Below, in pieces: positions 1 through 64,000 of a DNA stretch of 64,000 nucleotides (the first letter of the stretch is position 1; the number at the start of each line of letters is the position of its first letter). Source of the DNA: Syncephalis fuscata. Lineage: Eukaryota; Zoopagomycota; Zoopagomycetes; Zoopagales; Piptocephalidaceae. Below the pieces are notes generated by a model, which did no database searches, had not been told where the DNA came from, and saw nothing but the letters and a program-made list of their open reading frames with translations. The translations under genes were made by a program, and so were the position numbers. The stretch lies in contig JAHLTZ010000015.1 of NCBI GenBank assembly GCA_025786725.1, forward strand, positions 496,001 through 560,000. Reading direction: 5' to 3'.

Positions 1-1577
1 TAATATATATATATATATAATTCACATATTGTATTACTGACCCAAAGTGCTGATGCTGATTCGAGTGAGGCCATACTACACGCATAATCAAGCTGAAGTA
101 AGCTTTTACACAAAAACTCTTTGGCCTAAATCAATTATTTAGTTAGCCTATTTCTATCAAACTACCATTACGCACCTCAGCTGGACTGGGTAAAGTAATT
201 GGACGTGGTGGTGCTTGACAATTCAATTGTCGATGAATATGCGAGTCAAAGGCTAGATTATTTACAACCATTAGTATCATTCTCGGTGTACTTATTGTAG
301 TTGCTGTATTTACCAAATGAAACATCTTCATCAGTGGATAATGGCTGTACTCGTTCCAATGCTTGGTGGGCTAGTTGTAACTCACGCTGAATAGATTCAT
401 ATCTAATACCAGCTCGGGATATCATATCCAATTGAGCTAGACTTGCTAGAAAGTGCTAGAAAATATAGTTAATTACATAATCCATATTAATACATTTAAT
501 TATTTACTTGTCTAAACTGTAATCTATTCAATACTCCATTAATTAAATCCAGTTCTGCATTTGAGGTCGTTTCTGTTTCCTCGTATTTACTAATAATCAA
601 TTTCCAATTATGTCCTGCCTTTTCCAATAATTGAATTCCTTTGAATGGTGCTGCGTCATGTTGAAATGACACACCAAAACTGCTACAACTAAAATCTTCC
701 TCCTATTCTACATTAACACCATACTTTTTATAATCCGTACTATTATACTTACTTCATATATATTGCCTTGTGACATTTCTCGTAAAATCAATCGATAACA
801 CTCAATAAGACCCATCACATAAGTAATTAGTGTTTGATGAGCATGCAATATTCTTTCCGATGTAGGTATCGATGGCCATGCACCATGAACATCATAGTTG
901 GTCTCGCTAAAAGGTTCTTTTAGACTATTCGTATGCATTACATACAAGCTAGTAAATAGAGTTTGTGCTAGCGTATTACCCGATAACCAACTCGTCTATG
1001 ATAAACATATTATTAGTTTATACTTGTATCAATTAAATACACTTGTACTTACCTCCAGCACCATTAAATGATCCAACACTGCTATCAATTGAGATAAATC
1101 ACCTGATAACAATGGTGTATTGATATCAAATATAGGAGACGTATCTGTTGTTGTTGTCTCTATAGCTGTTGTATTCAACGCCATTCCCGTGTCCATCTTG
1201 GGATTCATAATCTTTTCATAATATTTGTATTATTAATCGCTTCTTATTTCATATTAATTACGATCTACTTACCACTACAGTACTCATAATATCCCATAGT
1301 GACAATCCCTTTTCAATGATCAATTCACCAATATCAAGTTCTATATACTCAGTTTAATAATGACGCGATATTAATTCATTTACTTTATTACCTTTTGTAG
1401 CTGTAGACAATAGGTCCGTAACATCTTATATGTATCGTTTGATAGAGCCACGGTGGCTGCTTCATTCTTTGATATTGAAGATGGTCCCGCGACTATCTCT
1501 TTATCTGTCCCTACTGAAAGTTGCTCTAAATTCAATTCTTCTACATTAAATGTTGGACGGTTCGGTGTTTCTGCCAT
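1..1577 (-). CDS. NAA35: NatC auxiliary subunit Naa35/Mak10 (5' part, runs off left edge)
   Basis: This is the large auxiliary subunit of the NatC N-terminal acetyltransferase, which anchors the catalytic subunit to ribosomes. The ATG at 1577 opens a 62-codon first exon. Later exons give ELDIGELIIEKGLSLWDIMS, then MNPKMDTGM (the family signature, MDPKMDAGM in animals), then a segment matching the family's WLxGxxLAQTxFTxLY stretch (SWLSGNTLAQTLFTSLY) near 1000-940. The family's PxRPxxLPSP-like region lies near 200. Short introns interrupt the gene throughout, for example one after LQLQK and one after DEDVSFG near 300. The last visible exon appears to start after an intron near 130-170 and is still open at base 1. 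It is divergent from the PIGH gene, with about 270 bases between the starts. An upstream in-frame ATG near 1664 is possible but gives no family-like residues. Confidence 0.85.
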
Positions 1578-1843
1578 TCTAGTTATACTATTCTTCACAG
1601 TCCACAGGTAACTGTATCGTAATTGTACAAGTGGTTGGAAATAAAGACGAGACAAGAAAAGCAAAATCTATTCTATGTCGAAAGGAGCGTATCATTTTCC
1701 TATCTCTCCCTCGCCTTCTTTCACTTTACCTCATTCGTTACTCTTAACTCTTGTGCCATTATTTGTCATTGTTTATACTGCTATTAATAGTAAGGGCAAT
1801 ACTGCGACAATAGTTTTATTAGAATATTGTAAATATTTAAGGG

Positions 1844-2761
1844 ATGGCGCGTTCTATTGATCCCACTTCTACTACGACTACTACCACAATAGACCACAAG
1901 CTATTAGATGCCCATTTGGACTTCAGTGTACGAACAGCATCCCATACCGCTCGAGAATACGTAGTTACTTCAAAAGCACCATTTATAGGTATTGTTGATG
2001 TATCAATAATTACAATATTAGTGTTATTATGGAGTGTTTTCAATCGAGTAGGTTATTATACTATCTTATTAAATATAACTAATAAACAAAACAACTAGTT
2101 ACCATCTAGCATCCCTAGTATAGTTTTATTAGCTATATTTATTCTATGGGCCAATTCAAAACGCAATACTATACGAGAAGGTAATCAATCAACGCCTTTA
2201 TCTATATCATTCAACTGATATGAATGTCATAACTGTGTCATCATTAGAGTCATTGCTAGTTGTACGTGATTTTGGTCTACAAGTAAAGACAACCTATGTA
2301 GGAGGCCGTAATGTTACCCGAATGATTGATATAGCATGTGTTAAAGACATTGTTATTAATGAAGGCATTACCATGTTTCAAGTAAGTAGCAATAAATCAT
2401 TATATTTGGTATTAAATTCATATATTATAGGTCAAGTTCTACTTGGCCATCCTGGTTGATAAACAAGATAAAATGGTTATTATATTTGAAGTAATTACTA
2501 TAACGCACTTATACTTTTAGATATTAATTACATGCCATTTAGCATTTATTACCATCACTCAAAATATTACTAAAAGTCTACCGAGGAACACGAGCACTCA
2601 TGTATTCGGAAGAAGAGGATGTAGATGAAGAGAAAGAGGCGAAACACGATGGTACTACTTACAAAGGAAAGGAGAGACGAGATATGACGGATGATCATCT
2701 ATTTGAACATAATATGGATAAAGAAGAATACGAAGAATACGAAGAAGAAATAAAAACATAA
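1844..2761 (+). CDS. PIGH: GPI-GlcNAc transferase subunit H (Pig-H/Gpi15)
   Basis: This is a subunit of the ER complex that adds GlcNAc to phosphatidylinositol, the first step of GPI-anchor synthesis. The N-terminal exon is Thr-rich and then gives a hydrophobic segment (FIGIVDVSIITILVLLWSVF). A second hydrophobic exon follows near 2120-2160. After it comes the PIG-H domain: SLESLLVVRDFGLQVKTTY and CVKDIVINEGITMF, against the family's ETLLIIDSLGIQ and KVKDIVINEAI. The last exon continues with PSLKILLKVYRGTRALMY and an acidic, Lys-rich tail ending at 2761. At least three introns are needed. The tail is longer and more charged than in the animal protein. The gene converges on AAR2, with only 9 bases between the two stop codons. 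Confidence 0.85.
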
Positions 2762-2770
2762 CTTATTTAT

Positions 2771-4028
2771 TTACAACTCTACGATAACAGGTGCATCTTC
2801 ACCTTCTTCAAGTTCTTCTTCTTCTTCAAAAGGTGGTACCCATCCAAATTTATCTTGTAAAAATAATCTGAATTCTGTAATCTGTTCTATTAAATTGTTC
2901 ATATTGGATGGATATTCATTAGATGTAGTGTCTCGTTGTTGTGCCACATTACTAAATAATGTCTATAGTTGTTAAATATTAATTAGTTAGTAATAACAAT
3001 AATATATAGACATCTTACTTTTAATAGTACAGATATGAAATTATCTGATGAAAGCAAATCGTAAAAGAAATCATGAGGACATTCTTGTAATTGATGCTGT
3101 AACACCTCTATAATATTTAATAGATGATTAATTAATATAACTGTATTATAATAAACATTAAACACTTACGAAGGAAATCTACATAAAGTGTATTTCCCAT
3201 ACTTGACAACGCTTGTTCACTACCACATATTAAATGAGTAATACGTTTCCATTGTTCTAATCCTGAATAGTTGTGAGCGAGTAACAGTAATATAAATGCC
3301 AATTGCATCTCTCCTAGTAGACCCTTGTAGTCATCTAATAGATGTAAGCTAGTTATATATATACATATATATATGATAATTACCATTAAAGTGCTGTTTA
3401 ATAATCGATTGAAGTAACCACGTTTTATCCAACATGTTACGCGTTAATTCAGATCCAGTTGTTCCTTCACGATAGGATCGACGCACTTCAATAGGCGTGA
3501 ATCCTTTAAGTGTTGTTGTATCAGCACTACTATCCGGCAATTCGATGCCATGTTCATCTGGCTGAGTAATATCAAGTATACGTTGATTTGACGGTAGAAT
3601 ACGACGTGCAAGGTCAGGTGAAATATAATTACTTAATTGTCGCCATATAGTATACGTTTTAGATTCGAGTGGATACGGTGCAAGGTTAGGATCATAATTA
3701 CGAAGTTGATCCCGGTAATGAATAGATACATCGCCTTTAATCGCGTCAATAGGTTCAAAATCTTCAGTATCCAAATTCCAACGCCGTACAGTATTTCTTG
3801 TTCGTCAAAACTATGTAGAAACCCGTTACGTAAACCACTCTGACCGACTTTATCGGTCACGCTATAATAGATCAGATGGATACCAGGTGGTATCATTTTG
3901 ACACCTTGAAAGCGTGGACCTATAGTCCAACTGTTGTAATCAATACCGAATTCAAGTCCATCTGGTGCATCAAGCAGTAATAATACTGCATACCGATAAA
4001 ACAATTGCTGTGCCGTTTCTTGATCCAT
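2771..4028 (-). CDS. AAR2: U5 snRNP assembly factor Aar2
   Basis: Aar2 binds Prp8 in the cytoplasmic U5 snRNP precursor and is released when the particle matures, so it acts in spliceosome assembly. The first exon carries the family hallmarks FGIDYNSWTIGPRFQGVKMI and PPGIHLIYYS. The middle exon has GIELPDS and the MLDKTWLLQSIIKQHFNG helix. Later exons read GEMQLAFILLLLAHNYSGLE and QWKRITHLICGSEQAL, where animal proteins have ELQFAFVCFLLG and HWKRLLNLLCRSEAA. The C-terminus ends in DAPVIVEL, as in the animal protein. Length is normal for the family. The start at 4028 gives MDQETAQQLF, equivalent to the animal MDPELAKQLF. Short introns separate about five exons. Confidence 0.93.
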
Positions 4029-4214
4029 ATTAACTAATGACGATAATAGTAAATAGTGTAAATAGAGTATGTTTATATATATATATACTATATACTATAT
4101 ACTATATACTATGACAGTAAAAAAAGAAACAGTGTCGCTTATTTTTCTTCTTTTTTCACCTCTTAGCTTTTCTTTTATTTCAACGACATCGACATCGTCG
4201 TTTCAGTTCACATA

Positions 4215-6962
4215 ATGAATCACTCAAGCGATATCACCGATAACTTTGAAGCCTATACCAATAGTCTATTTGGCTCTTTGGTACAGGCGGTCCAACAGGC
4301 CAATACAATACCTAGCAGTGAAGACTTGTCATTTTATCGTATGCTTAATCGACCACTAGGCACGACACTAGATACTTGTAGTGGAGATATTCTTGATATG
4401 TGCAATAGTCTGCTTCAATATGTAGGTCGACCACCATCAGATCCATTTGAAGAGGCCGACGATGTTAGAGAACGGTTTGGTGATGTTGTTGATGCTGTTG
4501 ATAGTCTACTGGAAAGAACTGTAAGTAGAGGATATACATATACAGCAATAAGTAACTTTTAATAATTATACTATCCACAACGTCTATAGGATGTTTGTCT
4601 AGATGAAATGACTGGTAAAACCAATGAACGTTCAGTAATTACACAAAGTGCTCCTTCATTAGTTAAAATGTCTCAGGTAATAATAACTAGTTAATTAAAC
4701 AAATGGCCTGTTAATCTAATTGTAATATAGCCCAATTTAGACTATCATCTTATTCATGCCCAAAATATTGTACGGCCACAAATTAGATTTGCTGATAAAA
4801 TTGATAATACAAATCATATCCCATTTGTGCCCAAGATTAAAACAAAGCCTAATGCAAAAGTACCACTAGGCTATGGTGAGTAATAGTGAATACAGGTGTT
4901 TAACAATATTTGTAATATAAGAATCATAGGAATGCCAACATTACAAAAAGCCATTGATGATGAAATAACCGAAACAGCAGATCATCTACAGACTCATATG
5001 CAATCATTAGGTATTGCCGAAGGAATGATGAGGTAATAGTTGATAGGTTAATAGTTATAGAATAGATTTAATAATTATATTTAGTGCACCGCATCCGTAT
5101 GAATATGAATTGAAGCATATTGAATATCCAACCTGGTTGTTTAAACCAGTGACAGAAACACCATATACACTATTTGATGATACAGATGCTATCTGGGTGG
5201 ATACACCACAAGGATTACAGAATATGATCAATATTCTAAGTAACGTAACAGAAATTGCTGTGGATTTAGAAGTATGTAATGTTATATGATATGACAAATA
5301 ATTAAATATTAATTTAATTTAATTTAATTTAATTAGGCCCATGATTATCGATCTTTTCAAGGATTTACTTGTTTAATGCAATTAAGTACAAGAGAACAAG
5401 ATTTTATCGTGGATACATTGGTGCTTCGTGAAGAATTACACGCCATTAATGTTATATTTAGTAATCCTAACATTATTAAAGTAAGTATATACTAGTATAT
5501 ATATATATATGTATGTATGTATATATATGTATGTATAGAGCTATAATGACATTATAAATAGGTATTCCATGGTGCAGATAGTGATATTGTATGGCTACAA
5601 CGAGATTTTGGTGTTTATGTCATAGGTCTATTTGATACATATCAAGCATCACGTATATTAGGTAGAGTATATATATATATATATATATATAGTTGATTAC
5701 GTAAATAGTTTAATAATTGATAACTGATGGTTGATAATAGAGTTTGAACGACTTTCATTGGCATATTTATTGCAAAAGTATGCTAATGTTAATCCTGATA
5801 AAAGATATCAATTGGCTGATTGGCGTATACGGTTAGTAATTAATACTATTTATTAAATGAATATTTATATATCTTTATATATAATTGTATTAATATATTG
5901 ATATTAGACCTTTACCCAAGGAAATGCTATTATATGCTCGTTCAGATACACACTATCTATTATATATATTTGATCGACTTCATCAAGAGTTGATGGCTAA
6001 ATCAAATCCCGAAACGCTTAATTTATTACATGCTGTATTGGATCGTTCTCAAGAAACAGCTCTAAAGCGATATGAGAAAGAAATGTACGATGAAGAACAT
6101 GGTGAAGGACCAGGTGGCTGGCGTACACTTATTGCTAAATGGAACTATTCACTTAATACAGTACAGGTGAGTAGGAAGCATAATGAATAGATTTGATGAA
6201 TTAATGATACATTATTCTACTAGTTGGCTGTATTCCGTGCATTACATGCCTGGAGAGATCGTACAGCCCGTATAGAAGATGAAAGTACACGGTAAGTATT
6301 AATAATAAGAATAGTAACGCCGATGATAGTGGTATTAAGTTAGTTATTACCATCTTATAGGTATATATTGCCCAATCCAATGTTATTCTCATTGGCACAG
6401 AAGATGCCTACTGAAGCAGCTGGGGTCATTGGTTGTTGTACACCAGTGCCACCTCTTGTTCGTATGAATGCCACAGATCTTGCCTATGAGATTCAAAATG
6501 CCCGATCTGCGGCAGAACAGCAACAAGCAGAACGAGCAGCAAAAGTACGAGCCATGATTCAATCAACCGATGATACATCAATGAAAGCAGAGCATATTCG
6601 CTTTGACACCATGCGTAAGTATTCATTTAATTCTATATTAATATATTAATGTATTAATATTATATATATATATACTAAATAACTGGTTTAGAAGTGGATC
6701 AGCACAATGATACCTTAATGGATCGTGAATTACCCGATGTTTCCACCTTATTAGTAGAACATTCACAGCTTTTTGGTCATCATGCTATTGTATGGGTAAG
6801 ATAATGGATATGATTATTACAACTTATTAATATTGATTGATCTAGAAATCGACATCTATTAAAGCTATTGATGAATCGACTGAAGTTGCACAACATTTAC
6901 CAGAATTCAGTTTTATTCCTCTCGATCAAAATATCAATGAATGGACAGTTGTTCATCATTAG
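4215..6962 (+). CDS. RRP6: Nuclear exosome 3'-5' exoribonuclease Rrp6/EXOSC10
   Basis: This is the catalytic nuclear-exosome subunit that trims and degrades rRNA, snoRNA and aberrant transcripts. The first exon is a PMC2NT-type helical domain ([20 protein letters not shown]). The DEDD-Y nuclease core follows over several exons: [19 protein letters not shown] supplies the first Asp and Glu, [20 protein letters not shown] the next Asp, and [18 protein letters not shown] the final Tyr/Asp motif. [20 protein letters not shown] near 6230-6290 begins an HRDC-like region. A Gln/Glu-rich tail ends at the TAG at 6960-6962. The many introns (about ten) are short, and several carry TA dinucleotide runs. 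I see no long basic tail of the animal type. The gene converges on the kinase at 7119. Confidence 0.92.
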
Positions 6963-7118
6963 ATACGATTAATGATTAAGCACTAATATGTTAATAATGG
7001 ACTTTTTAAAAATAAACATTATTTCCTTACAACAACAACATTTGTGTGTATTTATTAATGATTACGAAAATGAATCGATTCCCCCAACACTCAAGGCCAT
7101 CGAATCATTTATGGCTTG

Positions 7119-8637
<1,519 letters not shown>

Positions 8638-9301
8638 TGTTGTAGTGGATGTAGATGTGCTAATTTAAAACAATAGAGTGGTGTTGGTGTAGTGATAAGA
8701 GAAGGTAAAGAAGGCAATTTTATCATTAGAGAAATTTAGATGATGTCAGTATTATAATCCATATTACTTGATACAGCGCCATCTACAAGTTACTATTTAT
8801 AGACTACAATTACAATATACTCTTAAATAATAAGTTATTAGTGTTTAAATGATCGTTATTACATGTATTGAATAGAATAAAGGAATAATTAGCTATTAGT
8901 CTACTAGAGATATTGAATTATTAATTATTAAAGTAATGCATTATTATGTATATTCAAATATGAATAGATATTGATTCCATGTTTATCGTAATGTTCATGT
9001 TATTACTAAAATGGTTATATTTACACATTCAATATTAGTTGTGTAATATAAGAATAGTACTATTTTGTTGCGTAAATAATCAATGTTCAGTAAAACCTTA
9101 TTAAATTAACTATTCTACTCATATTATTATATATTTAGCTACATTATTTAATACTAGAAATGAAAAGATTTATTCAAGAAAATTAAAGCATTGACTTTTG
9201 CTTTTACAACGGATGTGAATTAGCAAATGACTCAGTCATAAGAGACATCATTTTAGTGACAGTCGATGTATTGGATGGCAATACTGCTGACGATACTGCT
9301 G
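8638..9301. other. Intergenic, AT-rich
   Basis: This lies between the kinase start and the kinesin stop and must contain the kinase promoter. It is strongly AT-rich with short poly-A and poly-T runs. I see no coding exon or repeat. Confidence 0.6.
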
Positions 9302-12177
9302 CTACTGCTGATGATGATGATGTGGTGGTGGTGCAGGTATTTGGGATAGCATAACATGTTGTGCACGAGTAGTAGCACGATCCCGTCGACGACGTTCAGT
9401 AACAGCGGCTAATGCGTCAACAATAGCCATACGTTCTCGTAGTATATGTTCAAGTTGATTAAGATAGACATCTTGATCAACACGATTAAATCGGGCTGCT
9501 TGCCATAATCGATAGGAGTTATCGTGTGTTTGAGCTTGACGATCCAACGCCCAACGATGACAACCTAATACGAAATTCCACGAAGGATCATCGGTAGGCA
9601 GGGCTGAATCTAATAGTAAATCTTCATCGGCATCAATATACTCTTGGAATAGAACACCACCACCACCCGCGGCGATAATATCATCACCAGGCAGTAGCGT
9701 ATTCATGCCTAATTCCTGCCAATTAATTTCCCTTGGTGGTAATATTTCTTCAGGCTGTGTGGAAACACTATCCGTCCTTGCATGATCGCCAAATAGCGAG
9801 TCACCGGCAATACTTTCATTAGCTACACTGCCAACATCATCAAGATCAAGCAAATCAACATCGGCATCCGGATCGTCGTCGTCATCGTCGTCGTCCTCTT
9901 CAATGTAGTCACCCTCTTCATCGTCGTCATCGTCCACTTCGACTTCAACTTCCATCTCAATAAGCTCTTCTTCGTTGTTAGCATTAAGTTGTCGCACCAT
10001 ACGACGTACAGTTCGGTGGCGAATACGTCTATTACGACGCACGCGGATTGTTTTAACGCGGCGAGCATAGCGCAGTGTGTTGGAAGTGTGTTCAACACTG
10101 CCTGAGGCCGGAGTCACACAAGCAATGACGGCTGTATGTGCTTCAGGACTAATAAGCGAGTCTTTAAGCACAAGTGTAAGTTGCGATACACGGAATGGTA
10201 CATGGCCTAGTTGTGGCGTATTAAGCACTTGCCCATTGGCATTAACACCAGATGGACCGGCCATGGTTGATGTTGTTGCCACTGATATGGCCGATAAGGC
10301 CGGTGAATGTGGCGGTACACCATTCAAAGCCAATAAAGAATCATCGGCATGCTGTGTTGTTGCGGCATTAGCATCACTTGCTGGATCGACTGTCTTGCCG
10401 GGTGCCGGAATTTTAACGGCACTTAGTCGACTTAATGCACGAATACACTCTTTAAGTGCCAATAAACTGCGATTAATGCCACCACCTTCGACACGCTCCT
10501 TTTTACTGGCATTTTTTGCTTCGGCAGCCCGTTCACTACCCGCCAAATCTACTAAACTCATCTTTGCATAAATGCGGCGCTTTTTTTGTCCATCAACTAT
10601 ACGATCAAGTTCTTCGCGCAATATGACCTGCACTACAGCATGACTACGTGAAGCTGCCGCATTCAAACCAGTGCTGCCTACTGTACGATCGTTATTGCCA
10701 GCACGGATTAATTCCAAAGCTGCTTCGGGTGAATTAAGCGGTATTTCGCGTAATCCAATAACTCGATTACGTCCTTGCCGATCCGTTCGAAGCATACATC
10801 TATTACGCGACTGTAATAAATCATAAATACGATTCTGATGAATTTCAAAAAAGCACAAATAAGGCACAAGCTGAATATGACTTGACATGGTAGCCACTAA
10901 GTCGAATAAATCGCGTAATGCCATTTCATGAATACCAATAGTACGTGGTGTAGGCGATGGAGGTGCTGTATTGGCCGAATGTCCATGGCCTCGACTAGCT
11001 GAATGCGCCGAATTACGTATACCATCACTGCCAAACATAGTATGGGTTTTTCCCTATATTTAATTCATTAACATTGATTATAATTACAGTACAAATAGAT
11101 AGACTTACACTGCCTGTTTGTCCATAAGCAAATAAAGTAACACGCGCACCTGGATTCTGCATTGCTTGTATTAAAGGTTCTACCGATTTTGTATATACCT
11201 CTTCATTTGTTGAATGGCTATCGAATGAATCGTCAAATCGATAAGTTTGTGTGGCCATCGACATGCGTTTACGCTGATCAAATGTATCCAAACGCATTTT
11301 TGGCTCGTGTAAAAACATTTTAGCATAAGGATGTGTTGGTGTAGGCCGCTGTCCAACCGTAATTAATTCAAATTGATTAACGGCTGTTTCTATAGCATTT
11401 ATCAGTATTTGAGTCAATGTACTATTATTAATAGCTTACCTTTTGCATTCATTGGACGTGTACGCACAAATACTTTAATACGATGATTTTCTTCGGCTAG
11501 TGTCTCCCCATCGCCTGCACCAATACCAAGTGTTTTGGGATCGGTAGCGCCAATTGTACCACGTGCTACTCGTTCCATTAAACGAAGCTGGGCCGATTCA
11601 CGCCATTCATTAATCATTTGACGGAAGAAATGTGCATGTTCCGCTGCCGCCTCTTCCGGTGTACGATCAAGCTGGCGACGGACCTCTGCTGCACGCGCAT
11701 GTCGCTCCTCTCGATTCTGTCGTAACTTATCGGTATCAGGCCGTGACGATAAAACCGGCGATGGCAATGGAGATCGATTCGATCCGGTTGTGTGAATCGA
11801 GGTTGAAGAAATGTTAAATCGACCTGCACTATCGCCACCATAGATTGAATTACTACCAGTTTGCACCGTAATAGGCGGTAGCTCTAAGGTACGCGACCGT
11901 GCTGGTCGTCCTGCTACTGGACTATCGCCACTTCTTGTACTGCTGTTGGATATAATTGAGTCACGATGGCGTGCTTTAACGGTAGCGGCTTTCGGAGTAG
12001 GGATTGCTGTCTAGTGATTTTATTTATAGGCATAAGTAATAGTATAACTATAGACGCGAAATAGCGACAACTTGCCTCAATAGGAGTTACGCCCGACGAA
12101 GCGCGTGAAAACGTCTTACTTGGCATCCGAAGGCCAGAACGTTTTGGAGTGTCCTGAGAAGAATTATCTGCTGTCAT
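9302..12177 (-). CDS. Kinesin-13-like motor protein with internal motor domain
   Basis: The motor domain is preceded by about 200 residues of Ser/Thr- and Arg-rich sequence, as in microtubule-depolymerising kinesin-13 proteins (KIF2/KIF24). Motor landmarks run in order: RIKVFVRTRPMN; HEPKMRLD at the place of the kinesin-13 KLKVD finger; the P-loop FAYGQTGSGKTHTMFG, formed across an intron near 11040-11110; switch I NAAASRSHAVVQ; switch II SLVDLAGSERAAEA; SLLALKECIRALS; and FRVSQLTLVLKDSL. A loop of about 70 residues rich in Ala, Pro and Thr is inserted after ALSRLSAVK. The motor is followed by long runs of Asp and Glu and ends in a His/Gln tail. The first serine of the usual SSRSH is Ala. The first intron uses a GC donor. 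Confidence 0.88.
12011..12075 (-). other. Non-canonical GC-AG intron in the kinesin gene
   Basis: Exon 1 reads through VTPIE in frame and then meets GCAAGT. The next AG that restores the frame follows ATCACTAG, and the downstream exon resumes with TAIPTPKAATV. The 65-base length suits the other introns here, and no nearby GT gives an in-frame join. GCAAGT is the usual donor of the minority GC-AG class. Confidence 0.7.
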
Positions 12178-13133
12178 GTTGAACTGTAAGCGCAATGCCT
12201 GTTGTTCTATCACGCATAGACCAGCGCAAGTCAACGAGTAGACGTTGAATTTGGCTGTATTATTACTACAACGACGCCGATTACGACAACTACTACTCTA
12301 GAAACGGTTGTAGTACAATATAGTTGCAAATTCACTAAAACAGAGGAAATCAGTCCACTAAAGTATAGAAGAAAAGAAAGACGGGAAACGTGGACAGTAA
12401 AAAGAAGCCGACAACTCAACCGTGAAAAGGGGAGTGCAGCGTAGTAGTTATCGGTTGACTTCCTGCCGTCTCAGGGGAATGTAGATAGATGGCTTTATTA
12501 GTGGGTGCGTGAACGTGTGGTGGATGAATGGTGCATGCATGTACTAATTTCTATGCATGTGGTTCTCATTCTGTGTAATTGTGTGTACTTGTGTGCGTGC
12601 GTGTGTGTACCTCATTGTGGTTATCGAGTATGAGTAGAGGGGAGGTCCATGCACATCATCATCATTGTCTGTATAACAACTATGATCAACATGCGGTGTT
12701 TACCTCGCATGTCGCTTATTTCACCCTTAATTTGAACAGACTTCATTGTAGTTATGGCTGTCTATTGTAGCATGTGTCTGGGCATGGTAATGAACCCAAA
12801 GATCAACGTGCTTATTTTAGTATTTGACAGGTGTCACATGCCGTCCATAAAAACGCAATTAACAGTACACACGCTTAACAACAAACGATAGCTCATTCGG
12901 CCTAGATGAGCAAATAATGATGCAATGGCCATGCGCTTACCCATCTCGAGCATAATGCACCGTCCTGTGCAATTAGATCAGTTTAACAATTACGTTATTT
13001 ATATGCATTATAATGAAGTATTGGCATGCAAATAAAATTATTTAATTGTAACTAAATTAATGTGTAAATCTTGGTTTTTTATTAGCCAGTTATTTAATTA
13101 TATCTAAACTAATCGCATTTATTAGTATTACTA
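12178..13133. other. Intergenic region upstream of the kinesin gene
   Basis: About 950 bases between the kinesin start and the ALG9 stop. It contains a GT/GC-rich stretch near 12570-12610 and AT-rich sequence near the ALG9 3' end. No exon or RNA gene is recognised. It must include the kinesin promoter. Confidence 0.5.
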
Positions 13134-15545
13134 TTAAAGATCATCGTGATTTATTGTTGTTGCTGATTCTTTAGCCTTGTTACTTGATTGTTCTAAAACA
13201 TTAGAGTTGCTTTTGGATTTACGTTCAAGCAGACAGTAGCGTCCCCAGTAGCGGCCATCGCCTTCTTCGCCATTAGATACAAGCCAGCTGGGCAACCAAA
13301 GTATACGTGACAACTGACGTGTGTGGTGCATCAAGATATGGCTCACAGTGTACTTCTTTCCATTCAGGGTGAATGTTATACCGTGGTTCGTGTGGGTCTT
13401 CACTCTTTACACGACTATGAGATAGTGAATTGTAGCGATGTGGAAAGTCAACGTCAATTAAATAGTTGCACTGATCTGCGTCCACCTAATTAAATAGTAT
13501 TAGCAATTGATATTCAATTCATCAACTATACCTACATATCGATCAAGCTCTTCTTGGTTTAAATCATTCATACTTGTAGGTACTGTTGAAGTACCTGGAC
13601 GCCAGCCATCTAATCTTTTAACTTGTTGGCCAGATAAGCTGGTTAATTGATGCTGTAAGGAAGTCGATTCGGCAAAGTATTTGGGTAGCAATCCACGGAA
13701 ATTTGATCGTAAGAAATAAAGTCTGGAATTTGGTGGTAATAAGTAGCTGCTAGGGAATCTAAACCATTCTTTGCCAACACAAACGCTTAAAGTAGTGTTG
13801 GATGAATTGAAATGAGCAGGCGCTGCAACATTAGATAAATACGAGTAAACAGATATGGGTGCATAATAGAACGAATAAATTCCGTGAAAGCGTAGTATGG
13901 ATATGCCACTTGTAATAACTATTAGAGCCATCGTACAACATGATAGCAATCTATTACGATAAGCCTACAGTTATTTGTTAAATAAACAACAGGTCAATAA
14001 ACCCGTACTAATACAACCTACCGATAGATGTTGAAGGTTGGTCGATACATAATCAGCTAAATGGCGGATTAAGCATAATGCAACACAAGCATTAAAGCAT
14101 ATAAGTGGATAGATTGGATAGAGGAAGCGCTCCTCTTTATGAGGCTGCATAGTAAATATCAATAGCCAAATATACATTGGCATTAAACGAATGGTAGACA
14201 TAATAATAGAGGATGTTGTTCCAGGATGACTAACTTGTAATGACTTGCCACCCATGAGTGTATTGAATATCTATTAATGCATAAATACAGTGATGAATAT
14301 TCATAGTGTTTAAATTACCAAAAGTGGGAGACTGCCTAATGCTAATAGCCATAGTAGATTAAAGTTAATTAATCCATTGGCTATATAGAACCACCAAGGC
14401 TCAGTGCCATAGAGATCAGGACCACGATCAGCACCACCTAGAACGTTGTATCGAACAATATTCCAAGGAACAATAACCCACTGACGATAGAATATAGAAT
14501 CAATGATAATCAATGGTAGCTAATATGTAATCGTTAGAAATAATGATAATAATATAAATGTTTATATACTTACTAGAACAGTAAAAAAGGCTACTACAAT
14601 ACATTTAGTAAAATGTAGCCATCGCTGTGGCATCCACTGTTGTCGTGATAATGGATCAGCTGGCGATAAATCTGATGCTGATTTATTTGCATCGTGTTTA
14701 TCTGAACGCTGTAGCACTACACGTTGATTACCACTAATAAATAGTTCTTCAAAAATAAATGGAATACCGATAGCGCCACTAAATGGCCATCCCCAGATTG
14801 CCCCAACGGCGAGACAAAGTGTAGCGCCTAAATACGCGATCCTACATGCACCACAATCGAGGGTGTGCGCAGAAAATAAGAGGCGGCCAACATACTTGTA
14901 TACATGGCAAAGGTCGATGGCAGAAAAGCTATACGACAATAGATTTATATAATAAGTAGTTTAAATAATACATAAAAATTACTTACCTGAAGCCGCTTGG
15001 GCCATACCCGCATTAAATAGTAGTGCTAAAAGTAAATAGCGTGCCACACGACGGTTGAAATGCTCAACCACGGCCGTGTAAAAGGTAGCTTCACATGCGG
15101 CACACATAATAGCCATGGCAAATCGCATGGCATAAAACACTTGTATCTTTATCGATATATTGATATGAGCATCACAGTTATCGCCGCCTATTAAATATAC
15201 ACCTACTTTATTGCTAGCTAGTAAAGTCATTGCACGACCTAGTAGCGCATGCAGACCAACATAAGCCCACGAGCGTATGGCATACTCTGGCGAATACTCC
15301 CAAGTCTGTAGCCCGTTGCCGTATTGCAAATAGTGTGCCGGTTCCCAGTAGTTATAGACTTCATCACAGTCGGGTATTGTTGCTTTTGCCGCGGTATATA
15401 GACGTACAATACAGAAGAATTTAAATGCAATGTTATGCGTTGGGCAATAGACACGGTCGTCAATATTGACTTTTGTTGTACTTTCTGAACTATCTACATG
15501 AGCTGTTTTTTGTCGGCTTGCTTGCCGTTTTGTGGTACGCGCCAT
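13134..15545 (-). CDS. ALG9: ER alpha-1,2-mannosyltransferase Alg9 (one apparent frameshift)
   Basis: This is a GT22 dolichol-phosphate-mannose-dependent mannosyltransferase that adds alpha-1,2 mannoses to the lipid-linked N-glycan precursor in the ER lumen. The luminal loop IPDCDEVYNYWEPAHYLQYG and WEYSPEYAIRSWAYVGLHAL are the GT22 signature. Many membrane segments follow, with WGWPFSGAIGIPF, GPDLYGTEPWWFYIANG, MYIWLLIFTMQPHKEERFLY and PIYPLICFNA. The soluble C-terminal part has VCVGKEWFRFPSSYLLPPNS and EPYLDAPHT. After PYLDAPH the family-like continuation RQLSRILWLPSWL lies in another frame, so one extra base near 13318-13327 is implied. Read without correction, the protein ends about 15 codons later. 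The start at 15545 gives MARTTKRQ, a basic cytosolic tail. Confidence 0.9.
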
Positions 15546-16363
15546 AACAATTACAATTAAATGAAATAGCAATAACGAGAAAGAGATATGTAAAATGTAT
15601 GTGATACAATGTTAACTGATTTAGTCTTGTTCTAACATGACCGCTAAAGATTGGTTCAATATGGTCTTACACCTTCAACTTGATTTATTCGTTTAATTAT
15701 ACTGGATATCTAGTTTAAGCAGGATATACATGCTATTATTAAATTCAAATCAAGACATAATAATAAATCCCATTAAATCCAAGAATAAATGACCTATTCA
15801 ACCATGCAAATGATAACATATTTGTGTACTTTATCAATTTGCTAACTTGCTTGCCATATAGTATGTGTTTTATAAGTTGGCATACTAATGCAACTGCTAA
15901 AATATCCAGATAAGACTAATATAAATCTATTAACGAATAAAGAACAAGTCAGCGGCAGTTATGCGTTACCCAAAGATTAGTTTTATTAATGTAGTAATAT
16001 TTTACTGTTTATTTAGTTAACAGTAGTATTAAATGACTGATCATGCAGTTCAATCGGCAATAATTGATTTTTATTATTATATTAATTTCAAGATGAATTG
16101 CAATGAATACAAGCTAATATTATTTCGGTATTATTCATAATATACTTGTAAATACAGTCGATTACAATGCTAGCATGTATTTATAAACTTCAGATTTTAA
16201 ATCGTTATTTAAATAACAATGCTATTATAATCACTTTAGTTTACATTGTTCACTAACATAGCGTATTTTTACAAGTATATTGTCAATATATTTAATCAAT
16301 TAATGTTAGTCTTTGTAAGCAAATAGAATATAAACATAGCTATAATAGCTTAATCAAACACAA
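15546..16363. other. AT-rich intergenic and 3' flank of locus A
   Basis: No gene is seen. From roughly 15.9 kb onward the sequence is alignable, in inverted orientation, with the 3' flank of locus B at 45.8-46.3 kb, so this is the outer part of the duplicated block. Confidence 0.5.
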
Positions 16364-18507
16364 TTAAGATGGAACCACATGTTTATTACTACAAGTTTGC
16401 ATACTTGATTGCATACAAACAAATACAGACTTGTTGGTAATATAAGAAATCCATCGATTAAGGGTTGAATAAACCAGGGCATTGGCTGGGACTTGGTAGC
16501 TGAGTGGGCTGAGTGGTGTAGTTGTCAAATGATCTTGATTCTTGCCGAATATATACCTAAAATATATATAACTCGCAGTCCAATCATACTATCAGTGCCA
16601 ATATTTTGAATGCGCCAGTTATTCTATAGTCATGAGCACATATAAAATATTATATGGTTAGCGTATGAGTTAGCATTATATGATTCTACTTACAATCTAT
16701 TAATACAAGGCATCAAACACGTAAAGTGTACAGTATATATTTAATGCATCGTCAATAATATACAGTATTACTTACGAGCTATTAATACAAGTCATCAAAC
16801 ACAAAGAATATGATAGTTGTTTAACGTATAGCCAATTAATATACAATGCCACTTACATTCTATTATGTTAAGTTATTGATAAGCACAATACAAGTATATA
16901 ATTAGTGTATAGCCAGTTAATATACAATACCATAATTGTTAAGTGAAACCCCCCCCCTCCTGTTTTTTAGGTAAAACAATATGCAAGCCAGTTTAAACAA
17001 GTAGGTCCAAAAACAAGACCTTGGCCAGAATAGCCAAGGAAAAACAATTGGGATCAACTTCAAGAGAATAGTGCTGTGTAGCACCATTCAAAAAAAAGAT
17101 GGTCCCGCATGAGATCTATATGGACCGGATTTTGCGCAAAAACGTAGCAGTCCACCCGTTAAAAGTTTGGAAAAGTCCAAAAATAGTGGGAAGCAGCGCA
17201 AATGCTTTAATTATGTGCAGCGGGGGCTCACAAGCTTTTCAAAATAAAATAAAAATATAATATAATATTACTTACTGCCTATTAATAAAAGTCATCAAAC
17301 ACGCAAAATGTACGGTATGTATTTAGTGCATAGTCAATTAATATACAATAACACTTACCCTCTATTAATACAAGTCATCAAACACGTAAAGTGCACGGTA
17401 TATGCTTAGCGTATAGTCAATTAATATATAATACTACTTACGACCTATTAATACAAGCCATCAAACACACAAAATGTACAATATATGTTTAGTGCATAGT
17501 TAATCAATATATAATGCCACTTACCAACTATTAATACAAGTCATCAAACGCAAAAAGTGCACAGTATATAATTAATGCATAGTCAACTAATATACAATAC
17601 TACTTACAACCTATCAATACAAGTCACCAAACACACAAAATGTACGGCATATGTTTAGTGCATAGTCAATCAATATATAACATTACTTACCAACTATTAA
17701 TATAAGTCATCAAACACACAAAGTGCATGGTATATATTTAGTGCATAGTCGAGCAATATACAATGTCACTTACAAGCTATTAATACAAGTCATCAAACAC
17801 GCAAAGTGCACAGTATATATTTAGTGCATAGTCAATCAATGTACGATATCACTTACGAGCTATTAATACAGGTTATCGAACACACAAAGTGCACAGTATA
17901 TATTTAGTGCATAATCAATTAATTATTACTATTGCTATTTACCTCCTATTAATACGAGTAATCGAACACACAAAGTGCACAGTATATATTTAGTGCATAA
18001 TCAATTAATTATTACTATTGCTATTTACCTCCTATTAATACGAGTAATCGAACACACAAAGTGCACAGTATATATTTAGTGCATAATCAATTAATTATTC
18101 TTATTGTTATTTACCTCCTATTAGTATAGATAGGCAATGTTAGTATCAGCAATATAATTTGTTTTATATTAAACCTACTTTTAACCAATGGTGCTATTTT
18201 ATTTGTTTTACATTAAAAACAACAATTAATTATTATGCCAATAACTATGTGCAATCAACAATTACCATCTATTTGCCATGTCCATTATTTGGATAACATA
18301 CGATAAGCGCTGGAATAATGAGTCAATAATTGCGACTTACCATCTAATATTATCATTGGTTAAACATAATGTTAGCAAACATTTCAAATTTCAAATTTAT
18401 GACTACAACATACCACGACGAACCAAAGTTGGCTTAGCATCCACCATGGCTGTACTGGCTACAAGGGCCACGAGGACGGTGCAGACGACGGCAATAGAAA
18501 GCTTCAT
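16364..18507 (-). CDS. Locus A: predicted secreted peptide gene with sixteen 3-base micro-exons
   Basis: Exon 1 (18507-18414) encodes a classic signal peptide, MKLSIAVVCTVLVALVAS then TAMVDA, followed by KPTLVRR and one leftover G before a strong GTATGT donor. Sixteen 3-base exons then follow, each closed by GT-A donors and TAG acceptors (minus-strand reading): ATG 18341-18343; ATG 18266-18268; GAG 18115-18117; GAG 18029-18031; GAG 17943-17945; CTC 17857-17859; CTT 17774-17776; TTG 17691-17693; GTT 17608-17610; TTG 17525-17527; GTC 17442-17444; AGG 17359-17361; GCA 17276-17278; AAT 16857-16859; CTC 16776-16778; ATT 16694-16696. In phase 1 the junction codons spell D, D, G, G, G, A, P, F, G, F, G, Q, G, K, S, H with no stop. 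The terminal exon starts at 16556. In the joined frame it adds CIYSARIKII and stops. A 63-codon frame, open to 16364, would need a later acceptor. A splice from exon 1 straight to the terminal exon is also in frame. No family is recognised. Confidence 0.6.
16694..18117 (-). repeat. Tandem array of 83/86-base intron plus micro-exon units
   Basis: Each unit read on the minus strand is a complete intron (GTAAGT or GTAAAT, a GCACTAAA element mid-intron that could be the branch site, then TATTAATAG) plus a 3-base exon. Spacing between successive triplets is 83 bases for seven intervals and 86 bases for the three intervals between 17857 and 18115. The three left-most units are spaced 81-82 bases or are interrupted by the SINE remnant. 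The GAG-bearing 86-base units are almost identical and look recently duplicated. Confidence 0.9.
16943..17262 (+). mobile_element. SINE remnant within an intron of locus A
   Basis: The segment matches the reverse complement of the SINE in locus B: shared blocks include GGGGGCTCACAAGC, AGTCCACCCGTTAAAAG and an A/T-rich tail beginning CAAAATAAAATAAAA. The tRNA-like head is missing, and the left edge is a C run at about 16950. It sits antisense to the peptide gene, close to the donor after the GCA micro-exon, just as in locus B, so the insertion probably predates the duplication. Confidence 0.7.
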
Positions 18508-18643
18508 GGTGAGATTGATTTGTTAAGACAAACAAGTAGAGTGAACGACAGAGTATGTCAAGTGCAAAGTAGGCAGAGTGAGTATTTGGCAGAAAGCAGA
18601 ATGTGATGATGATACTGCTGGTTAGTTGTGTGTATTTTGTGGG

Positions 18644-18652
18644 CTATTTATA
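18644..18652 (-). promoter_or_regulatory. TATA box of locus A
   Basis: TATAAATAG on the minus strand lies about 137 bases upstream of the ATG at 18507. The same motif sits at the same distance in locus B, within a conserved upstream block. Confidence 0.55.
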
Positions 18653-18889
18653 TTAATATTTATTTTGAAGCACCAGCAATGTATCCTATAGAATATACCA
18701 TTGAATACAGTGTAAACCAATAAAATGTATTGATATGACGATTTAGCAGGCATGGATGAATAACTGTAGTGTGCATTCTATACGTGCAATGGTAGTCTTC
18801 AAAGGTATTCACATGATGATTTGAAGTATGCGTATAGCAATGTACTAATGACATGCTAATGTGCAACCATGCCCTTGATTCAACCTGTT

Positions 18890-19620
18890 TGGCTTTTGCT
18901 CAGATGACGCGGCGAACCTAACCACCTGGTACATCTATGGTAGAAATTTGTGTACTATTCTTTACAATATCGTACATGGTTTGAACATGTAATGCAAACC
19001 AAATCCATTGATTCTATAGAAGCAATAATGATACGCCTTTGTGTTCTTGCTATTGCTTTTACCGAAAAATTAATCCCCAACTTGACCGTAAGATGCAAAC
19101 TGAAACAACTGGTTCTACAGAAATAATGATGCTCCGTTGTTGTTTCTTTACTTTAACCTGCTTACCATTTGCACAAAGGACCCGACAATCTCAATCATTC
19201 AGTACACCTATGGTAGAAATTCGTGTACTATTCTTTACAATATCGTACATGGTTTGACCATGCAATGCAAACCAAGTTCATTGATTCTATAGAAGCAATG
19301 ATGATACGCATTTGTGTTCTTGCTATTGCTTTTACCGAAAAATTAATCCCCAACTTGACCGTAAGACGCAAACTGAAACAATTGGTTTTACAGAAATAAT
19401 GATGCTCCGTTGTTGTTTCTTTACTTTAACCTGCTTAACATTTGCACAAAGGACCCGACAATCTCAATCATTCAGTACATCTATGGTAGAAATCCATGTA
19501 CTAATATTTACTGTACTGTGCATGATTTGACCATACAATACAAACTGAGTCTATTGGTTCTATAGAAGCAGTAGTAACACAACAATGTGTTTTGCTGTTG
19601 CTTTTACCGAAACATTTTAA
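18890..19620. repeat. 273-base tandem repeat upstream of locus A
   Basis: Blocks such as GCTTTTACCGAAAAATTAAT recur with a 273-base period (near 19050, 19325 and, degenerate, 19598), about 2.6 copies. The matching region upstream of locus B (43640-44080, inverted) holds nearly two copies with the same period. Short open frames inside the repeat repeat with it and are not credible genes. Confidence 0.75.
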
Positions 19621-20156
19621 TCCCCAATATTTGCATCCTTTCAAACTGCGCATAACTCGTAAGATAGTGCATTGCCTTTGAACAAACCCCGATATAATCT
19701 TTTTGTGGAATTAGGTCTGTTTTGACACCAAACTGCATTCTCTTCATTTTATAGACGACTACAAGGTTTATTAATAGTCGGTAAATAAAAGCTATTTATT
19801 ATTATTTCAAACTGCACAACACATATACAAAAGCAACATTAATAAATTGAGTTTCTTTACATACCTATAATGTTGTGCATAAGCCAGTTACAATGATTAA
19901 ATCGTGCAATATATTGGTTGGTTCATGTGACCATTCTACTTGCCATTGCAGCTTAGCTACAAAAATTACCAATTTATTTTTAGCACTGTCTTACTAATCA
20001 TTGATACAGGCCTTATCGCTATCAGTCAATTCCTGTTATTAATTATTGGCTGCTGCGTAATGGTATTCCCGATAATGAAGCACTAAACTCGAGTATTAAT
20101 GGTATATTACTTAGTGGCAACACTGATATACAAGCAACTTGTTTGGTTAAACTATA

Positions 20157-20640
20157 CTTTGACTTTTACATTTGTCCCCAAAGCACAATTCATTTCAATT
20201 AGACTCATGCCATTATTATGCACAACATAGTTATATTATTTTCTATTAAAATGTTGTTAATAAACTGATTTAAATAAATAATGTAACATGTTATTTGGTT
20301 TCTTTAAAACATTCGAGGCCGATTATTATTGTTGTTGGACATGTATAGAAAGATTAATCGAATATTAATAGAAGCCATACGATTGCAATTCCATATTGTT
20401 CTGTATTTGTTGCATCTACGTACAGCATGGATTCTTGCGTTTGAATGGTCTGTTTTATTTTCCAATCTTCTAGTATTGCATTTTGTGCATATTTAATTAC
20501 ATTATTGTATTGATAATTACACATGAATTGCTTAATGTTGGATGCAATATTATACATGTTATAGTAATAAATGGGTGTTTAATTGTATTTAAAAGTGTTG
20601 AGAGGTGAAATGGATAAATAAAAATGTAAGAGTCAAAATA
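20157..20640 (+). mobile_element. Truncated copy of the Fanzor-associated element family
   Basis: It begins with the family's GTCCCCAAAG edge and shares TTATTATGCACAACATAG, CATCTACGTACAGCATG and CATGAATTG blocks with the copies at 30.7 and 46.8 kb. It is diverged and ends before the region where the other copies carry a short exon-like MELD stretch. Confidence 0.65.
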
Positions 20641-21002
20641 TAGTAGCTTCGTACTTAAATAACAACTTAACGAGAACTATTTAATTTATTATAATAATTA
20701 TAGTTTATTGTAGATTTACATCCCAAATTATCAAGCATTTAAGATAAAGTATATGGAGCAAGATTGCAACAATGGGACTTAATAATAGTGTTAAAGATAT
20801 TCTTAACAGATTATGAATCCATGGTAACATTTTAATATAGTCTCAAAAAATATGGCTATCTAAAAATGACCACTTTTGACACCAGATGAACAATTTGTTT
20901 TAATAACGTTTAGTTTTTTGTTAACCATTGCATTTCAGTAAACCTTTTTTATAAAAGTAAAGGTCGTCGACTATAACTACGCGATAGCTTCTCTATTTCA
21001 CA
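20641..21002. other. Intergenic, upstream of the SDR gene
   Basis: AT-rich sequence between the element copy and the SDR start. It has a TATAAAAG-like motif about 50 bases before the ATG (near 20951) that may be its TATA box. Nothing else is recognised. Confidence 0.4.
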
Positions 21003-21953
21003 ATGCCTGTTTTGCTTATTACTGGTGCTTCGCGCGGAATTGGTCATGCCTGTATTGTACGGGCATTAGCACAAGCCAATGTCAATGTATTTGCCGTTGC
21101 TCGCTCACAAGAAGCATTAGAGGAACTGGCTAGCCAGTATTCAAATCGATTTGCCTATCTAAAGGCCGATTTAACCAAAAAAGAAGCTTGCGAACAAGCT
21201 GTAAATAATTGTATTGCAGAATTTGGCAGGTTAGATGCTATTGTCCACAGTGCAGGGTAAGAGTAATATGATAAATACGAGATAATATACTTACTTTTAT
21301 TTCATAGTGGTTTAGAGCCAATAGCTAAAGTAGCGATTTTGATATTGATGTATGGAAAAGGTGAGTCAATGGCTATTTAAATAGTAAGAAATTAATCACT
21401 TTATACAGCTTGTTTGATATCAACTTTTTTCAATACTCGAACTGACCAAGGCTGCACTGCCGCACCTTCGACAAACTAAAGGTGCAATGGTAATGCTTAG
21501 TTCTGGTGCTGCTTCCAATGCCTACAATGGGTGGGGTGCCTATTGCACGTAAGCAAACAACATGCTTGTCCAGCAATTGTAGCTTAAGTCTATCTAGATC
21601 CAAATCCGCCTTGAAAATGCTGACCATGGTTTTGGCCAAAGAAGAACCGGATGTTACAACAATCGATCTACTTCCTGGTCGCGCCGATACCTCGATGCAA
21701 GCTCTAATTCGAGCTAAAGGTAAGAATTAATGTATAATGCAAGTGTTGATACTTATCTTTTTACCGTTTAGGTTCGGAAGCCATGGATTCAGCGGCTTAT
21801 GATTCTTTTAAACAAGCAAAAGACGAAGGAACACTCGTACGACCTGAAGATGCTGCCAAATCCATTATTGCACTAGCACTTCATGCCCGTGGTAGTCAGT
21901 GGAATGGGCGTGCTGTTAACTGGCGTGATAATGACGTCCAACAACTGATTTAA
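21003..21953 (+). CDS. Short-chain dehydrogenase/reductase, Nre1/Irc24 type (two frame breaks)
   Basis: This is an NAD(P)-dependent oxidoreductase. LITGASRGIGHA is the cofactor-binding TGxxxGxG motif, and AVARSQEALEEL and LDAIVHSAG follow. DINFFS, VMLSSGAAS, WGAYCTSK (the YxxxK catalytic pair) and LLPGRADTSMQ complete the Rossmann fold. The order and wording match the yeast Nre1/Irc24 group (LEPV..DVNAWKKLYDINFFS). Introns lie near 21257-21307, 21360-21408, 21551-21598 and 21721-21771. One base is missing near 21334 and another in a T-run near 21425-21430, so the frame is broken twice as written. Either the gene is decaying or the sequence has indel errors. The substrate is unknown. Confidence 0.78.
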
Positions 21954-22106
21954 AGTGAAAAATATAGCTAGATGAGATGTATACATCGTAGATAAAGTAA
22001 ATAAAACTTATGTTTATTAATTTCTATTAGGCACCATTATGGCACATGCAGTTGAAAATTACGTAAGAACAGCAATATTTCTCCTATTATATATGCGTTT
22101 TCATTC

Positions 22107-23694
22107 TTATTCATCTAGGTCAGACATTAATTCGGCCAATTCGCGTTCTTCCTCTTCAGTTAGCAAATCGTTGTCTCGTTTGACTGGTTGCTCAGATTCT
22201 GCTGACTCTTTGAATTCATCCTCTGGTTTATTAGCAAATTTTCCTGCAACAATATCTAATAGCAAGGTCAGTTCAACCATTTAGTGCTATAACTTCATAT
22301 TAGTCTTACCAGAGATTGGCCAGCGACGAATCGTGCTGTCAAGCGAGCCTGTATATAATATACCATTATGAGCAATAATCGACATAATTTCATCGTAATG
22401 GCCTTCCATTGTAGCAATTAGCTGGCCCGACTATTGATGTATACATAAATATGCATATATATTACATTTATTAATAAATATTTATGAATAATTATATAAC
22501 ATTCGATTACTTACTGCAATATCAAATGCCCGAACATGCTCATCACGACACCCTGTCATTGCATACGGTCCAATAACACTAACACTACGTACTGCATCCG
22601 GATGTTCTAAAGCTGTATCCTCTGTGCATGTCTAAACCGTCAAATATTTAGTTATACTTCGATTATACTAAAATTACACTCACCTCTAAATCCCAACGGC
22701 GTACTGTTTTGTCAGCTGATGCCGTCCACATATCACCGGTAACACCTTCAATAGCTGATGTATGTACATCAAATATACTTGTGTCGTGGCCAGTCAACGT
22801 AGCAACACAGCGACATGTATCGATATCCCAGCAGCGTACCGTGCCATCAGTACCGGCCGTCCATAGCCATTCACGTATCGTAGTGGCAGTAGTAGTAGTA
22901 GTAGGAGTAGGAGTAGTCGAACCATCCTCCAACTTCTTCAGTGTAGGATTGGGCCCAATAGTAATTGTTACTGATTCAACCTGTCCTCGATGCTCATTTT
23001 CATAAACACCAAGACAAGCACCGGTAACCAGTGACCAGCGACGTGCCGTACCATCGGCCGACACCGAGTAGGCAGTAGTTGGATGGCCAGCCTGACTTGC
23101 CCCATCAATTAAATGATCTTTACCAATGACTACCGCTTTAATAAAATCCGAATGGCCACGTAAAGTCAATAGCGCTTCTTTTGTTTCTGCATTCCATAGG
23201 CAAAGTGTTTTATCCCATGAACCACTTAATAATAATTCTTCCTCCTTCTTTCCAGTTGTTGACTCAACGCAACGGCAAAAAGCCGCCACTGAAGTGACAG
23301 GACCGGCGTGACCTTTATACAATTTGACTGTTTTACCCGTCTAAATAAATTATTAATATTAATAATGCCACACTCAACTCTAATCTGTATTATCCAATTG
23401 ACTTACCAATAAATTGACCTTACGTGCTGTATGGTTTGAATTGCCCACGTAAGCATAGGCTGTTTGTCCATCACTACTGCTGTCCTTGCTGCTATTACTT
23501 CCAGGTGCTAATATCATACATAATATCTTAGAAGGTAGTTCAATAGGATTGCCTAGTTGTTTATCCTTCTTCTCGCGTCGTCGCAAACCATCTGCTATTT
23601 GTTGGTCTGTCTGGAATAGCGCGCTTGTTTGTGAAGCATCGGCAATTGATGGGCCTAGTGGCAATGTTGAACTTAACGACGAGCTGTTTGTCAT
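22107..23694 (-). CDS. WD40-repeat protein
   Basis: At least six WD repeats are visible: LSGSWDKTLCLWNAETKEAL, YSVSADGTARRWSLVTGACL, TAGTDGTVRCWDIDTCRCVA, WTASADKTVRRWDLET, VTGCRDEHVRAFDIASG and YTGSLDSTIRRW. Together they should form a propeller. A Thr/Pro low-complexity stretch lies in the middle (near 22880-22920), and the C-terminus is acidic and ends in SDLDE. Introns lie near 23340-23400, 22630-22680, 22430-22510 and 22260-22310. The start at 23694 (MTNSSSLSS) leaves about 195 bases to the divergent HEM3 gene. A longer in-frame start at 23841 would leave only 48. The protein resembles fungal WD proteins of unknown role, so I give no symbol. Confidence 0.8.
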
Positions 23695-23889
23695 ATTAAA
23701 AGATAAAGAATGCGTGTATGAGATGAGAATAAGCTGTGCTGCACGGTTCCAGTTAAGAGCGCGTGAAACATTTTTACTCGCTTCTGTAATACATTGAATA
23801 AAGAATATTTTATTAATATTATTAACATTATTATTCGCCATTCTTGTATTGGATCTTGTTTTTAGTTTTGTATAGGCTTAGTTTCTACT

Positions 23890-25142
23890 ATGTCAGATCC
23901 GTATGCTCCAGTTGGTTTGCCGGAAGACACACCACCGGAGGAGATTGCTCAGCTGCGCGTGCAATCTCCTGGTACTACATTTGTTGTTGGCTCACGTAAA
24001 TCGCAGCTTGCTTTAATACAAACTGAACATGTTCGTGGAGTATTGCGTTCACTGGCGACTAAGCCTATTCAGCTGCCGCTCACTACCATGACAACAACTG
24101 GCGATCATATTCTAGATCAACCATTGGCAGCAATAGGTTCAAAGTCGCTGTTTACCAAAGAACTCGAGTTTGCTTTGATGGATGGTAGTGTGGATTTTGT
24201 CGTGCATAGCTTAAAGGATTTGCCGACAACATTACCCGATGGCCTTAATATTGGCGCAGTATTAGTAAGAGAGGATCCAAGCGATGCTATCGTCATACGC
24301 AAAGATCTAAGTGAAACAGCACTTGGTGTACAAGTAATGGCTGAAGGATTAGGCGCTCTACCCGCTGGTTCTGTTATTGGTACTAGCAGTGTGCGTCGCC
24401 GAGCTCAGCTAAAGCGCGCATATCCGCATCTTGAGTTTCGTGATGTGGTAAGTAGGCTATGTTCTGCGTTTAAGTCTTGGATAGTGTATCAATTGCTTAT
24501 GATGTTTAATAGCGAGGCAATCTCAATACTCGGTTAAAAAAATTGGATACACTACGTGAGAATGGCGATACTGAAAGCAAGCATGTCTATTCGGTTTTAA
24601 TTCTTGCTGCGGCTGGACTACATCGACTTGGATGGCAATCACGAATCAGCGGCTACCTTTCGCATAATGTCTGCTTGCATGCAGTAGGACAAGGCGCACT
24701 GGCTGTTGAATGCCGCAGCAATGATCCACGTACACTTTCGTGTCTATCCCCGCTCGAACACGCTGGTACACGTGTCCGTGTGGAGGCAGAACGAGCCGTA
24801 ATGCGTACACTTGAAGGCGGATGTAGCGTGCCGATAGGTGTATGGACGGAAATAGTTACAGCACATCAACTGCATCAGGACACAGTGATCGAAGATGCAA
24901 CAAGCAATGATACATCTGCATACGAATCGCTCATTGGGGCGCAGCTAACACTGCATGCGGTCGTTGTGGCAGTCGATGGCACAAAACAAGCCATTGGAAA
25001 GCGTCAAACGATTCTAAAAGGCAACGAGCCGGATAAATATATTGCCCATTTGCGTGAACAAGCAGCTAAACTTGGTCGTGAACTAGCACAAGATTTAAAA
25101 GATCGTGGTGCTGACGAAATACTTCAAGCGATAGCACGATAA
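23890..25142 (+). CDS. HEM3: Porphobilinogen deaminase (hydroxymethylbilane synthase)
   Basis: This enzyme joins four porphobilinogen units into hydroxymethylbilane in heme synthesis, normally in the cytosol. FVVGSRKSQLALIQTEHV, KSLFTKELEFALMDGSVDF, VVHSLKDLPTTLPDGL and GTSSVRRRAQLKRAYPHLEF give domains 1 and 2. After a 65-base intron (24448-24512) the sequence resumes with RGNLNTRLKKLDTLRE. LEGGCSVPIGV holds the cysteine that carries the dipyrromethane cofactor. The N-terminus has about 30 extra residues rich in Pro and Glu. Length is normal and the frame is unbroken. It is divergently paired with the WD40 gene. Confidence 0.95.
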
Positions 25143-27957
25143 ATAACAAGTAAATGAATAAATATTCTTTATTATAAGACCATTGAATGGCCAGAAACCG
25201 TCACCGATCACTAGCTCACACAGTGTAGATCTATGTAATTGTTGACTCAGCCTATCGTAAAACAACGCTGCCTTATTCGTTCTGATTATTTCATGCAAAT
25301 TAATTCGCCTTTTCAGCTTTTGCATTTTGTGCATGGATATGAAAGTGTCTATACTATACTGGCAGCTAATGTCATACAACGATTGGTTCATCTATTTTTA
25401 CTACAAGTCAAATAACTTTTCCGCCTTTATCTCCATTTGTCTATTCTACAACGCCAAAGGATTGCTAACAAGTATAGTATACTGCCCATGTGGTTTTTCC
25501 AACCACTTATAACGAAAATAGAGTAAGGAGCTACCATTTTAAACCACTATCTAAATGATATACGCTATTCTATTTTTAATTGTGTGTGTGAATTTATTTA
25601 TTCTTTGAGTAAATTAGTAACATATGTTTCGTGTCCATCCTAAAGTGTAATTCAGAATAGTGAGCGGACACAAAAGATGAACAGGACCCATTGCATGCGG
25701 CCATTGCTTCTATAGAATGAAAAGACAGTATCGGCTGGGTAACTGTTTGTTCTAACCTGTAATCCATTTTGGAAACAGGCACATTAGCATTATTACGTGG
25801 GCTCAGAACAAGGCCACCCGTTCAATAACTGTTTCACTTATAGATATCTGCAAATATTTCATATGCACGCTATTGATGGTAACCATTTGTTTTAAGCACT
25901 GATGAATAATGAGACATGCATGCCATGCAATGGCAGATGGTTAACACCATGCGTATCTGCGTATATTTACATGAATGGCAGTGAATGACCAGTATTACAA
26001 CAGCTACTATAGAAGTGGTACTACCATTGCGGCTATGCTTATGCTGGCTGTAATACCTTTTGATACGTAAACTATATGACTGATGGTGATTACCGAAAAT
26101 AAACATCTTTGGGAAAAGTTATTCGCAGCCTTTCCTTCCTTCACATGATGTAATTCACTATTTACAACCCGCTAGAACATAATACCCACGTGGCGTGATA
26201 CTATTGTTTTTTACGTTTGAGTGTATTCAATCTTGATAACGCAGCGTTTCTGTAACCTGTAACTTGTGTCTCCATTAGTTGAGCGCTGTTGCTAAATTCG
26301 GCCATACTTGCCGACGACTAATTTTTCAGCTGAAAAGACAATTTTACAAATGGCATGATTACATCCGCTGGCATGGCACAATGTCGCCACGTACTATCCA
26401 ATGGCATCATGCTATCGTTATCGTCATTAGTGCTACTCGTAGCAATGGCGACAATGCGTTTATATCATCATTCATACGTTTATTCAGTGTACTCCATGTA
26501 ATTAACCTACTAATAAGACATTTTGTTCGGGCCATGAGGTGGTACATGTATACAAACATGGAAAAAAGCCATGATAAACACTTGACACATGACTGGTACG
26601 CACAACAAACACATATCTGCATGCATCAGTGTCATAGGCACTAAAGGGGAGTAATGGCATGCAGACATTCTCTCGCCATAAAGGTGTGTGTGTGTGTGTG
26701 TGTGTGCTTGTTTTTGCAACATACTAAAAATTCAGTCTGGGAAACGTGAAACTGTTGTTGTTAACAAAAGGCTGACCTACAAATACTATATATAATTATA
26801 TTAATCATACATCTTGCCCACGATTGGTCATTGCCGATTGTGCTAAACAGTTCGAATACACCAGTTATAATTACACTGTGATGCTGTTCCCATCTTCCTC
26901 AGCTCCTTTTTTTTCGTTGTTTAAAATTATTAAAAACACATTGTTCTATCGGTGCAACCATTTCAAACGGTATTGTCACCTCTTTTATAAATCATCACAC
27001 CCGATCGACACTGCTCATTTCCCACTCCCACTCTTTTACTTCCTTTTTACCTCTGTTGATATCGCGTTGCTCCCGGGTCAGCTCAGTAACTGCCACTATC
27101 ATTATACTGCATAACTACATTTTCTAAGGTGTGTATCATGTGAATTTAAAACACTTTTATATTACATTATTACATTATTACACTATTATATCGAACAAGT
27201 TGTATATTAAAAAGGCGTTTATCTACCATTTAACTGTGACGCCGTTGCCGCGACGGTCGGCACAAATACTAATATCGCTAGTGCTAACAACCTTGATACT
27301 GCACTGATCCGGTTTATGCATGTAGCAGACAAAGAAAACTGTATTGTTTTTAAAAATAGCATAAACGTCTATTGAGTGTCGAATTTAATGTATCTACATA
27401 CTGCTTGCCGACACCACAAGTCTAGAGCATGATGCATATGCAATTGATCATTATAGCTGCGAGAAGTATAGATACACACATATATGCTCCTTCTCCTTGA
27501 TGCTCAAAATGTTATGTTAAAATGTACATTACAATTATTGCCCCTTTATTGCGGCTAAAATTGGATCGATCATGTTTGTTGATACTCCCTGCGCCTAATT
27601 ATGGTAGCGTTTGCCAATGTTAAACTGCTCGTTTCTTTGCATTGTCAGCTCTCCTTAGTTTGCATGGCATCATTTACTTATTAACTGTGATCGAGCGGTA
27701 TTGATGCTTCATTATATGTATGCGTATGCGTGTATTTGTTAACTTTATCCATTTGTCATTTTACAATTGGTATAGTTCCATACACATCTATAGATCATTA
27801 GCGTATTTACATTCCGATTATTTGAATGATTTAAATTTATTTTACTATAATTAACACGCGTCTTCCTTTGTCATTTAGGCAAATTCTCACTTTGTTGCCT
27901 AATTTGGGTGATTACATTTCCAAGACCGACTAGCGCTTGCTAATATTTGCGGTGATT
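25143..27957. other. Long intergenic region (2.8 kb)
   Basis: No convincing exon is seen on either strand; the open stretches lack introns, domain motifs or sensible composition. It includes a GT dinucleotide run at about 26684-26706 and is less AT-extreme than other gaps. It may hold extended upstream control of the Myb-like gene, but no specific site is recognised. Confidence 0.5.
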
Positions 27958-30099
27958 ATGCCTCGACATCCTCCGCACGCCGTATGGACACCGCAACAAA
28001 CTAATGCGCTGCTGCGTATACACTCCGAAGAACATGCCAGCTGGGTTGATCGTGGCCGTCCTTGGGGCGGCTATGTGTTCAAGAACGTGGCATCGCGCCT
28101 TAATGCGATACCGAACTTGTTTCCTGAAGCACGCACTGAAATGCAATGTCGTATGAAATTGTACAGTTTAAAACGAGCCAGCGAAACGATGGCACGTCGT
28201 GTATCCGAAAAAAATGAGCGCTTTGAGCGCATCACAACTGGGAACAGCATAGTGATCAAGCTCATGACGATCAGAATAGCGACGACCATCACGACGCACA
28301 AAGCAAAGAAAATATAACAAAGTTTCGGTACGGTGATTCTGTTGATAATCATAGCGATAATATGCATAAACGATTGCGCTATAATAGCTACTCCCATGCA
28401 AGGTAAGCGGCATTGGCATTATTAAATGTAGAAAAATACATTTAGCCGTATAAAATATATATCCAGCCATTAAAAATAGCAATTATCCAAATTAGTCTAA
28501 TCTGTTTACAAATTATAGAAATATGGCCAACGGTTTTAATCCTGACAATCCTGAAATGGCGCGCTCACCGGTAAGTAGCCAATTGTAAAACTGGTGTATC
28601 TTAATGTTTGGCATTTTATGGTAGAACCATCCTTATAATCAGCATCCATCTACGGAACGCCATCCAAGCTATGAGAATATACATTTAAATTATAATAATA
28701 ATCATATGGCACCACCAATGCCGCCGCCACCTCCACCACCACAACAGCAACAGCAACAACAACAGCAACAGCAGCCACTTTCTCATCTTAGAGAATCAAA
28801 TGGCCATTTGCAGTCACAGCCATATTATCATCCTTCAGAATATCCATATCCCCATCCTCCGCCATCACAGTCACAACCAGTTCGATGGGCTTCACAATTA
28901 CCAGAAACGCCTAATCATCCTCCGCCCAACCACCCGCCACCTAGTCGCTTTATTGAAGAATACTCGGTAAATCAATCATCACAGCAAAAGTCTTTACATT
29001 ATCCATCACGAAATGATGAATCTAAAAACAATAAATATATGTCTGCCAATACGCCACAGTATCGAAATGATACTGACAACACAGCACATAGTTCACCGCC
29101 GGTATTAGGACGGTCGACATCACCTGGCGGATCATCTATGTCAAGAATTAGTCCATCAGACCATAACTCGGCTAGTCCTGGCGCTTCATCTGGAATGCCA
29201 AACAAGCCTAACACTTTATTTTCAATGCAAATCACCAACAAGCCAGCAACAAAAGCAACACCATTGATGATCAGCGATGAAGCATCTGCCATGGAAATAG
29301 GCAGTGAGCATGATAGCGTACCAGCTATAATATCACCAGCATCTGATATGGATACAGAGACGCCAACCACGTCATCTCTTAGAACATCGCCTATACCCGG
29401 TCGTACTCTAGAACACCGTTAACACGGCCTAATCGTTCAATGTCGACCAACGAATCCTACAGCTTTCCCAGTAATGCAACCTCTCCTTTTTCGACAGCCA
29501 CAGCACGCTTTTATCCAGCTGCATCCAATGGACCTCCTGGACCGCCTATGGCTTCGACAATGTCGCAGGGTGCCGTCTATTCTGTTACAACGGAACCAAT
29601 TATGAGAAACAGCCTCTATATGGAAGACCGTTGGACAGAAATGGTGCGGATGCAGCGAGAGCATGAACACGCTCAATTCGAACTACTTGAACGTAATCGG
29701 CGTGAACTTATCGCCTATGTTGAAAAACAACATGAAGTTAGTCAACTGCAAGAAGAGCGACGCTGGCAAAGAATAGTTGATTTGGATATAGCTCGCGAGA
29801 AAAAATTCTGTGAACGAGAGGAAAGATTGATAGCGACACTGGAAGCTGCTGATTCGCGACGAGAGAAACATATTATAGATATTGAAAAAAGACTACGTGA
29901 AGATGCGGATGCTCGTGAGGCACACTGGAAACAAACACTGACTGAGTTGTCTAACCAGCAAACAACATGTTACACGCATATGTGTGAATTACTTGCTTTA
30001 CGTAAACCCGACTTGACTCATAAATCTGCAATGGCCACCGCTCTTACCGTGGTGTCTACCAACGAGAATAGCAATGACGGTACCGTCTCACCATTATAG
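27958..30099 (+). CDS. Myb/SANT-like DNA-binding protein with coiled-coil tail (two frame breaks)
   Basis: The N-terminus reads VWTPQQTNALLRIHSEEHAS and later RTEMQCRMKLYSLKR, with aromatic and basic residues spaced as in a Myb/SANT or trihelix-like domain, so a DNA-binding role is inferred. Two short introns follow (near 28401-28518 and 28570-28623). A disordered region has Pro runs, a Gln run near 28740-28770 and many Ser/Pro residues. The last 150 residues are a charged coiled coil (RMQREHEHAQFELLERNR, AREKKFCEREERLIATLE). The reading frame shifts near 28230 (one base missing) and again near 29395-29412 (one base extra) with open coding-like sequence on both sides. No gene name can be given. 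Confidence 0.65.
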
Positions 30100-30671
30100 A
30101 CATTACCTCATTCAAGATGAATCGTTTTTTTTGAAATTGTGATTTTTACTTAATTTTTTCTTTACTACTTGTTTTTGCTGAAATAACGAACAATTGCCAT
30201 ACTTTAGTTTTTCTTTCTACGTTTTTTATTTCATTTCAATGAACATTACTTATGAAAACACAGCTACTACTTAAACAGCTACTATTTAAATTGTTGATGC
30301 ACACTACATTGGCACCAACAAGCAATATGATATTTTTAGTAATTATTACTCTATAACATTATCAGCTATCTGGTAATTTACCAATTTTGATATATTAAAG
30401 CATTTTTGGTATAGTGGAATTCTTAGTAATATTTGCAATTGTCCACATATTATGCATTAACATTTCAATATTAGAATAATGCTATTGTTTATTAGACGTA
30501 CTTTATATTTATATTTATATGCCATTAAAACGCGTTTTTAGACTGGATAAATCTCTGTTGTTTTAATCAAATTGGCATTTTACAATAGATTAGTAATACT
30601 GCTGATATAATTTGTTTTTATTGTTATAATGAATTATAATGATACTATAAAATAAAGTAACATTTATAAAC
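30100..30671. other. Intergenic, AT-rich
   Basis: 3' flank of the Myb-like gene leading into a mobile element copy. No gene is seen. Confidence 0.5.
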
Positions 30672-31720
30672 ATGGCTAAACTTTACTTTGCCTTTCACGT
30701 TTTGAGTCCCCAAAGTAAAATTTGTTTCAATCAAAGTCATGCCGTTATTATGCACAACATAGTTATATTGTTTCCTATTAAAATATTGTTAATAAATTGA
30801 TTTAAATAAAAAATGTAACATACTATTTGATTTTGAAAAAAATATTTGAGATTAATTATTATTGTTATTGGCCATGTGTAGAAAGATTGATTGATATTAA
30901 TAGAAATCCTTGATTGCAATTCCATGTCATTCTGCATTTGTTGTTATTGCATCTACGTACAGCATGAATTCCTGCATCCAAATGCTTTCCTGTATATTTT
31001 AATATTCTGCTATTGCATTTTAAGCATATTTGTGATGTAAGATCAATATCAATATAATTATTATAAAAGTCGTTTATTAAACAACCACTTTTCCTATAGC
31101 CAATCTGACTAAATGAAGGACAATATATTTATATTCAAGCAATAATAAAAATAACTAATTAATCACATTGTTGTATTGACAATTACACATGAATTGATTA
31201 ATGTTAGATGCAGTATTATACATGAAATATTAATAAATAAATGTTTAGTTGTGTCTAAAGCATTAAGAAAAAGAGTGTGAAATGGGTAAATAAAGATTGC
31301 AAAAGTCAAATTACAATAGTTTACTAATATTCAATAATTGCTAAGTAGACTCATGTGATTCAGTGTCAAAAAATCAAAGCTAACATCCTTTACTTGATTG
31401 AACTACGCATTTATTGTCCTACTAGACATGGAACTGGATGGTAAGTTATATTAAGTATTTAATTATAATGCTTTGAATACTTTACAGCAACAATAACATG
31501 GATTAACATTTATTTATTTATTATATTTTATTGTAAGTAATATGAAGTACTGTAACATTTATTAACACTAACATTAGACATTAAAAATTGCGCGGGCTGG
31601 TTCAACTAATTCAATTGGAGTTGATGTGCCACTGCTTCAACAAACCTCTTCTCAGTAGTAAAAACTGATCAACAGTTTATTTGAGTTATGGATTTTTTGT
31701 CCCCAGTTTAAGGATAGGGA
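30672..31720 (+). mobile_element. Internally deleted copy of the Fanzor-associated element
   Basis: Nearly identical to 46.8-47.47 kb over about 650 bases and then to 47.93-48.1 kb, but the 450 bases that carry the nuclease fragment in the other copy are absent. It keeps the GTCCCCAAAG left edge (near 30705) and the CAGTAGTAAAAACTGATC right part (near 31652). A short exon-like MELD start with a GTAAGT donor lies near 31429. It looks like a non-autonomous derivative. Confidence 0.7.
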
Positions 31721-32344
31721 GTAAGACTAAAATAGCTCTATAATAATATAGCTATTATTATATACAGTATGGTACTGAACAGCTTATTGTTATCATTATA
31801 ATGTAACTATTTTTATACCAACTTCATTGCATTTCAATAGACATACGTAACTGTGTAACCATCATACGTATACAATTAATAAAAGTATGCCTTGTAAACT
31901 AGGCTATTAGCGTCCAATATGGCTATTGATTTCTCGTGGAATTCAATAAAATATCGAATTATTGTGTTGTAGATATTTAAATATTAATAAAGATTCGTGA
32001 GAAAAGTATCAGCATCATAAGACTGAACAGTCTAATACATGTTCTAATTGTCATTGTGTAGCTTCAGCTTGTTTTAGACATTACAGCGCATGACCTTTCT
32101 TTCTACTTGCACTTGCTACTATCCATTCTGTCTATAGCATATCAATTGTCAGCACAACTATGCATTTGGCTACGTATAATAAAGATTTTTGGCAAAACTG
32201 CGACATTTTACTGTATTTATGTCCCTTTATGGATGGCCGAGAACTAGTACTGTTTGCTAAAAGTTGTCAGTTTTTTTATAAAACAATAGAAGATCAGCCT
32301 GATTATTAGGAACAACAATATAGACATTTTATCTAGGCGATCAA

Positions 32345-33960
32345 CATGAACGATAGTGGCTTATATGTTATAATTGGCATTTTTATGGTACAACAAAATC
32401 AAAGAAATCTAAAGCCGGTGCAAACAAGAAGTAACGAAAACGTTCATTATCCCTATCAGTACAGCTGCTGATAATGATAATAATGAATATACACCACCTA
32501 CTAAATATTTAACGTCTATTTCTAATTTTGATACTGTTAAATGGTTCTATGCCTATCGTCAGCGTCGACTGGCTGAGCCTAACTTTATGTCAAGTCGATG
32601 CAACTTGTGGGAGTGTCAGTTACCAGTTAAAGGGTTGAGGGCACTGGAACTAGCCAATGTAAATCCTTGGTATGCATTGGTATGGCACACAGAGAAATCA
32701 AGAATACGGGCAATTCAGCATAAGCTTAGGAAGAAAAATAGAAAAGGCGACAAGATATTAATATGCAAAGGACTGGCCACTTCTTTACCGCCATATTTAT
32801 CTAATGGTGAAATCCGAATCAACTCTGTCGTTGAATCAAATCAGTTTGCTATAACCTATGGTTTTATAAACGCAGCAATTAATCTAGAAAATATAAATAT
32901 TGACGGCCCAGTAGGTAAATGATAATAACTAACACTAATGACTACACCAATTGTTTATTAATATTATCGACAATAGTAAATTTAAGTAAACTGAAAACGC
33001 TGCGCATTGGAAAAGTGAATCTAAAGCTTCCAATGCTTCAGATAAACATTCTACTATGCCCTCAGCTAGTAAATATTTAAAAAAGCAAAAAAATGCGTTG
33101 GTAAAATGTAATGTTGGTATAATCTTGTGCTGGCAATTCATTACCAATATATTTGTCTCCAATCCAAAAAGTAATGTTAAAGGAGAGCAAAGCATGCCTA
33201 ATTTAATTACTATTTATAATAATTGGGTTCTTTACCGAACCCATTATATAAAAGATTTATGCCACACATTTGATTTGTTTGATTAAAAAAGTCGATGGGT
33301 AAAAGTTCAAAGTATCACAACAAATTATCAAACGCTTGTATTCAGTTTGCTTCTTTCAAGCAATACTAGTTGCTAACATGGACGGTGATACGCAACTCTG
33401 CAGAAACTAACACTGACACCGCACCATCTAATACTCAACAGTCTCAACTTACCAATAACAACAATCAGTTGATGCAAATACAATGGAAGTTACTGGATGT
33501 TCAAAAAAAAACAGCATCAATGCCAAAAAATATTATTCAATACAATCAGCGTTTCATATTGCTCAAACGCCAGAATTCGGGCTGAGACATATACAGAAAA
33601 TGTTGTTCAAAACTGTGCTACATTTGATGTACACGATGCTCGAGATGGAGATTTGTTGCGCTCCATTAAATGCTATTGCTACGAAAAACTTACACTCTTT
33701 TTTGGCCCTTTATGCGTAGCACTTAATGGAGAATTTGGCAAAAGTTGGCTTGTTAATATGTAAACAGGTCGTATTTACGATCCACCTTCTTCTATGATTC
33801 AAACGAAAGTGTATATAACTATCCTACCTCTTATCTTCCGTTGAAGCAACAACACCAATCCGCAGGTACTCTATGAAGGCCAAACCTTCCGGTTATAGTA
33901 TATCAAATGTTATTATTGGTCAACTGTCATCGTTCGATGGTGTCATATACGAAGCAATAA
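32345..33960 (+). pseudogene. Unidentified broken coding region between two inverted element copies
   Basis: Several coding-like pieces lie on the plus strand in changing frames: a Lys-rich start (TKSKKSKAGANKK) near 32395, a Trp- and Cys-bearing stretch (SRCNLWECQLPVKGLRALEL, then VNPWYALVWHTEKSRIRAIQ) at 32587-32922, a Gln/Asn-rich piece at 33380-33580, and HDARDGDLLRSIKCYCYEKL near 33630-33680. Stops and frame changes separate them. I do not recognise the family. Position suggests cargo or an accessory protein of a mobile element, but a decayed host gene is equally possible. Confidence 0.35.
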
Positions 33961-34129
33961 GCATGATATAACTATAGTTATACTGTGATATGTCTTGCTA
34001 TTATTACTATTTACTGAACTATCTAAACAAACAAAGCTGTTTCACTTTATGCCTCCTAGCCTCAAACTAGACAAAAATATCCATAATTCGAATAACAAAC
34101 CGTCAACCAGTTTCTACTACTGAAAGTGT

Positions 34130-34790
34130 CATTTGTTGAAGCAAGGCTATATCAATTTCAATTAATCCAATCGGAGCTGAATTAATCTGCATTGTTCAAT
34201 ATCCAATATTAATAAATGTTATAGTGTTTCATGTTACTTACAATAAAATATAATAAATAGATAAATGATAGTAATAAATGACTACTAATCCATATTATTG
34301 TTGCTGTAAAGTATTCAAAGCATTATAATTAAATATTTAATGTCATTCACCACCCACCATCATGTTTAATAGATTGAGTGTTATTAAAAATAGCCATTTT
34401 AACCATAAATTATACTAAATGGCTAATAAATTCAATTAGATTGTATAATATTGTTAAATGACATACAATATTTATATTAATACAACAGCACTAATACAAT
34501 CAAATAGAACAATTAACCAAATAATTATTGATATCATTGCTAAAATGGTTGTAATTATAGTGAATGTAGCTCATTGTAATATGTTAATATTCGATCAATC
34601 TTTCTACACATGGCTAACAACAATAACAATCGGCCTCAAATGTTTTAAAGTAGCCAAATAGTATGTTACATTTTTTATTTAAATCAATTTATTAACAATA
34701 TTTTAATAGGAAACAATATAATCATGTTGCGCATAATCGCACAACTTTAATTGGAACAAATTTTACTCTAGGGACTTAAAATAAGAAAGT
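34130..34790 (-). mobile_element. Inverted, internally deleted copy of the Fanzor-associated element
   Basis: Read on the minus strand it repeats the order seen at 30.7-31.7 kb: the GTCCC edge and AAAATTTGTTCCAATT near 34745, the CATGTGTAGAAAGATTGATC block near 34590-34610, the CAATAATATGGATTA block near 34290, and the GATATTGAACAATGCAGATT block near 34190. With the forward copy at 30.7 kb it flanks a 2.4-kb segment as long inverted repeats. Confidence 0.65.
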
Positions 34791-36143
34791 CAAAGTAAAA
34801 CCCAACTAAACAAACAAATATAATAACGTATTACAATTGTTTGCATTGCTACATTGACATTCATGTTAATTATTTAATAGTAGTACCAATAGCTTATTTA
34901 GTTAATTGCCATTTTACTTTTCTATTACTTTACTTTATTCTACTATATAATAGGCATGCTATATACAAGAGCACTGCCTGTTTGTTGCTAACTCTAACAT
35001 TTTTATCGCCATGTTTTATATTGTATTCATGTTATTATATATTATAGCTTATTTAGCTTAATAAAAAAAGTTGTTTTTTATTTATACGTCCGATTCGAAT
35101 AGCGCACCATTTCTGCCATTGCTAATTTCAATTTCTTTGGCAGTTTCCAATTCTGTACAGAGACTAGAATTGATCCCCGCTGGCATTAATGTGCCTGGAT
35201 GGCCGACAGGCACTTACTTGTTTTCTGTTCTATATTGAGCCTGCACGCACATACACACACGCACGCACACGCAGGCGCTAAAACACCTCCCAGTCACAGT
35301 CTTTAAACTTATCCTACTCTTGTACAGTCGCCTTGTTGTTAGTATTGTCTCATCTCGCAACATCTCTTGACTATTGTTTGGTCTATTTATGTTATATTTC
35401 TTACTTATAAACTATTTAACTGGCAGGCTTATTGTACAGCGTCTTTATTCTTCATTATCGGTCGATTTATAGCAGCAACGTTTTGCACCAGTACCACTGT
35501 AACACCGTTATTGCAAGGCAAGTACATAGCGAATATTAGTGTGCCGAAAGAGATGGCGGTCATGGCGTAAACGTATTTTGACTTCTATATCTATTTATAC
35601 ACTGTAAACTACTGCCTCCATCACCGCTACTGCGACATAGTTCGCCCTTTAACTTGCTTACTTACCATCATTGTTCCTTTTAAGTGCATGTTGCATGAGA
35701 ACGTGTACCTGTTTCCACTCCCCGCAGCTCCTTACTCTTTCTCGCCTTTTCTTTTTTCAGCTGAACTACACAGTAAAGTGGATAATTATTATTATTATTA
35801 TTATTATTGCTGCTATTGCTGCATTTACTGCTACTGCTATTATAGCGCCTTATTTATGGCTTGAAAAACGCTACAGCAGCTCAACCTACTACCTTTGGCT
35901 GACTTTATATCTAGACTATTATACCGTTTAGCGCCAAAGTGTACTTCTTTAATAGCGACAACCTGTCTTCTTTCTATCCGTGTATGTAGGCCATTTGAAC
36001 GTACAGAGTAATACGTGTAGTCCAATTGACCTTCTCCAGCCGTACTGAGATTTTGGCCAACATCATTTACAACCAGCCGACTTCATCTCCGGCTTGTATT
36101 CGTTTTTTATTAATAACTACAATTTTATCATATTGTTTTCATC
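34791..36143. other. Intergenic region upstream of the STK32-like kinase
   Basis: No gene is seen. It contains an alternating CA/CG-rich stretch near 35247-35272 and an ATT triplet run near 35783-35806. The last few hundred bases must include the kinase promoter. Confidence 0.5.
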
Positions 36144-39100
36144 ATGGGGAACGTGCATGGTCATGCCGTCGATTTTAATGCCGAAGGTAAAGCAATTTGC
36201 ACCCAAAATATAACTGCACAGGTACTAATAATTTACCATGGCTGCAGCGACCTTAATGCACTTTAATCTGCTGCGAAGTGTTGGACGCGGTAGTTTCGGC
36301 AAAGTGCGTATTGTAGAGCGTAAAGATTCGAAGCAAGTATATGCGTTAAAATACATATCTAAGCGAGAATGCATTCGTATGGACGCACTCCGCAATGTAT
36401 TTCGCGAACGTAACATTCTTGAGTCTATTGATCACCATTATGTTGTCAATCTACGCTTTTCATTCCAAGATGATGACTATATGTACATGGTTACAGACTT
36501 GATGTTAGGTGGCGATTTACGGTTTCATTTATTGCGAAAACAATACATCGAAGAAGATGAAATGCGCCATTGGCTGGCGGAACTTGCGTGCGGACTTGCC
36601 TATTTGCATAGTCGCGGCATTATGCACCGCGACGTGAAGCCAGACAATATCTTACTTGATGAACACGGTCATGTCCATTTGACCGACTTTAATATCGCAA
36701 CGCATATCAATCAAGGCCGACGTATTACCTCTGAGTCAGGTACCTATGTTTATATGGCTCCAGAGATGTTTACTGGCAAAGGTTATACACAAGCAGTCGA
36801 CTGGTGGGCTCTTGGTGTGATTTTCTACGAAGCGATGTATGGACGACGACCTTTTAGCGCATCCAACAATGATATGCTAAAGCGAAAGATCCGTGACGAA
36901 CAGCCAAACTTTCCAGCCATTGGAAAACAAGGACGGGCTTTGTCGATCGACTGCATTGAAGCAATGATGATGTTCATGGAACGTGATCCTGAACGGCGCC
37001 TTTGTTGTGGTGTTGAAGGCTGGCGTGAGTTACGACGGGTTCGTTTCTTTGAGCACATCAATTGGTCGCTACTGGAACGCAAAGAACTGCCCCCAGTATT
37101 TGTGCCTGATTCGGAACGTGCCAATTTTGACGTAGCCTACGATTTAGAAGAGCTACTGATGGAGCAGGAACCATTAGAGGCACGACCACGTCGTAAGACA
37201 GATTTATCACAAATGAGCAAGGAAATGCAATTAATCGAAAAGAGATTTAAGACATTCGACTATTTGCTCTATGAACGATATACCGGTCTTGTAGATTCTG
37301 ATCGTATGTGTGTTGGTGAGCCACCTTCATGGGTAAAGTGTGTCGATCCACCACCACCACCTGGCTCGGATCGGGACAGCGGTATTGGTGATGCATCTCG
37401 TGGTAATAGCGAAGAAAATGGCCTACAAGGACAGGCACATCCTAAATCAGCCGACCAGAATCGTAGAAGGCCGAATGCAGGAAAGGGCAGCGATAACGAA
37501 TCACGTCGTAGTATTTCCAGTCTAAAACAAGCATTGTTTAGCGGAAGAAAGTGGGGGCACAAATCGCGTGATCAAAATAATAGCGCAAGTGCTATTATGG
37601 CAGGCAATACATCAACTACCAATGGTGAGCATAAATGGCAGAGTCAGTCTCGTAGTATAAATGGTGCCAATTTGGCACGTGCATCGGCCGATGGATTTGA
37701 CATTATGACTGGTGCAATGAGAAGTCCAACTGAAGCGGCCAAAAGTCCATTACGATTACATAGTATAGGCCGACAGGGACAGGCTATTATTTCAGGTGAT
37801 AGTATTGGTGATGGATCGCACGATGAATCGCCGCCACCACTTATGTTGCAAACACGTAGTAGCGGAAGTAGTCGACGGCCTGCGTCACGTCTAGGGTCGG
37901 ACGCGGCGATTAATGCCGTCTATTCAAGTCAATCAGGCACACAGTGCGAATCGCCAAAATCTGGTCCATTCATCGATACAAATCTGCCGATTATTACACA
38001 TTCGGCCAGCTTTTCGCGCGATATGCGACTACAAGACGACGATATGCTATACTTGACATCAATGGAGACCACATCCGGCATTGAGATACAATCGCTGATG
38101 CCGCAGACGACATATCCGCAAGAACTCAACACGCCTACCTTTACGGATGCTCAACCGGTCGAGCGCTTTTGGTAATCCTCTAACAGCAGAATTTGTACCG
38201 CGCTTTATTGCATGCATGTTGCGCTATTTTTTATGTCAGGCCGGCAGCTGCCAGCTGTCTTTTGCATTCCAATTCATTCCGCATTATTTTCATCATCTTA
38301 TCTATTACAGAAATCTGTATTTGCGAATTTATTTCGATTTAACATCTATATCGTATTAACGATGAGGCCGACTATACATTGTTTATGTGGGATTGTGTGC
38401 GTGTAGGAGAGGGATGTTACGGTAGCAAATAAGCAATAGATATTGCTAATATTAATCTATTACATGTTGAATAGCATTGGTATTCATAATTCATTTACTG
38501 GTTTATCCAGCTATATATATATTTATATATTTATATTTATTAACAATTGAAAGAAACTTACTAATAATCAATTGAATAATTGATCATTTGAAATGACGAT
38601 GTATCATTAATATTATATCTTTTACGTATTATAGGTCGTCCACACCACTAATTCCATCTCCATGTCAATTACTGGTGGCAGGTGCGGTTGCTGCTTATCA
38701 TGGCTGGCCTAAAAGCACTGTAACACAGGCAGGTCGACCTACTGCCGCTTGTTCACCTGCGGCCAACACCGAAGGTTGCTGGCTTAATAACGGAAGTGCA
38801 CCAATTAGTGATTATTGCAATACTCGCATTAAATCAGCCAAACCTTTAAAGCAGCAACATACGACTAATATAAATGATCAATCAATCAATAATAATGAAA
38901 CAAATCAAGCTGATTCGACTGCTAATACAACTACTGCTTCCGAATTAAATACATATTTATTAGCTAATTCGACGAAAGCGATACTTTCAAACAATTGTCC
39001 AGCTATTCGTAACAATTCGAACCGAAAGCCACGATCTTCTTCTTTAGGAGCCATTGCTCTTACAAGCCCTTTATTTTCAAGCATGTCGCGGGTTAACAAT

Positions 39101-39253
39101 AGCGAGTTGACCGAATCAACTGAGTCAACCGATCTTCATGCTGATACAACGTGTGACGGAAGTCTTATGGGCAAATTAGCTGCAGAGCGTCCATTAACGC
39201 CAGGTGCTTTCCCTTCGTCTCAAGATGCTGACTCGAAAATGTGCATGCGCTAA
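36144..39253 (+). CDS. YANK/STK32-like AGC kinase, N-myristoylation start
   Basis: Exon 1 (36144-36186) encodes MGNVHGHAVDFNAE, whose Gly2 suits N-myristoylation as in animal STK32. An intron at 36187-36247 joins in frame to ATLMHFNLLRSVGRGSFGKV. Kinase landmarks are YALKYISKRECIRMDALRNV, the catalytic loop MHRDVKPDNILLDEHGHVHL, and TDFNIAT, where DFN replaces DFG, a hallmark of this subfamily. SGTYVYMAPEMFTGKGYTQA and VDWWALGVIFYEAMYGRRPF follow. A Ser-rich, probably disordered tail follows. The first frame stops at 38175, but a GTAATC donor at 38172 joins in frame (ERFW then SSTPLIPSP) to 38635, giving a further 200-residue Ser/Asn-rich exon. That 3' exon is less certain than the kinase domain. 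Confidence 0.82.
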
Positions 39254-39501
39254 TTAATATACTGCCCAACTATAATACCATTGTTCTTTATTTAGACTGT
39301 ATTCTAGGTACCAACAGTCAGTCATTATGTTAGCAGCTTAACTATTATAACACGTTCCAACATGCTACAATTATAATTATAAAATATAATATTTACATAT
39401 ACATACATATATATGTTTATTATATTAATGCTATTATATTATTCAAAATGAATTTATTTAATCATTTAGCTGTTTTTATAAATGAAATAACAGCCAAATA
39501 A

Positions 39502-40617
39502 CTACAGTTCTGCGTGCTCTGTATCTGCATTTTTGCCAGTTTCTTGCTTTGATTTTGGCTTCTCTGCTTTGGGTTCAACTGGAGAGCAGTTTTGAGGGAA
39601 ATAGCGGTAAAGTGCACACTTGCCAGCACCAACTAGAAAGTCAGGAAGGCCAACTTCATTTTTAGGTGGTGCCCAATCCTTTGGAATACGTTCATCAATT
39701 ACAAACGAATCGATGGATGAAGTGTGGATTTTGCCATTTCGGCCAAGAACAAGAAGTAAAGCAGAACATTCACCATGGGCCAGCTTCTGCGGATTAAGAC
39801 CAAACTCAACGTTGCGTGTATCGGCCTCGTCAGTAAGTGTTTTCTTCTCTTTAATCTGAGCCAACTCTTCATTTGATTGTATCTGTCGTAGATTACGGGC
39901 ACGTGCCACTGCATTATAATCCAAAAACCCATCTTTATCGGCAAATCCCTTTAGTTGTTCTACAAGCGTTTTATCAGCACGCCAATGACGGTCTTTTCCT
40001 AAGGCTGGCCGGTAATCTTGTCGTGTAAACGATACATCGTGCTCGATAAAACCATGACGCTGTAAATCGGACAAATCAAAGACAAGTCGTCTTCATTGGC
40101 AGTGTCTTTATCGGCACCAGATCGAGCATGCATTATCGGTTTAACACCATCGACAAGTGTATTACGTACAGTTGGCGACAAGTTGATATGGCCCAGTGCA
40201 CTATTAAGTGCCTTGCTATTGATATTTCGGCCATCTCGTGGTCTAAAACATTATTATTATTATTATTATTTATTATTATTATTATTATTATGACAAATCA
40301 TAAGTTTGTAGCTAATATAGCAATACGTGTCAATCTACTTACAAGTAACCGTGATTGGCCAATGTATTAAGCAGAGGACAAGGCGAGCGGGCACCATTTT
40401 CCGCTTTCTTGAAAGGTAATGGATGCCAGTCGGGCACACGGTTTCCGTCGTAGCGCATCGTAAGCGCATCCTTTGGCCCGTCAATCAGTGTTGACAACGA
40501 ACTATAGATTTTATAAGCAGCGAAGCCCATAGTACCAAGAACAAGGATCATAGGAAGAGTGATACTTTTGTTGGGTGCCGGCGTAACCTTTGGCGGTGGC
40601 GTATCGTTGAATTTCAT
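39502..40617 (-). CDS. Membrane-anchored heme-thiolate peroxidase (UPO/chloroperoxidase family; one frame break)
   Basis: The family oxidises or hydroxylates organic compounds with peroxide, using a cysteine-ligated heme. RSPCPLLNTLANHGYLPRDG contains the PCP motif with the heme-ligand Cys; an intron near 40242-40342 splits it after GYL. GFIEHDVSFTRQD gives the EHD-S magnesium and acid-base motif of short UPOs, and LAHGECSALLLVLG supplies the conserved Glu. Before the catalytic part lies a single hydrophobic segment (ITLPMILVLGTMGFAAYKIY), so the enzyme may be anchored rather than freely secreted. An upstream ATG at 40707 would add another hydrophobic stretch. One base appears to be missing near 40078-40081, where DLS must shift frame to reach DLSDLQRHGF. 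Confidence 0.8.
40255..40291. repeat. TTA triplet microsatellite
   Basis: A run of about twelve TTA units, interrupted once, within the intron of the peroxidase gene. Confidence 0.9.
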
Positions 40618-41290
40618 GTTGATAGATTTATGAACTTGACGTAGTAATCGCAGGCAAAAAAGGACAATAAAGAGAACAAAAACAACTGTAGCGAATGACG
40701 AATGCACGACGGTTTATTTGTTCCATTTGGTGTAACACGAGTTCAATTTGTGTCTTATGTTAATAAATAACGCTATTTGCAAATAAATGGTCCAATTCCT
40801 TAGTAATGATTAATTATCAGTTTTATTCACAACCTATTTATTATTAGATCAATAACCAATGTATATATCATTTTATAGATTGTATAATAATAGTACACTA
40901 TTCATCAAATACTGTTTATTTTATTTATTTATTAAAAGTTTATAAACTCAGCTATGTATTTTTAAATTAAATAAGCTTAAGTTATACAGTCACTGGTTTA
41001 CAATACATTTAGCGGATATCACATTTATCGCAGTGCAAATTTTTGCGTTGGCGATTTGACCAATTACAGCAAATAATTATCTACTTTTTTCTGTTTGTCA
41101 GCTCATTGCCTATTCTCATCTTATTTTAATACACATTCGCTAACCGCTTGTAGTGTGTGACGTTAACGAATATTCTATTGTACTGCATAGCCAGTCCCTG
41201 AACATAATAGGGGTGATATAGGGGGCACAGTCACTGACAGTACTATATGTCTTGCCAATTTTAAAAGTAAAAAATTGAAATCGCTAAATC
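40618..41290. other. Divergent intergenic region
   Basis: Shared upstream region of the peroxidase (minus) and the SLC35F-type transporter (plus). It is AT-rich on the left and more mixed near 41020-41290. No specific control site is recognised. Confidence 0.5.
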
Positions 41291-42628
41291 ATGTCAGCAC
41301 CAGAAAAAAATATCATACTGACGACGGATGGTCAGCCATCCAGTCTAAGCGAGCCACCGCCAAAAGCCTCAATATGGGCATATTTTCGTTCTCCTCAGTT
41401 TATTAAAGCGCTGCTTCTTGGTCAATTGCTATCGCTCTGTATTACAGGAAGCAATACGTCCACGACCAAGTTGGCGCAAGAATATAATGTTAACGCGCCT
41501 ACCATGCAATCTTGCCTTAACTATATACTTTTGGCGCTAGTCTACAATATATGGATTCTGATAAAACACGGTGGTCGTCATGGATTAATGTTTTATATAG
41601 CCGTGGGTGGAAATGTAGACATCATAGCTAGTGACTAGTTTGAGCTAATTGTTTTTACATAACAACAATAACAACTAACTAATAATTTAGACTTAATTTT
41701 AGGAATTGTCGACGTTGAGGCCAATTATTTTGTTGTAAAAGCATACCAATATACGTCACTCACCTCGGCCATGTTGCTAGACTCCTGGGCAATTCCCTGC
41801 TGTATGATTCTTTCATACTTTTTCCTAAGTCGTCGATACCGCTGGCTTCAATATGCCGGTGTGCTGCTTTGCCTGGCTGGGGCCGGCCTTTTGTTCAAAT
41901 CGGACCTTGAGGCTGATCATGACTATCCTGCACAAGATGCACTACGAGGTGATTTATACTGTATTCTTGGTGCGACGCTTTATGGTGTATCCAATGTCCT
42001 TGAGGAGAAACTGGCCCATACATACGAGATAACCGAAATTATTGGTATGCTAGGCTTATCGGGCGCAATAGTAAGCGGTATCCAACTATCAATACTTGAG
42101 CGAAAAGAACTATCAAGTATGACATGGTCTGGACCTGTCGTGGGCTATTTGCTTATGTTTGATATCTGTCTGTTTTGCTTGTACTCGTGTGCACCGCTTT
42201 TATTCCGTTTGTCATCGGCTACATTTTTCAACATGTCGCTACTTACCTCCGACTTTTACAGCCTTATTGTCGGCTTAATTATCTTTAATGCTAAGGTAAT
42301 TTATGTGGATTACTTTGTAACTTGATACTAATACTAGCTCCAGATTAACTTTTGGTATGCAGGCGCTTTTATTGCCACTGTTGCAGGCATATTTGTCTAC
42401 AACCTACGTAATGCGGAAGAGTTATCAGCAGTTAAAAAAGCTTCTGAGTCTGAAAATGGACCGTTGGAGCCGTCCAACAGTAAAGCCAGCGACGCAATTG
42501 AATCAGAATCAAGTAATGCTAATTTAATTAATACAAGTCACGCACACGATATGTCCAGGACGCCGCCCAGCACCGAATATATTTCGCTGGCAATACAAGA
42601 TGAACCAGAGACTATACAGCAGAAATAA
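41291..42628 (+). CDS. SLC35F1/F2-like (DUF914) membrane transporter
   Basis: This is a drug/metabolite-transporter superfamily protein of the SLC35F1/F2/F6 group with about ten membrane helices. Landmarks match the animal family: LLLGQLLSLCITGSNTSTTK, LNYILLALVYNIWI, VDVEANYFVVKAYQYTSLTS, CLAGAGLLFKSDLEAD, GDLYCILGATLYGVSNVLEE and FCLYSCAPLLFRLSSATFFN. Introns lie near 41609-41702 (joining AVG to IVDVEANY) and 42296-42345. The C-terminal tail is hydrophilic and ends in ETIQQK. No frame break is seen. The substrate is not known from sequence; a vacuolar, endosomal or Golgi location is only a guess. Confidence 0.9.
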
Positions 42629-44310
42629 TGTGTTTATGACTTTAGACCGAAATGAATTGCGAGAATAGTAATATCCAGTTGTGATTAGGATAGAATGTGA
42701 TGGTTTTTATTGCATAAATGGCTGTTTTGCTTGTTGATTGCCAATGTGTTACTGTGTTGATTACATCATTACTGTCTATTAAACATTGCTTATGATCAAA
42801 CTAATTGTCTATGATTTGTTTAAATATATTTGATATATTTCGTCACAATAATCGTAGATCATAATTAATCAATTCTATTAATTTAAATTATGTGTCTAAA
42901 ATAAGTAGCATTTTTTGCTACAGATATGCATACAAATTTATTTTAGTATTTGCAAATAGCAAATACCACATAAGTAAATTTTATTAACATATTGCACATT
43001 CGTATTATTTATTTTAACAATAATATAAATATGTATAACACCAGTGACAAACAATAGATATAGTGTGTATATTAAAATGATTAATGAATAAATTCTAGTG
43101 TCTTTACATTACTTTATGATTAATCATCAACATCAATACTCGAGTCCAATGCTTCATTATTAGGAATACCATTACGCAACAGCCGATAATTAATAACAGG
43201 AATTGACTGATAGCGATAAGACCTGTATCAATGATTGGTAACACAGTGCTAAAAATAAACTGGTAATTCTTGCAGTTAAGCTGCAATGTCAAGTAGAATG
43301 ACCACATGAACCAATCAATATATTGCATGGTTCAACTATTGCAACTAGCTTATGCACAACAGTGTAGGCATGCAAAGAATTACAAGTTCAATTTATTAAT
43401 GCTGGTTTTGTATGTGTTGTGCAGTTTGAAAGAGGGATAAAGTAACTTTTATTTACCGGCTATTAATAAAACTTGTAATCATTTATAAATCAAAGAGAAT
43501 GTAGTTTGGTATCAAAACAAAACCAATTTTATAAAAGATTATATTGAGATTTATTTAAAGGCAATGCGCTATTTTGCGAGTTATGCGCAGTTTGAAAAGA
43601 TGCAGATATTGAGGATTAGAATGTTTCGGCGAAAGCAGTAGTAAAAGCATAAAGATGTACCACCACTGCTTCTGTAGAACCAATAGATTTAGTTTGTATT
43701 GCATGGTCAAATCACGCACTGCACAGTAAAGACTAGCATGTGGATTTTTATTATAGATGTACTGGATGATTGAGATTGCCGCGTCATCTGAGCAAATGCC
43801 AACAGGCTGAAGTAAAGATACAGCAATGGAGCATCATTATTTCTGTATAACCAATGGATTCAGTTTGCGTCGTACGGTCAAGTTGGGGATTAATTTTTCA
43901 GTGAAAACAGTAGCAAAAACACAAAAATGCATCGTCACTGCTTCCATAAAACCAATAGATTTGGTTTGTATTGCATGGTCAAATCACGCACAGCACAGTA
44001 AAGACTAGCATGTGGATTTCTATTATAGATGTACTGGATGATTGAGATTGCCGCGTCATCTGAGCAAAAGTCAAACAGGCTGAATTAAAGGCTTGGCTGC
44101 ACATTAGCATGTCATTAGTACATTGCTATACGCATACTTCAAATCATCATGTGAATACCTTTGAAGACTACCGTTGCACGTATAGAATGCACACTACAGC
44201 TATTCATCCATGCCTGCTAAATCGTCATATTAATGCATTTTATTGGTTTACACTGTATTCAATGGTATATTCAATAGAATACACTGCTGGCGCTTCAAAA
44301 TAAATATTAA

Positions 44311-44319
44311 TATAAATAG
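44311..44319 (+). promoter_or_regulatory. TATA box of locus B
   Basis: TATAAATAG lies about 137 bases before the ATG at 44456, the same motif and spacing as in locus A. Confidence 0.55.
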
Positions 44320-44455
44320 CCCACAAAATACACACAACTAACCAGCAGTATCATCATCACTTTCTACTTTCTGCCAACTACTCACTACTACCTACTTTAT
44401 ACTACTAAACTCTATTGTCTATTTTACTTGTTTATCTTAACAAATTAACATTACA

Positions 44456-45835
44456 ATGAAGCTTTCTATCGTCGTCGTCGTCTGCACCATTGTCGTGGCC
44501 TTTGTAGCCAGTACAGCCATGGTGGATGCTAGTCCAGCTTTGGTTCGTCGTGGTATGTTGTAGTCATAATAAATTTGAAATTTGAAATGTTTGCTAACAT
44601 TATGTTTAACCAACGATAATATTAGATGGTAAGTCGCAATTATTGACTCATTATTCCAGCGCTTATCGTATGTTATCCAAATAATGGACATGGCAAATAG
44701 TTGGTAAGTTGATTGCACATAGTTATTGGCATAATAACTGATCGTTGTTTTTAATGTAAAATAAATAAAATAGCACCATTGGCTAAAAGTAGGTTTAATA
44801 TAAAACAAATTATATTGCTGATACTAACATTGCCTATCTATTCTAATAGGAGGTAAATGACAATAAGAATACTTAATTGGCCATTTAATTAAATGCTGTT
44901 TATATTACCAAACTAGCACCACAAGATGGTAAGTAGTATTGTATATTATTTTATTTTATTTTGAAAAGCTTGTGAGCCCCCGCTGCACATAATTAAAGCA
45001 TTTGCGCTGCTTCCCACTATTTTTGGACTTTTCCAAACTTTTAACGGGTGGACTGCCACGTTTTTGTGCAAATCCGGTCCATGTAGATCTCACGCGGGGG
45101 CCATCTTCTTTTGAATAGTGCCACACTGCACTATTCTCTTGAAGTTGGTCCCAATTGATTTTTCCTCGGCTATTCTGGCCAAAGCCTTGTTTCCGGACCT
45201 ACTTATTGGGTTCTGGTTTGCAATTTGTTAACTAGAAAAAACTGGGAGGATTTCTACTTAAAGATTGATTTAAACTAAGGTTTAAACCCGGAACCTTCAA
45301 CTCGGGAAACGCTACCTTACCTACTGGGCTAGTAACGCTCCCGTAGTATTGTATATTGATTGAATATGCACTAAATATATACCGTACATTTTGTGTGTTT
45401 GATGACTTGTATTAATAGGCGGTAAGTAGTATTGTATATTGATTGACTATGCACTAAATATATACCGTACATTTTGTGTGTTTGATAATCTGTATTAATA
45501 GAAGGTAAGTAGAAGCATATAATGCCAACTCATACGCTAACCATATGATGTTTATATATGTACTCATGATTATAGAATAACTGGTGCATTCAAAATATTG
45601 GCACTGATAGTATGATTGGACTGCGAGTTATATATATTTTAGGTATATATTCGGCAAGAATCAAGATCATTTGACAACTACGCCATTCAGCCCATTCATC
45701 TACCAAGTCCCAGCCAATGCCCCGGTTTATTCAACCCTTAATCGATGGATTTCTTATATTACCAACAAGTCTGTATTTGTTTGTATGCAATCAACTATAC
45801 AAACTTGTAGTAATAAACATGTGGTTCCATCTTAA
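44456..45835 (+). CDS. Locus B: predicted secreted peptide gene with micro-exons, paralogue of locus A
   Basis: Exon 1 (44456-44552) encodes the signal peptide MKLSIVVVVCTIVVAFVAS then TAMVDA, followed by SPALVRR and one leftover G before GTATGT. Micro-exons follow: ATG 44626-44628; TTG 44701-44703; GAG 44850-44852; an exon ending in ATG at 44928 that is 12 bases if the TAG at 44914-44916 is used or 3 bases if the CAAG acceptor is used; GCG 45419-45421; AAG 45502-45504. The GCG and AAG exons are 83 bases apart, as in locus A. The terminal exon starts at 45643. In phase 1 the peptide ends in GIYSARIKII with a stop at 45672-45674. A second frame is open for 63 codons to 45835 and is also open in locus A. 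Upstream exons are all multiples of three, so any subset keeps the frame. No family is recognised. Confidence 0.6.
44933..45357 (-). mobile_element. tRNA-derived SINE with target-site duplication
   Basis: A 15-base direct repeat, GTAGTATTGTATATT, flanks the insertion at 44933-44947 and 45343-45357. Read on the minus strand, the body starts with a tRNA-like head. Its TAGCCCAGTAGG resembles an A box and its GGTTCCGGGTT a B box of RNA polymerase III. It ends in an A/T-rich tail. The element is about 395 bases and lies inside an intron of locus B, antisense to the gene. Confidence 0.8.
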
Positions 45836-46759
45836 TTGTGCTTGATTAAGCTATTATAGCTATGTTCATATTCCATTTGCTTACAAAGATTGCAAACATT
45901 AATTGATTAATATATTAACAGTAGACTTGTAAAAATGTGCTATACTAGTGAATAATGTAAACTAAAGTGATTGTAATAGCATTGTTATTTAAATAGCAAT
46001 TAGTATTTAATTATTTACAAGCATATTATAAGTACTAAAATTATCATTAGTATGTAGTCATTATTACTTAATAAAGTCGCCATTTGATTAACACAAACCA
46101 CTACTAAATTACTGCTTATTCACGAACGATATAGATTGTATATAACAACGTTACTATATCATTTGACTTGAATGTATGCAATGTTGTGAAATAGATACTG
46201 TATCATTGAACATTGTATAATTGGCACTTTTATGTTGGCTATAATGTTATTCAATTTAGCTAGTTAAACAATTGTATATTAAATGGACTGAGTGTGCATA
46301 CTAGTCAATGATACTGCTAGAGACAAAGAATATTAAGTGGAAAAGGAAGCAAGATGGATGAAAATGAACAGTGAATGTCATTGGAATGAATGAACAACGC
46401 AAGTAGTCGAATATCACTAATCAATATGCTGTAATTAAGTATAAGAAAACGGAAACACTACATTGTAACTTCAATTAATCACTTGTGAATAAGTTCTTCC
46501 AAAGTAAATGTTAATAATTAAAGCAATCTTGTATTATTCATCAGCTCAAATAAAAATAACGAATTTTTTTAGACTGTTCAAATACATATACTATATTAAA
46601 GTAAATAATTGTATGTAAATAATTGTAATAATTTGATTGGATTAAACTGTGTTTAAATCGTTATTCATAATAAATATTAATGTAATATCATTATCATTTC
46701 CATAAAGTAGAATTAAATGTAACATGACATTGTATTAGTAATAATATTAAACATTTAAA

Positions 46760-48104
46760 TAAATAATGTAACATGCCATTTGACTAATTTGAAACATTTG
46801 AGATTAATTATTATTGTTATTGGCCATGTGTAGAAAGATTGATTGATATTAATAGAAATCCTTGATTGCAATTCCATGTCATTCTGCATTTGTTGTTATT
46901 GCATCTACGTACAGCATGAATTCCTGCATCCAAATGCTTTCCTGTATATTTTAATATTCTGCTATTGCATTTTAAGCATATTTGTGATGTAAGATCAATA
47001 TCAATATAATTATTATAAAAGTCGTTTATTAAACAACCACTTTTCCTATAGCCAATCTGACTAAATGAAGGACAATATATTTATATTCAAGCAATAATAA
47101 AGATAACTATTTAATCACATTATTGTATTGATAATTACACATGAATTAATTAATATTAGTGCAATATTATACATGAAATATTAATAAATAAATGTTTAGT
47201 TGTGTCTAAAGCATTAAGAAAAAGAGTGTGAAATGGGTAAATAAAGATTGCAAAAGTCAAATTACAATAGTTTACTAATATTCAATAATTGCTAAGTAGA
47301 CTCATGTGATTCAGTGTCAAAAAATCAAGGCTAACATCCTTTACTTGATTGAACTACGCATTTATTGTCCTACTAGACATGGAACTGGATGGTAAGTTAT
47401 ATTAAATATTTAATTATAATGCTTTGAATACTTTACAGCAACAATAATATGGATTAACATTTATTAGCATATACACTAGCGCATAGTCTCTACCTATTCA
47501 ATTACTTAATAATAAAATTCCACTTATTGCTTTTGGAGCTGCTCGATTTGCCACTTCTATGAAAGGCAAGGTTGCTGGACTGGCCAATCGTTACAGAAAT
47601 GTGCTTAAAACTGCTGAGCGACAAGAACTTTTGGTGATTGCAGATATTGATGAATACAATACATCAAAAGTCTGTTCCAAATGCAAGAAAAAGGAGATGG
47701 CAGGGTTATATCTGGAATAACACAACAGCACAATGCATAGCGTACTTGTTTTTCCAAACAAAAATTGCTGTACGGTATGGCAGTGTGATGTTAATGCTAG
47801 TAGAAACATGCACAGTATATTCAGTACAATGGCCAGTGGTGCACCAAGGCCTTCTGATTTCTTACCACCTATTAGTATAAGAAATCAAACTGACACTATT
47901 GTATCAACATCATAATCAAATGTAGAGTTTTATTGTAAGTAGCATGAAATACTATTTAACATTTATTAATACTAATATTGGATATTGGAAATAGTGCAGA
48001 TTGATTAAGACACTGATTAATTCAATCGGAGTTGATGTGGCACTGCTTCAACAAACCATTTCTCAGTAGTAAAAACGGATCGACAGCTTATTGTTTGAGT
48101 TATC
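46760..48104 (+). mobile_element. Copy of the Fanzor-associated element with nuclease relic
   Basis: The left part (46790-47460) is almost identical to 30830-31500. The middle, unique to this copy, carries the Fanzor/TnpB-like fragment. The right part matches 31540-31690. The right edge abuts, and seems to supply, the stop codon of VPS11. Confidence 0.7.
47505..47915 (+). pseudogene. Fanzor/TnpB-like RuvC nuclease, C-terminal fragment with in-frame stop
   Basis: The frame reads IPLIAFGAARFATSMKGKV, then DEYNTSKVCSKC, which matches the second RuvC acidic motif and the first zinc-ribbon cysteine pair. It then reaches VWQCDVNASRNM, which matches the third RuvC motif (RDVNAxxN) that follows the second cysteine pair. 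These are the conserved C-terminal parts of TnpB and of eukaryotic Fanzor, RNA-guided nucleases carried by transposons. A TAA at 47718-47720 interrupts the frame, and the N-terminal two thirds are absent or unrecognisable, so the copy is dead. Confidence 0.75.
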
Positions 48105-51100
48105 GACCTTTGTAAATAGTTCGTGTACCAAATATATCCGAGCCAAAATATTCAGCCGCCACTGAAAAGCCATCATCGGATCGTTCAAGCTAAATACGAT
48201 GTATTAGTATGTCAAATAGCCATTTTAGAATAATACACTTACTTCTTGATAGAATTGTGTATGGCGTTTACTAAGTTCCTCATTGCGTTGATGCATTTCT
48301 TGTATACGTTCAAGTTCGGGTGCGCATTTAGGACAACGAGCATCCATACTGCCGCCAGGAAGACACCTAATTCATTCCATTAGCAAGATTTAAGTACAGT
48401 AATTGTTCACATACCGTTGATGATAAGAGTGTCGACACATAAAATGAGCCACTGGTAAATCTAATGCTCCAGAACAACCGGAGCAGCGGGTTACTTGAAA
48501 TACTCGAATACTGTTGTACATAAGAAATGAGTGCTATAATAAACTAAATACAAATTAATAGTTACCCCTCGTTTAACTCGGCCAGCTCGTTCTTCTTTCG
48601 TGTTGTCTCTTCTCGGCACCGTCTAATATATGCTTCATCCTATAATAGATTATTAATACAATGATTGTATCTTGCCCATCTACTCACCTCCTCTTGCTGA
48701 TGTTGTTCACTCTCTAATCGTGTACACAAAAACTCACGAATCATACCAACAGTGGTGGCCGAGTTACGACACAATAACTGAAGTACTTTTAACAATGGCA
48801 TTAAATTCTCTTGATCAACGCGTTTCATTACTATACGCAGCATTTCTGGATGAGCCGATAACACCGATGGATTATCCGCCAAATAGGTCAATATAAGTGT
48901 ATACAACGAAACATCCTTGGACCTAATAACATTATTTAAATATCCTTTTTGCAATATATTGCTATTTAACTTACCCGTATTGATCAAGTGCCTCCATAAT
49001 CTTCGTAACATTTTCATTACGCATCCAAAACCGCATAATCTCATCGTACATTTCACGTCGTTCGTAAATAATAACTTGGCCTTGATCAAAACCAGCCGTA
49101 CGACATAGAATCAATGCATGATCCAAATCCAATGGAATCTAAATAAAAATAACACCATTTTAGCTTAACCCATCGCTTGTTAATCGTAGTTACCGTAGGA
49201 TTATTTAGCATGTCTATGGCACGTCCAGTTCGTCGATCGTTCTCTTCTTCCACATCTTCATCAATGCGCTCACATGGTGTTAAATAAAGCTCAAGTAATG
49301 TGCCATAGATCAATCGGCGCTCATCCTCATCATCTTCCTCTCCACCAGGCCATCTTCGTGCGGCAACCCCCTCGAGGAACTTGACCAGTGCATCATTATT
49401 ACCGGCAAATGCTCCAAAGAATTGTCGAGGTGATGGTGCATGTACAGGTTGCTTTGACGGCAATGTCATAGGCGATTTGCTATTGGACTGACCACGTAAA
49501 GATGTCTGTGGCGTATTGGCCATATTTGGACTATAAACAGTCGGTAGATTAAATCCAGCTGCTCCTTGCGGCTCATCCTTCTTATCTGAAGAAGGCGAGG
49601 AGCTATTATTCTTGCTATTCTTATTATTCTTGCTATTCTTGGTTGGACTCAATTCCCCAGTACATAATTCGACTAACAATTGAATAGTTGGATCTGGTAA
49701 ATGTTCCAAGAATATTTTGGCATATTGTCTCATAAATTGATCAATCTTAAAAGAGTTAATATTAATCCATCATCATTATTGGTAATAAAAATACTTACCT
49801 CATTGGTGGGTAGAGTGTAAATATAAGCAAGTGCCTCTGAATAACGTTGCACATTATCAACCAGTATCTTTAAATGTCTAATAAATCATCTATAAGTATT
49901 ATATACTATTAATAACGAGTACTCACGTTGTATGATCATTAAACTTTTTAGTTAAATGAAGGGCCAAATCGTAGTAGCCACCTCGTCGGCAAACCCGAAT
50001 AGCTGTTTCAACATCAAATTGCACTGTATCCGATTCAGACTAGAAATAGAATAAATATGAGTCATTTATCCATATATATATATATTATATTCTGCTATAA
50101 CCTACTTTGATAAATTCGGCCAGTTTTTCCGCATCATTCAATTTGGTATAGCAATTGATTAATAGTGTTGTATGATCTGCTGTAGCATATCCACGTTTAT
50201 GCAATTCTTGAAGTAAGCAGTCAAGTGACGAATACGCTGTGCATCCAAGAACTAGATTTATTATAGATTATAATTAGCATTGTAGCCATTTATTTGTAAT
50301 AAGCTATTTACCTTGCGAACAACATAAGATGGTTCCAAATATCCAAGTGTTTTTAAATATTGAGTCATTGCGCCATCATAGTCACCTTTACTATGAAGAT
50401 GATCACCGTAACGACGTATATTTGAGCAATTGATTCTTGATTATATCCAGGTGAACGGCGAGCCAATGACACAGCCAATACATATAGATGCTGTTTAAAT
50501 AGGGCATCCATTTTAACGGATGTTTCTTGTTCTTGTAGATAATATAACTGCAAACGGATTAATAGAATATAAATATTTTAATGTTACTATTTACCTTGCC
50601 ATTATTCGAAATAAGAAATAGACCGCCTGAGGCTGTCACAGTGGCTCTTATACCGCCACGTACTTCATCTGAATATGCAATATACTTTTGTAATGGATCA
50701 AATAGTGTAACTTGTGTATTTGAACTATCATCATAAAGGATTACCAGGTAAGTACCATGCCAAATAACTGTTGTCTTTGGCCCTATATCATTATTGTTAT
50801 TATTGTTATTATTGTTATTATTGCTATTGTTAATACATATTCAAATAAAATGGATCAATAGTAAGATAAGCAGCCATACCTTCAAATGCATAACAAGGAC
50901 CACGACCCTCTGGTGTATAAGAGTAGATGGCTTCTTCTCTTCCGAGTACAAGGTCACCGCTGGCTGTATTCAATGCACCACATCCAAGTGCACAGCCATG
51001 CTCATCAATGACCTGTCGCTGTTCCTTGGCTGTTGTAGTATTGCATACGATAGTCTTTGCTAATGTAGTAACATACAAAAATATCTCACTACGACGCTCA

Positions 51101-51989
51101 TACAGAGCAACACCTAATAATTCAGTTGTATATAAGATACATAATTTACTAGAATTTATATTCTGATTACTTACCGGTAACCGGCTCTTCACTAGACCAA
51201 GCAGTGCGCTGTTTTGGACTTCTATCCTTAAGAAGCTGTCCTCGTAGCACAACTACTCGTCCATCAGCAAACCCAAGTGCAATTTGTGTCATATTCTCTA
51301 GAATATCAAATGCGGTCACCTAAATCATAAATAGTTAATATATTAGAAGAACTGCCGCTGTTACTATATAATAATTACTGGATAAGTAGTGCTGTTTCCA
51401 CTCTGCTGTACACGAATTGTTTTCAATAAAGTTGGATCACCATCTGGTAGATTTTTACGTAATTTCCATATACGAATTGTGGGCGAATTGCCCGAGCCAA
51501 TTTCTTCCTACAACGATGAATCAACATTTAATTTAATTTAATTAATTTGTATGCAACAACACTACTTACACTTAATGTTACTAATCGACCTTGTCCATCC
51601 AGTGATTTGAGATGTGTTAAACGCTCTTCATCTTCAGAATGAATGGCAAATGAACGCACATCCAATCGTCGATCTACTAAATACATCTCGCCTCGCGAAG
51701 GTATCTGATAGCAAAGAATAGCGTTAAGTATATATCAAATCATGTTGTTTATCATGTTTGTACGGTTAGTCACATAAAGGATATTGCCTAGACAAATGTA
51801 ACCTTTACATTGGACTACGCCAACCAGGTCAGTATCCTACATTAACAGCAACTGTTAGCATGAATGATAGCCATAGTAGCTATAACAATTTACGGTAAAG
51901 CAAGTGGGCGGTTCTTCTATCTCATCTCGGTCAAAGAATTGAAAATGTCTCCATTGAAATGGCCGACTAGGTACACTTGTAGTAATCAT
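48100..51989 (-). CDS. VPS11: Vps11/Pep5, core subunit of HOPS and CORVET
   Basis: This is an RING-containing tethering-complex subunit needed for endosome and vacuole fusion. The start at 51989 gives a WRHFQFFDRDEIEE stretch like the animal WRRFVFFDKELVKEP. The N-terminal propeller includes LVLGREEAIYSYTPEGRGPC and YAFEGM. The helical solenoid has MRQYAKIFLEHLPDPTIQLL and RQFFGAFAGNNDALVKFLEG, with a Ser/Asn/Lys-rich insertion near 49600. The C-terminal RING-H2 reads RCSGCSGALDLPVAHFMCRH then SYHQRCLPGG and RCPKCAPELE. The end is DDGFSVAAEYFGSDIFG, then TRTIYKGR. There are more than a dozen introns, all short. The frame is intact. The stop codon lies exactly where a mobile element begins. 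Confidence 0.93.
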
Positions 51990-52283
51990 GATAAAGCACT
52001 TGCACTATCAACTAGAGAATAGCCACTTAATAGACAATAGCAATAGACAATAGCAAGAGTGATGAGTGTTAGTATGAATAAAGTAGTTATGGTTGTAAAG
52101 GTAAAGATGACGACAACAATGTTAGTTGAAATACGAACACAGAAATGTGTCAACAGTGGATAATTTGGTGTAATTGATATACAGTAGCATTGTCATGGGA
52201 TTTAATTGCTGATTTTTTAAACAATTCTCTATATTTTATTTTTCATTTAATTGATTGCAAGATTCATATATTATTATAGTGCT

Positions 52284-53237
52284 ATGGAGAATAACGAAAC
52301 CAATAAGACATGGCCTAGTGGTCTAATAATGGTTAAGGAGTTTATTAGTCCAGAAGAAGAGGAGGCACTTATGGCAGTTATTGATAAACAGCCGTGGTCG
52401 GGAAAAGGTATTGGGTATGTACATGGCTATGTAAATAGTGCTGCTTTATATTAACACTATTGAATAGAATTAATCCAGAAATGCGACGCCGAACACAACA
52501 CTACGGCTATGAGTTTAGCTATTCAAAACGGTAATAATAATAAAAACTGTAGCAGTAATATAATAGCTATGTATCAACGATCCATTAACGGTAGTCCAGT
52601 AAAGTAATACGATTTATTGATGATACGCCGATGCCGAGCCAGTTCTCCACCATTCTAGACCGTATTGTTAACGATCCACGACAGCTATGGCAACCAGAAT
52701 GTAGCCACTTGGAAGAAACGTGTAATAGTGAACATAATCGATGTCGACTATTTCATACTACTGGATTGCCACCAGATAGTGTTATTGTTAATGAATATGA
52801 AAAGGGGCAAGGTATTATGCCGCATACCGGTAAGTGTATACTATTCTATTCATTCATTCATTTATTCATTTGTTTGTTTGTTTGCTAATTTAATTTGTTC
52901 TAGATGGACCTAGTGCATTTGGACCGGTTGTAGCCTCGTTATCTTTATTATCTGACTGTTTATTTACATTCGATAATCCAGCCGATCCAGAATATACTTT
53001 ATCCATTAAACTACGTAAGTTGTATATGTTTATTGATTAGTACAGTTTACTAATAACCGGATTCATATAGCCCGTCGATCGTTGGTTATTATGCGTGGAT
53101 TTACACGTTACCAACTACGACATGGTATTGCCAAGAATTTAGTTGAATTCCACAACGGAGAAACAATAGACCGAGGTCGACGTGTGTCATTGACTATTCG
53201 CCGTATTGGCCATTATGGCTATAATATTACTGAATAA
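52284..53237 (+). CDS. AlkB-family Fe(II)/2-oxoglutarate dioxygenase
   Basis: MVKEFISPEEEEALMAVIDK opens the fold, followed by RRTQHYGYEFSYSKR. VIVNEYEKGQGIMPHTDGPS contains the iron-binding HxD pair. LSLLSDCLFTF, RSLVIMRGFTRYQLRHGI (third iron ligand His) and RVSLTIRR (2-oxoglutarate-binding arginines) complete the motif set. GIMPHTDGP resembles ALKBH6 and the YGYEFSY stretch resembles ALKBH8, so the subfamily is undecided. Introns lie near 52414-52471, 52531-52594, 52830-52903 and 53015-53070. The start at 52284 is chosen over an upstream one that adds only non-conserved residues. The likely substrate is nucleic acid or protein methyl groups, not determined here. Confidence 0.87.
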
Positions 53238-53521
53238 ATAATTGCATGTTTGTTATCATGAAACGCGACTACACATGTCGTGTGATCTTATCGTCATTGC
53301 TATTTTTAATTTGAGTACAGCTGAGCCTTTGCACACTTCTATAAATATTCTCTACGAACCAAGTAGTTATTGGTTTTAGTTTTAATATTTAGTCGGCGTC
53401 ACTCACTCACACGTTACCCATACGCTTTCCTTCCTTTTCTCCTTCACAATTCATTCAACTGTCTAACGAACAGTAGCAGTACTTGGTATTTTGCAAGTAA
53501 TTACCGATACCTTTTGAAGCT

Positions 53522-54720
53522 ATGGACAATCGTCCACTACCACCTGGCTGGTAAGTAATTGGTGTTGGTATAGAAGCATACTTACAGTAGAATAGGATAA
53601 GCCAATTCGATCAAGGTAGCAATCGGTATTTTTATGTTGGTAAGTACAGACATATATTCAGTATTAAAAATATAGATATTGATATGGTTATATGTGTTTA
53701 TTATGTTTAATAGATACTGCTACAGGACAGTCGTCATGGGATGATCCACGACCGGCATTCTATGCTGCTCAACCACCTTCGAGTGGTCATAGTGCCACAC
53801 CAGTAGGCAATACGCCTTCTGGTATGCCAATGAGTATGCCCAATGCTGACGATTCAGCATCACCACCACCCGCCTATCCAAATATGTCTGGTCCGGGCTA
53901 TCCACCAGCTGGACCGTCACATAGCAATACAAATGGCAATTCATCGTCGGAAAAGACGTCGTATCCTCCTGCAGGAGCTCCACTTCAAGGAGGTCCGCCA
54001 CCCATGCCTGGCTATGGTACTAGCGCTACACCAGGCTACGGCGCTCCTCCTGGATATCAAGGAGCAGGAGGAGCAGGACCGTCAGGCTATGGCACACCAC
54101 CACCACCTCCGGGCCAACAAGGCTATGGTATGCCACCAGGACAGCCAGGCTACGGTGCACCACCGCCTCCTCCGGGTCAACAAGGCTATGGTATGCCACC
54201 ACCAGGACAGCCAGGCTATGCGAGTGAGCCTCAAGCTAATGCTTATTATGGAGGTGCTCCTCCACCTGCAGGCCAGGCTGGAGCCGATGCAGATAAGATG
54301 GGCATGGGCAAGATTGCCGGATTAGCCGCTGGTGCTGGTGGCATTGGTCTTCTTGGCAGTATGCTTGCTAATAGCAATAAACCACACGGTAGCAGTGGTG
54401 GTGGTGGCTTTATGGGCAATATGATGGGTGGTGGCCATAATCAACACGGTAGCAGTGGTGGTGGCTTTATGAGCAATATGATGGGTGGTGGCCATAAGCC
54501 ACCAAAGCCGCAAAAACCTTCTAGCGGCGGTAACTCGCTAGCTATGGGTGCCATGGGTGTAGTAGGTGGCGGTGCACTTGGCTACGCGGCCGCACATATG
54601 ATGGGTGGTGGCAAGAAGCATAAAAAGCATCATAAGCACAAGGGCTGGAAAGGATTCAAAGGCAAAGGCTGGAAGGGATTCAAAGCTAAAGGCTGGAAAG
54701 GATTCAAAGGCTGGAAATAG
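53522..54720 (+). CDS. WW-domain protein with Pro/Gly-rich body and Lys/Trp tail (Wwm1-like)
   Basis: Three small exons assemble a WW domain: PLPPGW, then SQFDQGSNRYFYVD, then TATGQSSWDDPRP, giving both signature tryptophans and the terminal Pro. Introns are about 50-60 bases (near 53551-53597 and 53641-53712). The body has PPPPPGQQGYGMPPGQPGYG-type repeats, a Gly/Ala helix region (AGLAAGAGGIGLLGSMLA) and Gly/Ser/Met/His repeats. The end is a cationic repeat of GWKGFK units, at least four times. The domain order resembles the yeast metacaspase-binding protein Wwm1 and other fungal WW proteins. A ligand with PPxY motifs is likely from the domain type. Confidence 0.8.
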
Positions 54721-55605
54721 TAGTGAATTACCATTATTGTGTTATTAATCTATGTCATCGACCTGATACATAATGTTAATACATTATAGTGTGTTGTTTG
54801 TTAATAATATAATATGATATTCCACACTTAATAACAACAATTAATACAAAAACGTTGTTGATTATTGGTAATAAATTTAGTTTAATCGTTATTAGATGAC
54901 ATTATTGTGCAAAGTGTAATTTTTGATTGTCAACACCATTCATTTAATTCATTGTAGACCACAAATACATGTTTGCACACACAAAATAAAGTATAATGAT
55001 CAGTTTAACACATCCTTAATAACATCGTGGAAATGACCACAAGAGTACGACAATTAGATCCAACAAATAATGAATACAAAAGAATAGACAGAAAAAGAAT
55101 AGACATTGCCAATAAGACACAAAGTTGCTGCTATTGCTATTGCCGTGTATCGATATCGACATAGCTATACAATATGAATGCCATGTCCTATCTTTCTATC
55201 TTTCTATCAATGTTTACACTTTGATAGGCAATCATTTAATTGATCGATTGAAAGAAAAGATAAAGGATAGGATTGGACTATGACAAACATAAGTAGTAAT
55301 AGTCGTTGTCAGCGCTATCGTTGTACTGATTGCACTTGCGACATAGGCAATAGCAGCAGCAACTGTATATGGTTAGGCAACTACACACGCCATGGAAAAA
55401 ACAAGGTAAATGCGGTGGTGTTAGATTAGAGAGACGTGTACGTATAGGTATGTATATATGAATGACGTGTTCAATGTCAGTTCTTTATCTATGCTTCTTT
55501 CCGCTATTCCCGTATCGTTCTTCTAGCTGGTATCGTCGTTGTTGTCACTCTTGTGGTCACGGTAGTTGTTGTTGTTGTTCACAGTACACATGGTGTGCTG
55601 CTAGA
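54721..55605. other. Intergenic, convergent 3' flanks
   Basis: This lies between the WW-domain gene and YPT1, whose 3' ends face each other. No exon is recognised. A TTTCTATC direct repeat occurs near 55192-55208. 3' UTRs must lie here. Confidence 0.5.
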
Positions 55606-56665
55606 TTAGCAGCAGCCACCGCCACCTTGTTGGCCGATTGTTTGGCCTGCGCCCACCTTAACCGTTGATTTGCCTGCTTGATTTGACATCGTTTGGCTGC
55701 CCATTCGGTCCTTGATCTGCTTGGCCATGGTAAGGAAAGCTTGTTCGACGTTTGTAGCATTTTTAGCCGATGTTTCAAGGAACGGAATGTTAAGCTGATC
55801 TGCGCAGTCCTTGGCCGTGGCATATTCAACCGCCTTCTTGCCTTCGAGATCGCTTTTATTGCCCACTAGAAGCTTGTTAACACCTTCACATGCATAACGA
55901 TCGATTTCTTGCAGCCACTGCTTGACATTGGTAAATGTATCGGCATCGGTAACGTCATACACGACAATGATACCATGTGCACCACGGTAATACGAACTGG
56001 TAATTGTACGGAAACGCTCCTGGCCAGCAGTATCCCACTATAGTTGTCATAAATATACGTGTTATTGTTAGTTAAATGTCCATGACAACTGCCATGTTTA
56101 CTAGCCGTTTATAATTAATCACTTACAATCTGCAATTTTACAGTCTTGCCTTCAAGTTCAATGGTACGAATTTTCTACACAATAAATGATTGATTAATAA
56201 TTAGATCTAGTCAACTCATACCACATCGACATGCTTATAGATTACACTATTCAAGCTGCTAATAACTCTGACTCATCAAACAAACTACTTGATCTATTTA
56301 CTTACAAAGTCCACACCAATGGTACTAATATAGCTCTCTGTATAAGTGTCATCGGCAAAACGAAGCAATAGACAGGATTTGCCCACACCAGAGTCACCAA
56401 TAAGCAAAAGCTTAAAGAGATAGTCGCTAAATAATAAATATATATATAAATATTAGTAAATAATCATGTAAATAACGTCTAATTTAATAGAGTAACTGTG
56501 TAAGTCAACAAGCCACTGGTCATTTCATCCAATAGCTACACTTGTACTAGTTCTATTACTAGTACAAGCATATATACAGATTATATATATGGCCATTTAT
56601 CTTAAACAGATTACTCGTATAGGCCCAGCGCATTAGACTATTTATACTTACTATTCGGGGTTCAT
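55606..56665 (-). CDS. YPT1: Rab GTPase Ypt1/Rab1
   Basis: This is the ER-to-Golgi and autophagy Rab. A 14-base first exon (56652-56665) encodes MNPEY, identical to the usual Ypt1/Rab1 start, and a 225-base intron (56427-56651) joins it to [20 protein letters not shown] with the P-loop. Later exons give [53 protein letters not shown] and [20 protein letters not shown]. The C-terminus ends in GGGGCC for double geranylgeranylation. All G-box motifs are intact and the length is typical. Confidence 0.96.
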
Positions 56666-57914
56666 ATTGTCGTAGTGGAAGTGTTAAAGGCGGTAGACTA
56701 GCGGATACTTTTGAAAGTAGACTGTAAATAGCGGTAACACTCACTATGTTCAAAGGCAGTTGAGAAAAGTAGAAATAACAGGATGCGCACACAAACACAC
56801 AAACAAACAGCGCGTTGATAATCCAATTCAAAATGAGAATACAGTCGGTTATTGACAGCAATCGAGCGCCAAGAGTAAAAGTGATGAAGAGCGAAAGATG
56901 AACGAAGGAGAACAAAGTGTGTGTGTATGAATGTTGATGTGGATGTAAGTGGGTCGGTTGATTAGCTGCTATCTTTCCAATAGTCAGTTCCCATTATCAA
57001 TTTAGACCAATCATTGATCATTCTGGCGTCATCCATTGCACCACTCACCCACACACACACACCTACACGCCTATATGCGTACACACACTCAATTTTATCA
57101 ACGACTACTATATGGCTATATGCATATATATATTCATATAGATATATTTCTATCTATCTAATATATATATATATATTGCTACATATATATATGTGCTTAG
57201 GTAGAGAAAAAAGTGATATCTATCTACTTTTCTTACTGCTTTACTAATCGTTTACAGCATAGCTCATCATGGATATGCATATATTATACCATTTCATACC
57301 ACTTACCTAAACTGTATTTTTAATATAGATACGATTATCACGTAGAATATAGTAGTAGACAGTAAACAAATAAGCACAAGTATATCCGTATAAGTAGTCA
57401 CACTAAGATGGCAACTGTAGAAACAATAAAGATGTAAGTGATTTAGACTAGCAATCACAAAAGTTAAAGGTCAATAGAACGAGGATGAAGACGAAGAGAC
57501 AAATAGAATGAAGAGTCAAGGTAAGCAGTAGTTAAAGTAGTAGAAATAGAAGTAAAAGTAAAAGTAAAAGTAGGAGTAGAAGAAGGGAGAAAGGGTCAAT
57601 TGAGGAAATATTTATTAGTAATAGCATTAACATACAGACTATTAAATAGTTAAAGGATGATTAAATCAATAAATGTGTAATACAGCTGTGTCAGTCATTG
57701 TTACATCATACAAACGAGTGTATAAAAAGGGGACCACGTCCTTACTGTCCTTTATTTATTAAAAACAATAAATGCTAGTATGCTACTAGGAGAGAAGATA
57801 GAGAGAGTGTGTGTGTGCGTGTGTGAGTATACTAAGCTATAAAAATATCGTATTTTGCTTTTTCCATTACGTTGTTGTTATACTTGTCGTTGTCACGCCG
57901 TTAATATATTACTA
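56666..57914. other. Intergenic, low-complexity rich
   Basis: Upstream region of YPT1. It contains CA runs near 57047-57062, TA runs near 57120-57195, purine-rich AAGTAAAAGTAAAAGTA repeats near 57550-57570 and a GT run near 57807-57825. No gene is seen. Confidence 0.5.
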
Positions 57915-58974
57915 CTACGTGCTTACAGCATGTACAAAGCCGGCCAAGGTACGCGATGCATATCGCAGTATTTCTCGTCGAAATAACACTTCAGTCGCTA
58001 CATCATCGGCCAGTTCAATGACCCATTCTGTAAGACTGGGTGATAGGCGCGGTACTGCACCAAGATTAACCGCTGAGGGACTCTGTGTTGGATCAACAAT
58101 AATTTCGGAACAGGATCGTTTAATAGCGGCAAATTCCAATTCAACACGTGAGCGATATTTATCAAAATGCTGACCGGCTTGACCAAGACAGTGGTAGAAT
58201 AGCGCGAGTTGATGCGCTACATACTTGTGATTGGGTAGTCGAAGTGAATCCTTTAGTTGCAATGAAATGGCCACCAATTGGTGCATAGTAGACATACGGG
58301 CAAAATGATCTACACACAGTTACCATTACCGTCGATAATGAGTAAATATTAAATACTGCTGATTATCATGTGACTCTCCTGCTTACCACGAATTGTTGAA
58401 GAGCGATCTTGGTCGGTTGTAGAGGACAGGTCCTCAATGCCTAACCGAGTGGCGGCTTTAGGAAATAGAGATGCTAGACCCACTTCTGTAATATAGGTCT
58501 ATATCAATAGAAAGATTGTTAGATGAATAAACTACGCTGGATGCTATTTACTTGAATAGAACGGCCTGCCTCATCATGCTGCTCTACAAGTGCACGCAAC
58601 GCGGTCGATAAACGTACTGTCTCGCGTTCTTCAACAGGTGGTTGCTCTTGGAACACCGTTTCAGCCGACTGTTTGCTAGTGATTAGCACGAGATGTCTGC
58701 CTATATACACGCATATAGCCATTTACCTGCTCTTGTTGTTCAAGTCGCATAAGTGCTAGTTCAAGATCGGTCATCAACGATAACGCTTGAAAGCCTAGAC
58801 GCTTTCTCTTAGATGCCGGTTTCACTACTAGCGGGTCTTGCATATGCGTTTCAACTGAAAACACCGAATGATTGGTGGAGGTTCATATGGGCAGATAGCC
58901 CACTTACCCGCTACTACATTGTCCACGACACCATGGACGCTGACTAAAGGCATACTATTTGCTAATTTACTCAT
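57915..58974 (-). CDS. Unidentified, mostly helical protein
   Basis: The start at 58974 gives MSKLANSMPLVSVHGVVDNV. Exons then read GFQALSLMTDLELALMRLEQ, ERETVRLSTALRALVEQHDE, TYITEVGLASLFPKAATRLG and YVAHQLALFYHCLGQAGQHF, ending near GFVHA. Short GT-AG introns (near 58850-58908, 58680-58730, 58500-58552 and 58310-58388) join these in frame, so the gene is real. Composition predicts a helical, partly coiled protein of about 280 residues. No motif or family is recognised. The exact C-terminus is unsure because a GTAAGC donor sits just before the stop at 57915. Confidence 0.6.
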
Positions 58975-59222
58975 CTTGCTTAATACACAAAATATTGGAG
59001 GAAATAACGAGGATAAGAGCGAGCGAGAGCGATAAAGAGAGAGAAAGAGAAAGAAAAGGAAAGGACTGTGACGTGATTTGCTGCCAAGAACTTGTTCAAA
59101 AGTGAATCATAAAACATGCTCCATAGATAGATTAAAGCGATAACGATAGATTGATAGACTGGCACTCAAGAAATAGATCACCGTGATGGTGCATAAGGTA
59201 GAGTAACCCATGGTATTAATAA

Positions 59223-61119
59223 TTAATTACTATTATTATCAGTATTATCGTCATTAATAACCGATATAGATACAACGGAGTGGGCTGTTTCTTGTGATGG
59301 TGGTGGTGGTAATGATACGGGCGGGGAAGAGGAATTATTTTGTTCTTTAAATGCTGTAATGGCTGCAGTATAGGCATCACTAGATTCAATATCTTGCGCG
59401 ATACATAATAATTGACGTAGATTTGAATTCTCTGCTTGTAATTGTGCACGTTCCAATTGTTCTTCATCATCGAGGGCATATTGCGTGTGTACAGCATATC
59501 GAACTCGATTGCCAAGTCGATCGAGTGCCGTTTTTAGCCTAGTCATTTCTTGATCCATAATCATCGTGCGTTTCTATTAATAAAATACAATTATTTGATT
59601 AGTGTTTTAATTTCATTTCATTTTATCAACTTACTTGTTCTACTAAAAGAGCACAAGTATGAGCACGTCGCATTTCACCCATAGCATGTTGAACTGTAAA
59701 CTATTCAATTGTTAGTATATATTGTTGTTAGATGAATGTATTATTTACTTACAGTTTGTGCTCTAAATCGATCCATGATTGTTTCGAGTGCTCGTTCATG
59801 TTCTTTTACAATACTAGTGAGTTCACGTGTCTCATCCTCTAGTAAACAATTTCGTTGTCGTAATCGAGTATTTTCCATTTGTAGTTGGTCTATTTAATGG
59901 ATTCATTCGTTTAATCACTAGTATATTAATTAATTTAATTATAACTTACTTATTTCGGCCGGTGTTGGTATGAAGGCTGATTCCGTATGCTGTAAGTTGT
60001 TGGCCATGACTGTAGTCTGGTTACTACCACCAACACTACCACTACCAATACTGCCATTGATATGGACTACAGATGGTTGACGAGAACGCTAGATGCAAGT
60101 TAATAAATACTATTGCTATTATGCTATAATTGTCCCCCTACCACCATGCACTGATCGGCTCTTCGTCGTAAATCGTCTAAATTACGCTGATTTCGTGATA
60201 GAAATGACGATAATTGTCCCGTAAGATGCCATATTTTATGCATATTTTTGTCATCCATTGGTTGAGTGGTTGACGTCGTTGGGATACTTTTACTACGTTC
60301 ATGGCCATTATTAGGTGATTTTGCCTCTGTCTTAGTAGATTTGGGTGGTGAATTTGTTGCCACGGCAGTTACCATCGATGCATCTGTCTTAATACTCGTA
60401 AGAGGTGCTGATGCAGTTGCTGTAATAGCCGATACTTGAGCAATAGCACTATCCAATGTCATATCTTTAGTCGGTGATGTGGATAAAGATGTACTAGTAG
60501 AGGTTGACACACTATGTTCACTAGACAATAGAGTACTATCTACACTATGTTCACTGCCACTATTGCTACTAGCATCACTATCTTCGTTAGTGGCATTATT
60601 TGTAGATAAAAGTATATTGGGTACAGTATGCATATCCATATGATCATCCGATGATGTTGGTGATGGCAGGGCAATAGCGGCCATGGTGGTTGTCGGTGTT
60701 GTTTGTGACGAGTCGTCAATAGTATGACTGTCGTCAGAAGGCGTAGAAGTAAAGAATGTCAATGTTGCTGGTTTGTTTGACGCGTCAATCGCTGTAGTTA
60801 TTCCTATTGGTACATCAGCGGTGGTAGTAGCGGTAGTAGAAGTAGGAGTAGTAGAAGTAGTAGTAGAAGCTGCTGCTGCTGCTGCTTGTGCTGCATTACG
60901 CTCATCCGCTTCTACTGCTGTCCGTACCGATAATGCAGCAGATGTTTTACTCGAAGTAGAAGGTGATATAGCACCAGCTGGTGTTGCATCGACCGCTGTC
61001 ACAGGTGCAGCAGTTGTAGTAGCAACTACAAGAGCGGGATTACGCTTTGCATTGGACCGTTTACGTCCATTCTTGCGCCGTCCCGACGATCCAGTATTTG
61101 AAGACTGAGATGAAGACAT
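59223..61119 (-). CDS. SIKE/FGFR1OP2-family coiled-coil protein (STRIPAK-associated)
   Basis: A long N-terminal low-complexity region (Thr, Ser, Ala; 61119-60300) is followed by LWHLTGQLSSFLSRNQRNLD. Then a set of coiled-coil exons carries the family's central signature: RQRNCLLEDETRELTSIVKE, HERALETIMDRFRAQ and MGEMRRAHTC, and later QAENSNLRQLLCIAQDI, against the animal LEDHESALELIMSKYREQM and ENKGLREILQI. Animal members bind SLMAP and the STRIPAK phosphatase-kinase complex, and fungal relatives act in septation or cell-fusion signalling. The start at 61119 gives MSSSQSSNTGSS. The tail is Asn/Asp-rich and ends at 59223. Confidence 0.75.
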
Positions 61120-61629
61120 GATCAATGATTACGACTAGCAAATAGATGGTAGCAACGAACAAACGTGTGAATCTAGCCGTAAGTATCGATAAGTAGCAAG
61201 AAATACGTCATATACCAAAATGTAAGTAAATAGATAAAATAATAAGGCAGTGTTATATAAATACTAAGTAGTAAATAATAACAATAATAATAATTTAGTA
61301 ATTTTATTTATTTTAAAATATTACACTATTAATTATATTCATCCTTATAAAACTAAATTTTAATAATAATAATAATAATAACTATAGCTATATAGATATA
61401 TATAGTAAATGCAAAAATAGGACAATTGAATTAATCTGCAATGATAATCACTACTAATAAATCTAATCGATTTACATTTATGCGTGTGCTTACCCCCCAC
61501 TCATCTACACTGCCCAATACAATATATAATACAAATCGTATAATACATTACTGTATTGACAATAGTAAACAATACTCAAAAGTGACCAATATCATCACTA
61601 TTAAGAGTTACCTGGTCATGTTACTTGCC

Positions 61630-61661
<32 letters not shown>

Positions 61662-61676
61662 AGAGATATACAGCGC
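61120..61676. other. Intergenic, AT-rich
   Basis: Contains AAT triplet repeats near 61275-61295 and 61360-61380 and a TA run near 61634-61660. No gene is seen. Confidence 0.5.
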
Positions 61677-64000
61677 CTATAATGGACCGGTCAAGTTAAA
61701 CCATAGACTATTAAGGGGCAAATAACGCTTTGCCTCATTCAACAAGCAAGTTAAATCGCTTTCACTCTTGTTACTTGTCTCCATTGTCATCGATGATCCA
61801 TTAACCTGTCGGTATTGGTGCCATTTCATATAGGCTAGACGTCTGTTTAATGAATTGATATCACACAATTAGTTCCAACATCTATACAGTTAATCATGAA
61901 ATGAGCCCACATAGTCCACAATGCCTGATCCCAAGGAAATCTTGATAGTGCACCCATTAGTTGGCGCTCTATCTTCTTTCTTTTCTTCTTTGTCTCGCCT
62001 GTATCCTCGAGGGCCATCGTATAAAGTAGTCTAGTTATTTTATCAACGATTATTCTTTGATTTACCGGTTTCTTACAATCGCCAATAATGCACATTATCT
62101 TTTAATAAATAGTGCAAATGAGGTCCAATCGTCTTCCATCCCGTGCTTAATGATAGCGATAATGAAGGCAGTGTATATTCATTTAACAGCTCATTAACAA
62201 ATGTCCAATCCTACATATATACATATAGCCGTGTATGGTCAATGAATACCCCAATTAATTCTTTTCTATTCTTTACCTTTAATGGAATAAAGTTGGCTTT
62301 TGTTACATTGCCGACTGGATTGTACAAGTGTACAAAACTATGCGTTAGTTGTGGTATAGCTTGTTCTAGTAATTTCTGTATAAATAAATTCTTATTTTCT
62401 TTATCTTGCTCTGAAATGGATCCTGTAGATCTGTGTTTAATTGCCCATTCTATAAATCTATTATATAATTAGACTATTTCTAGTATGCCAGTATCATTGT
62501 GCTTACATCTTCCAAATTACGACTAATGTACCTTCCCATTCATATTCCATTCGATTTGATGAAGATGGGGATGATTTTATGGCCGTAATCATTTCATTAA
62601 ATAGATTGACCGTTGTTTCAGTATCATTGAGTGACTGTACACCCGTCAATTGAAGAAAGAGTAAATAGTTTAGCCATAAATAAATGTCTGTTCTTGTTGA
62701 AGCAATACTAATCCCTTCTCTAGGTGATATTAGATCAATTGAAGTTGGATAGCCTAATAATTTGCGATAGAGTCGTCCTATTTGCTGTGGACTGTCACAG
62801 CTAACCGATAAAGACTGTTCATCAAAGTAACAGCGAACACAATTACCCAGTTGAACTAGTAATTCATCGCGTATTTTAGGATCATTGTCTTGATTCAGTG
62901 TTATATAGGCCATAATCCATCGATGATATAAAAAATTGGTACCCATTTGTTTAAATCTTGATTCTTTAGTCGATGTATTTAAAGACCAACATTGATGTTG
63001 TTCCAAGGTCTGTTGTTGAATCGAATCTAGTAATATATCTGTATGATGCTTCAACTATATATATATATATATATATATATTAATTAATTAGTTATTCAAA
63101 TAGTTAAATAGTTACTTACATCTGGTTCAATATCTAATCGTAATTCTATTAGTGCAGGATCTGACCATCGATTAAAAGCCACTTTTCTAACAATATCTTG
63201 TATTTCTTGATTTGATAATTCAAATGTCTTTGTTAAATGAAGGCCATTTCGAGCTGCTGCTATAAATGCCAATAGCAATTGATCCGTTCCATTAACCTTC
63301 AAGTTATCTCTATTCTTAATTGCACCAAGATGCTTTAATAAAGCAACCCATGTAAGATATACACTTCCTAAAAGTGAATTAGAACAATCGGATGACAGCT
63401 CTGATGATAAGGGCAGATTATTTAACCGATCATATCGTAATAGTAAAAGTCGATCAATCGTTACAAAGCTATTAGGTGCAGCGTAGAATAGATAATCCTG
63501 TGGAAGTTGTCGCCATAATAATAAATGAACATAAATGGTAATGACAAGTGTAAGGTGAATAGGCGTTAATAGTTTTACTAGTTTTCGACCTCCATCGATA
63601 GGTTGTATCGTTAAAGATGGTAATTTTGATAACTGTTTATCGCCAGCTATTAACAATACAAGATCTGCTTCATCTTTACATTCAAGCAGAGCATATAATG
63701 TAATAATTGCCATATCGGCACTACCTGTAGTTAGGACAAGTACTATAATCTGCATAATAATATCTAATAAACGATGTGATCGTTGTGAAATATCTAATAT
63801 ACACGTAAATATCGACATCATATTAGCCATAGTAATTAACAACTGACCTATTTCTGGTGTATTTAAAAGTAAATTCTCTGTCATCTCTTTTAATATTATT
63901 CGCTTCTTTGGCACTGTCTCTTCCCATAAATAATATCTATTATAATAGATTAGTATTTGTATATTGCATAATATATACCGCATACCTCCATCGAATACTC
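61677..64000 (-). CDS. Unidentified large helical protein, C-terminal part (runs off right edge)
   Basis: A long multi-exon gene is transcribed leftward from beyond the window. Exons at 63117-63950, 62511-63053 and shorter ones near 62260, 61900-62095 and 61677-61868 read as repeated amphipathic helices, for example WVALLKHLGAIKNRDNLKV, NPDKIRDELL-like QDNDPKIRDELLVQLGNCV, TDIYLWLNYLLFLQLTG, then SRFPWDQALWTMWAHFM and ending in LPLNSLWFNLTGPL. Spacing of Trp and Leu suggests HAT or TPR-like repeats. NRDE2 was considered for the C-terminal pattern but not established. The frame is open and introns are short, some with TA runs. Confidence 0.6.

Follow-up and report, generated by a model that had tools for sequence, protein, structure and literature searches.

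Can a gene be assembled from internal exons that are each no longer than one codon? This question is raised by a minus-strand locus of the zoopagomycete Syncephalis fuscata, here called gene A, which runs from 18507 to 16623 in the stretch of 64,000 nucleotides that we analysed (the window), and for which the original prediction had proposed sixteen one-codon exons. We consider it roughly 92% probable that gene A belongs to a large family of secreted-peptide genes whose internal exons are nearly all of 3 nt, in phase 1, and constitutively spliced in order, a reading made from the sequence, in which the chain, its phase, the constraint upon it, the variability of its triplets, and the intronless counterparts of the family can be traced.

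Gene A and gene B in the window

The predicted gene A comprises a signal-peptide exon, 16 three-base exons, one 15-base exon, and a terminal exon with an immediate stop, all on the minus strand. Exon 1 (18414..18507, 94 nt) would encode a signal peptide, followed by a short pro-region that runs up to a dibasic RR, with the product MKLSIAVVCTVLVALVASTAMVDAKPTLVRR plus one base of the next codon (phase 1), and it ends at the donor G|GTATGT. By eye, a TATA-like box, TATTTATA in plus-strand letters, lies at 18645-18652, about 138 bases 5' of the ATG, in agreement with the signal-peptide exon and upstream TATA box proposed originally. Upstream of the gene there is also a 273-bp tandem repeat (18929-19627, 2.6 copies).

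The internal chain begins with microexon 1, ATG (18341..18343), and microexon 2, also ATG (18266..18268), which has the weak donor GTAATT and whose position is occupied in paralogues by TTG with donors GTAAGT or GTAAGT-like. Then comes the 15-nt exon CACCATTGGTTAAAA (18179..18193, donor GTAGGT), which together with its neighbours encodes APLVKR, a second dibasic site, to be compared with the DAAPLAKR that follows RR in the intronless paralogue L063. The chain continues through GAG (18115..18117), GAG (18029..18031), GAG (17943..17945), CTC (17857..17859), CTT (17774..17776), TTG (17691..17693), GTT (17608..17610), TTG (17525..17527), GTC (17442..17444), AGG (17359..17361), and GCA (17276..17278), after which an intron of 416 nt with an inserted repeat leads to AAT (16857..16859), CTC (16776..16778), and the last microexon, ATT (16694..16696). 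Apart from this 416-nt intron, all introns measure 61-83 nt, in keeping with the length of about 80 bases originally noted for most of them, and all 16 triplets are present as TAG|NNN|GTAAGT or TAG|NNN|GTAAAT, the only departure being the donor of 18268-18266; the proposed acceptors thus stand entirely and the proposed donors with one exception. The claim that all exons have three bases fails on the 15-nt exon. Positions 17270..18095, taken without regard to strand, are an 83-bp tandem array of intron-plus-triplet units in 9.9 copies.

The terminal exon (16382..16623) most likely starts at 16623, at CTATAG|AATAA, 70 nt past the last triplet, where the junction T|AA closes the frame with a TAA stop, followed by a presumed 3' UTR up to AATAAA at 16387-16382. 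The gene had been drawn to 16364, in what turns out to be another frame and probably 3' UTR. Another acceptor, TTTTAG|GTATATATTC (16556), opens a long frame (YIFGKNQDHL...) and was rejected for gene A because the long frame is incompatible with phase 1, in which only CIYSARIKII and a stop are read, and because CTATAG|AATAA sits at the usual intron distance. A TTTTAG-type terminal acceptor may serve C57c and C57d, whose usual acceptor is absent from the alignment (L035); the script-picked terminal exons of these two loci are unreliable and were left out of the evidence. Spliced in the phase of exon 1, gene A is predicted to yield the precursor ...KPTLVRR DDAPLVKR GGAPFGFGQGKSH and a stop. The public model of gene A on this contig (C57), the protein P0004 (BDF19DRAFT_422765), consists of exon 1 and microexon 1 and then runs through intron 2 until a stop, that is, the annotation places the first junction at the predicted sites and misses the remaining microexons.

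A second family member, gene B, lies on the plus strand at 44456-45576, with a paralogous exon 1 (44456..44552), the microexons ATG (44626..44628) and TTG (44701..44703), a 15-nt exon CACCATTGGCTAAAA giving APLAKR (44774..44788), GAG (44850..44852), the exon CACCACAAGATG (44917..44928), which would have 12 nt, or its last 3 nt only, depending on the acceptor used, GCG (45419..45421), AAG (45502..45504), and a terminal exon (45576..45817) that stops at once and continues as presumed 3' UTR to AATAAA (45812). Its predicted precursor is ...SPALVRR DVAPLAKR APQDGEE, or with the alternative acceptor ...DVAPLAKR DGEE, each followed by a stop. On both strands of the window, [CT]AG-N3-GTAA[AG]T occurs 28 times, 20 of them inside genes A and B, and every other spacing from 0 to 9 occurs at most 7 times and never inside either gene, so the triplet pattern is not a product of chance.

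Genes A and B form an inverted segmental duplication (about 16200-20100 and 43130-46000) with 82-87% identity in three long blocks. By eye, each has, within one intron, a repeat of about 300-400 bases (44948-45342 in gene B and about 16930-17265 in gene A), SINE-like in size, for which a tRNA scan gave no match; the gene B copy has on either side GTAGTATTGTATATT (44933 and 45343; also found at 45426), which is either a target-site duplication or merely the start of the unit. Searches of Rfam and phage records also gave no match.

Exon lengths and stop codons across triplet junctions

Throughout the genome, the microexons follow a length rule of three, sometimes six, bases. In the 28.95 Mb counted, with the reversed motif as the control, TTAATAG-N3-GTAAGT occurs 1,992 times versus once in the control, and the same motif with N4 spacing 5 times versus 4; after TATTAG, N6 gives 84 versus 12, and N5 gives 12 versus 10. 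These counts, together with the triplets found at their predicted sites in gene A, bear out the proposal of a gene built from one-codon exons. Only part of the 1,992 sites is tied to an exon 1, and the sites are clustered among the matches listed, which are part of that total. Exon-1-like sequence gave 150 scored matches among 314 genome candidates, and the exon-1 donor pattern is found 113 times genome-wide versus 0 in the reversed control.

For parsing, we used 70 overlapping sequences (60 loci, to which 10 genes, joined or from the window, were added), 54 of which have the exon-1 donor, with 39 kept after removing those identical over 700 nt. The parser used splice-site weights and permitted any exon of 1-30 nt; 511 of the 554 exons parsed have 3 nt and 25 have 6 nt, with 542 divisible by three and 12 not, in a length test that is not fully independent, the weights having been trained on TAG-N3-donor sites from the same loci. 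An in-frame stop appeared in 9 of the 39 chains; for eight of them the parser's choice included an exon of 23, 27, or 28 nt, and the remaining one is L079. The median intron of the family loci is 79 nt; some arrays, with one such case in C239, contain gaps of about 160 nt that call for an assumed microexon whose splice sites are weaker, and a candidate 8-nt exon, CGCTTATC, was rejected, since its flanking introns would have 31 and 33 nt. Among the loci surveyed, L042 (C112:950253) is a copy that lacks the array and whose exon 1 has decayed, and it appears to be a pseudogene. In the terminal loci L034-L060, the sequence just past the stop is well conserved and open for about 33 codons in one frame (NRWFQDISIG..IYSVKSKII, members read by eye), and the coding frame of the intronless L088 continues into this stretch.

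Such arrays might instead be satellites within one long intron, or pseudogenes, in which TAG-NNN-GTAAGT is an inherited accident that is never spliced, and the 83-bp tandem repeats of gene A, as well as a frameshift in exon 1 of C57d, would agree with this. We regard it as highly improbable, in the first place on the evidence of stop codons. A phase 1 codon consists of the last base of one triplet and the first two bases of the next, which lie about 80 bases off in the DNA, and the expected number of stops was obtained from 2000 shuffles of the triplets within runs. At neighbouring junctions, we found 1 stop in 422 versus 10.8 expected, with none of the 2000 shuffles as low, while triplets two, three, and four apart gave 9/323 (8.6 expected), 8/266 (6.8 expected), and 5/217 (5.5 expected), respectively. 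Counting only distinct neighbouring junctions, given that related loci depend on one another, there was 1 stop in 265 versus 6.7 expected (P 0.003). A held-out set of 15 terminal-exon loci (L043-L060 minus L046, L050, and L053), which are paralogues of the first set and hence dependent on it by descent, gave 1/160 at neighbouring junctions versus 12.1 expected, and 14/133 (10.4 expected), 11/110 (8.5 expected), and 7/96 (7.3 expected) at two, three, and four apart. The two neighbouring-junction stops that exist are CTT|AAC in L079 and AAT|AAT in L056. We know of no DNA-level cause that would tie bases 80 apart in this way, and the avoidance of stops between half-codons at such a distance therefore argues that the triplets are spliced in order.

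The same counts bear on the possibility that subsets of triplets are spliced alternatively, giving many peptides per gene, as the original proposal of optional inclusion would have it. Subsets do preserve the frame where exons are divisible by three, and very short exons are alternatively spliced elsewhere, for instance a 3-bp exon of Drosophila homothorax according to the cited part of PMC7392893; however, skipping changes the codon at the junction because each codon straddles two exons, and where one to three exons would be left out, stops at the resulting junctions are as frequent as chance predicts, meaning that selection has not kept skipped products open. Alternative splicing as the chief origin of diversity is therefore unlikely, although some exon skipping may occur, and the loss of the constraint between triplets two apart speaks for the whole chain being included, so that the triplets are probably spliced constitutively and in order.

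As for the phase, phase 2 stops show a slight shortage in the first set (23/421 versus 30.7 expected, P 0.03) and number 19/160 in the held-out set. None of 538 triplets is itself a stop, so phase 0 is stop-free too; a TAG triplet would also create a competing acceptor. Stops alone do not decide against phase 0, and both the phase 0 and the phase 2 readings were rejected, the former because it is only in phases 1 and 2 that exon order makes a difference, because phase 1 is the phase of exon 1, and because the phase 0 peptides match the intronless paralogues worst.

Peptide products, intronless paralogues, and divergence of the arrays

These paralogues share exon 1 with the microexon genes and lack introns, and most of those read give cysteine-rich peptides. 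When 52 microexon runs were compared with 11 intronless peptides, phase 1 had a mean score of 20.8 versus 17.5 for shuffled exon order (Wilcoxon P 2e-4), 13.6 for phase 0 (P 7e-8), and 16.4 for phase 2 (P 1e-4), in a comparison where runs from related loci depend on one another and many of the individual runs fail to beat their own shuffles; in the C231 run, phase 2 outscores phase 1. The clearest single case is C239, parsed into 34 microexons, namely 33 triplets and a single 6-nt exon, with one 157-nt gap left, whose predicted six-cysteine peptide AKDPAKCNQCSQCYGNYPYPSQAINDCPKRCAKQCK aligns over its full length with that of the intronless L085, AKDQAKCNRCINECEGVPKPDAKEKCNKPGRCKAECA, with a score of 67. 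Its regex version of 32 exons scores 57 against L085, which is reached by 0 of 5000 exon shuffles (highest 55), and only 12 and 13 in phases 0 and 2. Across junctions, there is an excess of codons for Cys (36 versus 21.4 expected), Pro (57 versus 36.8), and Asn (27 versus 15.4), and a shortage for Ser (25 versus 50.7) and His (9 versus 18.7). This enrichment of cysteine codons, the likeness of the spliced chains to intronless paralogues, and the fact that longer microexons are mostly multiples of three all speak against a satellite or a pseudogene. Some chains lack cysteine, namely the proline-rich C112, C181, and C230, as well as gene A and C231, which are otherwise different.

A hydrophobic N-terminus and RR at residues 30-31 are seen by eye in 8 of 8 aligned intronless members, and a hydrophobic N-terminus with RR is likewise seen in the exon-1 reads of family loci. 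A Pfam scan of eight intronless members gave no match above the cut-off and one weak match below it (L062), and the fold predicted for one intronless member is helical, with low confidence (mean pLDDT 62). A longer relative of 111 aa in S. fuscata, P0005, has an exon-1-like start followed by several KR sites and may be another product type of the family. Syncephalis species are mycoparasites, and the family most likely produces secreted peptides that diversify, that are in many cases cysteine-rich, and that would target the fungal host or rivals.

The triplets vary far more than their introns. In 97 within-array pairs of units whose introns are 90-95% identical, the triplets are 53% identical, whereas control triples taken from intron interiors by the same approach are 90% identical, and the splice sites 97.5%, a figure biased by the choice of sites by pattern; triplets that outvary their introns next to conserved splice sites are again the opposite of what an unspliced satellite or pseudogene would show. 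Adjacent units are slightly more alike than distant ones (identity 0.60 declining to 0.52), and C231 has two extra units, TTC and CTG, relative to its near-copy C84, for a length difference of 158 nt; both observations fit the original idea of a secreted peptide growing codon by codon through duplication of exon plus intron. The peptide comparison of this pair is only partly usable, as gaps of 159, 247, and 160 nt in C84 may hide missed exons, and the other parsed differences fall at these gaps and may be missed exons as well.

We compared 11 intronless loci with C239 and C35. Their homology to C239 breaks off no more than 4 bases from the exon-1 donor in 11/11 and resumes no more than 10 bases from the terminal acceptor (4501) in 8/11, and L072 is 94% identical to C35 across 1321 bases downstream. 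About 1 kb of upstream sequence, in pieces, is shared with microexon loci by 7 of the 11, and for this reason we do not favour simple dispersed retrocopies as the source of all intronless genes; in L061, L062, and L063, the shared upstream sequence ends about 95-120 bases 5' of the ATG, in a retrocopy-like manner, with L066 intermediate. These shared upstream sequences, exon 1, and 3' UTR, as well as breaks of homology so close to the exon-1 donor and the terminal acceptor, would also be expected if intronless cysteine-rich genes were ancestral and introner-like introns, elements known in fungi according to the cited part of PMC4457414, had been inserted between their codons later. We consider such an invasion improbable, given that a gene would have to take up dozens of introns, each in phase 1 and exactly 3 bases from the last, which is harder to achieve than the loss of a block via cDNA, and that adjacent units resemble tandem duplicates. 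The simplest reading of the intronless loci is a block loss of introns via cDNA, which would have been recombined in place or retrocopied.

Splicing, known systems, and significance

In the mechanism that we propose, exon 1 would supply the signal peptide together with a short pro-region closed by RR, a probable Kex2 site, and the remainder of the precursor, including the mature peptide, would be scattered over internal exons separated by introns of about 79 nt, all in phase 1, so that each codon would be pieced together from two exons; the terminal exon would give a stop immediately or within a few codons. With an acceptor and a donor 3 nt apart, both could hardly be bound together, so the introns would probably leave one by one, in a sequential, ratchet-like removal. 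The products would diversify by substitution in the triplets, and tandem duplication or deletion of intron-plus-triplet units would add or drop single residues, while a 3-nt shift of an acceptor may yield the 6-nt exons. Some loci have probably lost their introns as a block, either through recombination with a cDNA copied from the spliced mRNA or in the form of retrocopies.

In the cited portion of PMC6339444, fungal secreted precursors are cut by a KEX2-type protease, as is predicted for the Syncephalis family, those precursors carrying repeated, near-identical motifs, in contrast with the one variable, microexon-encoded peptide per gene in Syncephalis. Recursive splicing at ratchet points, to judge from the parts cited of PMC8605326 and PMC6110457, resembles the present case in acceptors and donors that almost touch and in a likely stepwise removal; those points, however, are zero-nucleotide exons that leave no bases, whereas three bases lie between acceptor and donor in Syncephalis and each step would leave three coding bases. 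For a single-nucleotide exon of Arabidopsis APC11, intron definition together with recursive splicing is suggested by its authors in the cited section of PMC4674806, a case which shows that the spliceosome accepts exons below the length that exon definition requires, although it concerns one exon of one gene and not dozens in succession.

Among microexon gene families, the MEGs of Schistosoma mansoni, as the cited parts of PMC10526429 describe them, resemble the Syncephalis family in secreted products, which are predicted for the latter, in many short internal exons that are mostly multiples of three, and in difficulty for automatic annotation. Their exons are mostly of 15 bp (6-81 bp in the body text, 3-81 bp in the abstract) and their introns range from 100 bp to almost 5000 bp, whereas in the Syncephalis family internal exons nearly all of 3 bp and introns of about 79 bp form tandem arrays, the organism is unrelated, and there is no sign of selected exon skipping. 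The bicycle genes of aphids, from what the cited part of PMC9168663 reports, likewise form a large family, in their case of putative effector genes made up of numerous small exons in one phase, averaging about 17 exons, with internal exons almost all in phase 2, in contrast with the exon 1 and the constraint in phase 1, the single-codon exons, and the fungal genome found here. The original statement that MEGs and bicycle genes have longer exons thus agrees with the MEG sizes, and under a broad definition of microexon gene families, the Syncephalis genes would be an extreme variant of these. Judged by titles and the starts of abstracts, a literature search (subscription papers and preprints being outside its scope) gave neither tandem arrays of 3-nt exons nor a Syncephalis microexon family among the matches listed.

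Taken jointly, we lean towards a reading in which at least about 2,000 three-base exons, dozens per gene, would be joined in obligatory order by a ratchet-like process, the exon being a codon-sized unit genome-wide, with the 80-base introns serving as recombination handles for the gain, loss, and shuffling of single residues in frame, and with mRNA-templated recombination occasionally fixing an intronless product. If true, this would be the most extreme exon-intron architecture known to us, with a mature product cut into single codons, and it raises the question of how a spliceosome faithfully joins dozens of 3-nt exons, for which the family would offer a naturally occurring case in which intron definition and the order of splicing could be put to the test. 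It would also mean that a repertoire of secreted peptides is missed by gene models, with P0004 and P0003 both running into introns, and that there is a route by which introns may raise evolvability, through the frame-safe gain and loss of single residues.
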